NCBI RefSeq assembly: GCF_036711975.1 | Contig: NC_091970.1 | Span: forward strand, 4,905,501-4,969,500 | Length of the DNA stretch: 64,000 bases | Source of the DNA: Onthophagus taurus | Taxonomy: Eukaryota > Arthropoda > Insecta > Coleoptera > Scarabaeidae | Reading direction: 5' to 3' | In this document: positions 1 through 64,000 of the stretch, in pieces | Layout: each line of letters starts with the position of its first letter | How positions within the stretch are numbered: position 1 is the first letter of the stretch | Notes under the pieces: model-generated | Database searches by the model: none | Told to the model about the DNA's origin: nothing | The model's input: only the letters and a program-made list of their open reading frames with translations | Made by a program: the position numbers and the translations under genes

Positions 1-78
1 CTAGATAAAAAATAACTAGGAAAGAATTTCCTTCAGGGAGGAATAAATTTTAATTCAACTTAAAAACTTAAAAAAGAC

Positions 79-2597
79 TTAAAAAGAACCGGGCCCTTTT
101 CTTAAGGTACCCGCAAAGGTTACTTCGAGTCTTAACTTCCCATCTTTCTCCACAACTATCCCCATATTACTATCGGCACCCCTCATGCTTCTAAAACACT
201 TCCAAAGGCCGTATCTTACCTCCCAATCTTCAAAAAACAAGTCCGGCTTATTCCATAAAACATGATTCCGAGCGTATTGATATAAAACTTGAAGTGGGGG
301 GTTTAAATGGGGGGCTAATTCAGCTCTTCTATGCAAAATTGTGTTTAAATAATCGTAAAAAATCTACAAAACATTATATTAAATCAAAAATATAAACGTA
401 GTGATTTACCTCGGCGTTGTGAATCCAACATATTAAAGACATAACTGACATTACGATAGCATGGATTCTATTCGTGCATTCCAATTCAACTCCTGACGCA
501 GATATCGTTAATTCTTGAATGGCCATCATTAAACAAGCCATTGCCGCAGCTGTATAACCACAAGGAATTTCAACGACTAATAAAGCAACGACGCAATAAA
601 GACTTTCTATGTTTATTCGGCTTCTTAAACCATGATTTTGAACGGATATTAATAAAGAATTGTGAATAAGCTCGCGGTATTTCTTCAAAAACTCTTTATC
701 TTGCGTGTCATAAATTCCAGTGTTAATATTAAAATGCCCATTTTGAAAGAATATCTTCGGCACGTCAAATATCGTTTTATTTCCGTGCCTGTTAATTAAA
801 TGTTGAAAAATTCTCGTTCCCAAGAGACTTTTTAACACATTATCGGATTGAATTAGAACGAAAATGTGGTTGACTGTGTTCGCAGAGAAATAATCGCTTA
901 AAAGGTTAGCTTTGTAAGTAACCGATGCGAACTCGATAACGTTCCCAAAATCCAAAAGAATCTCGTTTGGGAAGTTGTACGTTAAACACCAACTTAACAT
1001 CACATCTATGGCGTGATATAAAAAATCCTTTTTAATCTTGCAAAATAACGCTCTTAAGCACAACTCTAACCCTTTACTTATAAAAGTGTAATCTTGATTT
1101 TGTTCGTCGGGGATAATACTTTCTTTATACATATCCAAAAATCTGGAAACCAACCCGAGATCCATCACCGACCAATAATCCTTTTCCAACAAAAAATAAA
1201 TCACCCTCAAAATTTTTTTTGCAACAATCGGGTTCGATTGTTCGACGATATCTAATAAAACGTTCATCGCCTTAGATTGTTCGTGGCTGTGGCTAATTAC
1301 AACCTCCAAAAGTTGCGTACATAAAAGTTCCGTACCCCAAAGTCGAGCTTCCTCAAAAAAAGTCACCATCGAGTGAATAACCACCGAGTACATATCCGGC
1401 AATAAAAGCGTCATGAGATGTTCAAAACAAGTATTTGCGTTGTGAGCTTGCCTCCTAAAACATTAATTTTTAATAAAAATAAAATAAAATTTATTAATTC
1501 ACCTTCGAGTCCATTCCGAAAGCCCAGATCCAACTTTTAATCGAATATGAAAGTGGTGAACGATGCTGATACCACACCAAATAATTCGTACAACTTGAGA
1601 AACCTTTAAATCTCCTAAATTTACTTTCCGGACCACTTCATTAAGAAGATATACCCCTATTTAATTTAATTAAATAATAAATTAATCTTTTCAAATTAAC
1701 TCGGTAACATAGTTAGTTGTAGTTTTAAATGTTATTGAGTGCTAGAACAATTAAAACTTAAATAATATATTTTAAATTTAATAACTTCTAACTAGCGCCA
1801 TCTTTTGTCCGACGATCGTTTCATTTGACAATATAAATTTGACGTTTAACCTAAAAAAATTGTGAAATGACAGATTTTAAATTAAATTAACGATAATACC
1901 AACTTAATTTTGTTATTACGTTAGATTGATATATTTTTGTTGAAATAAAACTAGAACTAACGTCAAAGACGGACAGCTAAACCTGGAGTTTTCTAATTCT
2001 AGGTGTAGTGTTAGTTCTAGTTTTAATTGTTATTAAGCGCTAGATAAAATAAAAAACTACAACTAACATTAGCCGTCTTAAGAGACGTGCCGCTAAACCC
2101 AAATAATTCTAGTTCTAGGTCTTGTGATGGTGCTAGTATAAAACTAGAAATAACACTAGACCTAGAATCATTTGGGTTTAGCCATCTTAAGAGACGTGCA
2201 GCTAAACCCGAATGTTTCAAGTTCTCGGTCTAATCTATTAACCTTTTAATCGATTCAAATGAACTCGGTAAGAATCCAAAAGGTGCGTTAAGCAATATTT
2301 GTGTAACCGTAAAACAGAATCTTGCAAATCATCCTTTGTAAACGTGCTAACTTTAGGTTTGAAACAATTCAAAAATCGAAATCTCTTTGAATGTAACGAT
2401 GAGGTGCTGAAGAATTCATCTGCGAAAAAAGAATTTAAAGTTATGTTTTAATTTTTTGTTTACGTACAAGCTGATTTTGTCGCGATGAACCCGATTTGGC
2501 TTAAATCGAGGTTCCCTCTATCTTGCCCGATAGATCTCGCTCGTTTGGTTTTCTTAAAACCTTCGGTATCGGAGGCTGAAGGTTCTGGTTTATCCAT
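79..2597 (-). CDS. Unrecognised helical-repeat (ARM/HEAT-like) protein, 596 aa
   Basis: Five exons join in phase: 2468-2597, 2243-2419, 1503-1656, 410-1454 and 79-363. I do not recognise the family. What can be seen: a polar N-terminus (starts MDKPEPSASD) without a signal peptide, then a long run of amphipathic leucine-rich helices in the big exon typical of Armadillo/HEAT solenoids, with one fairly hydrophobic stretch (CVVALLVVEIPCGYT region), and a compact C-terminus rich in aromatic residues (LWNKPDLFFEDWEVRYGLWK). The start is the first ATG of an in-phase exon and the stop is TAA at 79-81. Introns 1, 3 and 4 are 46-48 nt; intron 2 (1657-2242) is long because it holds a repeat. A cytosolic scaffold is an inference only. 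The exon model is firm, the function unknown. Confidence 0.8.
1736..2230. repeat. Hairpin repeat family A, copy in intron
   Basis: AT-rich repeat lying wholly inside intron 1657-2242 of the preceding gene. It has a body containing GCGCCATCTTTTGTCC followed by TTTGACGTTTAACCTA, and a foldback head built from inverted copies of CTAGAACTAG and GGGTTTAGCC. The same parts recur at 8345-10080, 11985-12165, 16930-18150 and 61395-61725. No coding capacity. A non-autonomous MITE-like element is the simplest reading. Confidence 0.75.
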
Positions 2598-3789
2598 TAA
2601 ACTCGGTTTATTAAATTTGAATCTTAATTGTCAAAGTGACAAGTTTAAAATAAATATTAAGTAACTCCATCTAGTGCAAATTATCTGAACTAAATAAAAC
2701 ACTATTGCAAATTAAAAAAAATATAATAAGAAAGAAAAGGTGTTGTACCAATAACATAAACAAAATAAATAATGTAAAACGAAAAAATTTATTGCATTTT
2801 GAGTATTACATTCCTAAAATGCAAGTAACAATTAACGAAACAAAAAAAACAAAACTAAGTATTCAAAAAAAAAATAAGAACCACTTATGAAGATTTATTA
2901 GCGAAGGATATGTTAACATAAGCAATTTTCGAATGTAATCTTGACGTTTAAACTTATTGTTAATTTAAATATAGTTTGGCTATTCGTTGTTAGATGGCAC
3001 CACCGTTTTTTTAAAACTATAATGACAGAAAAGTTAGTTTAATGCATATTTTAGATTTTCTAATTAAAATCGAATTTTCGATGTTATTAATCACACCTAA
3101 TCTTTAATCTATGTGATTTAAACCTATTCTACATCTTACCTTTAAATTCTTGTAGATTTACTCGAAATCCTTCCAACTGAGCTTTGACATTTCAGTACTT
3201 AACCCCACCTTTATTTCATTGCCCTATAACGTACGTAGACGCACATTTCAAAGATCTGAAACGTTAAACAATATTTTAATTCTAATTTAAAAAATTATGC
3301 GTTATTGAACTCACTTTTTAATTGTTTTGATTGTATAACGCAACAATTCGGTTAGCAACCGGTGGCGTTTCCTAAGAAACTATTTCACAGACATCTAACG
3401 GATCATAAATTAATTTGGATTAATTAATATTAATAACGAACAATTTTATAAAATTAATTTTTGATTTTATTTAATGATTTAAAATATCTAATTAAGAGAG
3501 GTGAATCATTATTAATTTGAGTAAAATAAATATACATAACCGAGTGAAGTTAGCTCGTTTATACCGCTTAAATTTAGGACGTCAAAAATGACAACTTAAG
3601 TCAATTTGACGTTTATTAAAATTAATTTATAATTTTAATCTAATTAAAATCTCAAATTTAATTAATTAATTAAATAGGGAATTGATTTTTTTTAGTTTAA
3701 GTTTCTATAAATACTTTTAAGAGGTGATTTAAACTTACTTACTTTTATGTATACATCAAAAACTTATATATGTACTTGTAGTTGTTGTA

Positions 3790-3982
3790 CCGACGTGAAT
3801 TGTGAGTAGATGGCGCGTGGTGAAGCGTCGCGACGTCGACGTCGTCGCCCGATCAGTCGGCGTCGGCATTTCCTTGCCAAAGGACTTGTCCCAACTTGTT
3901 CCAAAGTGGAAACGCACCACCACGCTGGAAATGGCACGTTTCAAACATCGGATCAATTTAATGTCTTAAACATGACTTAAAG
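3790..3982 (+). promoter_or_regulatory. Possible untranslated first exon / CpG-rich promoter patch
   Basis: A GC-richer patch with many CG dinucleotides inside an AT-rich spacer, ending at a strong donor TTAAAG|GTAAGC (exon end 3982). It also contains TAGATGGCGCG at 3807, a CTCF-like core. No coding exon downstream on the plus strand could be linked to it, so it may be a leader of an uncharacterised transcript or only a regulatory patch. Confidence 0.3.
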
Positions 3983-4650
3983 GTAAGCTTATTTAAGTTT
4001 TTTTTAAATCATTTGCGTCTAATTTTAATTATTTCAACTTAAAACTAACGATAAAAGTTATATTAAAAAATTTAAGCATTTTTTAGAAAAAAAACATTAT
4101 AATCAATTAAAATGAACACCCTGTAGATAAAAATGTATTTGCGGTATTTAAAATAGAAAAATGAAACAGCTATCGATCCCTTTTTAATGAAACAGTCGCA
4201 TTCATTCTGAAAGGTTTTCATAGTTGTTTGTGTTGATTAAAACATTCGTTATCTATGTTTACATTGAAACGCAACTTCCGAGTATTTAATTGAAATAAAT
4301 AAGCGCATATTCGAACAGGTGGTGTAACTAACACAAAATTTCATTTTGCTTCAAGCAACACAATTTGTTAAAATCGATTTCTTTAGTAATGTTTAACGCT
4401 GCTTAATGATGTTTAGTTCTGATACACTTTGGCGATGTGACTCTCTTAATCAAACACGTTTACGGTCGGTCTTGGTCGTGTAGCTATCATGTTCGTACGA
4501 GTTTCCTCATATATTGCATGCCCAAGTTTATTTGAAACCGTCTACGCGAAGAGAATAAAGCGCCCCCAGCTTCATACGATCAGGGCCATTTTACACTAAG
4601 AATTTGAGATCAATTTCTTGATAGTTTATAAATATAAACAATTTTTTTGA

Positions 4651-4860
4651 TTAAGTATCGTAAAAACTCTCTTAATTGTTAAATGACAATCATACCGACG
4701 TTTTGATTAGTCAAAAATCAATATTGACAACTTAAAATTAGTAAAAAATTAAATCCGTAAAATTTATTTTATTAATTTTTTTTTAATATAATTTAGATTT
4801 TTTATACAAATACCAAAATTAATTAATCTATAAGAAGTATAATTAAAGATAGGTATAAAA
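4651..4860. repeat. Diverged dispersed repeat, copy 1
   Basis: The segment around TTAAATGACAATCATACCG, followed by a GTAAAAAATTAAATCC run and a TAAGAAGTATAATTA end, is matched in the same order by 6236-6445. The copies differ by many substitutions and small indels, so the duplication is old. Confidence 0.6.
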
Positions 4861-6235
4861 AGCGATTATTATTTATAAAAAAAATTTGTTGTAACCAACT
4901 TCAAATCGAAACTGTCAGTTTAAGGTTAATGCGGGATAACATTAACAACAATAATTATGGACTTACCCAAAGATCTCGAGTATTAATTACAACACAATTT
5001 TTTGTAACAACACCAAAACTAACCGATTTATAACACAATTCGATTTAATCACAAAAAAATCACAACGAATGTTTATAAAGAATTTTTTGACATGACGTTT
5101 CTAAACGTCAAATTGTTTTTGTTACCAACTTCAACAAAAAAAATGATAACAATAAATTTCTTGATTAAATTTCATAGAAACTGTCTTAATTGCAAGAACA
5201 GGGATTCTAATTAAGTCGTTGCAACACGGTAATCTCCTTAACTTTTAGAGTTAGTCATCTAAATAGGTAATTAACTCCTAGAAAATTCAATTTTGAACGC
5301 AACCCCCGTTTTATTTCGGCTTTTATCCACGTTTTTGTATAATCAGCATCAAAGATGTTCCAAAGCTTTGATGTTTCTTTAATATTCCTCAAAGAAATCG
5401 TTTTTTTATAAACTACTTTATTGAATTTAAATAAAGACGATTCAAAATCAACGTTGTGCACACATTTCCGGTATTTCCGGAAACGCGACGACCGGGTTCG
5501 TATTGATTCCCCGTTTTCACATCGATCTAATAACGTTTCAGAACACGCTGACCAATTTCGGTCGCTGTATTTTTAGCGAAATAATAAATTCATAGTTTCT
5601 AACTGTTTTCTTTCGAATAAATTCGCCTCAACCCAAAAAAAGAAAAAATAATTCTGTTGTTACAAAGTTTAAATTAAAAAGTTTCTCGAAAAAAATTGGA
5701 TTCGAAATGGATTTACGAAAGAAATTTTTGTTGTTACGCTTTAATTACAGTTAATAAGACATGTTTGAAAACCGTTGATGAGTAACTGCATCGGCTCCGA
5801 CCCAAAACTTTCGCAATACGCCAAACTTTGAATCGGAAACTATTTCGGGAGAGGTCCCATCCGATGCATACCGTCGAAAATAGCGTCTAAAATGTTTCTG
5901 TACGACGCTGTTGGGTACAAAAAGCACTTATTCTTTTTATGTACGGTATCTAAACCATAACATTCCTTTAATATTTCATCGCCGAAGCGAGACGTGACAA
6001 AATAAAATCTTGGGGATATATTTTAATGTTGCGCATTACGACCTAAACTCTGATAACATAAAATAATAACTAATTTGAAACACCCAATTGTACGTAACGT
6101 TTAGCGAAGTGTAAAGCGGAGTACGACTTCAAAGGGATGATTTCAAGAAGGTTAACTCACCGGAAAGTGCTGCAACACTACAGATAATTAAGGAAATGTT
6201 GGGGTATTTACCGCAATAGAAAAAATAAATGTCTT

Positions 6236-6445
6236 TTGATTAAATTTCGTAGAAATTGAAAAAAATCGTTGGATGACAATCTTACTGACGTGTTGATTTG
6301 TCAAAGATCAAAATGGCCAACTTAAATTCAGTAAAAAATTAAATCCCAAAAATTTATTTTATTTTATTCTTCTAAATTATAACTTAACTTTGTATCAAAA
6401 CACCAAATTTAATTTAAATTGATTAATAAGAAGTATAATTAGATA
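6236..6445. repeat. Diverged dispersed repeat, copy 2
   Basis: Second copy of the repeat at 4651-4860, sharing the same order of landmarks (GATGACAATCTTACTGACG, GTAAAAAATTAAATCCC, TAAGAAGTATAATTAG). No terminal repeats or target duplication could be made out. Confidence 0.6.
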
Positions 6446-8344
6446 ATAAGAAATACTACTAAATAACTTTCTAAAGGTGATTGTTACCAACTTCATATCG
6501 AAACAAATCGATAACGATAAAAATAAAAATTAAATTAGCTCACCTTTTTATTTTTAATAAAAATCCAATTACTTAATTACCTAATCTTTAACGTATATTG
6601 ATTTTAAGCTTTTATTCCACATCTTACTTTTTAATTGTTGATTTGATGCAAATCCTTCCAACTCCGCTTTGACGTTTTCAAATGTTAAAATCTTTTTGTC
6701 ACCAACTTCAAGTTGAACCCAATCGAAAAGTAAAAATTAGGTCAATTATCAAATTTTTATTGATTTCACTTATTGTAAATATTTCGTTTTCATTATTAAA
6801 TCCATTTCAAAATAATTTAACCGATTTACAAGACGTATAATAACAATTAACTTGATTGTTTATAAATGTTTTGAAATGACGTTTCTAAGCGTCATAATTT
6901 TTTGCTGCCAACTGTAAATTAAAAAAAATAAATTAATGTGTCATTTTTTACAAAATTATAAATATCGAATTTCGCATTCTTTTTAACTAAAGAATTCCCT
7001 TTTTACCGTGAACGTAACAAGACGGGTCTTTTTAAAATTGGATTTGAACGAGTACCGCGTTTGAGTCATCTCCTTCTCCTTTTTCATTTCCATTTACTCT
7101 TTAAAAGGGGCTTATATGCAACGGTTTCTTATTGAATCAAGAGAAACGTCCGTTACTGATCCTTTTTTCGCATTTACAGCAAATTTTTAAAATACTTCAA
7201 TAAAATCGAATTTACAAGTTAAAAATAAATATTTTTCTTTGATTTATTAGCATTTAAAATCGTGGCATGTACCCAAAATTTTTATTTTATTTTCGGACGA
7301 AAACCGATTTTTTTCGTCTATTTTTGTGTTATTTGGAGATAATTATGGTTTACATACCGGAAATTTGAGCTCGCCGCATACCAAAAGTAGGGTTGGGGGA
7401 GAGATTAAAGCCGTAAAAGCCAGGGAGAGCTTTGTACGTTTAAATCAAGCCCAACTATGGGAGGATTTTAATTAGAAACACTGCCCGCTATAACATTCTC
7501 GTAAATAAATAACTTTTAACACAGGATGAATCATAAAATATTTGACAACTAAAAGTTAGGTTCGGTTTACTTACCTTAAATTAATTCTTCTTAAACTCCT
7601 TTGTTTCGTTGTGCTTTTAATATAAAATGAATCAATTTTTATGAATATTATTTGAATCATTTCTAATTTTAATTTTAATCAAGAAAATTTTCATTAAACT
7701 AACGACGCTTTAAACACTAATTTGACATTTCACTACTAAAGTCAGACTAAAGTCTGAAGTCAAATTAGATTCTTTAATAAATTAAAATTTTTTGTTTAAT
7801 TAATTTTTTTTGTTTAATATCAATAATGCTTTAAATTAATTTAAACTTGTATTTCAACTTCTATTTTCTTTTAATTAATTGATTAAATTTGATTTAGGAG
7901 CAAATTTTTGACACTTAACGTCAAATTAATGTTTCGATTGACTAATGAAAATAATTATAAATAATTACATGTAAGATACCTTCCCTATAACGTGTTGAAC
8001 CAAAATAAATCTTGATGTGATTTATTCAAACTCGGTGTGTGGTGGTATCGAGCGTTTTATATTTAGGAAGGAATACGAGGGATAGCACGAAATCTTGGGA
8101 TATCTATAACATACGAAAAGGGTTCTTTTTTGAGAAGATTTTGAGTTAATAAATGTTTCAATCAATGATGTAAGCGTGTTTTTTACTCCATCCATTATTT
8201 ACGCTGATTACTCAACCGCGCCAACCCAAATGAGTTACCATAAATCATTTCTGTCAATTTCGGAGGGGGAAAAATACTGAAATAAAACCAGATCGATACA
8301 GATATTTTCAACGTTTTCAAACAAACAATTAAACAATTAATAAC

Positions 8345-8560
8345 CTAAAACTAGATGTAACAAAAAAAAAGAAATAAATTTTAAATGTAATAAGTTGCGC
8401 CATCTCTTGTTGACGATCGTGTCTCTTGGCAATATAAATTTGACGTTTAACCTACAAAATTTGTGAAATGACAGATTTAGAACAACATTTTCAATATTAC
8501 CAACTTAATTTTGTTATTACGTTAGATTGGTATATTTTTGATGAAATAAAACTAGAACTA
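8345..8560. repeat. Hairpin repeat family A, partial copy cut by a MITE
   Basis: Shows the family-A body (GCGCCATCTCTTGTTGACGA, TTTGACGTTTAACCTAC) up to AAAACTAGAACTA, where a TA-flanked MITE begins. The element lies next to a second MITE-interrupted copy at 9270-10080. Confidence 0.65.
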
Positions 8561-8959
8561 TACTCTGTTTTTAAACCAGGAGGAGTAAACGCGAAAGTCA
8601 GATTTACACTAGGAAAAATCACCAGAAAATATCACTAGATATTTTGGCGGTAAATTTAAATTAATAATTATTATTATTTATTTATTTACTTATTATTGTA
8701 TTTATTTTCGTTTGTTATCGTCAACACTAAACATACAAATTAACATTGAAGTTATGAGTGTATTTATTTCAAAATATAATAAAGAAGGGTTTAAGAACAC
8801 AAAATTTACAATAATGACACGAAACTGTCGAATTGTCAATAACCTAACCTTCAAATTCAAAATTGCCTGTGTGTGAACCTTCCTCGCATTCAACCAATCA
8901 CGTGCAAGGTCAATCTGGTGACAAATTTAAAATACTCCTCCTGGTTTAAAAACAGAGTA
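8561..8959. mobile_element. MITE with perfect 27-bp terminal inverted repeats, copy 1 (399 bp)
   Basis: Starts TACTCTGTTTTTAAACCAGG and ends with the exact reverse complement; the inverted repeat is 27 bp and perfect in this copy. It is flanked by TA on both sides (8559-8560 and 8960-8961), as expected of Tc1/mariner-type target duplication. There is no transposase ORF. Copy 2 at 9367-9775 is nearly identical, so both insertions look recent. Confidence 0.9.
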
Positions 8960-8960
8960 T

Positions 8961-9270
8961 AATTGCCAAAGAAAATTTCAAGGTATAATTAATGTTTGTA
9001 AACAAAACTAACCTTACCTAACATTCCTTCACGCTATAATTGACATTACAAAAGAAAACTTCACGCTATAATTGCCATTACTAATTGCCAAAGAAAACTT
9101 CAAGGTATAATTAATGTTTGTAAACAAAACTAACCTTACCTAACATTCCTTCACGCTATAATTGACATTACAAAAGAAACTTCACGCTATAATTGCCATT
9201 ACTAATTGCCACAGAAAACTTCATGGTATAATTAATGTTTGTAAACAAAACTAACCTTACCTAATATTCT
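8961..9270. repeat. Tandem repeat, about 121-bp unit, 2.5 copies
   Basis: The landmark AATTGCCAAAGAAAA starts at 8961, 9083 and 9204 (variant AATTGCCACAGAAAA), giving periods of 122 and 121 bp. Each unit contains TGTTTGTAAACAAAAC and AACATTCCTTCACGCTATAA. The same sub-repeats occur in reverse complement at 11700-11960. Confidence 0.85.
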
Positions 9271-9366
9271 GCGTCTGAAGACACAGGGCTAAACCCGAAT
9301 CTTAAAAATATACAACTTAGCGCTGAATAACAATTAAAACTAGAACTAACACTTGCACTAGAACTA
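9270..9366. repeat. Hairpin repeat family A fragment
   Basis: Contains GGGCTAAACCCGAATC, then AACAATTAAAACTAGAAC and a second CACTAGAAC just before the TA target of the second MITE. Its other part continues at 9776 after the MITE. Confidence 0.65.
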
Positions 9367-9775
9367 TACTCTGTTTTTAAACCAGGAGGAGTAAACGCGA
9401 AAGTCAGATTTACACTGGAAAAAATAACCAGAAAATATCACTAGATATTTTGGCGGTAAATTTAAATTAATAATTATTATTTATTTATTTACTTATTATT
9501 GTATTTATTTTCGTTTGTTATCGTCAACACTATACATACAAATTAACATTGAAGTTATGAGTGTATTTATTTCAAAATATAATAAAAAAGGGTTTAAGAA
9601 CACAAAATATACAATAATGACACGAAACTGTCGAATTATCAATTACCTAACCTTCAAATTCAAAATCAAAATTCAAAATTGCCTGTGTGTGAACCTTCCT
9701 CGCATTCAACCAATCACGTGCAAGGTCAATCTGGTGACAAATTTAAAATACTCCTCCTGGTTTAAAAACAAAGTA
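9367..9775. mobile_element. MITE with 27-bp terminal inverted repeats, copy 2 (409 bp)
   Basis: Same element as 8561-8959, with one mismatch in the right terminal repeat (AAAGTA instead of AGAGTA) and a few small internal differences. TA target duplications at 9365-9366 and 9776-9777. It sits inside a family-A repeat: joining the flanks restores CACTAGAACTAACACTAG, typical of that family. Confidence 0.9.
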
Positions 9776-10080
9776 TAACACTAGATTAAGAACAAGAATC
9801 ATTCGGGTTTAGCCGTCTTTAGAGACGTTCGGCTAAACCCGAATGATTCTAGTTCTTAGTCTAGTGTTAATTCCAGCTTTAATTGTTATTGAGCGCAAGA
9901 ACAATTAAAATTTTAATATATTTTAAATTTAATAACTTCTAAGTAGCGCCATCTTTTGTCCGACGATCGTTTCTTTTGGCAATATAAATTTGACGTTTAA
10001 CCTAAAAAATTGGTGAAAATGACAGATCAAGAATTAAATTTTCAATATTGCCAACATAATTTTGTAATTCAGCCTTTGCA
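9776..10080. repeat. Hairpin repeat family A with near-perfect foldback
   Basis: Positions about 9778-9868 form a near-perfect palindrome: CATTCGGGTTTAGCC pairs with GGCTAAACCCGAATG around a centre GTCTTTAGAGAC that is itself palindromic. The body (GCGCCATCTTTTGTCC, TTTGACGTTTAACC) follows and ends just beyond the stop codon of the gene at 10082-15080. Confidence 0.8.
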
Positions 10081-10081
10081 C

Positions 10082-13000
10082 TTAAATAATTAATGATTTA
10101 CAATCTGTAATAGAAATAGCATGATTAATAGCTTCTTTAATTTTTTCTTCAAGGTGTGGAAGAGCTTTGTTTCGAAGGTTGCCAATAATCCACGACCTCA
10201 ACCTGTCGCGGAGCCAACTCAAAGATCCCAAACCTGAGATATCGATATCGATGTCACTGAAACAATTTGAGTCATTTCAATGGATCGGTGAGTCAATACT
10301 GTTTATTAAAAGAATTAATTTTAAAGTCGCTTTTATATTAAATCCGACTACTTGGAGGGTGTATTTGGTTCAAGAAGCAACTCGCTTCAATTTTGTAAAA
10401 TCGATCGAATTTACTGGGATGCAACTAATTGAGTTATCTTAATGCAACCCATATTTATCGATTCTCGGGCGCAAATTAAAAATATCCGATCGTATAAAAG
10501 CGATTAACACAAACGAAACGGAAAAAATTATTCGTCCTTGACATTTTCTCTCTCCCACAACATCAATTATTTAATTATTTAATGATTACTTATATTTAAC
10601 TTACTTCACAGTTCGAACTTGAACCAGATCAATTTGTGGGTTACATTTATTTTGGTCTTTTTGTATGGTTATTTTCAAAAATACTTTACTCCTATAGATA
10701 CTCGATTTCAAACTCCCCTCAGAAACCGAATCCGAATACATCGCTTTATAATACGGGTAAATAAACTAAAAAAAAATTAATTAACCCAAAAAAAAATAAA
10801 TAAAAAAATTTCGTTATACTTTAAAATCTCTTAATCTAACTTGCCCATAAACAACCAAACAGTTTTTATCTTCATACAAATTCGCTTGAGTTAACCTAGT
10901 TAACGTAGATAAATCAGAAATTTCTCCTTGCACGGTTTCTAAGGATCCCTGTTGAGTCCCCGGGGGTCTACTTTTAAATACAACGCTTAGACTTGGCACG
11001 TCGATTGTTAAATAATCTTTTTCGACCAAAAACGTTTTGGCCGTGCATAAAATCGAGTCTAAAAGGCGATTCGCCCTTAAATACAACTGTCTTGAGTAAG
11101 CCCTAAAAATAATTTCTTATAGAAATCTAATTTAAAATAAAATTAAATCGTTTTTACTTCATCTCGTCGGGGTCGTCTAATAACAATTCGTTAACGGAGA
11201 ATTCTACTATAACAGCTCCGAGTTGTCGGTGTAAGATGTTCGTTAAAATGTCTGTTAATTGTACCCAGAACATATTAACTAAAGTTTTTTCTGGAAATAA
11301 AATTAATTTAATTTTTTTTGCTTTTGGTTTTATTTATTTTTCACCTAAATCTGATTCAATCATTTCGTTGTCGACCTCTAAACCGTCTTCTTTAAAATAA
11401 GATACCTAAAATTAATACAAATTATTTTTTTTTTTAATAAGTAACTGTCAATTATAATTTTTTTCCTGTGTCTGTCAAATTGATGTGAAGTTGGAAACGG
11501 TTGGCATGGTTAACAGGGGAATTTTGTGTTTTTAGGTTTTGAAATTAATTTGTGTCATAATGACATTTAAATTTTTAATGTTTATACAAAAATAATTAAA
11601 ATAAAATAAATATCTATTTCAACAAAATATCAAAGAATGCGTTTTAATGTAGTAAGATTTAAAAGAATGAGCAATGACTTCCAGAAAGAAAAGTTGAGTA
11701 TGGTTTGAGTTAGGTTAGTTTTGTTTACAAATGTCAATCAACCTGACAAAAATATTGGGTAATGTTACGATAGGTCAGTTTTGTTTGAACTTCAATTACA
11801 GCGTGAAGGAATGTTGGTTTTCTATTTTACCCCAATTATAGCGTGAAGAAAAATCCAATTAAAGCGTGAAGGAATGTTAAGACAGAGGTAGTTTTCTTTT
11901 GAACCCTAATTATAACGTGAAGGAATGTTAGGGTAGGTTAGTTTTGTTTTGAACCCCTATTACAAAGACGCACGGCTAAACCAGCATTTTTCTAATTCTA
12001 GGTCTAGTGCTAACTCTAGAAAGGTTCTAGTTTTAGTTTAACAAAAATACATTAATCTGACATAATAACAAAATTAAGTTGGCAATATTGAACATTTAAT
12101 TCTTGATCTGTCATTTTCACCAAGGTTAAACGTCAATTTAATATTGCCAAAAGAAACGACATTTCTAATGTGTCTACATTAGAAAACGGTAGCAATGCTG
12201 GCAGCTCACCATGAAAAGCAGGAAACAATGTGGAACAAGACGATGAAACACAACTCATAAAAGGAGAGGTAGAAAAATGTTTAAATTCAAACTTGACTGT
12301 TTTGACAATGACAGTTTGCAAGTTAACCTTAAAGAATATCAAAAATAAATTTAAAAAAATACTTACTCTCAAAATAATTTCGCTTAAATGATATTTTAAA
12401 TCATAATTTTCCACAACGAAAGAATCCTCTTTAATATGAAGCCCTGCTTTTCCATCACAATTTGTATTTTCTAAAACTACTCTGTTAAAAAAAATTTTTG
12501 TCATTTAATTTCTTTACTTATTTAAGGTTAACTTACGCTATTTTCCCGACATGGGAAATCGGTAAAATTTTCTGTAAAGTCTTATTAGTAACTTCGTACT
12601 CCCCTTCAATTTTTAATTGCCCCAAACTTAACCCCAAATTAATCGTTAACATCGACAAATCAACGTCCATTAAGTTTATTCGAAAATCCGGCGTTTTTAC
12701 TAACTTTAAATTTCTTAATTCTCTACAAAAAAAAACTAAATAAATAAGGATAAAAAATTATTACGATTTTTTTTTGAATTAATCAGAGTTGATTTCCCTT
12801 GGGGAGAGTATCTTAAGTTGAAAAAGATTTATTTTGAAAGATTGCTTAAAACGCAGTGAACAAATGGGTGCCGAGAAAAAGGGAAAGAAATAAAGTAAAT
12901 AATAAAGCAAAACGAATACTTTTGGATGCGCAAAACGGAAAGTTGGTGAAGATAAATTTAAAAATCGTTGGCAAACTCCATTATTAGCGACATAACCTGG

Positions 13001-15080
13001 CTAAATTCCAAATGATACAAAACTTACATTATTGTATTATCAATAGTAACGAAAACATCGTCTAATTGATGTGGAAGGTAACCAATTTTCATTTGAGTAC
13101 GTACGCCCTCATTAATAAAAGCCTAAAAATTAAAGAAGATATAAAATAGAAAATTAATTAAAAAGTTTTTTACCCTTTTTAAATTTTCTTCGAAATTCGG
13201 TGTGATATTATCCAAGAGTTTCCTTAAATTATCCGACATCTCTGAAAATAAAACGATTTTGTTAACAACAGCCGTATTTTTAAAGTTGTAAAATGTAAAA
13301 CGATAAGAAATACTCGAGTTATCTTTTAGAGATATACTAATTGCAGCTGTTAAATTTAAAAATTCGCGCCAAAGCGCTTGCGTATCCAGCTGTAATCTCA
13401 TACCACGCGTATTTTATTTACACATGTCATTCTTTGATCAAAACATGAAAATAAATAAAAAAAAATTATTCACTTACTGACATTAAACGAGTTATTTCCT
13501 TTATTTAATTTATTTGTTTATTTAAAATATTTTCTTTAATAATTAAAAAGAATTTTACATTCTGCTTAGTTGGCGTCGACTACGTTTACCGTTTCGAAGT
13601 CGTGGCCTCCTTAAAGTTTACTTTCTACTAAAAGTTGTTATTACAAAAAGGTTCCATCTGTCGGATTAAATCTCATTTATATTTATTTAAAAATTATTAA
13701 TTTTAAACATACCGTTTTAGCAATGAAAATTGAATTTACATTAAATTTACCGTTCGATAATGTTTGAATATATACTAATTCATAATTAGGTGCACATATT
13801 TTGAATAAGTCGTTGATTAATCCGAAGGTGTATACATAAAAGCTTTATATTAAATTATAATCCGGATATAGATTAATATCGAAATAACACTTTGCCGGAA
13901 CAACTAATTAACGCGTACATTCGCTTCACAAAGAGGATAATTTAATGACAATTTATTAAAAGATTCTCAAAAATAAATCATGATTATGACAGTAAAATAT
14001 AAATTAACGTTTGACAATAAAGTACTGATAAGTCTGAATAATAAGTGAGGAGAATTTGAAATAATCACCGTCATCATCGGGAGAAAGATTTTTTTGATTT
14101 ATTTGAAATTGCATAATCTAACATAACCTCAACGATAAACGTCAAAAAATATACAAGGTTTAAATACGTTTAATAACGTAAAATTGTATTATTTTAGGTA
14201 GGAATTTTAGTAACATTTCATCTGCGAGATGCTTAAATTGTGTTGAAATCTAATTTAAGAAATGATCAGATTTTTTAAATAATAGGTCCAAAATACAAAA
14301 AAGGAATAAAGATGCCTCGGCAAATAAAGATAACATACAAATGCAGAGATTATCTATGTATTTCGTAAGAATTTAAGCTTCTACTCACTTCTACTTCAGC
14401 AGCATAACTACTGAAAATTTACTATATTGGCTATATTGAAAATTTGATTACTTACTTTATCTGTCATTTCTTAATGTTTGAGGTTATCTTTATGTCAAAT
14501 TAAATAATATGAATCAAGGTCCATTGAGTATTGGTTACAAGGTTATCCAACTCGAACAAATTAACGTTGACGGGGTGAGGTGGGAAACATGACGTCATAT
14601 GAGGAAAAATATAACAATATAATATCACAATATAAATTTTTAATATAAATATAATAATAATATTTATGGTAATAATTATTTCAAAATTAAACAAGTGTTA
14701 TTAAACTCAAGAAATAAAGAGTTTGTGTTGGTTTAGGTATAGGTGTAATTTATATTTCATAAATGAAAACGGAAATGACAATTCTTCCAATGACGTCACA
14801 ACAAGGCCTTTGCGGAGGGGATACGTTCATAACAACAGTGTTCATAGAGAGTTGGATAACTTTATACAGTATGTTTACTCAACGGACCTTGGATATGAAT
14901 GAAATAAAATAGTAATAGAAAGTTATGCAACTCAAAATACAACTGCTTAATATTTGACGTTTAAACAATATACAAAAATTATCAACATTAAATTAAATAT
15001 GAAATACCTTGACAAGATGTTAATGAAAACACCCCTAAAACCACAAAAATTACTAAATTACTTTTTTTAACATTCGACAT
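10082..15080 (-). CDS. Secreted protein with two tandem JHBP/takeout-like domains, 449 aa
   Basis: Ten exons join in phase: 15008-15080, 13174-13241, 13028-13122, 12537-12722, 12367-12481, 11345-11405, 11158-11290, 10820-11102, 10605-10765 and 10082-10256. Residues 1-23 are a signal peptide (LVIFVVLGVFSLTSC core). Residues about 24-225 look like a juvenile-hormone-binding/takeout domain: the LGLSLGQLKIEGEYEV and KILPISHVGKIAVVLEN pattern is typical. Residues about 235-449 form a second copy of the same general architecture (LRANRLLDSIL, VRLRDFKFIYPYYK, ending in helix LGSLSWLRDRLRSWIIGN). Known members bind hydrophobic ligands in haemolymph or cuticle and are usually about 240 aa with one domain; the group-7 mite allergen fold is an alternative family name. 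Ligand unknown. Introns 1 and 5 are long and carry repeats. Confidence 0.85.
11700..11960. repeat. Tandem repeat related to 8961-9270, opposite orientation
   Basis: Irregular array of AGCGTGAAGGAATGTT and TTAGGTTAGTTTTGTT blocks, the reverse complement of the sub-repeats at 8961-9270. It lies in intron 5 (11406-12366) of the JHBP-like gene. Confidence 0.7.
11985..12165. repeat. Hairpin repeat family A, reverse orientation
   Basis: Contains TTCTAATTCTAGGTCTAGTG, TTCTAGTTTTAGTTTAAC, AAGTTGGCAATATTGAAC, GGTTAAACGTCAATTTAATA and GAAACGACATTTC, the reverse complement of the family-A body. Inside intron 5 of the JHBP-like gene. Confidence 0.65.
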
Positions 15081-15435
15081 TTCTCCACAAATTTTTTATT
15101 GTTAAGTGTTTATGTAACAAACTTCAAATGAGAACTGTTTTGTCTAAATTAAATTTATCATCTTCTTTGGCACGATCAAGAAATACGTAAACAATTCTTA
15201 TCGCTTTGGCAAAACAATTTTAACTTAATAAAAAATGATGGTGTTAAATTGGTTGCATAACTATCACAATAATAATTTGATCTAAAAAATTCAATTTTGT
15301 TATTATCAATTTGATTATCAAGCGAATACAAATCTTATCAAGTTAATATTGATAACTTACCGTCAGTTAATAAACGTCATCCACACACTGTGCTTCATTT
15401 TCTATCACTCCACCTAACAAGAAAAAAAAATTAAA
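15081..15435. promoter_or_regulatory. Head-to-head intergenic promoter region (355 bp)
   Basis: Separates the divergent JHBP-like gene (minus) and the coiled-coil gene (plus), so both promoters must lie here unless leaders are spliced. No clear TATA box stands out. A shared bidirectional promoter is an inference from spacing alone. Confidence 0.4.
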
Positions 15436-16434
15436 ATGGTCCGAAAGGGAAACAATATCATAAAAAATCAAAGAAAATTTCCGAAACATCGCATGGCGGA
15501 GGATTTCCTCGATAACATCCGATTAAAAACGCGAGAATTAATCGATTTTTGTAACACCTCCATCGATATTGACTCATTTTTACCACAAAATGATATCAAA
15601 GAAGACAAAGTAAACACTTATCAAAACATTATGTTGTATTTAGAAGTAATATCGCAACAAATTCACGATTTAAGGAGTAAAAACGAAACGTTAAGCGATC
15701 AATTAGTAATTTTAAAAAGTAAAAATAAAAGCGTTGAGGAGTTATGTGAAAAAATCCAGGAGAAATGTTCGCTTTTAAATGATAAATTAGAAACGAGTAA
15801 GCGAAAGATTTCGGTCAAAAACGAAAGAATTAAAAAACAAAATGAAATTTTTAAGGAAAATATTGTTTTGAAAGAAATAATTGTTGAGTTAAAAGAAGAA
15901 AATAATGTTTTAAAAATGAATTTGGAGGATATCGAGGAAGATTATCAACAAGAAAAAGCTTCTTTGGAGGAAATTATAAAAATTAGTGATGAAAATTTGT
16001 ACCTAAATAGTAAAGTTGATATCTTGTTTGATGAAAACAATGCTTTAAAGGAGAAAATTGAGGAAAATTCGTTTAAAAATAAATCGTTGGAAAATTTAGT
16101 GAAGAAAATGAAGCACACTATTAACGAAAGAAACAAAGAACTAAACAATAAAAATAACGAATTAACCATCTTAAAAGAAAAAATTAATAATAACCAAGAA
16201 GACAAATGGAATTATTACGAAGAAAATATAACATTAAAATCGAACGTTTACAAATCGAAAATAACCCAACATAAAAATTTATTATCTCCTTCTTTTATTG
16301 CTTCTCTCCAAGAAGTTTATAATAAAATGGAGGATATTGATAATTTTATTTATGGAATGATGGAGAAAGAAAATGAGACATCTAAAAACATCTTTAAAAA
16401 TGGAGATGTTTACTTAGATATGGTTAAAAATTAA
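15436..16434 (+). CDS. Single-exon coiled-coil protein, 332 aa
   Basis: One uninterrupted ORF from ATG to TAA, preceded by AAAAAAAAATTAAA and followed by an AATAAA polyadenylation signal near 16460. A basic N-terminus (residues 1-20) leads into a short helical region, then residues about 60-265 are almost wholly Glu/Lys/Asn/Leu with heptad-like spacing, that is, a long coiled coil; the tail (KNLLSPSFIASLQEVYNKME) breaks the pattern. I cannot name an orthologue; kinetochore, centrosome or synaptonemal-type proteins look alike at this level. Absence of introns in an intron-bearing region could mean a retrocopy or a testis/germline gene, which is inference. Confidence 0.75.
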   Translation: MVRKGNNIIKNQRKFPKHRMAEDFLDNIRLKTRELIDFCNTSIDIDSFLPQNDIKEDKVNTYQNIMLYLEVISQQIHDLRSKNETLSDQLVILKSKNKSVEELCEKIQEKCSLLNDKLETSKRKISVKNERIKKQNEIFKENIVLKEIIVELKEENNVLKMNLEDIEEDYQQEKASLEEIIKISDENLYLNSKVDILFDENNALKEKIEENSFKNKSLENLVKKMKHTINERNKELNNKNNELTILKEKINNNQEDKWNYYEENITLKSNVYKSKITQHKNLLSPSFIASLQEVYNKMEDIDNFIYGMMEKENETSKNIFKNGDVYLDMVKN

Positions 16435-16721
16435 TTGTGATATTTTTGTATCTAAATGAATAATAAAACCTCTTAGTAACAATAATTTGGGTTATCTATA
16501 AAAATAAAAATAATTTTAAGTATAAAAAAACGTCACGTAGTAATTGTTTTAATTAACGTTATCGGAAATATTTTTTTTTATCGTCGACTTTGAATTTGTA
16601 TCGATTAATGCGTAAAAAAAAGAAAGATTTTCTTTCAAAAAAATTTGTTTAAATTTTATTTGTTCACAGAGAGAAATAAAAATGATCGTTACAAGGCTTG
16701 ATGGGGTAACGAAGAAAAGCG

Positions 16722-19700
16722 ATGACATCCACTGCTTTCGCGGCGGGCCTCATTTTGGTATCCATCATCGGCCTAACCTTAAACATTTATATTTTGGTCG
16801 TGGTGTTACTTACAAGACAGGTTTGTAATTCATTTTGGTTATCAAATTTTTTTAGGTTAATTTTTAATTGTCAAATTGTTTGTGATTAATGATTATTCAC
16901 AAATACGGTTTCTTAGTTGCGTAGCGTGTATTTTAAAAATAAAAAAGAATTAAGTTGGTAATATTAAAAATTTAATTCTTTAGCCGAACGTCTCTAAAGA
17001 CGGCTAAACCCGAATGATTCTAGTTCTAGGTCTACTGTTAGTTCAATAAAGGTATTCAATGATTTAACGCCGAATAACAATTAAAATTTAATGATTACAC
17101 TTACCTGGTCGAATAAATATTAGAGTTCCATTCGAAAACCTACCTCCACTACTCCACTCATAAACGTTTAATCACTAAGTTTAGCCGAATTCCTCGGTTA
17201 ATGAGTTGTAAATATCTAACTTGGTCATTATTCACGCGCTCTATGAATTTATTATTAGTTTAAAATTTGTGCAGATTGATCTTTGTGATTATCCACGAAT
17301 TTAGTTGCTTAGTTACACATCGTGAATTTAAAAATAAAAAAGAATTAAGTTGGTAATATCCGACATTTCTCAAATTTTTTAGGTTAAACGTCAAATTTAT
17401 ACATTTAATTTTAAAGTACGTGCGCTTACACGCTACACTCGGCTAACTGTGAGATCGTAATTATCAATAGAAACGATCACGTTAATTAGAAGTTATTAAA
17501 TTTAAAATTATTTTGTAAACTTTATTACTTACTTTTTTGTGTTAAATACATCTAACTTAATCATTTACATCATAACTTCGTTTTAGTTCAATAAAAATAT
17601 ACAATAATCTAGCGCTGAATAATAATTAAAACTAAAACTAATCTAGAACTAGGAAAATTCGCGTTTAACTGTACGTCTCTAAGACGAAAGAACAACTCTT
17701 TTAGGTTAAACGTCAAATTTTTATTGTTAATAGTAACGATCACCGGATAAAAGATGGCGTTAGTTACACGTTATTAATTTAAACTTATATTTAAATTTTA
17801 ATTGTTCTAGCAGTGAATAACAATTAAAACTAACACCAAACCTAGATATAGAAACATTTGGATTTAGACGTGAGTCTTTTAAGTCAGAATCTCTTCAAAT
17901 CTTTTAGGTTATACGTCAATATTTTAATTCCAATAGTAAGGATCATGGGACAAAAGATGGCGTTAGTTACAAGATATTAAATTTAAAATTGTATTTATAT
18001 TTTGATTGTTGTAGCGCTGAATAACAATTAAAACTAACACTATCATCAGAACTAACACCAGAACTAGAAACATTTGGATTTAGCCGTGCGTCTCTTAAGA
18101 CGGGTAAACCCGAATGTTTCTAGTTCTGGAATCTAGATCTAGCGTGAGTTCTTTTTAAAATTTACCATACTTTTAATTAAAATCATATTTTTCAATATTT
18201 ATTTAATCACTTTTAACATTAATATAATAATATAACTTTTTGTTCAAAACACGACACTTTTATGTATACATTTCACATAAACGTCATTTTGACAAGAAAT
18301 GAATTCATTAGTACCAACCCAAAAATATATTACTATAATTATATCTTATTATATTATAAGCAAAATTTGAAATCAATTTAATTTTTTTCTTTTTAATTAG
18401 GTGTCATCGGCGAACAATTTACTTCTACTCCATTTAGGCGTGGTCGACACTCTTTTGGGGGTCCTCTTCCTGTCGTTTTCCGGGCCCGGATTAACCAAGG
18501 AAAATTGGTTTTCAATCGGGCCACCATGCGCATTCCACGGTTTTCTATTTACGCTCCTTCATCCGTTACTTTTATGGACCGTTTGTGGATTAAACTGTGA
18601 TAGATACTACGCGATCGCTTCTCCACTTCATTACGGACATTTAGTTAACTCAAAAAAAGTTAATAATTTAATTAACAATTATTTCGGATTAAATAATTTC
18701 TGTTTTAGATTCTTCTTGGTTTAGGAGTGGGTTGGACGGTGTCTTTAGCACTTTGCGTGCCTCCCCTTTTTACAATAGCCCCGTATAGATACATCGAGGG
18801 TTTAGGAGCTTGCGCCCCGGATTTTTCGGGGAATGGAACTCTTTGGTATTCGGCCGTTTACACCGCGATAACTCTTTTATTGCCGGCTACGTTAATTATT
18901 TGTTGTAATATGAAGGTAAAGGGGGAAAATAAGAATTTAAACTATTATTTTTTTTACAGACATTCTTTTTTGGTTTAGATTTTGATGATAGCTCGTTATC
19001 ATCGGCATAGAATCGCCTCGGCTATTTACGAGGTTACATTATCAGCCCAAGTTACCATAACGCATCAAAGAAATCCCTTTTTTGTCCCAACCGTGACAGC
19101 TCCTTCGGCGGGTGGGCCAAAATTCCGGGGGAGAAGCGCTTGGTACTCAGTTTTGCAGCTTTTAGGCTCATTTACGATTTTATATTTCCCTTATTACATC
19201 GTGATCATGTGGCAATCATCCATAACATTGTTGTCGCCATCAAATAATTTTCATAAAAGCATCCACCCCCATTTTTTTTCCATTATTTTCACTTTATTAA
19301 CGTGCTCACCTTCAATTAACGGCTTTTTATACGGGGTCAAAAACAAAACGATTCGGAAATCGTTTCAAAATTATTGGAGAAAAAAGTTATCAAAAAACGA
19401 GATGAATCAGGAAATTCAAGCCCGAACTCCATCAACGTGTGGGTCTCGAAGACAATCGTTAACGCCCCTCGGATTCTTATCAAAACCAACGTTACAAAGA
19501 AGGTTATCCGAGGCGCTTTTAGAAGTTCAAAAAAGCCCCCAACGATCAAAAATTAAAAGGATTGCATCGGAATCAACGTGGAAAAAAGATTCCTCGGGGA
19601 GTTTAAACCTTTCCCCAACTAATCCGAGGAAAATAATTCAAGCGAAAAGTTGTAACACTTTGGAAGTACCAAAAATTAGCGACGAATTTTCCGAAAAGCT

Positions 19701-20061
19701 ATCGCAACAACTATCAATGGTTAACGAAAATTCTTCAACAAAACCATCAAATATCCTCCAAAAATTTTTTTTGGTTGAAGATCAACCCCAAAAAGAAATC
19801 AATTCTCCCAAAATTTTAATAACCCGCGCATTTTCAGAGGAAAGCGACAAAAACTCACCCCCAAAAGATATCCATAAAACACATTCCACGACATCTCTAT
19901 TAGAGAAAAAATGGAAATCTTATTTTTACCAACAAGGAGAAGAGGAGGAAGAAAAAACGATGAAACCACTCCTTCAAAGCGAATCAGAACCTTTAAAAGA
20001 GATTTCGGAAAACGGGATAAGAAAAAACAATTTTCAAAAAACCCAGGAAGTTATTTTATGA
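16722..20061 (+). CDS. Rhodopsin-like (class A) orphan GPCR, 548 aa
   Basis: Four exons in phase 0: 16722-16820, 18401-18658, 18709-18915 and 18979-20061. The N-terminus is only a few residues long before TM1, which has the conserved Asn (IIGLTLNIYILVV). TM2 carries the conserved Asp (LGVVDTLLG), TM3 ends in an intact DRY at about residue 100 (GLNCDRYYAIASP), and Cys residues before TM3 and in loop 2 (GLGACAPDF) can form the usual disulfide. TM7 has SPSINGFLYG in place of NPxxY. The third loop is moderate; the C-terminal tail is about 200 residues, rich in Ser, Lys and Glu. An upstream in-frame stop supports the start. Ligand and subtype not recognised. Intron 1 (1.6 kb) is packed with hairpin repeats. 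Confidence 0.88.
16930..17115. repeat. Hairpin repeat family A, GPCR intron copy 1
   Basis: Contains AAGAATTAAGTTGGTAATAT, AGCCGAACGTCTCTAAAGAC and CCCGAATGATTCTAGTTCTA, landmarks of family A, inside GPCR intron 16821-18400. Confidence 0.65.
17330..17680. repeat. Hairpin repeat family A, GPCR intron copy 2
   Basis: Starts with the repeated AAAAATAAAAAAGAATTAAG stretch also seen near 16935, contains TTTTAGGTTAAACGTCAAAT and a diverged body, and ends near AACTAATCTAGAACTAGG. Confidence 0.55.
17690..18150. repeat. Hairpin repeat family A, GPCR intron copies 3 and 4
   Basis: Two adjacent copies: TTTTAGGTTAAACGTCAAAT with AAAAGATGGCGTTAGTTAC near 17755, and TTTTAGGTTATACGTCAA with AAAAGATGGCGTTAGTTAC near 17953. 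The second ends in the foldback GGATTTAGCCGTGCGTC / AAACCCGAATGTTTCTAG around 18080-18125. Confidence 0.65.
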
Positions 20062-21690
20062 AGAATTTCAATTTATTTTTTCAATGTGATGTCTCTATGT
20101 GATACAATGTCCGTTCTTCGTTTAGATATAAATCAATTATGGATGTCCAACGGTAGATCGACGAACAATAAATAATAAATTAATTAAAATAGAATTAGAG
20201 CACTCGTTTTTCGATGTCTACAGGGTACAACCAACAATCAAGAGGAAATTTAAAAACAGACAAATAAGCTATGTATATTTGTTACATATCCCAAGCAGTA
20301 TTAAATTATAATTAATAATAATCTATACGTTCGATGGAATCAAACAGAATAAAAGAATGTATATTTTATTTTCTGCAATGAATAAAAAAATGCAATATTT
20401 ATTTGTATATTTTACGAATCCTTTAACTAATCAGAAACGTCAAAATATTTGAGGTTAAGTTATTAAGTGTTTATAAACACAATAAAGATTGTTTATTAAT
20501 AATCTAAGTCTGGTAAATAATATCTCGATTATGTCCTGATGAGTATATCAATTAATATCATTTATTGGGAAACTTAATTTAAGTTAATTTTAGGTAGTTC
20601 CGATGATTAATATTTTTTATTAATTGAAGCTCCTTTATAAAGAATTGGCGGAAAGAGGAATATAAATAATAAATGTTAATAAAAGGAATAATAAAATGTA
20701 CTAAAAGAAAGAAAAGATGAAATATGATATAATCTTTGCAATTTGAACTGAACCATCAAAATATTTGAGGTTATGTTATCTTGTTGTTTATAAACGTAAC
20801 AGATTTTTATTAATCGTCTGATAAAATATAATACCCTTGATTATGTCGTGCACGATGACTATATCAGTTAATTTCATTTATTGAGAAACTTAATTTTTAG
20901 ATAATTTCAAAGGCTTATTTGGATGTTAAATATGATTAATCAGAGAATAACATTGCAATAATTAAATTATCCTCCAAAAACGAACATGTAAAATATTGAA
21001 AGAAAACGTCTTATCACAAAAAGTGAAGGATTTAAATACTCTTTTATCTTGTTGAGTATTTACTTTATTCTCAAAACTGATGTTTGTTACGATTCGATTG
21101 TGATTCACTTTTTATTCATAATAAAATTAACTAAGTATTAATTCCAAGTCTTTCCACCCAGAAACATTGTTTTAAAAATGTAATTTGCACATAGCTCTGA
21201 GTCAAAACCAAAATCTAAGGTTGCAATATACATAACCTCACCCAACATTATTTACCTACGGGTCATTGATCCATTAAACACAATTAATTTTCCTCAATAT
21301 ACTTGATATTGCGCAAAATTACCCAACATAATCTCACTAAACGTTTTGTACTTACAAGTGTAATGATTTTTTTGCAAAATTTAAAAGACAACAAGATGGA
21401 CACCCACGCTAACAATAATCAACAAAAAAAAAACAAAAAATGTGCTGGTTGCTAAGGTAACCGATTCAAATCAAAGTCGACTGATTAAGCGGGAAATTCA
21501 AATTAAGTTTAAAAATAAATTTATGATTAATCCGATAAATTATTTAATTAAAAAATGTAATTTATTTTAATATAAGATTTTTTGAATTTTTATAATTATT
21601 AAGACGTATTATAGATATTACAAATATGTTAAATATTATTTATCATTTCCGTATGAATTCTTGAAAGTCTTGAAACTCGCGTTTTAAAAA
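20062..21690. other. Intergenic region between GPCR and GGT
   Basis: The GPCR 3' end has AATAAA signals near 20165-20175. The rest is AT-rich with one local duplication (20445-20900) and no plausible gene. An ACATAACCTCA word lies at 21230. Confidence 0.55.
20445..20900. repeat. Diverged direct duplication, about 310-bp offset
   Basis: 20445-20590 and 20755-20900 share, in order, CAAAATATTTGAGGTTA, GTTTATAAAC, TTATTAAT, GATTATGTC, ATATCA, ATTTCATTTATTG/ATATCATTTATTG and GAAACTTAATTT. The copies are clearly diverged. Confidence 0.65.
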
Positions 21691-21699
21691 AAAACGGTT

Positions 21700-21900
21700 C
21701 CCAGATTAACACGATTCATCTTTTGACGCCGAAGGACGCGTGGTCTCGTGAATTGCACGCAAAGAACAACACAGTATTAGCTGGCAAATCGAACAGGTTG
21801 GACTTCTTTAAGGAAACCAACCCAGTAATAAAACATCAGCACAAATAAGTTTTATTCAACGTCTATGACATAATTTAACCTCCAAACTGGTTGCGGTGAA
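21700..21900 (+). promoter_or_regulatory. Probable untranslated first exon of the GGT gene
   Basis: A GC-richer, CG-bearing stretch that ends at a good donor GGTGAAG|GTAAGC. The next plus-strand acceptor with clear pyrimidine tract, TTTCTTTAG|GATAAAAG, lies at about 22936, 15 bp before the GGT start ATG at 22951. Splicing of this leader to that exon is an inference. Confidence 0.4.
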
Positions 21901-22950
21901 GGTAAGCAACTCTTTTTTTGTATCATTTTTTTATAAATTATCATTCAAGAATAATTTTATCTTAAAATAAAATTATTTTTTCGTTTTAAATTAACCCAAT
22001 TTTATTATTTGACTTTTCACGCGAATCAATCGCGAAATCAACGTATTTTTTGTTACAAATTTGTTCTATTTTGAAACGATTCCTTTCGATATTCGCAAAA
22101 TTAAATTGGGCTTATCGAAAGTGTTTTCGAAACCACTTTTATCGTCTCGAAACGTGAATGAACTACGAAAAAAATACTCGGATGATTCCCAATCACCTTT
22201 TATTTACACTCATTTGCGATTATCTTGACCTTTTTTGTGTTTTAAACTTATTTTTAATAAAAAAATTAAGAAAACAACCAAGGTTATCAGTGATATTTCG
22301 AAAAAACATCTGGATTTTTTCAGAATAAAAATAATTAAACAAATAAACACTTACCAAAATGCAAAAAAAATTTGAGGTTATGTACTTGTCATTTTAGGTT
22401 ATGTCGATGACGCCACTTTGACGTGAATTTCAAAACTAAAAGAAAATGTCTTAAAAAATGTATTGTTATTAAACTGATAACTATGTTTAAATTAAATGTG
22501 CTTAAACTTACCAAAAAAAAATCAAGCGAATCACATTAAAATAAATCAATCCAAACTGTTTAATTCTTGCGATCTTATATTGACATTTCTGTAAACGTCA
22601 AATGAGTTCTTAGTGAAACGACGTCGATTCGTTGGGTTATCAATATGGTTAGCCACTTCCGGTATAATTTTTCGATCAAATTTAATACAAATTACAAATA
22701 GTTTTAATTAATGGGTTTTTAATTATAAATTAATGTCTTTGTTGACACAATTTAATAATTCCTTTTTAAACATCCGACTTTAATGAGGTAATTACAAGAT
22801 TAAAGGGTGAATGTAGCAACAGATGGTCCTTAATTAAAATTACAAGTCGGAAAAGTATAAATAAAGGGTTTTTAAAAGAACGAATTTTCATTGCGTTAAT
22901 GTAAAGCGTTTTGTAAAGATCTTTTCTTTTCTTTAGGATAAAAGACGAAA

Positions 22951-25900
22951 ATGGTGAATGTTTCGTTGGAAATTTCGGAAACCGAAGGAGCAAAAGTTGT
23001 CAAAAAGTAAGTGACAGAAATCAACTATTTAAATGTCAAAAATTTCCTACAAAGATAAAAATCCCCTTAAAATTCGCCGTGAATTAATTAAAATTGTTTT
23101 CCTTTCATTGGTGAGTACATAAATTAATAAATTTTAATTACTTTTATTATTATCATTAAATCAATAAGAAAAAAAAATCTTATGCGATTTCGATGCACCT
23201 TTATTTTCTTTCAATGTGTTGCGCAAGTCCGTTGCAAAATATCGATCAAACCCCCGCGTTTCTGAGTGTTAAAGCATTTCCACGTCGCCAACCCTCTTAA
23301 ATACAATCAAATTTAACCTAAAAAATGTAGAAAAAATTCATTCCTTTTCGTGCTATGAAAGCGATTGACGAGTATGGTCGATTTTCGCGTCGCCGGAAGT
23401 GCTCATTACGCGGTGGTGCAATCGCTCGTAAATCGGAGGAAGAAAAAATTACACAATATGCAATTTAACAGGGTTAAATCCGTGGAGATGTTTGCGACTC
23501 GAAAAAATTGCTATCAAAAATTCCAAGCTGGTAAAAGATTAATTTCTAAGTAAGTTTATTTAATTAAAATATCAATTAGATTTAGATTAGATTAAAATGG
23601 TGTAATAATAATAGAAATTAATAATTTAATTTTATTAAAAGTATGCAGCTTGATTTTTCGGAGTGTATATTAGGTTGCATAACTCAAATTATATTAAATC
23701 AATTTTTTATTTATAAATTATTTTTTATTATTTTTACAATAAATTTGATTTAATTTCATTTATTTACACTAATTATTCATAATTGAATTAAATTAATTAA
23801 AAAAATTTAATTAATATCTGTTTTTAATTAAAAAAAAAAGATAGTGTATATTGGGTTGCCTGGCTTCACATTTATTTTCTAAACTTTATTATTTTTATTT
23901 TATGCACTCTTTCGCAACAAAATTTAATGTCGCTCGGGCGACATTTTACGATTTTATTTATAACTACCTACATAACAAGATAACATTAACACACAACACG
24001 AATTTATCTCCTTTATTTGTGTTTTTAATCGAGCTACTTGAACGCGAATAATTTTCCACGTTTATTTTATCAATACATTTCAATAAAAGCTTGGATTTTT
24101 GTTTAAAACGATTAAAAATGATGAGAGTAACAAAGAATTCATGCCATGGTAACAGAGACGTTTTCCGTTCCATCTTTAGATGAGACCTTCACTTTGCGAG
24201 AACCAGTTTCTCGGCCACTTTAGGTCATCACTTCACTCTATATCTAGTTTTGAAGCGAATTTGATTGTTTATAAATCTCGTTAAAAAAAATTCGATTAAA
24301 CGAGCAAAATAGATAAAGATTTTTTTTACAAAGAAAATTAACATGATTATTATCTCGTTTCTTGAACCGCAACATCCTCTCTCTTATGCAATTCAACTTC
24401 CTGTGAGTTGCGTTATTGTTGTTCTTATTAATTTAAATTTTAGTTCAATAAACTTTTTGAGGTTATATTGACTTTTAAATTTGGTACCAACTTAAATTAA
24501 ATGTTTATAATTTAAAAATAATTTTTATTTTTAGGAATTTTTTTCGATAAAATTAGGTTGGTGCTAAAAGTGTAAAAAAAAATATGATTTGAAGTTAAAT
24601 AAAACAATTTTCTTTTTTAATTTGTTATAGGCCCCGTATTAAAACGCGTTATGCCGTTTTGATTGCGCTGATCGTACTGCTATGCCTCTGTTTGGGATTG
24701 GCACACGTTATGGGGGCCTTTTCGAAAAACACCACAAAAGTATTTAACCCGCCTGCGGTTTTAAAGCCTTTACCACCTTCGCCATCGCGACTCCACGTCT
24801 TCGAAAAGGCCGCAGTTTGTGCTGATGCTGCAGCGTGTGCCAGAATCGGAAAGTAAGTAATTTTGCTAAACTATTTTTTTCAAGTTGCAACACAAAAATT
24901 GCATGCAATTTCAAAAATTACTTCTAAAATGCAACGTTATCTTTTTACTTTATAAACAAGTCCTTATCTTATCTTTGAACATACTCTGTACCTGCTGATG
25001 CAGTGTTATTTACTTAGAATAGCGTTAAAACGGGCGCTTACGTGGTTTAAGCAATGTTTTTGTTGGTGTTACGCAATTTTAAGGCGTCAAAACAGAAAAG
25101 TTTTCGATCATTTTGTTTACATTGAAAAAGATTTTTTATCAATATAAATAAATAACGTAATAGCCGCGGTATTAATTAACTGCGTAAAATCATTACTAAC
25201 CTTGACTTTCACTCATTGAAGCGTACTTGCATTAAATTGTATTGGAAATTAATTAATTACTCATTGTGTTATTGTAGATGATGTTTTCTAGCTTCTTATC
25301 GAAAGTTCCTAAAAAAACGGGTTAGAATCAGATTTTAATCTTAATTGTCACCAAAACAAGTCACTTTTAAACCAATTTTTATCTTCAAACGCCTTAGTAA
25401 GCTTCAAAAATGTAAATAATCTTAAAAATAATAGACTCAAATTGACAGCTATAATTTAAAACTGTCAAATGTCAAAATTAGTACCAACCATCTAATCGTG
25501 CAAAATAAAATTAAAATTTGTTTATACTTTTTATTTTTAATGATTAATTAATTCAATAAAAATTATAAAAATAAATTAATTAATTAAATAAAAAAATATT
25601 TAAAAAAATGTAGAAGTATCTACCACCATGACAACGCATGCGCTTAATATCAAATCAACAAGATCCGGGTCGGGTATATAAACAATCGCGAATCGCTTAA
25701 ACGTCAGTTTAACGTCAAAATACGTTAGGAGTTTCATCGAGGAATTTCAGTGCGACGAAAATCGAATAAATCTACCTCAAAACCGGTGCTTTATAACATC
25801 TAACACAAAGAAAAATAATAACCAACATGTCCGAAAGCCATTTTGACGAGTACGAACACTACAATTTCGACGATAAACACGTTTACCCAGGAAAGCAACG

Positions 25901-28665
25901 GTCGAAGAAAGAAGTGAGCCAGCACACGAACCATTTCGATCCGAGTGGACACACAAGGAAAATCGTCACGAAATTAATGAACACTGAGAAGAATAGGAAG
26001 GTGGTCGAAGTGAAAGCGAAAAATTAAAGAAAAAGAACGGATGTGATTATTTTTTTTTAAAGACGATCGATTTTTGCGCTTTGTTTTTGACGATTTTGGT
26101 TGTGGATTATGAATAGAGGTTTCTTTCTGTGATTTTTGGGTTTGGAAGAAAGAAAAATACGGTTTGTGGTGGTTTCGTTGCGATTTTGGGGAGAAATTTT
26201 ATTGCGTTTTTAATAATTACTTATTAATTAAATATAATTATGGTTATGTACTGTAAATATAATAAAAACAACCTGCGTTCTATGGCAAGACTTAAAAAAA
26301 ATCGAATAAAATGACTTATTAAGTACCATTTTCGTTTTATTTCTTTTCTCTTTGTAAATTAAACGCTTTTAAAAAAAAGATTATTGCTCATTGTGTTGCG
26401 TTTTTTAATTTATTTTGGACGAGTGGGTTGAGGTTGTTTACTAACAAAGGATTTAGAGGGACCTTGGCTTGATTGCGTATTTATTATGAAACTCGTGTAG
26501 AGGCGGATTCATCAAGGTTTTACTTTAAAATAAAATTTAAAAATATTTTAATAATAAATCTTAATGTTTTTAATTTAAAATAATTAATTAATATTGCTTA
26601 ATTTTAATTAAAATTAATAATTAAAAAATATATATATTGGGTTATGCAACCCACCACACCATCTTGCATACTTATTTGCATAACCCAACATTTTAACCTA
26701 AAAATCTAATTATTATTTTAAATTCCAATAATTTTTTAGGGACATCTTAGAGAAAAATGGATCAGCTGTAGACGCAGCGATCGCCACTTTATTTTGTAAT
26801 GGAATAGTTAACATGCAAAGTATGGGCCTCGGGGGAGGTTTCTTAATGACCATTTACATCCGAGAAGAAAAACGAGCTTACACATTAAACGCTAGGGAAT
26901 TCGCACCACTAACAACTAAAGAAGAATTATACACCAACGATTCAACAACTAAAAAAGGTATCCAACGTTATCAAAACGAACATAAATAAATCAATCATTT
27001 TAGGTCCCCTCGCAATCGGAGTTCCGGGTGAATTAAAAGGATATTGGGCGGCTTACAAACGTTTTGGAAAACTCCCATGGAAAGAGTTAATTCAACCCTC
27101 CATAGATCTTTGCGAGCATGGCTATAATATAAGTTTGGCCCAACACGATTCAGTGCAATGGGATGAAAAGAACATTAAAAAGGATCCCCATCTCAAGTAT
27201 TTCTTTATTTTCGAATCAACCGACTAAATAATGCGTCCAATTAATTTTAGAACTTGGTTTAAAGACCCAAAAGGAGAAAATAAGCCAATTGGTTCGAGAG
27301 TGATTCCTGAAAAACTTTGTGAAACCCTAAAAATAATCGCTAAGAATGGAGGTGACGAATTATATACTGGAAATTTATCGAAATCATTCGTTGATGATAT
27401 CCAAGAAATGGGGGGTTTAGTAACACATGATGATTTAAGAAATTACACGTTAATTAATTAATTAATTTGTAAATAACAAAATTAAAAATTAATTTTTAGA
27501 GCCGAATGGATGGATCCAATCACTACGGAATTTCCCAACGGGGAAAAACTCCACACAATCGGTCTCCCAGGTGGAGGGCCCCTATTATGTTTTATTTTAA
27601 ATATATTGGCGGGTTATAACATGACTAAAGAAAGCATCGAAGACACCAACTCCACGGTTTTAACCTATCACAGAGTTGTGGAAGCTTTTAAATATGCTTA
27701 TGCGAGAAGAACCGAACTTGGAGATCCTAAATTTAACGAATTAACTCAGGTTACCTAATTAAACTCAGATTGAATCAAGTTATTTAAATTATTTTATTTA
27801 GGTTATTAAAAATTTAACCTCAAAAAGTTACGCGGATGAAATCCGTTCAATGATAAGCGATCAAGGAACTAGTCAAGACCCCAAAGATTACGGGGCTGTT
27901 ATGGTGAATAAAGATGACCACGGAACAGCTCACATGTCTATTTTAGCCGAAAATGGTGATGCGGTTTCAGTTACGAGCACAATTAATTTATATTTCGGAG
28001 CTGGGGTAACATCGAAACAAACTGGGATAGTGTTAAATAGCGTTATGGACGATTTTTCTTACCCACATTTTAATAATTACTTTGGGGTTCCTTGGTCCCC
28101 CACCAACGTAGTTGCCCCGGGAAAACGGCCGTTATCTTCGATGAGCCCGACGATTATCACGGATAAAAACGGCGATGTTATCTTAGTTATAGGCGCTTCT
28201 GGGGGGACTAAAATAACGACGGCTGTGGCCGAAGTGATTATGAGGTTGTTGTGGTTCGGACAAAACATTAAGGAAGCTGTTGATGCCCCAAGATTTCACC
28301 ATCAACTTTTCCCCATGAAAATCTCGTACGAATATGGCCATTTACAGGTAATTAAAAAGTATTTTTAGTTTATTTAAATAAAATAAATGTTTAATTTAAA
28401 TAATACATTATGCAACCCAATGTGCATGAAACATAACCTAAAAAATTAGTTAAATAAATTTATTTATTTAAGATTAATTTGTATATAAAGTGAAATTAAT
28501 TTAATTTTTTTCTAGCCCATATTGGACGGATTAAATAATTTGGGGCATAAACTCGAAATTTATAAGGAACGAGGAAGCATAGTTTGCGCAATGTTTAGGA
28601 ATAAAGGCAAAATTTTTGCAAACTCTGATTTTAGAAAGGGAGGAGATGTTTATGGGTATAATTAA
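22951..28665 (+). CDS. Gamma-glutamyltransferase (glutathione hydrolase), 610 aa
   Basis: Eight exons join in phase: 22951-23006, 24631-24852, 26740-26957, 27004-27196, 27251-27448, 27500-27749, 27802-28347 and 28516-28665. A short cytosolic N-terminus precedes a single membrane anchor (VLIALIVLLCLCLGLAHV), so the enzyme is a type II ectoenzyme that cleaves the gamma-glutamyl bond of glutathione. GGT landmarks are intact: SMGLGGGF, the processing/nucleophile Thr in DDHGTAHMS (about residue 421), SVTSTINLYFGAGV, LNSVMDDFS, PGKRPLSSMSPTI and GASGGTKI. Length fits the family. Autocatalytic cleavage before the Thr is expected from family knowledge. An alternative first exon at 23374-23549 joins exon 2 in the same phase. 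Intron 2 hosts the NUPR-like gene. Confidence 0.95.
23374..23549 (+). other. Alternative first coding exon of GGT
   Basis: Begins ATGGTCGATTTTCGCG and ends AATTTCTAA|GTAAGT, leaving two bases, exactly the phase left by exon 22951-23006. Spliced to 24631 it gives a 650-aa isoform whose cytosolic N-terminus is about 40 residues longer and strongly basic (LVNRRKKKLHN, FNRVKSVEMFATRKN). An in-frame TTG lies 9 nt further up, but ATG at 23374 is the first ATG of this frame in the exon. Usage by a second promoter is inference; both starts could also be spliced versions of one transcript unit. Confidence 0.6.
25675..25710 (+). promoter_or_regulatory. TATA box and initiator of the nested NUPR-like gene
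   Basis: TATATAAA at 25675-25682 and an arthropod-type initiator TCAGTTT at 25704-25710, about 30 bp apart as expected. The coding start follows at 25827. Confidence 0.7.
25827..26027 (+). CDS. NUPR1/p8-like nuclear protein (Drosophila CG6770 type), 66 aa
   Basis: Complete single-exon gene nested in GGT intron 2, same strand. The N-terminal acidic/aromatic part (SESHFDEYEHYNFDDKH) and the basic C-terminal core (SKKEVSQHTNHFDPSGHTRK then LVTKL-type IVTKLMNTEKN) match the NUPR family layout: acidic patch, then a bipartite basic nuclear signal and helix. Vertebrate NUPR1 is a small stress-induced disordered chromatin co-regulator; a similar role here is from family knowledge. It has its own TATA promoter, and AATAAA near 26260 can end the transcript. 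The ORF is intact with normal codon use, so this is an active gene, not a fragment. Confidence 0.9.
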   Translation: MSESHFDEYEHYNFDDKHVYPGKQRSKKEVSQHTNHFDPSGHTRKIVTKLMNTEKNRKVVEVKAKN

Positions 28666-29310
28666 TAATGAATTAGTGAGACTTTTTAAAGTAAAGAATC
28701 TTAATGACTGATGTTGATGCGACTATGAAGATATTTTAATTGTACAGAAAGTATACATATATACGCGTATTTGTTAAGTTGTATAATCTTTTTGATATAT
28801 TTTTGTTATAATCACGTTTTTTTCTGTGTATATATTAACATTTATTATAAATAAACATTTATTATAAATAAACATTTATTATAAATAAACATTTATTATA
28901 AATAAACATTTATTATAAATAAACATTTATTATAAATAAACATTTATTTTAAATTGTCGTTTTATAATAAAGTATGCAACCCAATTTGCTTCGATCATTT
29001 GATACATAACCTATAAAGCAGGAATTTTAAATGTTTTTAATTTATAACTTATTTAATTAAGATTAAGTTGTAATAATTAAATGAATTAAAATTATATTTT
29101 TAATTTAAAATTAGGTGCTAATTCAATAATTTCTATAAAAATAATGGTGGAGTTGGGTGTAAAAGTTTTGGATAAATCCCAAGATTTATTTCTTAAATTT
29201 AAACATTTTTGATCGTTTTAGGATGTGAATAGAGAGTGTTGTTGCTAAAAATCTTGATGAGACGACAGTTTGAAAATCTTGGCACCGATTTTTTTCTCCA
29301 GCCGGTTCTT
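28666..29310. other. Intergenic region downstream of GGT
   Basis: AT-rich 3' flank of GGT with a 17-bp tandem array (28836-28954) and a TATGCAACCCAATTTGC copy near 28973 that recurs in GGT introns. No gene seen. Confidence 0.5.
28836..28954. repeat. Minisatellite, 17-bp unit, about 7 copies
   Basis: Near-perfect tandem copies of AAACATTTATTATAAAT in the GGT 3' flank. Low divergence between units suggests recent slippage. Confidence 0.9.
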
Positions 29311-29319
29311 TATAAATAG
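29311..29319 (+). promoter_or_regulatory. TATA box of the BTB zinc-finger gene
   Basis: TATAAATAG 96 bp before the ATG at 29407, in a patch richer in GC than its surroundings. A start site about 30 bp downstream would give a short unspliced leader. Confidence 0.6.
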
Positions 29320-29406
29320 CCAGCTGGATAATTATGGACGGGCCACACCGGACCGCGATTTCCCGGGGCAGTCCACACCAATTTTCCAAAGTTAGTGCTC
29401 CCCGAA

Positions 29407-30188
29407 ATGGACGAACAGTACATGCTCAGGTGGCACTATCAAGAAACGACCATTTGTCGAAGTTTCGCGCACCTGTTAGACTCCGATCTTTTAACAGACT
29501 GCTCAATTTCCGCGAAAAATAAAACTTTTCGCGCACACAAAATCGTCCTCGCAGCTTGTAGCACGTATTTCTTGGGATTATTTCAGGTAAAACACTTTAA
29601 TTTAATTAATTTTGAATTAATCTCCTTTAAAAAAGGGTCTGGGAAGTGGTGATTCACCGATTGTTGTTCTTCACGATGCCAACCCCGAAGATGTTGACGC
29701 TATCTTATCTTACATTTATAAAGGACAATGTTTGGTGAAGAAAGATCAAGTATCAAGAATAATTTCTTTAGCAAAAATCTTAAAAATACAAGGTTTATGT
29801 AATGTAAAGATATCCGATGTTATGGAAAATGACTGTGATAAAGCTGATGTTAAATGTGATAAAGAAAACGGGGAAGAAAACGAGAATCAAAATCAAGGTA
29901 AAAATTAATTCAATAAGTCATTCTTATTTAATCATCGTTTTAGATCCTCCGAAAGAGTTAACGAAGAAAATTTTGAAAGATTTACCCGAAGTTTGTAAAT
30001 GTTTTATTTGCGGAAAATACCTCAGCAACCAATACAATTTAAGGGTCCACATGGAGACCCACAAAGACACTTATTATTCGTGCGTTTCATGTCCCCACGT
30101 CTCAAAGAGCAGGGATGCTCTGAGAAAACACGTTTCGTATAGACACCCGGAAGAATACACAACGAGAAAGAAGAAAAAAACTTGTTAA
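29407..30188 (+). CDS. BTB/POZ protein with two C2H2 zinc fingers, 228 aa
   Basis: Three exons: 29407-29586, 29636-29897 and 29944-30188. Residues about 1-110 are a BTB domain of the tramtrack/lola class: MLRWHYQETTICRSFAHLL, DCSISAKNKTFRAHKIVLAA and CSTYFLGLF, then the SGDSPIVVLHDANPEDVDAI strand-helix. After an acidic Lys/Glu linker two C2H2 fingers follow (CFICGKYLSNQYNLRVHMETH and CVSCPHVSKSRDALRKHVSYRH). The protein is very short for a BTB-ZF regulator, which usually has hundreds of linker residues. A sequence-specific transcription regulator is expected from the family. The acceptor before 29636 has a weak pyrimidine tract, so that boundary is the least sure part. Confidence 0.88.
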
Positions 30189-30440
30189 TAAATCTTTTTT
30201 GTAATAAATTTATTACTGAAAATCCCTGGAAAAAAATAATAATCAAAACACTCCCACAATTTCATCGAATTAATTGTATAATATAAAAATACATGAAAAT
30301 AAATAAAAAAAAAGCTTTAAATCGTAGGAACACAGCTCATCAAAGCTCAAATTATACTGGGATTATAAATACTTTTTAAATGCAAAATAAAACTTTTAAA
30401 TAAGATGGGAAATACTTAATTAAAAATAACTAAATAATAA

Positions 30441-32595
30441 TTAAAAAGGTTCTATTATCCACATCTTCGTATTGCAATCCTGTCCAACAGAAACCAAGGT
30501 CGAATCGTCCAACCAAGACAATCGCGTTATTTGACTTTGCGCATGGGCATCTGAAATTAAAATTAACCATTTTACTACGCAACAATTCTACCATAAATTT
30601 ACTCACTTTTTATTATCACGTGCTTATTCGGCTTGACAACAGACCAAATTATTATGTTCGTATCTAAACTTCCGCTAGCTACTAATAAAGAATTTGGCGA
30701 CCAAGCAATCGTATTCACCCTCGCGTTATGAAATCCCCATTCTTGATTTGTGGCAAGCTAAATAAATTTAAATAAACTAATTTTAAAAAAATTTAAAAAA
30801 AAGTTAGGTTATGTTATAAATTGAAATTTGACAGCTAAAAAAATGAGGTTAAATTTTATATTTAAATTTGACAGCTAAAAAGCGAGGTTATGTTTTAATA
30901 AAATAATTTTTACCTTATATTCCGGGACACTATACAAAATAACCTTCCTATGAGCATCACAAGCCACCAAATATTTATCATCTGGGGAAAAAGAAACATC
31001 AGTTACAGCGCCTAAATGATCCAACTCAATTTTTTGGTTAAGTGATGTTCCGTTTAACTCATAAATATGAACTTTATTATCCATGCTCCCCCCAACGGCG
31101 ATATCACCAACTTTAGAAACGCTTGCACTCGACGGTTCATAATTAACTTTCAACTCCCCCACTTTCTTATCATCTTGTATCACGGATATCTCATTAACGC
31201 TAGCTGCAATAATGATATTTTTTTCCTTCAAAATATCCATACCCCGCGGTTGCGACCCCAATTTAATGTCTGTTTTGGTGTAGGTATTATTCTCAATGTC
31301 AATTTGTTTAACGGAATCGTCAATTCCGCAAGTATACATTAAATTTCCGTTCGGTTTCATCCCGTTTATTTGATTTCCATGTCCCAAGCCGTTAACACGA
31401 TTATTTTCGCCAGTTGAGGCGTTCCAATTTGTGACAAATCCGTCATGGGAGCCGGTAAAAATGTTTGTTCTATCTTCGGTCAATGATAAAACGGTGATCG
31501 GTTTGTTATGACCCTTCACAATCCTTAAAGGTTTTGATGAATCATTAACGTCTAAATAGTTAATAAATCCGCTCAAAGAAACGGAAAGTAAATATTGACC
31601 CTGCCAAAGACACGAAACTTGTTGATCCTCCACCGTTGCCCCCAAAACGAACTCGGACACCATTTGTCTCGTTTCAACATCCCAAAGTCTGGCGGTTTTA
31701 TCCCCGCTCGATGTTAAAAGTTGCCTCCCATCGGGGCTCCAGCTCACCCCGTAAACACCACCGTTATGAGCGGGGCTCCCCACTTCCCCCACTAAATCCG
31801 ATGATGTCCCATCGTAAATAAAAACTTTCCCATCGAATCCAGCCGATGCAAACAAATTTCCACTCGGCGAATAACGCACGGCTTGCACAAAACGAGAATG
31901 ATCTTGTTTGGTCATTTTAAATTTAAAGGGGGGTCCTTCAAAGACCCCGATTGTGTTATCCTCGGAGCCGGTGACGATTCGAAAGGGTCGTGTTGGGCGG
32001 AAATCGCACGAATTAATCGGTTTTGATTGTCCGGAAATTTCCCCAACCGAAGTTCCAGTTTCGGACATAAAAACGTGACCGAAACGTTCTCGCCCTTCCC
32101 CAACAACAACCATCCGTTGGTTATCCGGGGACCATGCGATATCTTTAATCGGCCCCCCGATCGGGTGGAATTCATTTTTTAAAATGTGCTCTTTATTTAC
32201 AGTGTCCCAAATTCGAACTTTCCCCGATTGATCCCCCGAGGCGATGTAAAAACCACTCGGGGAGTATTTCGCAACATTTACAGGGAGAGAATGTTCGGTG
32301 TATATCTCGGAAATCGCCGGGTTCTAAAGATAATAATAAGAGTAATTAAAATTTATCAATTTAGCTTATCTTACCTCGATATTTCGGATGATAACGGAAT
32401 TTCCGTTGGTGTAAAGGAAGTTTTTTCCTTTTGGGTCTCCTCCCAACACCAAAGGTTGCCCCCTTTGGGTCCTTGGAAGAGTGGCATACACATTTTCTAC
32501 AAGGAAAAATTAATAATCACGGTAACGCCCTTCGTTTTTAACAATTAGAACCCAAAAAAAAATGATTCACACTTACTCAAACTATAACTCGACAT
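30441..32595 (-). CDS. flr: Actin-interacting protein 1 (WDR1 / flare), 603 aa
   Basis: Five exons in phase: 32577-32595, 32375-32496, 30914-32323, 30607-30757 and 30441-30550. The start reads MSSYSLKNVYATLPRTQRGQ and continues with GGDPKGKNFLYTNGNSVIIR, near-diagnostic of AIP1. Repeated WD units with GH...WD spacing run through the whole protein (for example SWSPDGRQLLTSSGDKTARLW), making the double seven-bladed propeller of this family. AIP1 works with cofilin to cap and disassemble actin filaments in the cytoplasm. Length matches the family (about 605 aa). The 19-bp first coding exon is followed by a 80-nt intron. It lies tail-to-tail with the BTB gene, about 250 bp between stop codons. 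Confidence 0.95.
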
Positions 32596-33116
32596 GATTT
32601 GGTTATGTAATTCCTTTCTATTCGAAATAAGACTGCGAGACACCGCTAAAATGCATGAATGATAATAATGATGATGTCGCGATAAATCGTTTTAGCCGAG
32701 ATTAAAATAGGGTGTTGGGTTTGCCTAAAATGGAAATTGTACGGTGACCACATACACACAACTCGGAAAGAGAGAGAGTACAAGATAACACCGGCTTCGA
32801 AGGCAATTAGGGGGTCGCCGACCAATCAAAATTCGAGATTTGATTTTTAAAAAATCCGGCGCGTTTAAATTTAGGATATTTTCGAATTTCACGGGAAATT
32901 TATAGCTTTTGGCATCGATGTAAAATGAGAAAATTCATTTTAATCCGAATTAAACCAACTCTTGGTGTTTCTTTATTGAAATAACCGAATGAAATCGGTT
33001 TAAATAGAAAGTTTTTAGTGAAAGCATGACCAGGATTTTTTGCTACATCTTAACACGTTAAAAGGAGGCGAAACACCGGAAATGATCTTTAGATTACATT
33101 CATAGATAGCGGGAAA
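32596..33116. other. Divergent promoter region, AIP1 and small peptide gene
   Basis: 521 bp between two divergent coding starts. Around 32690-32870 the sequence is richer in GC than nearby spacers (includes an AGAGAGAGAG stretch), which fits an AIP1 promoter. No TATA box is obvious for either gene. Confidence 0.4.
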
Positions 33117-33350
33117 ATGGTTGAAATAAGTTATTTAACCATAACACTTCCTTTATTGTTAATTATTTGTTTTGTATCATCAATTAGTTATGGTAAGGTT
33201 AGAATCTAAAAATAAATTTTTCCTAATTTTCTATTTAATATTGTAGGAAAACCTCGTCACCAATATCAGGATAAACCCGTTTATACGTATGTTAAAACAT
33301 ATCGAAATGCCCAATTCAAATGGGGCGTTAGCATTGGAAAACCTAGATAA
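33117..33350 (+). CDS. Small putative secreted peptide, 59 aa
   Basis: Two exons, 33117-33192 and 33247-33350, joined in phase across a 54-nt GT/AG intron. Residues 1-25 are a clear signal peptide (ITLPLLLIICFVSSISYG). The remainder is a basic, aromatic peptide (KPRHQYQDKPVYTYVK, then FKWGVSIGKPR), with the tetrapeptide GKPR at the start of the mature part and again at the very C-terminus. No cysteine in the mature part. AATAAAG near 33460 may end the transcript. The family is unknown to me; a neuropeptide, antimicrobial or accessory-gland peptide are all possible. Too short for ordinary ORF filters, so it is easily missed. Confidence 0.6.
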
Positions 33351-34056
33351 AAAAAAGTGAGGTTATAAATTATCATTAACTTTAATTATTAATTGTATTA
33401 TTCGTAAAATGATTAAATCTTTTAATTACGTTTAATTTGAGTTGAATAATTCGAAATAATAAAGAAATTAACTAAAATTAATTTTAAAAATATAACCTAA
33501 GTTAAGTTAAATGCTTTGTTCATAGATAGCGCTGTAACATCCTTTATTTGATGAAATAATAAATTATAATTTAATATTTAATTATTTATTATTTCTAATA
33601 TTACGTAAAACTATATATAAATGCGTATTTTAAATGGGGAATTAACTAATATTAATTTTAAAAATATTAAATTAGCTTTGTAATAAATTTAATTCATAGA
33701 TGGCGACTTTACCTATAATAAATTATATTAAATTAACTCACCGTAATATTTAATTATTCCAACTTCCTCTGCATTTCTCAAACACTCTTTAATCATCTTC
33801 AAAGATTTTAAATTTTTACTTTAATGAAAATAAGATTTGTATTTTTTTTGACTAAACGTCAAATTCAAACATCAATCAATTTTTAGTCCCAAAAAAAACT
33901 TTATTCTTACATAAACTATCTAATATAGTATAATACAATAAAGCCTAAAAATATGATTCTAAATGAAAACTAACTGAATGAAATACAAATTGATTTTGAA
34001 GTTAATCCTAATAAAATAAACCGATTAAAAATTAAAATTGGACTTAAACGTAACGG
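33351..34056. other. Intergenic region, small peptide gene to LIN54
   Basis: Tail-to-tail spacer. It contains CATAGATAGCGCTGTAAC near 33522 and CATAGATGGCGAC near 33686, CTCF-like words. No further coding signal. Confidence 0.45.
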
Positions 34057-37000
34057 TCAATATGAATTTACATTTTTATTTCTTGAGGTGTTAACGATAT
34101 CCATTAAGCATTTACCGAACTCTTCAATCACACGGCCTTTTATATCTTCTTCCGATTCCCCATTGGCTTCTAACGAACCAGCTACAGCAAATAAACAACT
34201 AGCCGTTGCTTCTATAACACCAATATGGTTTAATGCGTGTCTAAAACAAAAATTAATAAACACATTTTAGTATAATTTAATTTATTATTTACTTATTATT
34301 TGGAACTTTTTTTGGTCGAATTTGCAAGATATTTTCCGGTGGCATCGCAACATTATTATGTTGATTTTGAGATCTTCCAAACACCACCTCAACATTATGA
34401 GGTCTAACAGTCTTTTTATCCATGGTATCCTCAATATTCCGGCATCCAATACATTTACAATTACTCGAACACGCAATTTTCGCTTCGTAACACTCGCAAT
34501 AATTTTTTAAGCACCCCGATCGTTTGCAATTACACCCTTTGGTGTGTTTTCGTATCGGCAATTCACCCAAATCTTTAGATTTCCCAATTTTTGGACGAAA
34601 AGCGTTGGGGTTTCGATCCAAACAATTTTTAATCGCCCTTTGTCTATGTTCTTCATTATCTAAATTATTGTAACAATTCATGCAGTTACACATAAAGCAG
34701 AATTCGCCGTTTGCGAAGCAATCGCAGTAAAGTTTTAAACATTGTGATTTTGTGCAGTTGCAAGGTTTCCTTGGGCGCATTCCATTCGTTTCTAAGTTGA
34801 TCGTTTCGTTTTGGGGGACCACCGCATCTGAACTAATCGTTTTTGTTACTGAAGATCGAATTGGAACTGGTACTTTAGGGGTTGAGGTTCTTTGTAAATA
34901 ACTCGCCGGGACCATTAAAAGCTGACCGGCCGAGTTGTTTATGATACTTTGAGATTGAACCCCGGATAACGGCTTGGTGCCTTTTGGGGTGATTACATTC
35001 GCTTTCGATGTTGACTAAAACATTAATTAACTTAAATTTATTAAAAATTATTGAAATAAGACTTACTTTAACCTCCGATAAAACAATGTTTCCACTCTCC
35101 GAGTTATTAGCTAAAGCAACAACTTTGTTTCCGACCGTAACTGTTTGGGAGGTTTTCGTTGTTGTACTTGTTGTTGTGTTAGTCCCGGAATCGGATTGGG
35201 TTGTTACAAATTTAATGTATTGGACCTAAAAATAAATAATAAAATAAAATTAGTTTATTAAAAAGGAGGTTAGATTTTATCACAATAAGCTTCATAATTA
35301 ATTGAACTTTTATTCTAAAAACGATTAAATCTTTTAATTACGCTTAATTTGACTTGATTAATTAAAATAATACAAAAAAATAAATTTAAAAGTACTTATT
35401 TTGTTAAATAGTTCGTTCACAGATGGCGCTCATAATTTTTAAATTAATATTAATAACGAAATAAAATAATTTAATATTTAATAATACCATCTTTTTCTAT
35501 ATCGTATATATTTTTTAATAATTAATAACGATTTAAAATCAATTAGTTAATGTAAAATTTGAATTTAAAAAAAAATTATTTTCTTTTATATACAAAAACC
35601 TTTTTTTCTTCATGGACATAATAAACCCGTTTACATGTGCATAAATAAATATAGAAATGGTCATTTTATTAAATGGGGACATAAAAATAAATTAATAAGA
35701 TTAATCTAAAAAAAAATTATAGATATCTCGATTTTTTTCGGAATCAAAACAAAAACCTAAACAAACAACTGTCAAATAATGACAGTATAATAAAACATTT
35801 AGGAAAAACCCATCAAAATTTTCGTTAAATCGGGACCATCGCGATCACAGATATTCAGCAAAAATCCAAAAAGGATCACCCAAGAAAGAATAACCAACCA
35901 TACGTACCCCCTTTCCTGGAATATTAATTTGGTGGATTTGTCCTGCGGATATGGGCTGGTTTCCGCCGACTTGAATCAACTGATTTGGAGCGATCAGCGT
36001 CGGACTGCTCGTCGATTTCAGTAAAATACGTTGAGGCTGTTTTACCACTGTGTTTACTTGAGCTGAAGGTGCAGGAAGTATCTTCGCTGGAGTACGGACC
36101 TAAACGAAAACCAACAAAATGTATGATCCGTTTTATTTATTTATCTTTAATTTAATTTTAATTTTTATACCAATCTCAACCCTTTTTGTTGTGGCTTATT
36201 CAACAAAATGGCATGTTTAGTCGTAGCTCCAGCCGTTTGCGGCACCAACTTGGTGTTCGGCAACAACCCCATTTGTTGAGCTTGAGCCAACGTAATCGTT
36301 TTAGTCGGTGTTGAAATCGACGTAGAGACTTGTGTCACAACTTTAGGTTGCACATCACTTTTTTGAACCACCACGATTTGTTTATTATCTAAAAAAAGAA
36401 TCATAACACATTTTTTAGTTAAACGATTTAATTTTTATAATCACCGTAAGTTTTTAATTGCCCCGGTTTTGATACGGGTTGTAACTTTTTCATCACTACT
36501 TGTTTGGGGGTTGTACTCCCTTGAGTCACCGATTTTATAGTCGGCTTTATAGCAAGTGGCTTTCCTAGTTGAACATTTGATAAATTTATCGTTTGAGGGG
36601 ATAAAATTTTAAATTGTTGTCCATTTCCTAAAAAAATAATACACATTAATTAAGTTTAATTTAATATTTCAAATTAAAATTTAAAATTTTTTTGACATAA
36701 CCTCAAAATGTCAAAAAAAAATTTCAAATAAAATCCCAATAAATATTAACTTTTAACCCAAAATAATCAGCAAATACAAGTTTATTATATATTTTATATC
36801 ATATTTATATTATATTTAAGTAAATTTATTAAAATTAACACCAATTATAAATTTTTAGGTTATGTTATATTGAAATATTTTAAATCCATTTTCATTCAAA
36901 CGCATTTATTTCATCAAAATAAATCTCACCTTGTACTAATAAAAGTTGTTGTCCCGCCACGGGTTTAATAGCGTAGGGCATTTTAGTAGGTTTTGGAGCG

Positions 37001-37344
37001 ATGCTTAAAGGCCGTAAAGGAGGAACCGATTTGGGTTTAACATCGGGGAGGATTTCCTCCGCGTTGTCAGGCTCCATTTCAATCTCAATTTCTTGCGCGC
37101 CCAAATCAGTTTGAACGAGTTCTTCTTCTTCGGCTTCTTCAATATGCACCATAGACATTTCCTCCTCGGAAGCTATACACACATCTTTTAAATATATAAG
37201 TCGTATCTAACCGTTATATAAAGTCTCACCTTGATTATCTATATCAGAGGAAATGTTAAGGTTTTGAGAGAGTTCTGCGAATTGTTCTAATTCGGAGGAA
37301 CTTAAGGATGTTAGATTTGTTTCTTGTAGCGAAGCGTTCTCCAT
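34057..37344 (-). CDS. mip120: LIN54 / Mip120 DNA-binding subunit of the DREAM/MuvB complex, 675 aa
   Basis: Eight exons in phase: 37230-37344, 36930-37184, 36445-36627, 36171-36388, 35908-36099, 35067-35225, 34293-35014 and 34057-34240. The tesmin/CXC (CRC) region is complete: first CXC ([17 protein letters not shown]), the conserved spacer [11 protein letters not shown], second CXC ([19 protein letters not shown]). Upstream is a Gln/Thr/Pro-rich region including [17 protein letters not shown] and GVQYIKFV, as in LIN54. CRC proteins bind CHR elements of cell-cycle promoters; in flies Mip120 is part of dREAM/Myb-MuvB. An alternative in-frame acceptor for exon 2 (exon end 37172) would remove four residues. 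Length is between human LIN54 and fly Mip120. Confidence 0.93.
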
Positions 37345-37991
37345 CCTTTTGATTGATTTTGCGGTAATTAACACTTTTTTATATACACACCATGTATAAA
37401 AAGCGAGTAAGCGAGAAAACTATTTGAATTAGTATATATTAAAGTTTTACAATCATTTGACGTTTGAGGTTATGTAGCGCGTCACTTTTTAGCTCAATGG
37501 TTAAAAAATTATTACCAACATAAATGGATTGAAATATAAAATTAATTTCTTTTTTATTTTGTATTAATTTTTACAAATAAATAAATTAAATTATTAATTT
37601 TAAATACATTAATTAATTTATTTTGTTATAATTTAAAATGAAAAAGAAATTTCTTGACACTGACACTAAATTTAGGTTGGTATTTACATATTTTATAAAT
37701 AAATTTTATTTAAATTACTTTTATTTTAATTTGAGTTATAACAATTAAAGTTAAATGCCACGAATTTTAGTTAAAAATTTTTTTTTTGGAAAATTTGATT
37801 TATAAATAAATAAAAGAAAATCAAATGTGTCAAAATGAAAAATTTTGACAGTCGTTGACAGTAAGAATTGTAAACCGACCTGAAAAATATGGCTCCATTA
37901 AATTATTGTTGCAGTTGAATATCCACCGAAACAAAGAATAGGAGAGGATTAATACGTTATAGTTGTTATTATTGTATGGGATAAATAATAA
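37345..37991. other. Divergent promoter region, LIN54 and 117-aa protein gene
   Basis: 647 bp between two divergent coding starts. It contains one exact TGAGGTTATGT word at 37465 and otherwise only AT-rich sequence; the GACAGTAAGAATTG...AAATATGGC patch near 37860 is close to the plus-strand gene. Confidence 0.4.
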
Positions 37992-38393
37992 ATGGGCTTA
38001 GCTACGATCTTATGGAATATGCTGGATGAAACCGGCGGTCGACGGCGCCGCAATGAGACGGAAGCGGACGCCGAAGCACCACAAGAAGAAACCGTCTTCG
38101 GCGAAGAACCGGATTTGCATCAAGAAATCCCAGGGACGACGCCCCGGTTTGCAGCCACGCAAATTTTGAATTCGGAACCGAAAACCGAAGTGCGCATGAT
38201 CGAGTACAACAGGAGATGCGGACGCGGAAAAGGTTCATATAAAAACTGTTAAATTAAATATTAATAGTTTTTATTTTTAGGCAAAGATGATAAGGGTAAA
38301 GATGAGAAAGGACTCTTTCACTTCATGAAATGCGAGGATTGTTGTATTGACCCAGAAACAGGAGCGCACAATTTGGTAAAGATTCCGCCTTAA
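37992..38393 (+). CDS. Unrecognised charged small protein, 117 aa
   Basis: Two exons, 37992-38232 and 38281-38393, in phase across a 48-nt intron. The N-terminus (MGLATILWNMLDET) could be a short helix; then comes a very acidic/basic mixed stretch (GGRRRRNETEADAEAPQEE), a middle part ending in VRMIEYNRRCGRGKGKDD, and a compact C-terminus with a Cys cluster (MKCEDCCIDPETGAHNLV). No signal peptide by eye. Codon use is GC-richer than the flanks, which supports coding. I do not recognise the family. CxxCC could bind metal, an inference. Confidence 0.75.
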
Positions 38394-39408
38394 AGTTATA
38401 CAACCAAACACTCACGATGAACATTTTTAACGTTGCATTTTTGAAGAGTTTTAAAGTTTTTTTTTGTAAACTATTACAAAATTCGATGTTATTTTAATTA
38501 ATTATTTCAAGAATCATCACAGGAAATGATTTCAATCATTAGAATGAAGTTAGATGTTAATGTTTTGGGTGGGGATTGAGTTAGAGGGGATAGGTTTTAG
38601 GATCAATTTGGCAACACCGCACGGGAGGGTTCAGGTCATAAGGTCCCTTACCAAGTGACGTTGTTCGCGATATCAGCAATTTTATTCGAATATTAATTAA
38701 AAAAAAATTGTACGTGAGTTCATTTATAGAACCGTCTTATTAAATCATTAAAAACTCCCCAATTTTAATTCATACACAGTAAGTATTTTAACATTAATTA
38801 GAGATTTTAACCCTTTTCGCCGGCCTAATTAGCATAAAACGCATTTTTTGATTCAAGTTCCTTTATCACTTATTTTCAATAAATAAGCTTTTTTGATTTT
38901 GCCGGTGTCGCTTTGGGTTATGTAAGAAGGGTTAAATCGATATTTTCTGGGTAAAGTGTTGAAATAAACGCGTGGATCGATAAAAACGGGTGGTATTTCC
39001 CCTATTTCTCATGAATCGGTTTTAATTTTAATTAGATAGAATATTGGCCGGCGAAATAGGAATTAAGCCCGATTTGTGAAGATAACGGTGAAATTCCGCC
39101 ATTTTCCACGTTTTAATAGGTGCGCAATGGAGAAATGTTGCCAAGATTAAGTTAAAATTGAAACGGTCTACGTCACGTGACTGCGACTCGCCTTTTTACA
39201 TCTTGTTTTAGCTTAAAAATAATGTTCTATCTACGGTTTGAGACTATTAATAGTTTTGAATAATCTATGGGAGGGATTCTTTAGATTTTGTGCCTTAATT
39301 AACTAAAATACAAGTATATTCCAGTTAATGTAATGACGTAACAATTATTAACCTTTACACTTAGCTACTTTCTATCATAAAAATATCATAAAATTATTTA
39401 TTTAGATA
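38394..39408. other. Intergenic region upstream of porin
   Basis: About 1 kb containing the likely porin promoter and leader. Less AT-rich patches occur near 38580-38670 and 39100-39200; the latter carries GTCACGTGAC, an E-box (CACGTG) in palindromic context. Confidence 0.45.
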
Positions 39409-41450
39409 ATGGCTCCACCAGCTTATGGCGATCTTGGGAAAAATGCCGGCGATATTTTTAATAAAGGCTATCATTTTGGATTGATTAAGTTGGATTGTAA
39501 AACAAAAACCGGTTCAGGGGTGGAATTTAACACCGGCGGTAGCTCCAATCAAGAAACTGGAAAGGTTTTCGGTTCGCTCGAGACCAAGTACAATCTGAAA
39601 GAACATGGAATGACGTTTTCTGAAAAATGGAATACGGATAACACGCTCGGCACTGAAATTTCAGTTCAGGATAAGCTCGTCAAAGGGCTTAAACTCACTG
39701 CCAATTGCACCTTTGCCCCTCAAACAGGGTAAATATTTTATTGTTAACCCAAAAAAAAATTGTGTAATAAGGCGGATTAATTAATTAGAACTAAAAAACC
39801 TTATCTTATCATTCAAAAACAATTTTTTTGTTGTAAATTAAACCTTCAGAGTTAATTTTAAATCTTACATTGTAATTTTCGGTTTTAGAAACAAATCTGG
39901 TACTCTTTCGACCGCCTATAATAACGATTACACTGCTATAAATGCAAATGTTGATCTTGACCAAGCTAAGGGTCCTATTATCCAAGGTTCAGCTGTTATC
40001 GGTTATCAAGGTTGGCTGGCTGGTTATCAAGCGGCTTTTGATGCTGAAAATAAGAAGTTAACGAAAAATAACTTCGCCCTTGGGTTCTCAACTGGCGATT
40101 TCATCCTTCACACCAATGTGTAAGTTGATTTTATGAATATTAGTTATTAAAAAGAATTTTGAGGTTATGTTTCAAAACGTCAAAAAAAAGAATGTTTTTT
40201 ATTTTGATCAAAAAATTATGAAATCAATGAAATAATTTATTATTTTACCTTAAAATTCACGTAATTTTTTGTTTATTTACCAATTTAAATATAAAATTGA
40301 TTAAATTGGTTAATATGTCATTGTTGTTATATAACGCCATCTAGTGTTACATTTAAAATGATATTAATTTTTTACGAATAATTAAAACTTACATTCAAAT
40401 TCATTTATTTTTTTACGAATAATAATTAATATTATTTTTAAATTACTCACTTTTTATTTATCAATTCATTAATTAAAATAAAACTAAAACTAGAAAAGCC
40501 TTGAAAAGACTTTCAAACTTCAAAGATTCTAGTTTTAGTTTTATTTTTAACAGCAATTATGAAGCTAAATTAATTTAATTGAGATAAATTCATAATTCAC
40601 AAATTAAAATTTGATATAAATAAATGTCATTGTTATTATGTGGCGCCATCTATTAGCGCATTCAAAAATTATATTAATTTTTATTAAATTTAACATTTTT
40701 TAATTTATTTAATTTTTAACTAACAATAATAATTAAAACGATATTATTATTTAAATTCATCAAATCTATATTATAATTAATTAAATTGGAAATCATCAAT
40801 TTATGAAAAAATGTATAAATGTCATTGTTATATGTCGCGTTATCTATTAACATATTTAAAAGAATATATGTCAATTTTAATTGTCAAATTTTCTAACCTA
40901 AACATGATAATTTTTTAATGAAGTAATCTATGAAATTAATGAATTTTAAATCAAATTTAATGATTTTTGACGTTTATTTTGAGTGATTTTATTATTTTAA
41001 ATGGAATAGTTTAAAATTTAGATATCCTTTTTGGTATTAACCCCCCCAATCCTTTCCCATGATATTAAAACCATACATTGATAATAGCGATTTAAGCGAT
41101 GACGGTCGGGAATTTGGTGGTTCCATTTACCAGAGGGTGTCCCCCCGGCTTGAGACTGGTATTCAGTTAGCGTGGTCTTCTGGAAGTAATGACACCAAGT
41201 TTGGAATTGGTGCGAAGTACGATTTGGACAGAGATGCCGCTATTCGCGCTAAAGTAGACAACACCAGTCAAATTGGTTTGGGCTATCAACAACGTTTAAG
41301 AGATGGTAAATTTTTGTTTCAATTTAAATTTGATTTATTTATTTGGTTTATGTTTTAGGTATCACATTGACTCTATCGGCTTTGATTGATGGGAAGAACT
41401 TTAACGGTGGTGGCCACAAGATCGGTCTCGCCCTTGAACTTGAAGCCTAA
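39409..41450 (+). CDS. porin: Mitochondrial porin / voltage-dependent anion channel, 283 aa
   Basis: Four exons: 39409-39728, 39889-40119, about 41097-41305 and 41359-41450. The N-terminus [20 protein letters not shown] is the VDAC N-terminal helix, [17 protein letters not shown] begins the beta strands, and the eukaryotic porin signature region ([20 protein letters not shown]) and C-terminus LALELEA are present. The product is the 19-stranded outer-membrane channel passing ADP/ATP and metabolites. Length equals the family norm. Exon 3 has two in-frame acceptors (ATAATAG at 41087 and TTTAAG at 41096); the second gives the conserved [10 protein letters not shown] join, the first adds three residues. 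Intron 2 (980 nt) carries hairpin and CTCF-like repeats. Confidence 0.96.
40310..40865. repeat. Short repeats with CTCF-like core in porin intron 2 (three copies)
   Basis: TGTCATTGTT...GCCATCTA occurs at about 40314-40345, 40624-40653 and, diverged, 40836-40861. The best copy reads AAATGTCATTGTTATTATG then TGGCGCCATCTATTAGC. Similar copies lie at 43995-44030 and 44185-44220. Confidence 0.65.
40476..40547. repeat. Hairpin repeat family B, porin intron copy
   Basis: AAATAAAACTAAAACTAGAA pairs with TTCTAGTTTTAGTTTTATTT across a roughly 30-nt loop. Related hairpins: 41941-41983, 42268-42358 and 48874-48953. Confidence 0.8.
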
Positions 41451-42572
41451 GCGAATAAAAAGGAAAATATGGCAGATAAACCTGTATCTTCATCCTGCTA
41501 TTCTGTAGATATTTTTACTGTTCTCTCAGACATTTTAGGTAACAAATATAACATGTACTGGTTTAATCATTTTTTATTTCCGATGATGGGCGGCGGCCGG
41601 GCGCCCAGAAGAAACGTTTCACTTTTTGTCTTTATTTTTAGCAGTGAAATTGTATTGTAGCGTACTTTATTATGTAATATGCTATGTATTCGGGGCTTTT
41701 CGACCGCGCTCTATTTTTTTCCTTTTTTTCTTGTTTACAAAATCTGAAAAATTATTAATTAAAACTATGGTTGTATGGAAGCTTTTCAGTATAAACTGTT
41801 TAAAAGTATTATGTTTAAAAAATACACAGAATGTAACTAAAAAATGTTATTTATTTCATTACCTTTCTACAAAAAATGTTTTTAACCTTTTCTTTTGACA
41901 GATTAACCTTTATTAATTCAAGTCGAATTTAAATTAAAAAGTAAGTAAAACTAGAAAACAAAGTTTCTAGTTTTATTTCTTACAATCGATACTAAATTAA
42001 TTTAATTAAATAAAGATTCATTAAAGTAAATTTGTTATTAAATGTAATTGTTACAAAAAAAATTTTTTAACCTCACTTTTTTGTTGACATTAAAAAATTC
42101 AATATTCAATTTCAATGTTACCAACTTACATTAACTTTATTATTATAGCACAATTATTTTATCTTTTTTAACCTAATTTTATTTGACAGATTAATTAAAC
42201 CTTATTAATTCAAGACAAATTTAAATTAAAAAGTAATTAAATAATCATTTTTAATTAATCGTGAATAGAAATAAAACAAACTAGAAGCTTGTGGGGTTAA
42301 GCCGTGCATCTTGACGCATGGCTTAACCGCAAAGTTTCTAATTTTAGTTTTATTTCTTACAACCGATACTAAATTAATTAAAGTAAATTTGTTATTAAAT
42401 ATATTTGTTATAAAAAAATTTTTAACCTTATTTTTTTGTTGACGGATTAAAAAATCAAATTTCAATGTTACCAAATTACATTAACTTTATTATTAGCACA
42501 ATTATTTTATCTAATTATTTGCTTATAAAATATTTAAAAAAATTCAGAGTTAAATTGACATAGTTCTTAAAA
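41451..42572. other. Porin 3' flank with tandem hairpin repeat
   Basis: AATAAA right after the porin stop (41454) can end its transcript; the next 400 bp are AT-rich without a convincing gene. The rest is the duplicated family-B unit described separately. Confidence 0.5.
41893..42480. repeat. Hairpin repeat family B, two tandem units (about 290 bp each)
   Basis: Both units begin TTTGACAGATTAA...TTATTAATTCAAG, contain a hairpin (41941-41983: GTAAAACTAGAAA with TTTCTAGTTTTATTTC; 42268-42358: AAACAAACTAGAAGC, GGGGTTAAGCCGTGC, with the complementary arm), and end in the same AT tail TAAAGTAAATTTGTTATTAA...TTTTTAACCT. Confidence 0.75.
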
Positions 42573-43775
42573 TTAAACATGACAAAGTGTAGCATCGATT
42601 TGTTGTAAAGAAGGTATCATCATTTTAAGTTTCCTTCGATATGCTGGATCAGAGGCCACTGGATTTCTTTCCAAATAAATGGTGCCCAATTTAGGGAGCG
42701 TCCCCAACTTTTGTATCGAAACCCAATCAGAAATATCATTATCATTCAACTAAAATTTAAAATAAAAATAGTAAAAACCTAAATTAATTAAATAATTAAT
42801 TTACCCAAAGTTCCTCCATAAGATCAAGATGAAAAATATTATCAATAACCTTAATTTTATTTTTAGCTAAATCCAATGTATTCAACTCCTTGTTATCATC
42901 TAATTTCTCAATAACTGTAATTCCATTTTCTGAGACATACAACTGATCCAATTTAGTTAACTTTTCTAAATTCTCCAACATGGTAATTCGATTACTTTGC
43001 AGGCTTAAACATGTTAAATTCACCAATTTATCTAAATTTTCAATTTTAACAATTTTATTTTTCCCAAGATATAATTGCTCAACTGCTGTTAACGAATCCA
43101 AATTCTCTATAACTCGTATTTTATTATCTCCTAATTCCAGAAGTTGCAAATTATTTAATTCCCCCAAATTCTCAATTTTTGAGATTTTATTTGATGATAA
43201 AAACAATTTAGATAATTTTTTTAACGTACTCAATCCCTCAATCTGTTTGATTCGGTTAAAAGATAAATCTAATATCCTAAAAAGATAAAATAATTAATAA
43301 TTGATAAACGTGTTGAATTAAATTTACTCTAAATTAATTAAGGTTTCCAAATTCTCGATTTTCGTTATTTGGTTATCGTACAGCTCCAATTCGGTTAAAG
43401 TAACCAACATATCGATATTTTCGATTTTTTTAATTAAATTCCATCGCAAATAAAGACGTTCTATGCATCGTAACGGCTCCAAATTTTGTAATTTTCCAAT
43501 TCGGCCATGATTTAAATCTAGCTCAGTGGTGTCCGGGTCGATTACTATAATATCATTGACGGTTAAATCATCGGTTTTCTCTGAAAAAATAAAATGATTC
43601 ATTAAGATTTAATGATGTAGAGGTGAAAGTTTACCTTCTCCATCGGAAATTGCCTCCTCCACTGTTTCCATAGCTGAAATACATAAATATGAGTAAACAT
43701 TTTGGTGGAAATATATTAGATAATAAAATTAAGTGGAGTTTTTATACCTGGTTTGATTTCTTCTGAGGTAGCCAT
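42573..43775 (-). CDS. sds22: Protein phosphatase 1 regulatory subunit 7 (sds22), 322 aa
   Basis: Five exons in phase: 43748-43775, 43635-43673, 43328-43580, 42805-43276 and 42573-42749. After an acidic N-terminus the protein is an unbroken array of about eleven 22-residue SDS22-type leucine-rich repeats (LYLRWNLIKKIENID, LFLSSNKISKIENLG, LYLGKNKIVKIENLD), closed by an LRR cap (LGTIYLERNPVASDPAYRRK). Sds22 binds the PP1 catalytic subunit and regulates its assembly and localisation, affecting mitosis and epithelial integrity. The length and repeat count match orthologues. Confidence 0.95.
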
Positions 43776-44625
43776 TGAAATAACACAATTTTATGCGGCA
43801 AATAAAGAATGCCTCATTTGACGCAACCTGTCAAAATCATTTGACATTTGAGGGGTACCAAATTAAAAAAAATAATTTAACGAATTTTTTTTTTATATTA
43901 TTGGGATAACTTAGTTCTAATAAAATCCATATTATTTTTATATATAATTAATTAATTTGGTAATTATCAATTTGTGAAAAAATTTGGTTTATATAAATGT
44001 TATTGTTACTATGTGGCGCCATCTATTAACAAACAAAATAAAATTAATTAATTTCTCATTAAATGTTTAAAAAATTGCTAGATTAATTTAAAACGTTATT
44101 GCTTTTTAAATACATTCAATTTTTATTTTAATAATAATGAACTAATTTAATAATGATCAATTTGAAAACAAATTGATTTAAATAAATGTCATCGTTACTA
44201 TGGGGCGCCATCTATTAGCATATTAATTTTTTAAGAAATTTATTTTAAATTTAATTAACTAATATTATTGTAGTTAACGTACTGTTAATGAAATCATAAT
44301 TTCTTCCTAATCAATAAATTAATTAATTTAATTTCAAATTATTCAAAAACATAACCTAATTCATTTAATCCATCTCTTTTTATTAGTACTAAACACCGTT
44401 ATTTCCATCTCTTTTTAATTCAATAAAAAATTCATAGATAGCGTCATCGTTGGCATCCAAAACGAAAGTGCCGCCATTTTAGAAGGCCGTGGCGTTATTT
44501 GGTCACGCTTTTTTGTCCACGAGAACGCTAAGTTTTTAATCAAAACCTCGTTAAATACGCGTTTTTAACCGAAAGTAAACCAATTGTAACCTGTTCACTT
44601 AGAATTCGGAGTGCGCGCCCGAAAA
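43776..44625. other. Divergent promoter region, sds22 and SRSF2
   Basis: 850 bp between divergent coding starts. Two CTCF-like repeats lie in the middle (GCGCCATCTA at 44016-44025 and 44205-44214), and CATAGATAGCGTC near 44432 precedes the SRSF2 leader. Confidence 0.5.
43990..44225. repeat. Short repeats with CTCF-like core (two copies)
   Basis: ATAAATGTTATTGTTACTAT then GTGGCGCCATCTATTAAC at 43992-44030, and ATAAATGTCATCGTTACTAT then GGGGCGCCATCTATTAGC at 44182-44219. Same repeat as in porin intron 2. Confidence 0.7.
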
Positions 44626-45233
44626 ATGAGTTACGGAAGACCCCCGCCGCGGATTGACGGCATGGTATCGCTAAAAGTGGATAATTTAACTTATAGAACG
44701 ACCCCGGAGGATTTAAGACGTGTTTTTGAACGCTGTGGGGAAGTTGGGGATATCTATATACCCAGGGATCGATTTACGAGGGAAAGTCGCGGGTTTGCTT
44801 TTGTCAGGTAAAAAAATTAAAAACATAACCTCACTTTTTTTTTTTTTGTTAATGATTTTTGTGTTAGATTTTATGATAAACGCGATGCTGAAGATGCATT
44901 GGACGCTATGGATGGGCGTATGTTGGATGGAAGGGAGTTGAGGGTTCAAATGGCTCGATACGGGAGACCCACTTCGCCACATCGAAGGTATAGCCGATCT
45001 AATCGAAGGAGGTAAAATCATTTAATTGACTTAATTTATTAATTAATAAGATATATTTGCGTAGATCTCGTTCGCGTTCAAGGAGACGTAGCCGATCTCG
45101 TTCATATCGCAGAAGATCGCCGAGTCGGAGTCGTTCCCGATCTGATAGTAAAAGCTCGAGGGGTCGATCCAGGTCAAGGTCTAAATCTGAGAAGAGATCT
45201 GACAGCAAGTCACGATCTAGATCAAAATCGTAG
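44626..45233 (+). CDS. SC35: Serine/arginine-rich splicing factor 2 (SC35), 164 aa
   Basis: Three exons: 44626-44807, 44868-45011 and 45065-45233. One RRM (residues about 14-92) with RNP2 [10 protein letters not shown] and RNP1 [28 protein letters not shown] is the typical SC35 N-terminus. The C-terminal RS domain (residues about 100-164) is nearly pure Arg/Ser ([26 protein letters not shown]). SR proteins bind exonic enhancers and recruit U1/U2AF. The stop TAG directly abuts a possible donor (TAG|GTTAAA), with an acceptor TTTTTATAG at 45296, so a 63-nt 3' UTR intron is possible; SRSF2 is known to autoregulate through 3' UTR splicing in vertebrates. Confidence 0.94.
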
Positions 45234-46515
45234 GTTAAAATAAATTTTTTTAAAGTGATTTCATTAAAAATAAATTAATTTAATTTCTTTTTATAGCTAA
45301 AATAGGTGCAGTCCATTTTTTCGAGGGTCTACCCACGGTTTATCAATCAATAAAATCGCTAAGGTATTTACATTCTGTAGTTATATGATCATAGACTGCA
45401 CAGACCCACATTTTACAAAAAATCGACTTAACGATCCATTACCGTTAATCTAATTAAAAACAAAAAAAAAGAAAAAAAAATTAAAGAAAGAGAAAAAATT
45501 AATAATAATATTTAAGTATTGAGCGATTTGTTTGGCTCTTGAGCATTTTAAGCTGTGTCAAAGCGTTTACGTGTAAGCTAGTTACAAAACTTTTTTTCTT
45601 TCTCTTTTATTGAAGTGTGTAATTTTGTTTCAATTAAAAAACCGATTAAATGTAAAAGAACCATAAATGGTGTCTCAATAACTTTTAGTTTGTTTTTTTT
45701 TCGTCATCATGTATTAATTTTAAACCTTTAACGTATTATGAAGTAAAGTGAGGTTAAGTTGTCAAATTTACAACAGAAAGTGAGGTTAATTTGTGAAAAT
45801 TTAATTGCGTTAAGGGTTTAAGTGTAGTTTAAGAATTATTTGAGATAAATACCATTTCTAATTTGATTATTTGTAACTTTTAATTTCATTTGGTGGTAAT
45901 TATCTCTTGTTTATAATAAAATAGTTGTTAAAAAAAACTCAAATAGTTTTAAAACGATCGATCATCAACTAACGATTTTTGTGTGAACAGGCGCAGTGCC
46001 TGGGTTGGCGTTGCGGTGCGCTGAGCGAGAGCAAGCAGTCTCGAGTAGCTGTGACGTGTGTAGCTGCCGTTGTTGCGGTGCTGTTTGCGGGTCGCAGAGA
46101 GTAAGGCCGGTTGGTAGAGAGAGAGCGGTTTTTGGTGCAGTTTGCGGTTCAGCTGCGGCATGATCCGGGTGGTTTCGATCGGCTTAAAGGCCCCGTTTGT
46201 CTCTCTTATATCGAGGGATGATAATCGGAGCTTCCGATTAAATCATTTCTTCCGGTACTCTTGTTAATTTTATGGATTTTATCGAGGGCTCCTTTTAACC
46301 CTACCCACCCAGCCCGCACCCCTGTGACTAATTTGTGTTAATTTCAGGTTTCCTTTAACAGGTAGGTATCTGCGGTTAAATTAAAAATCTTTTCAATCGG
46401 TTTTAATTAATTGTATTGCAGGCGATTTAGGTATATATTAAATAATAAAGGAAGTTTTATTTATAAATTAAATTAGTTTTATTCCTTATTTAACCCCTAA
46501 TTTATCACTTATACC
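45234..46515. other. SRSF2 3' flank and GC-rich patch
   Basis: 45234-45930 is the AT-rich 3' UTR and flank of SRSF2. 45950-46350 is strikingly GC-rich for this window, with many CG and GCNGC words, and ends with a good donor AACAG|GTAGGT near 46361. It could be a promoter with an untranslated first exon (of a non-coding RNA or a distal Jun leader). The 70-codon minus ORF inside lacks a start context or partner exons and is not called. Confidence 0.45.
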
Positions 46516-46787
46516 CAAGGTCTATAGAACATAAGGTTACCCAATACCGATTCTCCTCCTCTGAGAGGCAAGGTGGGTCAGTGACGTAGCTGGTTCTATG
46601 AACAACACAACGCCAACAAGGACAACACGATGCGAGGTTTAAATATTTTATATAGACTGTACCACAGTATAGGTACGTATCTATCATTTATTCTGACTGT
46701 ATCGAACCAGTGACGTCAATTTGCGGGGTAATAATCGATACTACAGAGGCATAGGGAATGAGGTAACCTTATGTTCTATAAACCTTG
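46516..46787. mobile_element. MITE, 272 bp, with perfect 9-bp target duplication
   Basis: Terminal inverted repeats of about 26 bp: left CAAGGTCTATAGAACATAAG, right the complement of CAAGGTTTATAGAACATAAG (one mismatch). Both ends are flanked by identical ACTTATACC (46507-46515 and 46788-46796). A 9-bp duplication fits Mutator-like or related superfamilies rather than mariner. No transposase; the 60-codon ORF inside is chance. Confidence 0.9.
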
Positions 46788-46992
46788 ACTTATACCACAA
46801 TAAAAAAACATAACCTAAAAATTATCTCGAAACATTAAATTTTTAGGTTATTTTTTTTAAATTTACATATCGAGCGAATAATATAATTGATACAAAGAAA
46901 AGAAAATTCCTCCCAATAAAATAAACACTTGCATATACTTAGTAACCGTAAAATACAAAATCATATCCATCTTATTACAATTCACTTAAAAG

Positions 46993-47283
46993 TTAGGTTA
47001 TAACCGCTTGGTCTCCATCAACACAACTTAAACGCCTTTTCACAACGTGAACTCGCCGATTTGAGAGGCAAATTGCATAACAATGATCTTCGTAAAATAT
47101 CGAAAGTTTCTTGAAACCTTGATCGGCTGGAAACGCTTTGGGATCTAACGTTGAGGTTAAACTTAGAATACCCATTATAATATTGGCCGATTTCTCATCG
47201 TTCTCAAGTTGCCCCGATGATGATAACACCGCACCTTCTTCGTTAAGAAGTAAAGCGCCCAATTGATCTGGAATATTGTCCAT
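46993..47283 (-). CDS. LAMTOR4 (Ragulator subunit p10), 96 aa
   Basis: Single-exon ORF. IPDQLGALLLNEEGAVLSSS and GQLENDEKSANIIMGI match the roadblock-like LAMTOR4 sequence, followed by FKKLSIFYEDHCYAICLSNR and the VHVVKRR strand. LAMTOR4 pairs with LAMTOR5 in the pentameric Ragulator, which anchors Rag GTPases on lysosomes for mTORC1 activation. Length agrees with orthologues (about 99 aa). It lies between the MITE and the Jun promoter, divergent from Jun. Confidence 0.92.
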   Translation of the reverse strand: MDNIPDQLGALLLNEEGAVLSSSGQLENDEKSANIIMGILSLTSTLDPKAFPADQGFKKLSIFYEDHCYAICLSNRRVHVVKRRLSCVDGDQAVIT

Positions 47284-47800
47284 TACCCCTCTAATTTAAT
47301 ATTTTTCACAAAAAAATCATAACCTCACTTTCTTAGTGAATTCTAAATCAATAGATGTCGCTTTAATTAAAGCGAAATCGAAATTTTAATCGTTTTAATT
47401 AATTTATTTAGAATCAATTTGTTTTTTAATTGATTTTATTCGATTAAATTAATCAAATAAACTAATTGTTATTACTTTATTATTATAAATAAATAAAACA
47501 ATATAATTTGAAATTTCATTCATAGATGTCGTTATAAAAATTAAATAAGTCAAATTTGAAGGTTATGTTAAAAATATTTCATTCTATAAATAAATCGTTT
47601 ATTTATTAAGTATTTATTTTATTTTGAGAAAAAGTTTCGAATAAAATCAAAATAAATTACAATATTTATTAAATTAAATGACGTCATTTGCCCCACCCAC
47701 TTAGAAATTGTCAAAACGATGAGTCATAACCTATTAACTGCGTATAAAGCGATTATCGCATTCTTTTAAAGAAACTATTCAATAAATAAACTTAAATCGG
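47284..47800. other. Divergent promoter region, LAMTOR4 and Jun
   Basis: Contains CATAACCTCAC (47318) near LAMTOR4 and AATAGATGTCGC/CATAGATGTCG words at about 47350 and 47520. A TGAGTCATAAC sequence near 47719 is an AP-1 consensus (TGAGTCA) about 80 bp before the Jun TATA box, compatible with autoregulation. Confidence 0.5.
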
Positions 47801-47808
47801 TATAAATA
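47801..47808 (+). promoter_or_regulatory. TATA box of the Jun transcript
   Basis: TATAAATA, placing a start near 47830, about 25 bp before the small upstream ORF. A TGAGTCA AP-1 site lies some 80 bp upstream (about 47719). Confidence 0.65.
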
Positions 47809-47855
47809 CAACATTTTTAGCGACTTCGACCAATATAACTCGCAGTGAGTAAATA

Positions 47856-48035
47856 ATGCATCTATTTTTACCCCAAACCCCTCCCATTAATTCTCTTTGT
47901 TTCGTTTTAGGTTATTTTATGGAAATAACTAATTGGTGTTGCTATTATTTCCTTTTGGCATTGGTGATTTTACCCGTTAATCTATTTTTCGATCTTTGGA
48001 AGTGGTTGGGTTGGGAATTATTTGTAAATAATTAA
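47856..48035 (+). CDS. Small upstream ORF with membrane segment, 59 aa, on the Jun transcript
   Basis: ATG at 47856, TAA at 48033-48035, 11 nt before the Jun ATG and in a different frame. The peptide starts MHLFLPQTPPINSLC and has a strongly hydrophobic stretch (CCYYFLLALVILPVNLFF) followed by DLWKWLGWELFVNN. If a possible 65-nt leader intron is removed (donor GCA|GTGAGT at 47845, acceptor GTTTTAG ending 47910), a shorter 38-aa form starting at the in-frame ATG 47919 remains open to the same stop. It may be a translated membrane micropeptide, a regulator of Jun translation by reinitiation, or both. I know no named homologue. Confidence 0.5.
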   Translation: MHLFLPQTPPINSLCFVLGYFMEITNWCCYYFLLALVILPVNLFFDLWKWLGWELFVNN

Positions 48036-48046
48036 GCGGATCCAAA

Positions 48047-48791
48047 ATGAGCGGGTTATTCAACGACAAAAACATCAACAATGTGAAGCAAAGCTTAAAA
48101 TTAGATCTGAATCAAGCCAAAAAGAACAGTGGGATACCCCTGCTACTTTCCCCAGATTTAAATATGTTGAAAGTAAACACCCCAGAGCTTGAAAAAATGA
48201 TTTTAGCTGGAAACGGGATGAATTCAGCAACTCCAACTCCATCTGGAGCTGGGCCTCTTTTATTCTCTAAACCTGTAACTGAGGAACAAGAATCGTTTGC
48301 AACGGGATTTGTGACTGCTTTAAATAATTTACATAATAATAACTCAAATAGTAATCCAGGTAAATTTTTAATTTAAGACTTTATTTTTCTATTTTTAATT
48401 AGATGATTTAATTTTAGCTTCGGAAAATTCCTCGAGCACAATTTTCACCGATCTCGAACAACCTAACCTACAATTTGTCCCCGCGATTAAAGAGGAACCC
48501 CAAATTGTACCGTCTATAAGTACGACCCCACCAATGTCCCCCGTTGACATGGAATACCAAGAACGGATGAAATTAGAACGGAAACGTCAAAGAAATCGGT
48601 TAGCCGCTTCGAAATGCCGATCAAGAAAACTAGAGAGAATATCAAAGCTAGAGGATCGCGTGAAGATCTTAAAAAATGAAAACAATGAGTTAGCTTTGAT
48701 TTTGAACCAGCATAAGGAAGAAGTGGGGTTATTAAAGTTAGAAGTTATGAATCATCATAGTGCCGGGTGTAATATCATTAATAATTCATAA
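48047..48791 (+). CDS. Jra: Jun-related bZIP transcription factor (AP-1), 228 aa
   Basis: Two exons, 48047-48359 and 48418-48791. The N-terminal JNK-docking and transactivation segment is intact ([20 protein letters not shown] then [16 protein letters not shown]), with Ser/Thr-Pro sites matching those phosphorylated by [24 protein letters not shown] run leads into the basic region ([17 protein letters not shown]) and a leucine zipper ([19 protein letters not shown]). It dimerises with Fos/kayak to bind TGAGTCA and acts in JNK signalling, wound repair and dorsal closure. Shorter than fly Jra (289 aa). The small ORF ending 11 nt upstream implies leaky scanning or reinitiation. Confidence 0.95.
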
Positions 48792-49579
48792 TATTATGAT
48801 GAGGTTGTTAATTAATTAATTAAGGAGTTTAAATTAATAAGTAAGTAAATGATTTTTAATAATTCGTTAAATGAAATAAAACTGAAACTAGAAATTTTGA
48901 GGTTAACACGACTTAACCTCAATGTTTCTAGTTTGTTTTATTTTTTACTCCGATCATAGAATACGAATGTATCGTTAATAATAATTCAAATTAATTTAAG
49001 TTAATTAAGATAAATTTATTATTAAATATATTTTTTATAAAAAAAGGTAATAAAAATTTTTTAACCTCACTTTTTTGACATATCAATTTAAAAGATTTCG
49101 AAATTCACTTACCTCATATTAAAAAGATTCCTCCATGATGTCTTCATTTAACATGGACCACTATTTATCACTTATCTAGATTTATCTTAATGTTACAAGT
49201 TATAACCCAAAAATATACACTTAAATAAACATAACCTACAAAAACTTGACTTGCTTTGGTTACTACAATCAAATTCTCAATGTTACCAACTTACTTTTTT
49301 TTAACCAACTTCTTTATTTTGTTTTTACTTTGTTTAATTTCTAATAACTGTAAAACTAATTTAATTAATTGAGGGGTATTCTTAATTAATATAAATTTAT
49401 AATTAAATATTCTTTACAAAAAAACATTTAAAAAAATTTTTTTAACCTAACTTTTTTGACACTTCAACTTAACCTCACTTTTTTGTCATAAAATTTTTTT
49501 AATAAATAAAGTATTGCACAAAATAAAATAAAGACGATAAATATCCTTCAAACAAAAACATTTAAATAAAATAATACAC
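48792..49579. other. Intergenic region, Jun to giant Lys/Ser-rich gene
   Basis: Tail-to-tail spacer with a family-B hairpin (48874-48953) and two diverged copies of its AT tail (about 48985-49080 and 49340-49460, each ending TTTTTTAACCT). No gene seen. Confidence 0.5.
48874..48953. repeat. Hairpin repeat family B, downstream of Jun
   Basis: GAAATAAAACTGAAACTAGA and TTGAGGTTAA on the left pair with TTAACCTCAA and TTTCTAGTTTGTTTTATTT on the right across a short loop. Confidence 0.8.
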
Positions 49580-52500
49580 TTATTTCATGCACTGTTTAGA
49601 AAAATACCCACATAAATCTTTCGGAGATAAGGTTGACAATAACCGGATTAATTCAACGATTTCCTTCGAATCATCGCTGGTGCTAAGTTTGTCGTTAAAT
49701 TGCTCTTTAATTAATCGATTTTGATTCTTTTTACCTTTATCACTCGAGCTAAGCGAACACCAACTATCGTAATTCCTACAAAAAACCTCAACTTTATCAA
49801 CATCGATGGTATAATCGGTTTTTTTATAATTAACCATATCATCGTTAACATCGGATACTCCCGAAGAACACGGCTCGGCGATACACGAACAATCCTCACT
49901 ACAACTTATCGCAACTTGCTTTAAATATTTCGAGCAAAAAACATTTCGTTCTAATTGAACTTGATTTTTAAATCGTTTTAAATAAGTTTTCGAAACGTTT
50001 AATTTGATTTGATTATCTTGAGACTGTTTGTTTTTAACCCCAAAAGTAATTTCATCGCTTTGATTATTCCCTAAAATATCTTGTAACCCATTTGGAAGAC
50101 TTCGAACTAATTCTAAAACGATATCTTCCAACTCGGTGCTTGAAACTTGGGATAAATATTTTTTAACCATTCGTTTCCGAGTGTTTTCGCCCCGTTTATT
50201 TCTTTTTTCCTTGAACAACATTGAAATTAAAGTTTCGAAGATTTCATCTTTTCGCGGAATTTTTTTGTTGGGTTTCCGATAAATATTTAGGAGAGTTGGG
50301 GGTAATTCTAACCTCCGTACGTCGTATTCGTGAGCTTGTACAAATTCTTCGCTTGATATTCGACTACTTCCTTTTGAGCGTGCTTTATGCGGCTTAAGAA
50401 ATGAATTTCTTTTCGATGATCGTAGAGATGATTTTGGAGTTGATTTAGCTGACGAGTTTTTAATCATACTCGGATGTGGTGTTAAAAGAAGCCTTTTCAT
50501 ATCTTCCTCTTCGTAATCGCAAAAGCATTTAGATGAATCCGACTTTTGGCTATTACTTCCTTTCTTGGCTTTTTCACATTTTTCGACTTTTTTGGTTTTA
50601 ACCCGCGATTTCGACGTATTCTTAGTTGACAACTTACCTTCGCTTGAATGTTTCGATTTTGATTTCGATTTAGATTTTGAAGCCTTTTTTTTAGGGGGTT
50701 CTTCAGATTTTTTTTTACCCTTCGAGCAACAACCGGGTTCGGAAGGATCCGGGGTTCTAACCACAATCGATGAAAATGTTTCAACGTCATCGCAAATGCA
50801 ACCTTTTGGGTCAATTACTTTCGGGTCGAGTTCGTTATATAATTGTTCCTCTAATTTTCGTTGTTTTTTGCTCTTTTTAGGAGGTTTAAACTTCGATGAA
50901 GAACTGTTTTTTCGTTTCGCCCTCGAATTATCGTCACTTACCACCGAATTTTTTGATCTGTTCCTTTTTGTTTTGACATTTTGGGTTGGCACAACTGCGT
51001 TCGATTCTTCTCTAGAAACGTCATTTTCTTCTTTTAAATCTTCTTCAAAGGTTAGTTTTTTGTCTTGAGGAGGCTCCTCATATTGAGTTGAGTTCTTTTT
51101 TTTCTTACTTATCTTCTTTAAAATACTTCTTTGAGAAGATTTTGGGGTAACCTCGTTCGATTTCGATCTCTTTTTGATTAGACGAGGTCTTCGCTTAATT
51201 CCGGGGGTTTCCTTACCTTTACTTTGTTGTTCTAAAATATTACATGCACATTTTGTTGTTATGGGAAACTCATTTTTTTCTGGTTGGTTTATTTGGGGGT
51301 TTTGAGGAGAGCCTTTTTTAGCACAACATTTTTTTTTATTTTTTTTACCACTCTCAACAATAACAACACTGTCATCCTCCTTTGGACAATTACACAACCC
51401 AAATTCAAGGTCGTGATCGTCTTTACGCATCCTCCTTTTAAGAGCCATATATTTTTCGTTATAACTAGCTTGTAATCTCCTTATTCCTGGAGGTAATTTA
51501 TCCAAAACATCTTGTTTCTCCTTCTCTTTATTCCTTTTATGCTTTGATTTAACTTTCGATTTATCTTTTGATTTAGATCGCTCCCGTTTCGACTTAAACA
51601 ACCTCCGAAAAAAAGGAATTTTAGTTGAGCTTGTATCTTTCGAGCTTGTTTCACTTCCCCTTTCAGCACTTTTCCTACTCCTCCGCAAATTAATCGATTT
51701 TCTACGTTTTTTATCAACATATCCACTCATTTTTGAATTTGGCTCCTCTTTATAACCCTCGCTTACCACCGCTTCAACGGTACCTTTCCCACAATTAAGG
51801 ATTTTAGTCATCGATTTGTCTTTATGTCTACGTTTTCTCTTCCCAATTAATTTTTTTACAGCCTCTATTGAAGTTATGGAGCTATCGGTACAAACTGAAT
51901 GCTCCTCATTCCTTCTCATTTGATCAAATGTAACCTTAAAAGATAAAAAAATTAATTTATAACTCAAGTTTTATTTAATTATTTACTTTTTTGCAATAAT
52001 TTCTTCCTTCTTCCTTCGCATGGATACAACATGTATACGGCTTAATCAACGCTTGGTAATTATTCCCAAAGTCTCGTTGCTCCTTATCCATAACCTTAAC
52101 TGGTCTACTATGTTTAATTTGGTTATTATTTCCTTTTGACATCTTACAATAACATAACCCCTCTGTTTGACATTGGCCGTCACAATTTAAACTCGATGGC
52201 CCCGAACTTTCAATCGTTCTTGTGGTATCGGTTTCCACAGATAACGTCGGATTTGATCTATAAGTCACTGTAGTGATTGAATCTTTCGATTCGGTCTTAT
52301 CATCATCTTTCGTAACATTTAAATCATCCTGTGAATTTTCTTTCGAAGCATCTCTTAAGCTGTGATCTTTCGTAGTATGATCTTTTGAAGTTTTACGTTT
52401 ACTCCTCTTAGAATCATCCGATCCATTTAAACTACTTCTACTCGACTTTTTCTTCTTCTTCTTCAAATCCTCGATCATTGGAAAGTTTAATTCTCTCTTT

Positions 52501-55500
52501 TTCGAGAGACAAAGCACGTTCGATTTCATTAAAGGATCAATCATTGGTTGATGGAAACGTTTTACTTTTTGAAAGATGTCGTTGCACTCTTTAAAAACGT
52601 TGTTTAAGTTTGCTTTAAACGTTTTCGCCTTTTTCGCTTGGGGTGGGCAGAAAAAATCTTCTGATGATTTCGAGGCTGAGACGGCACCGTTTGGGTCATC
52701 TCTCCGCACGATGGTATCGCTTTTAATTAGGTATAAATCGTGAAAGTTGTTGTTTTCTTTGTCGCTACCATCACCGGTTTGAATGTTATCGACTGCAGCC
52801 GTGGCCGTGAAACATTCGATTGGTTCGGCGAAGAAAGATTTTGGAGGAAGAACATCTTTTGATTTCTAAAATTTAAAAAATATAAATTAATTTCTTCTAA
52901 AATAATACTAAATTGATTCTTAATTGATTAATTATCTGCTTATATTTGTTTAAATAAAATTATTAAGTGACGTTTTATAAACGTCAATTTGACACTTGAT
53001 TTGAAATTAAAAATATCCCGTTTTTGAGATATTTAATCTCGAGATATCATTAAATTAAAATAAAAATGAATAATTATTAATCATTATAAATTAATTTCTT
53101 CTAAAATAACTATTAATAATAATAAATTAACTATTAACAACAAATTTTATGTTAAAAATAACCGTTAGGTGTCGCTAATAAAGTGGCGTTTTATAGAACA
53201 AAAATGTGTCTGTTTTAGAGTAAAAAGTGTTAAATAATAACAAATATAAATATGGTAATAAATATGAAGAGAAAAGTAAACCAGGAGATATATAACAAAA
53301 TTAAATAGGAAAATTTCCTTTTATAACAAAGAAATATACATATTTGTTTAAACAAAACGTGTTAAAAAAGTGACGCTTCATAAATGTCAATTTGACACAT
53401 CATTTGAAATTAAAAATATCCCATTTTTGAGATTTTAATCTCGAGATATCATTAAATTAAAATATAAATGAATAATTATAAATTATAATAAATTAATTTC
53501 TCATAAAATAACTATTAATAACACTAAATTGATTCTTAATTAATATTTTAGGTTATATTTTCTGTTGACAACCAATTTTGTTAAAAAGAACCGCTAGATG
53601 TCGCTGATAGTGGCGTTTTATAGAACAAAAATGTTTCTTTGGTAGAATAAAATGTTAAATACTAACAAATATTAATATGGCAATATGAAATATGAAGAGA
53701 AAAGTAAATAAGAAGATATATAACAAAATTAAATAGGAAAATTTCCTTTTGTAACAAAGAAATTTAATATGTTTAAATAAAACATTTAATTTGACACTTA
53801 ATTTGAAATCAAAAATATCCCGTTTTTGAGATATTTAATCTCGAGATATCATTAAATTAGAATAAAAATGAATAATTACCTTTCGTTTCTTCATTTCGGA
53901 CACACCCTCGCTAAATTCCCGACTATTAGAAAACAACCCCAATTCCGAGTCTACCGCAATGGGCATCTTCCTATAGATGAACTCCAATCGACATTTTATT
54001 CCATTTGGTTTCGTTTCTTCGCCGACCAAATCTTCCTTAGCGATCAAGTTTGACGGATATTTGATAGATCCCTCATTGACGGAAAACGACGTATCGAAAA
54101 AGTCTAACTTATCAACAGAGTTAAAACTCCTCATAAAATAATTCACGTTGTAATCGGTATCTTTCGGATTGAAATAATTAATTTTCGAAATGTTCTCCGA
54201 AAAAGACGACGACGTTTTATTCCTTTTAAACAACTCCGATTTCTTTTTAATATCGTTCGCAATTTCTTGAGCGAGCAACCGCCGATTCACGCGGCTATTC
54301 TGCGATGGCGACGATAAAAACGACGAAGACGACGTAAAAGACGTCGGTGGATCAAAATTTATTAATTTAACTTCTTTTTTGATTATTTGAGCCAAATTTC
54401 CATCATCCGAAATCGTTGATGAGTAAGACGTTACTTTGATTTCGTTGTTAATTTGATTCGTTTTGGGGGTGTTATAAAACGGATTTCCCCATACTCCGCA
54501 TTGATAACCGAATGCATTATTTTTCGTACGATTTTTAATTAAATTAAATTTATTTAGAAAGCGTTTTGATGATAATTCAGGTTCTGTTGATGTTGATGTT
54601 GATGTTGAGGCTGAAGGTTTTTCCGAAGTTCTTGGAGTTTCAATACGTTCGATATTCGTTGATGATGAATCAAAATTATTTCTTTTAATTTTAATTAAAA
54701 GTCTTGATGATTCTGTACTTTTTGGAGACTCTGTTGATACTTCATTTTTTTGTGATTCCCCACTTTTCGGAAAATCTTCATCGTTTTTATCAAAATCATC
54801 TTGAAATCTTAACGATTTCTTTTCATTATTAATTTCTGATTTATTTTGATTTGATTTGGAAGTGGTTGTCTCATTTTGTGTGAAATTAGATTCGATTTCG
54901 TTCTCTTCGTCGGTTTGAGTCGATGATTTATTTAAGGTTATAACACTACTTGAACTAAATTTCTGTGATTTTGATGCTTCTAAAATTGTTTTAACAAGTT
55001 TCGATTTCATTTTATCATAAATTTTTAAACATTTTGAGTCTTTAACATCATCAGAAGCTGTTGAGTCCTCTTTAACTCCTCCTTCACCTTCAATTATTTT
55101 CATAACATCTCTTTTGGGCTCATTCTCACTTTGATTTCGATTAATTTTTGAAACAAACTTACTTGATTTCTTAATTTCGCTTTGAACTTTACACGTTTCC
55201 GGACATTTTTTTAGTTGAAATCGTTCCGTTTGAGTTTGTGATTTATTTAAAGTCACAACGTTTTTTAATCCCTTTTTATCATCCCTAAATTTATTTTTGT
55301 ATAATTTCTTCTTATTTATTTCATTTTCGGAATCATTTTTTTGCAAATTTTTTAAATCACTTAACAATTTATTGAACTTTTCCACCTCGATTTTAGCCGA
55401 TTTCCTAATTTTACTTTTAATAAATCTTATTTTCGATTTCTTTTCATCCGAATTCTCCTCAACGTTCAATGAACGACAACTTTTTGGACATTTCCTACTT

Positions 55501-58500
55501 TCTAGATGCCTCAAAATCTTTTCATTTATTGATTTATTCTTAAAATTAATTCTTGGAATCTTTGAACTCCCCGCTTTATTTTTCTCAACCTTAATCGATT
55601 TATTTTCTTGAAATTTTCGTTTCCGTACTGGTAATTTTGACTTCAATTTCTTCTCAATCACATTTTTTTCTTCGTATTTCACCACCTCTTTCTCCAAACA
55701 CTCCTTATTTGAGCAACTTATTTTGCATTCTTCATGGAAAATCGGTTGTAAAGGGGCCCGTTTAATTATTTTCGGCTTTGGCTTCATCCGATAATAAATT
55801 TTCTTTGTTTCCTTAATTTCCATAGGTTTATGGCTAGTTTTAAACGCAATTTTTGAAGGTTTTTTGATATTACAAAACGAAGATTTAATTTTTTTAACTC
55901 CCCCCGATAACGGTTTGATTTCCGGAAGCGATGTACTCCTTAATATTAACCCATCATCCAACGATGGCTTTAATTTCTCAATATGAAACTCTTTCGAGGT
56001 TTGAACACTCTTTTTTATTATTATTTTAGGTCTCTTCTTTTTCCCCTTAACTTCCGGGGGCTCAAACACTCCCATGCTCTTCAAAAAAGCTCTAAATTCA
56101 TCGGTTATTTCCAAAATCGGTTTCCCAACTCCTGATGAAGCATGCTCAAACGCATTTTTAAGTTTTGGTTTTACAGGAAAATCGACAACTTTAATTTCCT
56201 CCTCTTTTTTTTGCACCAAAACTTCCTCCACATCCTCAACCCCCTCATCAACATCCGCCTCAATAATCTCCTCAACTTCCCTCTCATCAACATCCGCAAC
56301 AGCCGCCTCAATAATCTCCTCAACTACCCTCTCATCAACACCCGCAACAACCGCCTCAATAATCTCCTCAACAACCCCCTCCACAATATCCTCAGCTTCC
56401 TTTTTAATTTCATCATCAGACACCAAAATATCGTATCGAATCCCATCATCAACCTTCTCTACATCTCGCTTAATTAACTCATCTTTCCCACGGAGTACTT
56501 CTCTAAGAAAATTTAACTGATTTGCATCATCCTCTTTTGTCTCCTCAACTTCACCAACATCTTCTTGAACCTAAAATCAAATAAATTAATTCTCAAATTT
56601 AATAAAAACATCTTAATTACCTCCTCCTCCTCATCGAAAGCACTCAAACTCGCTCCTGTGTCGTCCTCCTCGACTTTAACACCTTCCAAACATGGCTCAA
56701 TATCAGTAATCATAGGTTTTCGTATCATTCTCCATAAATACGTTCTTAAAAGCGTCATTAACATCTCATCGCTTATATGTTGCCTTAACCCGCTTACTAA
56801 ATAAACCGTTTTGGGGCGAATTATTTCCAATTCATCGAGATTACTTTTCGGGAGTCTTGGGGGTGCTCGAAATAAATAATCATCGGTTGAATCGGAGTCG
56901 CTTGTGATTTGAAGTCTTTCCGAAATTGTAACTGTGCTGCTCTTCAACGATGGGGAACCTTGATGAACCAAAACCAACGAATTACGACCCGGCAGGATTT
57001 GTTGGAGATTGTAGATGTGTTGGTTCGTATTTTTGGGTAAAGAAAGGGTGTGTCGGGTTGATGGGGTCCCTCCATAAGCTAATTGTAGGTTAGATTTTTC
57101 GATTTGTTCTCGTTGAGGGGTTAATTTTAGGAGAACGCTTGATGTTAATAAAAGATCTTCGGGGGATTTTCCGATTTCTTTGATTTTTGGGAAAGCCCGC
57201 GTTATTCTTGGTAAAGGTTTAGTTATAACTCTAAAAAAAATAATAAATTAGAATTAATCTAACGTCATTAATTTAGGTTACTTTGTTACTTACTTTGTTT
57301 TTCCAACTAAATCCCCCGAAATTAAAACTGGTTCAAAATTGTTTTTCTCAAAAGGATACGGTTTCTCCTCTTCGATAAGATCTAAAGGGTCCTCAACGTC
57401 TTGACGTATTTCGGGGGGTTTCCAAAAATGATACCATCTCCTTTTTGATTTAGCTTGTTTTTTATCACGGAAAATTTTCTTTTTCGGTGCTTCTTTGATT
57501 TTAATTTCTTTCTTCTTTTTAGGACGTTTACAACAATTAACCAAATTCAATTTGCTTTTTGATTTTGCTTTTTTCTTTCTCAAAAACATTTTTTTGTAAC
57601 GATCGGCTAATTGTCCCCATGATCGTTTCCCCTCCAATTCACCATCATTACCATTATTAAAGTCTTGTGTAGGTTCTTCAACGTGGTGTATTAAAGGGTA
57701 ATCTCCGGATAACGCGCCGAGTTCATCGAGAATCTCATCAACTATATCGGAAGGCAGATCACCAAAGATGTCACTATTTACTAACGATAACTCGTCTTCT
57801 TTAATTTCGCTTTTGTTTTGAGGTGAAGTTATTAAATTCTTTTTTAAAGTTAATATAAGGCTTTCATCGTTAATGCTTTTGACGGATTCTTTTTCGATTA
57901 ATTTAATATCGTCGGGTCCAATTGGGTGGAAAGTGCTGATCAATTCCCCTTTTAAGGTGCGATCATTAATTAACTCATCTTTTATACTTTTTGTAACCTC
58001 AATTTTAACCGGGGTTTTAACTTCATCTTTAAGTTTTTGTTCGGAACGTTTTAATTCCAAGAATTCTTGATCAACAATTGATGACGAACTTCTAAATTGA
58101 ATGTAGTTATCAACTTTGTAAATAGAGATGTCATTGTTAACTTTTTCTTGGATCAATTTGGGTTGAAACAACTCTTTTGGACTGTTTCGTTGGGCTTTTT
58201 TTGAAACCGGTTTTTTAATTCTTTTTGATTCATTATTTTTTTTCTTTTTAGCAATTTTCTTCTTTTTAATTTTCGAGCTGATTATTTTAACTTTTTCTTT
58301 TCCAGGTGAAACGTTCAACACACTTTGATGTTTGTTTACGTTCTCGGTAATAACGGGGTAAGTTATTAATCGATTGAAATAATTTTTTGGGGGCGACAAA
58401 AAGAAATTATTATCCCCACCCCCTAAATAGGTTGACTCAAAAGATTTTTTTTCATTTTTTAAAAAACGATCTTCATCTTTGTTGCTGAAACTCCACGTGT

Positions 58501-58947
58501 AAAGCGATAAAACCGTTTGTTTCTTAAAAACTTCATCATCACTAAAATCATCATCATTATCATCATCAATGTCTGAATTTTCTTTGGGGAGGTTTATTAT
58601 TTTTGTCGTTGAGTCTTTAGCATCACCCTCGATTACGACGTTAGAAAACTGCACTTTTAAAGGGATATTTAAGTTATCGATTGAGTTGGAATCTTCTTCG
58701 TCAATTTCTTCGGTGTTACTCCAACTGTTTGAATATTTTCCTTTGTTTAATAACTCCGTGACAACTTTTTTAGCTTTAAAAAAATATTTTTTTACTTTTC
58801 TTTGGTGTAATTCATCTAAAACAAAATAAAATAACCTTTAAAATTTTTCTTTTTAATCACACGCCTGCTTACCACGAGATACGCGGATAACTCATCGAGG
58901 GGGAGGCGCAAGAGACTCTCAAAGCTGACTATTTCGCGTTGATACAT
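49580..58947 (-). CDS. Giant Lys/Ser-rich disordered protein with CxC modules, about 2,710 aa
   Basis: Exons in phase: 58863-58947 (tentative first), 57294-58815, 56621-57230, 53880-56570, 51987-52865 and 49580-51934. Exons 2-6 alone encode 2,685 aa. I do not recognise the family. Visible: a leucine-rich helical start (SFESLLRLPLDELSAYLV), Lys-rich basic tracts (KSKRERSKSKDKSKVKSKHK), an acidic VEEII repeat region in exon 4 (three copies of about 17 residues), TQT-type motifs (KSVQTS, KSQTQTE, KSSTQTD), and many short Cys-x-Cys modules in exons 5-6 (GLCYC, GLCNC, KGCICDD, KCFCDYEEED). A conserved-looking helical patch (KKYLSQVSSTELEDIVLELV) lies near the C-terminus. The first intron was set by phase (AGGC|GTGTGATT, 47 nt) and is the weakest join. 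Confidence 0.7.
52968..53878. repeat. Tandem repeat inside intron, about 405-bp unit, 2.3 copies
   Basis: The landmark TTTGAGATATTTAATCTCGA with CATTAAATTA occurs near 53012-53056, 53420-53460 and 53826-53859. Between landmarks each unit carries the block AGGTGTCGCTAATA/AGATGTCGCTGATA and GGAAAATTTCCTTTT. The last unit runs to the 5' splice site of the exon ending at 53880. Confidence 0.8.
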
Positions 58948-59205
58948 TAAATCCAGCGCCTCGCCAGCAAACGATTTGAAGCAAAATCGTTTTTTTTTTA
59001 CCTTTGTTCAGATACAAGTCTCTCATAAGAAGTAAATGTCTTCTCAAACAAATATCTTTCAAACCGCCGAGGACGTTTGAGAGCGAGGCGCTAAATTTGA
59101 TACATCAATACGAAGACCTCGGGGGAGTGAGGATATAATTTTACGGATACAATGTATTATAAATAAGATAGTTTTAAGCGATGAGTCATTCGCGTGTTTC
59201 GTGGT
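58863..59205. repeat. Inverted duplication around the first exon of the giant gene
   Basis: Minus-strand GGCGAGGCGCTGGATTTAAT continuing GTATCAACGCGAA is matched on the plus strand by GAGCGAGGCGCTAAATTTGA continuing TACATCAATACGAA (59083-59120), and minus GATGAGTTATCCGCG...CGTGGTAAG by plus GATGAGTCATTCGCG...CGTGGTAAG (59178-59206). The arms are diverged and separated by about 120 bp. Confidence 0.65.
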
Positions 59206-59210
59206 AAGAA

Positions 59211-61157
59211 CTACACAACGTAATCCTTTAAGTTAATTCTTTTTTGATACGTACTCACTTTTCGTTCTCTCGCATACAAAATCCTTTCGTTATCATCGAA
59301 ATCACGATCATCTTGATCTAAGTCGTCCAAATTCGTTTGGACTCCAATATGAAACGTATTCCTTTTTGAGACTGCTAATAACTTCTTATTTCTTACGTTA
59401 TTTATCGTTTGAACACCCATCGATTGATTTTTCTCATTAATCGTATTCGTCGATTTATCAACGGAGATAAATAAAGAATTCCCCGCCATCGTTGAGATAT
59501 CGGCCAACTCATTTTTGGGGTAACAAGTTCCACGGTCTTTAGTAGACACGTTTAATATATTAAAAGTTTGATTTGTTGTTGGTTTAGGTTCTGTTATTTC
59601 AACTTTTTTTTTGAATAAATTTCCGAATTTAAATTCCTTTTTTTCTTCCGATTTAACTTTATTTATAATTTTTTTTGAATCTTTCCCTAAATTCGAATCT
59701 TTTTTATTTAAAGTTTTCATATGAATATTATGCAATAAAGGATGTAATAGAGTCACCGGGGTGCTTTTACAAACACTTTGATTCTCCAGCGGGCACAATT
59801 CCATTCTTTGCAGCTCTTCGGGTGATTCAACAACCGAATCTGACCCCAACGAGCTTTGATCATCATGCAAAAGCACCTCCAAATATTTCTCCATCTTCGA
59901 AGTAATCGCATCAATTTCAAAGTCAACCTTTTTGATGGAATCTTCCTCAACCTCCTCGTTAGTTTGATTTTTTAATTTTTTTTTCCCAATAATTATTTTG
60001 GGAACTCTTTTTTTCTTAACATCGTCTAAAACGGAATTTGTTTCGTTGTTAACTTTTATATCGGTCCCTATAAAAGTGGGATATCGTTGCTTATCGGATA
60101 ATTCTCGATTTCCCGATAATTTATTTAAGGATTTTTGGATATCTTCGGTTAAAATCGGGTTATCCGATGTTAAAAATTCGGCAACTTTAGATAAAGCTTC
60201 TTTTCGCTCTTCCGTTTCATCCACTTTTTTGGTTGCTTTCACTTTTAATTTGTAAATTGAAGGTTTTGTTTTTAAAGCATCATCATTTTTTGGTTTAATT
60301 AAGATCGAGGGAATTTTCGATTGAGTATCCCCCTGATTTTTATTCTTCCTAACAAACTCTAACCACTCGAAAAATTTACTTTGAATCTCCTCGTAAATAC
60401 AAGTATCGCTAGTACTCGTACAACAGCTTCTTTTTTCTGTACCCAGATTTATTCTAACCGATCTTTTCTTCCTTGTTTCATTAACTTCGTCTTCCTTTAA
60501 AGTATCATCGGTGCTTTCAAACATTTTACTTTGATTTGCGAATAAAATCGTTGTTGATTTTTGGGAGATATTCGAAGTGTTCGTTTCTTTGTTGCATCGA
60601 AAGTTATCGGAATATTGGGTGATTTTATCCGAGAAATTAAATTTATTCCCATCAGTTTGTGTTGTTTCATCTTTCATATCAGTAAATAATTTATCCTCAA
60701 CTCCACTTTGTAAACTCGTGGCGCTTAAATATTGTGTTCCTTTATCTCGATTAAAACTTTTTTTTTGATAATTTAAACTAATCGGGTAAGCATCCAATTT
60801 AATCGGCCTCGAAAGTTGAAAAAAACTCGTGCTTAAAAACGTCGTTGTACTCAAACACTCCTCAGGATTTTCTTTATTCTTATCGAAATACTTATTAAAT
60901 TCTTTTTCGAAAAATTTTGAGGTTATCTCTTTTAAAATCGGCGCAATATCGTCTTCTAATTTTTCTTTGTCAAACTTCTCCGAATTTAAATTTGCTTTAC
61001 TATTAAATTTCTTTTCCAATTCATTTTTCTTGCGAAAACATGCACAAAAATTTCTAAATTTAAATCTTCCGTTGGGACGTTCTGGTCGAAACGAAATGGG
61101 ATATTTTCTTCTTCTACTTTTGAAATTGGCGTGGGACGCTCGAACTGATGAGTACAT
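59211..61157 (-). CDS. Lys/Ser-rich protein with TQT-type motifs, 648 aa (or 5' part of the giant gene)
   Basis: Single open frame from ATG 61157 to TAG 59211. The basic N-terminus (SRRRKYPISFRPERPNGRFK, then NFCACFRKKNE) is followed by disordered, charged sequence with repeated short motifs of one style: KGTQYLS, ETTQTDG, KETNTSN, KSTNTIN, MGVQTIN, IGVQTNL. The same style occurs in the next gene on the strand (KSVQTS, KSQTQTE, KSSTQTD). A strong donor inside the frame (CGAAAA|GTGAGTAC, exon end 59259) could splice in phase 0 to 59001 (AAAG|GTAAAA), which continues into the 58863 exon; the two would then be one gene of about 3,364 aa. Function unknown. A short 9-codon ORF precedes the ATG. 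Confidence 0.65.
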   Translation of the reverse strand: MYSSVRASHANFKSRRRKYPISFRPERPNGRFKFRNFCACFRKKNELEKKFNSKANLNSEKFDKEKLEDDIAPILKEITSKFFEKEFNKYFDKNKENPEECLSTTTFLSTSFFQLSRPIKLDAYPISLNYQKKSFNRDKGTQYLSATSLQSGVEDKLFTDMKDETTQTDGNKFNFSDKITQYSDNFRCNKETNTSNISQKSTTILFANQSKMFESTDDTLKEDEVNETRKKRSVRINLGTEKRSCCTSTSDTCIYEEIQSKFFEWLEFVRKNKNQGDTQSKIPSILIKPKNDDALKTKPSIYKLKVKATKKVDETEERKEALSKVAEFLTSDNPILTEDIQKSLNKLSGNRELSDKQRYPTFIGTDIKVNNETNSVLDDVKKKRVPKIIIGKKKLKNQTNEEVEEDSIKKVDFEIDAITSKMEKYLEVLLHDDQSSLGSDSVVESPEELQRMELCPLENQSVCKSTPVTLLHPLLHNIHMKTLNKKDSNLGKDSKKIINKVKSEEKKEFKFGNLFKKKVEITEPKPTTNQTFNILNVSTKDRGTCYPKNELADISTMAGNSLFISVDKSTNTINEKNQSMGVQTINNVRNKKLLAVSKRNTFHIGVQTNLDDLDQDDRDFDDNERILYARERKVSTYQKRINLKDYVV

Positions 61158-62377
61158 TTCGCTTAATTTTCTTTTACGTAAAATCTTTCTCGTCGTTTGC
61201 CATCGCGATGAACTGATGAATTTGGCGCGAAAAGAACATGCGTCAAAAGAAAGATAATGTCAAGAAATTTTTGACTTTTAAACAAAAATGTTATTACATC
61301 TCGTTTCCATGGCTTTTTCCTAAAAAAAACGGGAATTTAATAAGTATTGAGAAGTGAATCAGAAAAAACTTTATAGTTGTAGGGATAGTATTAGTTGTAG
61401 TGTTAGTTCAATTTTTGTTGAGCAACCTAATGATATCTAGAACTAACTAACGCCTAGCAACATCACTAGAACTAACACTGAACCTAGAACTAGAAACATT
61501 CGGGTTTAGCCCCACGTCTCTCAAGACGGCGAAACCCGAATGATTCTAGTTCTAAGTCTTGTGTTAGTTCTAGTGATAGTGTAATACTAGAACTAACACT
61601 GGACCTCATGGATCATTCGGGGTTAGCCGTCTTTAGAGACGTTTGGCTAAACCAGAATGTTTCAAGTTCTAGGTCTAATGTTAGTTCTAGTGACAGTGCT
61701 AGATAGCGCTAGTTAGCATAAGATATCACTATGTTGCATATCTTTATTGCACTAAAACTATAGATAAAAAACTAAAATTGTAAATAAAAACCAAAATAGT
61801 AAATAAACTACATAATAAAGAATGTTTACATTAAATAAGGTCATCTATAACGTGTAGGTGTAGACGATGAAGGCCAGATAAATAAAAAATAAGGTGAGTA
61901 CTAAAGTAAATAAAAAAAAATCTTAATTAAAAAATCTTTTTTTTCGCATATAGGATCTGTTTTATCAATTTTATTGTCAAATCGTTAATCAATCAGTTTT
62001 TTTCCCGAGATTTATGAGAAATTTTATTGAATTATCAATTTAATCAAGAATTTCAAAAATTTAAATGTAATGTTTATCACTTAAAAACATACTCGATTAA
62101 TTTACGTACATAATTTTTTTTAAATAAAGATAAAATGTATACTAGAAATAACTTGATTATTTATTAAAATCGTTATCTTGCAAAAAAACACTTTCTTATT
62201 GCACTATTTTTTTTTATCTTGAAGTGGGACTTATACAATCCCCGATTGAGTGAATTATACCTCTTTCTTTTATTTACTTATCGAAAATCGCAGATTTACA
62301 ACGACTATATAAATCGAAACATTTTAATTGTAACGCTTCATTTCAACAATGCATGTGAGATAAAAAATCGAATCAAA
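61158..62377. other. Divergent promoter region with hairpin repeats
   Basis: Lies between two divergent genes. 61395-61725 is a double family-A hairpin; 61740-62200 is very AT-rich with no gene-like signal. The sugar transporter promoter is probably within the last 200 bp. Confidence 0.5.
61395..61725. repeat. Hairpin repeat family A, two adjacent foldbacks
   Basis: First foldback: ACTAGAAACATTCGGGTTTA...TAAACCCGAATGATTCTAGT hinge with CGTCTCTCAAGACG (about 61490-61552). Second: GGATCATTCGGGGTTAGCC...GGCTAAACCAGAATGTTTC with GTCTTTAGAGAC (about 61610-61665). Both flanked by GTTAGTTCTAGTG words. Confidence 0.75.
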
Positions 62378-63903
62378 ATGAAAATTAATTTTGAAAATAC
62401 GAGATATATGCAATATGCGGCTTCAGTTTCAGGTAAATTTGTTTATATATTAAAATAATTCATATAATTAATTTTTTGTGTAGCTGCTTTAGGAGGAACT
62501 TCGATTGGGATGATGGTGGCTTGGCCATCTCCGACTTTACCTAAATTACAATCGGAAAATTCTCCAATTGGGTACCCAATATCAGATGTAAGAATTAAAA
62601 CATAAAAAAAATTAAATTAATTATTATTTTGTTGTAGGAGGATGGTTCTTGGATGGTGGGGACACTTTTTTTATCATCGATCCCCGCTGCAATTTTAACC
62701 GGGTGGAGTGTAGATCATTTAGGGCGTAAAAAAACCCTTTTAATCACCACATTCATCGCCTTTTTAAACTGGTTATTATTAATGTTTGCAAATTCCGTTG
62801 CAATGTTAATTATTGGACGAGCCGTTGCTGGAGTTGCGATGGGTTGTTGTATCCCAGCCTTAGTTATTTATATCGCTGAAATATCCGAAGAAGATATCCG
62901 TGGAAAAACGGGAACTTATTTCATGTTATTAAAAGCGATGGGAACGATAATAGTTTTAGTAGCCGGTCCTTACATTTCTTATTTAGCCCTACTTATCATT
63001 TGTGCGTGCGTTCCTTTAATTTCGTTCTGCACGTTCTTTTTTATGCCGGAATCTCCGTTTTATTATATAAAAAGTGGGAATAAAGAGGAAGCTAAAAGAA
63101 GTTTATTAAGGTTATCGAAGAAAAATGTAACGGAAAAGTTTTTGGAGGATCGTTTGGAATACATAGAGCGCACGATTGAAGAGGATATGAAAAATAAGGG
63201 GAGTCTAAAAGAGTTATTAACGAAAAAGGAGTATAGATTTACGATATTTCTTTTATTTGGAATTAAATCTTTGCAACAATTTAATGGAAACACAGCTCTA
63301 GAGGCTTATATCCAACCGATTATCGAATCTTCAAACAGTGGAATTGAGCCTGAAATTGCATCAATTATCATTGGGTGTATCCAACTTCCCGCTGTGTATC
63401 TTTCTGGGATTTTAGTTGATAAATTAGGGAGGAAGCCTTTATTTATAACATCAACAATCGGTTGTGGAATTGCTTTATTTGGGGAAGGAACTTATTTTTT
63501 AATTAAAGATTACTTAGAAAAGAGTACTTCAGGAATTGGTTGGATCCCAACTGCCGGTTTAGCACTGTTTTGGATATCTAACCCCATTGGGATAATGACC
63601 TTACCATACGTATTACTCGGAGAACTCTTCCCAACAAATATTAAAGCACCTGCCGTTGGTCTCGCCACCTTTTACGGCGGAGTAACATCGTTTTTAGTTT
63701 CGAAATTTTTTAAACCTCTCAGTAACGCGATCGGAATTTACACGGTTTTTTATATTTTTTGCGGGATTTGCGTAGCTGGGTGTTTATTCATATTTATTTT
63801 CTTACCGGAAACGAAAGGAAAAAATTTCCAAGAAATCCAAGCGATTATTTCCAACAAAAAGAATGGAACCAAAAATAATAACAAAGACGAGAATCTCAGT
63901 TAA
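62378..63903 (+). CDS. Facilitated sugar (trehalose-type) transporter, MFS, 474 aa
   Basis: Three exons: 62378-62432, 62484-62587 and 62638-63903. Twelve membrane helices with the sugar-porter signatures in order: VDHLGRKKT after TM2, GRAVAGVAMG, PESPFYYIKSG at the middle loop, QQFNGNTALEAYIQ in TM7, DKLGRKPLF after TM8, GELFPTNIKAPAVG in TM10 and PETKGKNFQEI at the end. Facilitated plasma-membrane uptake of hexose or trehalose is expected from the Tret1-like/GLUT family; the substrate cannot be read from sequence. The N-terminus (MKINFENTRYMQYAASVSAA) matches the usual short cytosolic leader. Confidence 0.93.
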
Positions 63904-64000
63904 ACTATTTTAATTAATAAATTTGTAATTTTCTTAATTCATTTTGTTGATATCAACAATTTAATATATTTAATAACTTTTAGTTTGAATATTTTAAACT

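Follow-up and report, generated by a model that had tools for sequence, protein, structure and literature searches.

The small membrane-type open reading frame (ORF) before the Jun gene of Onthophagus taurus very probably encodes PIG-Y, a subunit of the GPI-anchor enzyme, judging by its resemblance to the human protein and to the corresponding Pfam family. PIG-Y is tiny and easily overlooked, and the enzyme to which it belongs initiates GPI-anchor synthesis. In the stretch of DNA analyzed here (64,000 nucleotides, referred to as the window), PIG-Y would form the upstream cistron and Jun, a stress-response factor, the downstream cistron of one spliced mRNA, with Jun reached by leaky scanning, an arrangement that we consider likely as a whole. 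The original prediction of a 59-codon ORF between the TATA box at 47801 and the Jun ATG was confirmed in position and frame. This ORF (47856 to 48035, forward strand) runs from an ATG at 47856 to a TAA stop at 48033-48035, and the Jun ATG at 48047 lies in a different frame, 11 nt after the stop (intercistronic gap, 48036 to 48046, forward strand). A scan of positions 47700 to 48060 identified ATGs at 47719, 47856, 47919, and 48047; no ATG thus separates the TATA box from the ORF. The ATG at 47919 opens a 38-codon version (47919 to 48035, forward strand), which is the preferred PIG-Y cistron.

PIG-Y (PF15159) was the sole Pfam family matched by the ORF, both in its 59-amino-acid (aa) form (E value, 8.1e-4; 20.6 bits) and in the 38-aa form that starts at the second methionine, 47919 (E value, 1.2e-4; 23.3 bits). 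Both scores are below the Pfam curated cut-off of 25 bits, which is a search threshold and not a biological property. Comparison with human PIG-Y, a query that itself matches PF15159 at 39.2 bits, yielded an ungapped alignment of the C-terminal 31 residues with 15 identical positions and a score of 91. The best of 5000 shuffles scored 57 for the 59-aa form and 55 for the 38-aa form. Likewise, when all 931 stop-to-stop segments of at least 30 aa in the window were compared with human PIG-Y, the second-ranked segment scored 41. The conserved C-terminal membrane segment and tail of PIG-Y are thus represented in this alignment, and the Trp-rich end described earlier corresponds to the conserved tail, FFxLWxWxGxxLFxxN. 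The single strong hydrophobic segment claimed for the peptide was also verified, with a Kyte-Doolittle value of 2.03 over 19 residues, and at 38 or 59 aa the product is, like PIG-Y, a small protein with a membrane-spanning segment. Human PIG-Y has two membrane segments; here, a possible first one peaks at 1.04 over 19 residues and is present only in the 59-aa form.

None of eight shuffles of the 38-aa form had a Pfam match, whereas reversing the peptide produced three unrelated matches with E values from 0.0099 to 0.15. Solved structures searched with the 38-aa and 59-aa forms returned no match. A 14-residue match in a 41-kb viral contig was dismissed as chance, as the matched frame differs from that of the 145-aa ORF surrounding it in this phage-like contig. 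A pattern search of genome contigs with Jun returned 52 matches, none of which was a relative.

The search was extended to the genome (291 Mb in 33 contigs), where five of six other subunits of the enzyme were found over the cut-off (PIG-A, PIG-P, PIG-C, PIG-H, and PIG-Q), the PIG-H match being partial (E value, 2.3e-4). PIG-Y is therefore expected in this genome as well. The sixth, DPM2, gave no match over the cut-off in the genome (best E value, 0.50). A protein-level search for PIG-Y produced one match, and a profile search produced two, the window ORF (E value, 0.34) and a 36-aa frame on another contig (C3:27524949-27525047; E value, 9.15; 15.4 bits). The latter scored 43 against the C-terminal part of human PIG-Y and was taken as a chance match. 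In searches that ignore introns and score the best candidates only, no PIG-Y candidate other than the window ORF was convincing anywhere in the 291 Mb, as far as similarity can tell, and the product of the window ORF would act in the GPI-GnT complex. A PIG-Y gene of the Drosophila type, located at Tpst, was rejected; the surroundings of two sulfotransferase matches (C2:10600500-10617400), presumed as a guess to represent Tpst, were examined for the best two segments per locus, none of which came close to the window ORF in score. Furthermore, no PIG-Y was found within 1.5 kb on each side of the sole Trm112p-type match (TRMT112 or PREY). As a separate observation, four partial matches to the first 63 to 67 positions of PIG-C (GPI2), each interrupted by a single TGA, form a row at C1:1438899-1440213, just upstream of the full-length PIG-C match at C1:1440406-1441188; they are perhaps tandem partial duplications.

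The Jun gene (228 aa; exons 48047-48359 and 48418-48791, forward strand) was recognized by Pfam matches and joined exons. Its first exon matched PF03957 (E value, 1.5e-22), the one such match found in the genome, and its second exon matched bZIP_1 (E value, 6.3e-16). On its upstream side, the Jun frame ends at an in-frame stop at 48029. Other Jun proteins carry a METTFY motif, and an additional N-terminal Jun exon was considered and rejected; no METTFY-like motif was found before 48047, and the two loose matches in the window are both located downstream. The first polyadenylation-type signal past the Jun stop is an AATAAA at 48875 to 48880 (forward strand). Three large ORFs of 779, 746, and 648 aa (49580-51919, 53835-56075, and 59211-61157, all reverse strand) follow downstream of Jun; they are Lys/Ser rich and have no Pfam match at an E value of 0.001.

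Upstream of both cistrons lie the probable TATA box, TATAAATA (47801 to 47808, forward strand), and a second TATA-like site, TATAAAG (47743-47749). A CRE-type site, TGACGTCA (47679 to 47686), and an AP-1-type site, TGAGTCA (47720 to 47726, forward strand), are located 115 to 122 nt and 75 to 81 nt upstream of the TATA box, respectively, and their function is presumed from the motifs. As Jun proteins bind CRE-type and AP-1-type sites, autoregulation of Jun through these sites, with PIG-Y carried along, is plausible. The case for it is weak, because both motifs exceed expectation across the whole window (4 copies of TGACGTCA versus 0.40 expected; 9 copies of TGASTCA versus 3.65 expected). The TGACGTCA copies form two pairs, one at 46711-46718 and 47679-47686 and the other at 14590-14597 and 14791-14798. 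A 96-aa ORF upstream of Jun (46993-47283, reverse strand) shows a weak, below-cut-off likeness to LAMTOR5 (E value, 0.0046), and the Jun promoter may therefore be common to a divergent gene.

In the favored model, a single mRNA from the TATA-type promoter just upstream would carry PIG-Y and then Jun. A 66-nt leader intron would probably be spliced out, removing AUG 47856. Scanning ribosomes would then meet the weak PIG-Y AUG at 47919, where some would initiate and produce the 38-aa PIG-Y, and those remaining would pass through AUG-free sequence and initiate at the strong Jun AUG at 48047. The PIG-Y AUG has a weak context (GGTTATTTT-AUG-G, with U at -3, T in the DNA), and that of the Jun AUG is strong (GGATCCAAA-AUG-A) and near the insect optimum. 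Between these two AUGs, none occurs in any frame. Synonymous recoding of the peptide with the codon usage of the window gave AUG-free sequences in 1045 of 20000 cases (mean, 1.77 AUGs), and the absence of AUGs is therefore suggestive, not strong. As AUG 47856 has an A at -3, this layout of a weak AUG, a strong AUG, and none between depends on splicing of the candidate intron. Reinitiation after 11 nt would be inefficient, and the earlier argument that the gap is too short for it agrees with general knowledge. Leaky scanning is therefore indicated, and the AUG contexts favor the same route.

The candidate leader intron (GTGAGT...TTTTAG, 47845 to 47910, forward strand) is predicted from splice-site scores. 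Counting both strands of the window, its donor ranks within the best 2.0% of 6056 GT sites, and its acceptor ranks within the best 0.19% of 5280 AG sites. With a threshold set by the candidate itself, it is the only GT-AG pair as good at 50 to 100 nt on either window strand, and 20 Markov sequences contained 0.3 equally good pairs per strand. From 47280 to Jun's own donor, position 47845 alone exceeds a donor score of 0.5, and Jun's own intron (58 nt) is similar in size. The length of the candidate intron is a multiple of 3, and the reading frame stays open from 47856 to 47910. Removal of the intron would delete AUG 47856 and leave the 38-aa form; most of the first 21 codons (47856-47918) falls within the candidate intron, and translation may thus begin at 47919 and yield 38 aa. 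We regard this spliced form as reasonably likely, and 38 aa is favored over 59 aa. Of the original prediction, the 59-codon open frame itself is present but may overstate the protein, and the proposal that it would be the first ORF of the Jun mRNA fits the favored model but missed the identity of the protein, the candidate intron, and thus the likely length of 38 aa.

Alternatively, the PIG-Y cistron could be read unspliced from 47856, giving a 59-aa protein whose N terminus adds a second but weaker hydrophobic segment and leaving Jun repressed or expressed from other transcripts. We consider this possible, though the less probable reading. AUG 47856, with its A at -3, would capture most ribosomes, the frame is open across 59 codons (the form also matched by Pfam), and in a Met-to-Met comparison of the first 21 residues with the human N terminus, 21 of 5000 shuffles were as good. 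Splicing also implies a very short first exon: with transcription beginning some 30 nt downstream of the TATA box at 47801, only about 14 nt would remain. This counts against the intron, although use of the TATA-like site at 47743 would avoid it. However, the first 21 residues are outside the Pfam match, are low in hydrophobicity (at most 1.04 over 19 residues), and are mostly spanned by a good candidate intron, and their free local alignment to the human N terminus lacked significance (matched by 749 of 5000 shuffles). Furthermore, the fly protein has 40 aa (PMC12259957), close to 38. Both forms could also be used, so that splicing acts as a switch: retention of the in-frame 66-nt intron would give 59-aa PIG-Y from a strong AUG and turn Jun off, and its removal would give 38-aa PIG-Y from a weak AUG together with Jun. 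We consider such a switch rather doubtful.

It is improbable, though somewhat less so than a splicing switch, that PIG-Y and Jun are made from separate mRNAs of one locus, through other start sites, early polyadenylation, or alternative splicing (for example, from 47845 to 48002). Within the PIG-Y frame, the acceptor-like site at 48002 outscores the acceptor of Jun's own intron (-1.55 versus -2.52), which would allow for a Jun mRNA that lacks PIG-Y, and ATTAAA variants occur inside Jun at 48486 and 48731. However, the two frames are just 11 nt apart, no further donor above 0.5 was found from 47280 to Jun's own donor, no AATAAA was found from the PIG-Y start to the Jun stop, and the AUG contexts appear to be arranged for leaky scanning. 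With the estimates slightly lowered because of the site at 48002, a shared mRNA is probable, and leaky scanning as the route to Jun is favored on balance. The original prediction had offered either a repressive upstream ORF (uORF) or a dicistronic micropeptide message, and at the sequence level the second is supported, with the micropeptide now named as a PIG-Y homologue. Like the repressive uORFs of regulatory genes, the ORF is short and lies a small distance ahead of the main AUG; unlike them, it encodes a peptide that resembles an enzyme subunit, and its AUG would be weak after splicing. A purely repressive uORF, the peptide having no role, is very unlikely: its location directly upstream of Jun would fit, but the PIG-Y similarity extends across 31 residues and no other convincing PIG-Y was found in the genome. 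Repression of Jun could coexist with a micropeptide role.

Codon usage is the one result that fits both a pure uORF and a chance open frame in AT-rich DNA. Among 8838 overlapping open 38-codon windows taken as noncoding, a set that may include unrecognized exons, 93% scored at least as high as the PIG-Y core, and 71% did so when synonymous choice alone was considered. As coding evidence, codon usage thus failed, being uninformative to negative. The ORF stands above chance by its PIG-Y score of 91, reached by 0 of 5000 shuffles. As the other 930 open segments of the window did not match that score either, a chance frame is hardly credible.

Human PIG-Y has 71 aa, and PIGY is the downstream cistron, with PYURF as its partner. 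The window ORF differs from it in length, in partner, and in cistron order, and human PIGY has no known link to Jun. The two are alike in the 15 of 31 identical C-terminal residues and, if the proposed mRNA is correct, in the presence of PIG-Y on a bicistronic message; PYURF-PIGY is named as a previously characterized human bicistronic transcript in one source (PMC13303939). In Drosophila, PIG-Y was thought to be missing until a 2025 CRISPR screen found that display of a GPI-anchored reporter at the cell surface depends on CG46311 and is rescued by the CG46311 cDNA (PMC12259957). CG46311 is a 40-aa small ORF (smORF) inside Tpst with 27.5% identity to human PIG-Y and was proposed there as the missing Drosophila PIG-Y (PMC12259957). 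A 2026 tick preprint also gives CG46311 as the fly PIG-Y (PMC13174539). The window ORF resembles CG46311 in being very short (38 versus 40 aa), in being a smORF in another protein's gene, and in being proposed as PIG-Y, a likeness of length and setting and not of alignment. In contrast, the host gene is Tpst in the fly and Jun here, and the function of CG46311 was tested, whereas the window ORF is known from its sequence. No report of PIG-Y together with Jun was found among the titles and abstract openings searched, and an annotation of the locus may already exist.

Transcript sharing is already known for PIG-Y, and Jun as the partner would be new; the window suggests a further animal, one that carries PIG-Y directly upstream of Jun. 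In humans, in Drosophila, and, if the proposal holds, in the window, the gene partner of PIG-Y differs each time, so that its host transcript may have changed repeatedly. If this is true, disrupting the Jun leader in this beetle would affect GPI-anchor synthesis as well, and the translation of Jun would be governed by the frequency with which ribosomes skip a housekeeping cistron.
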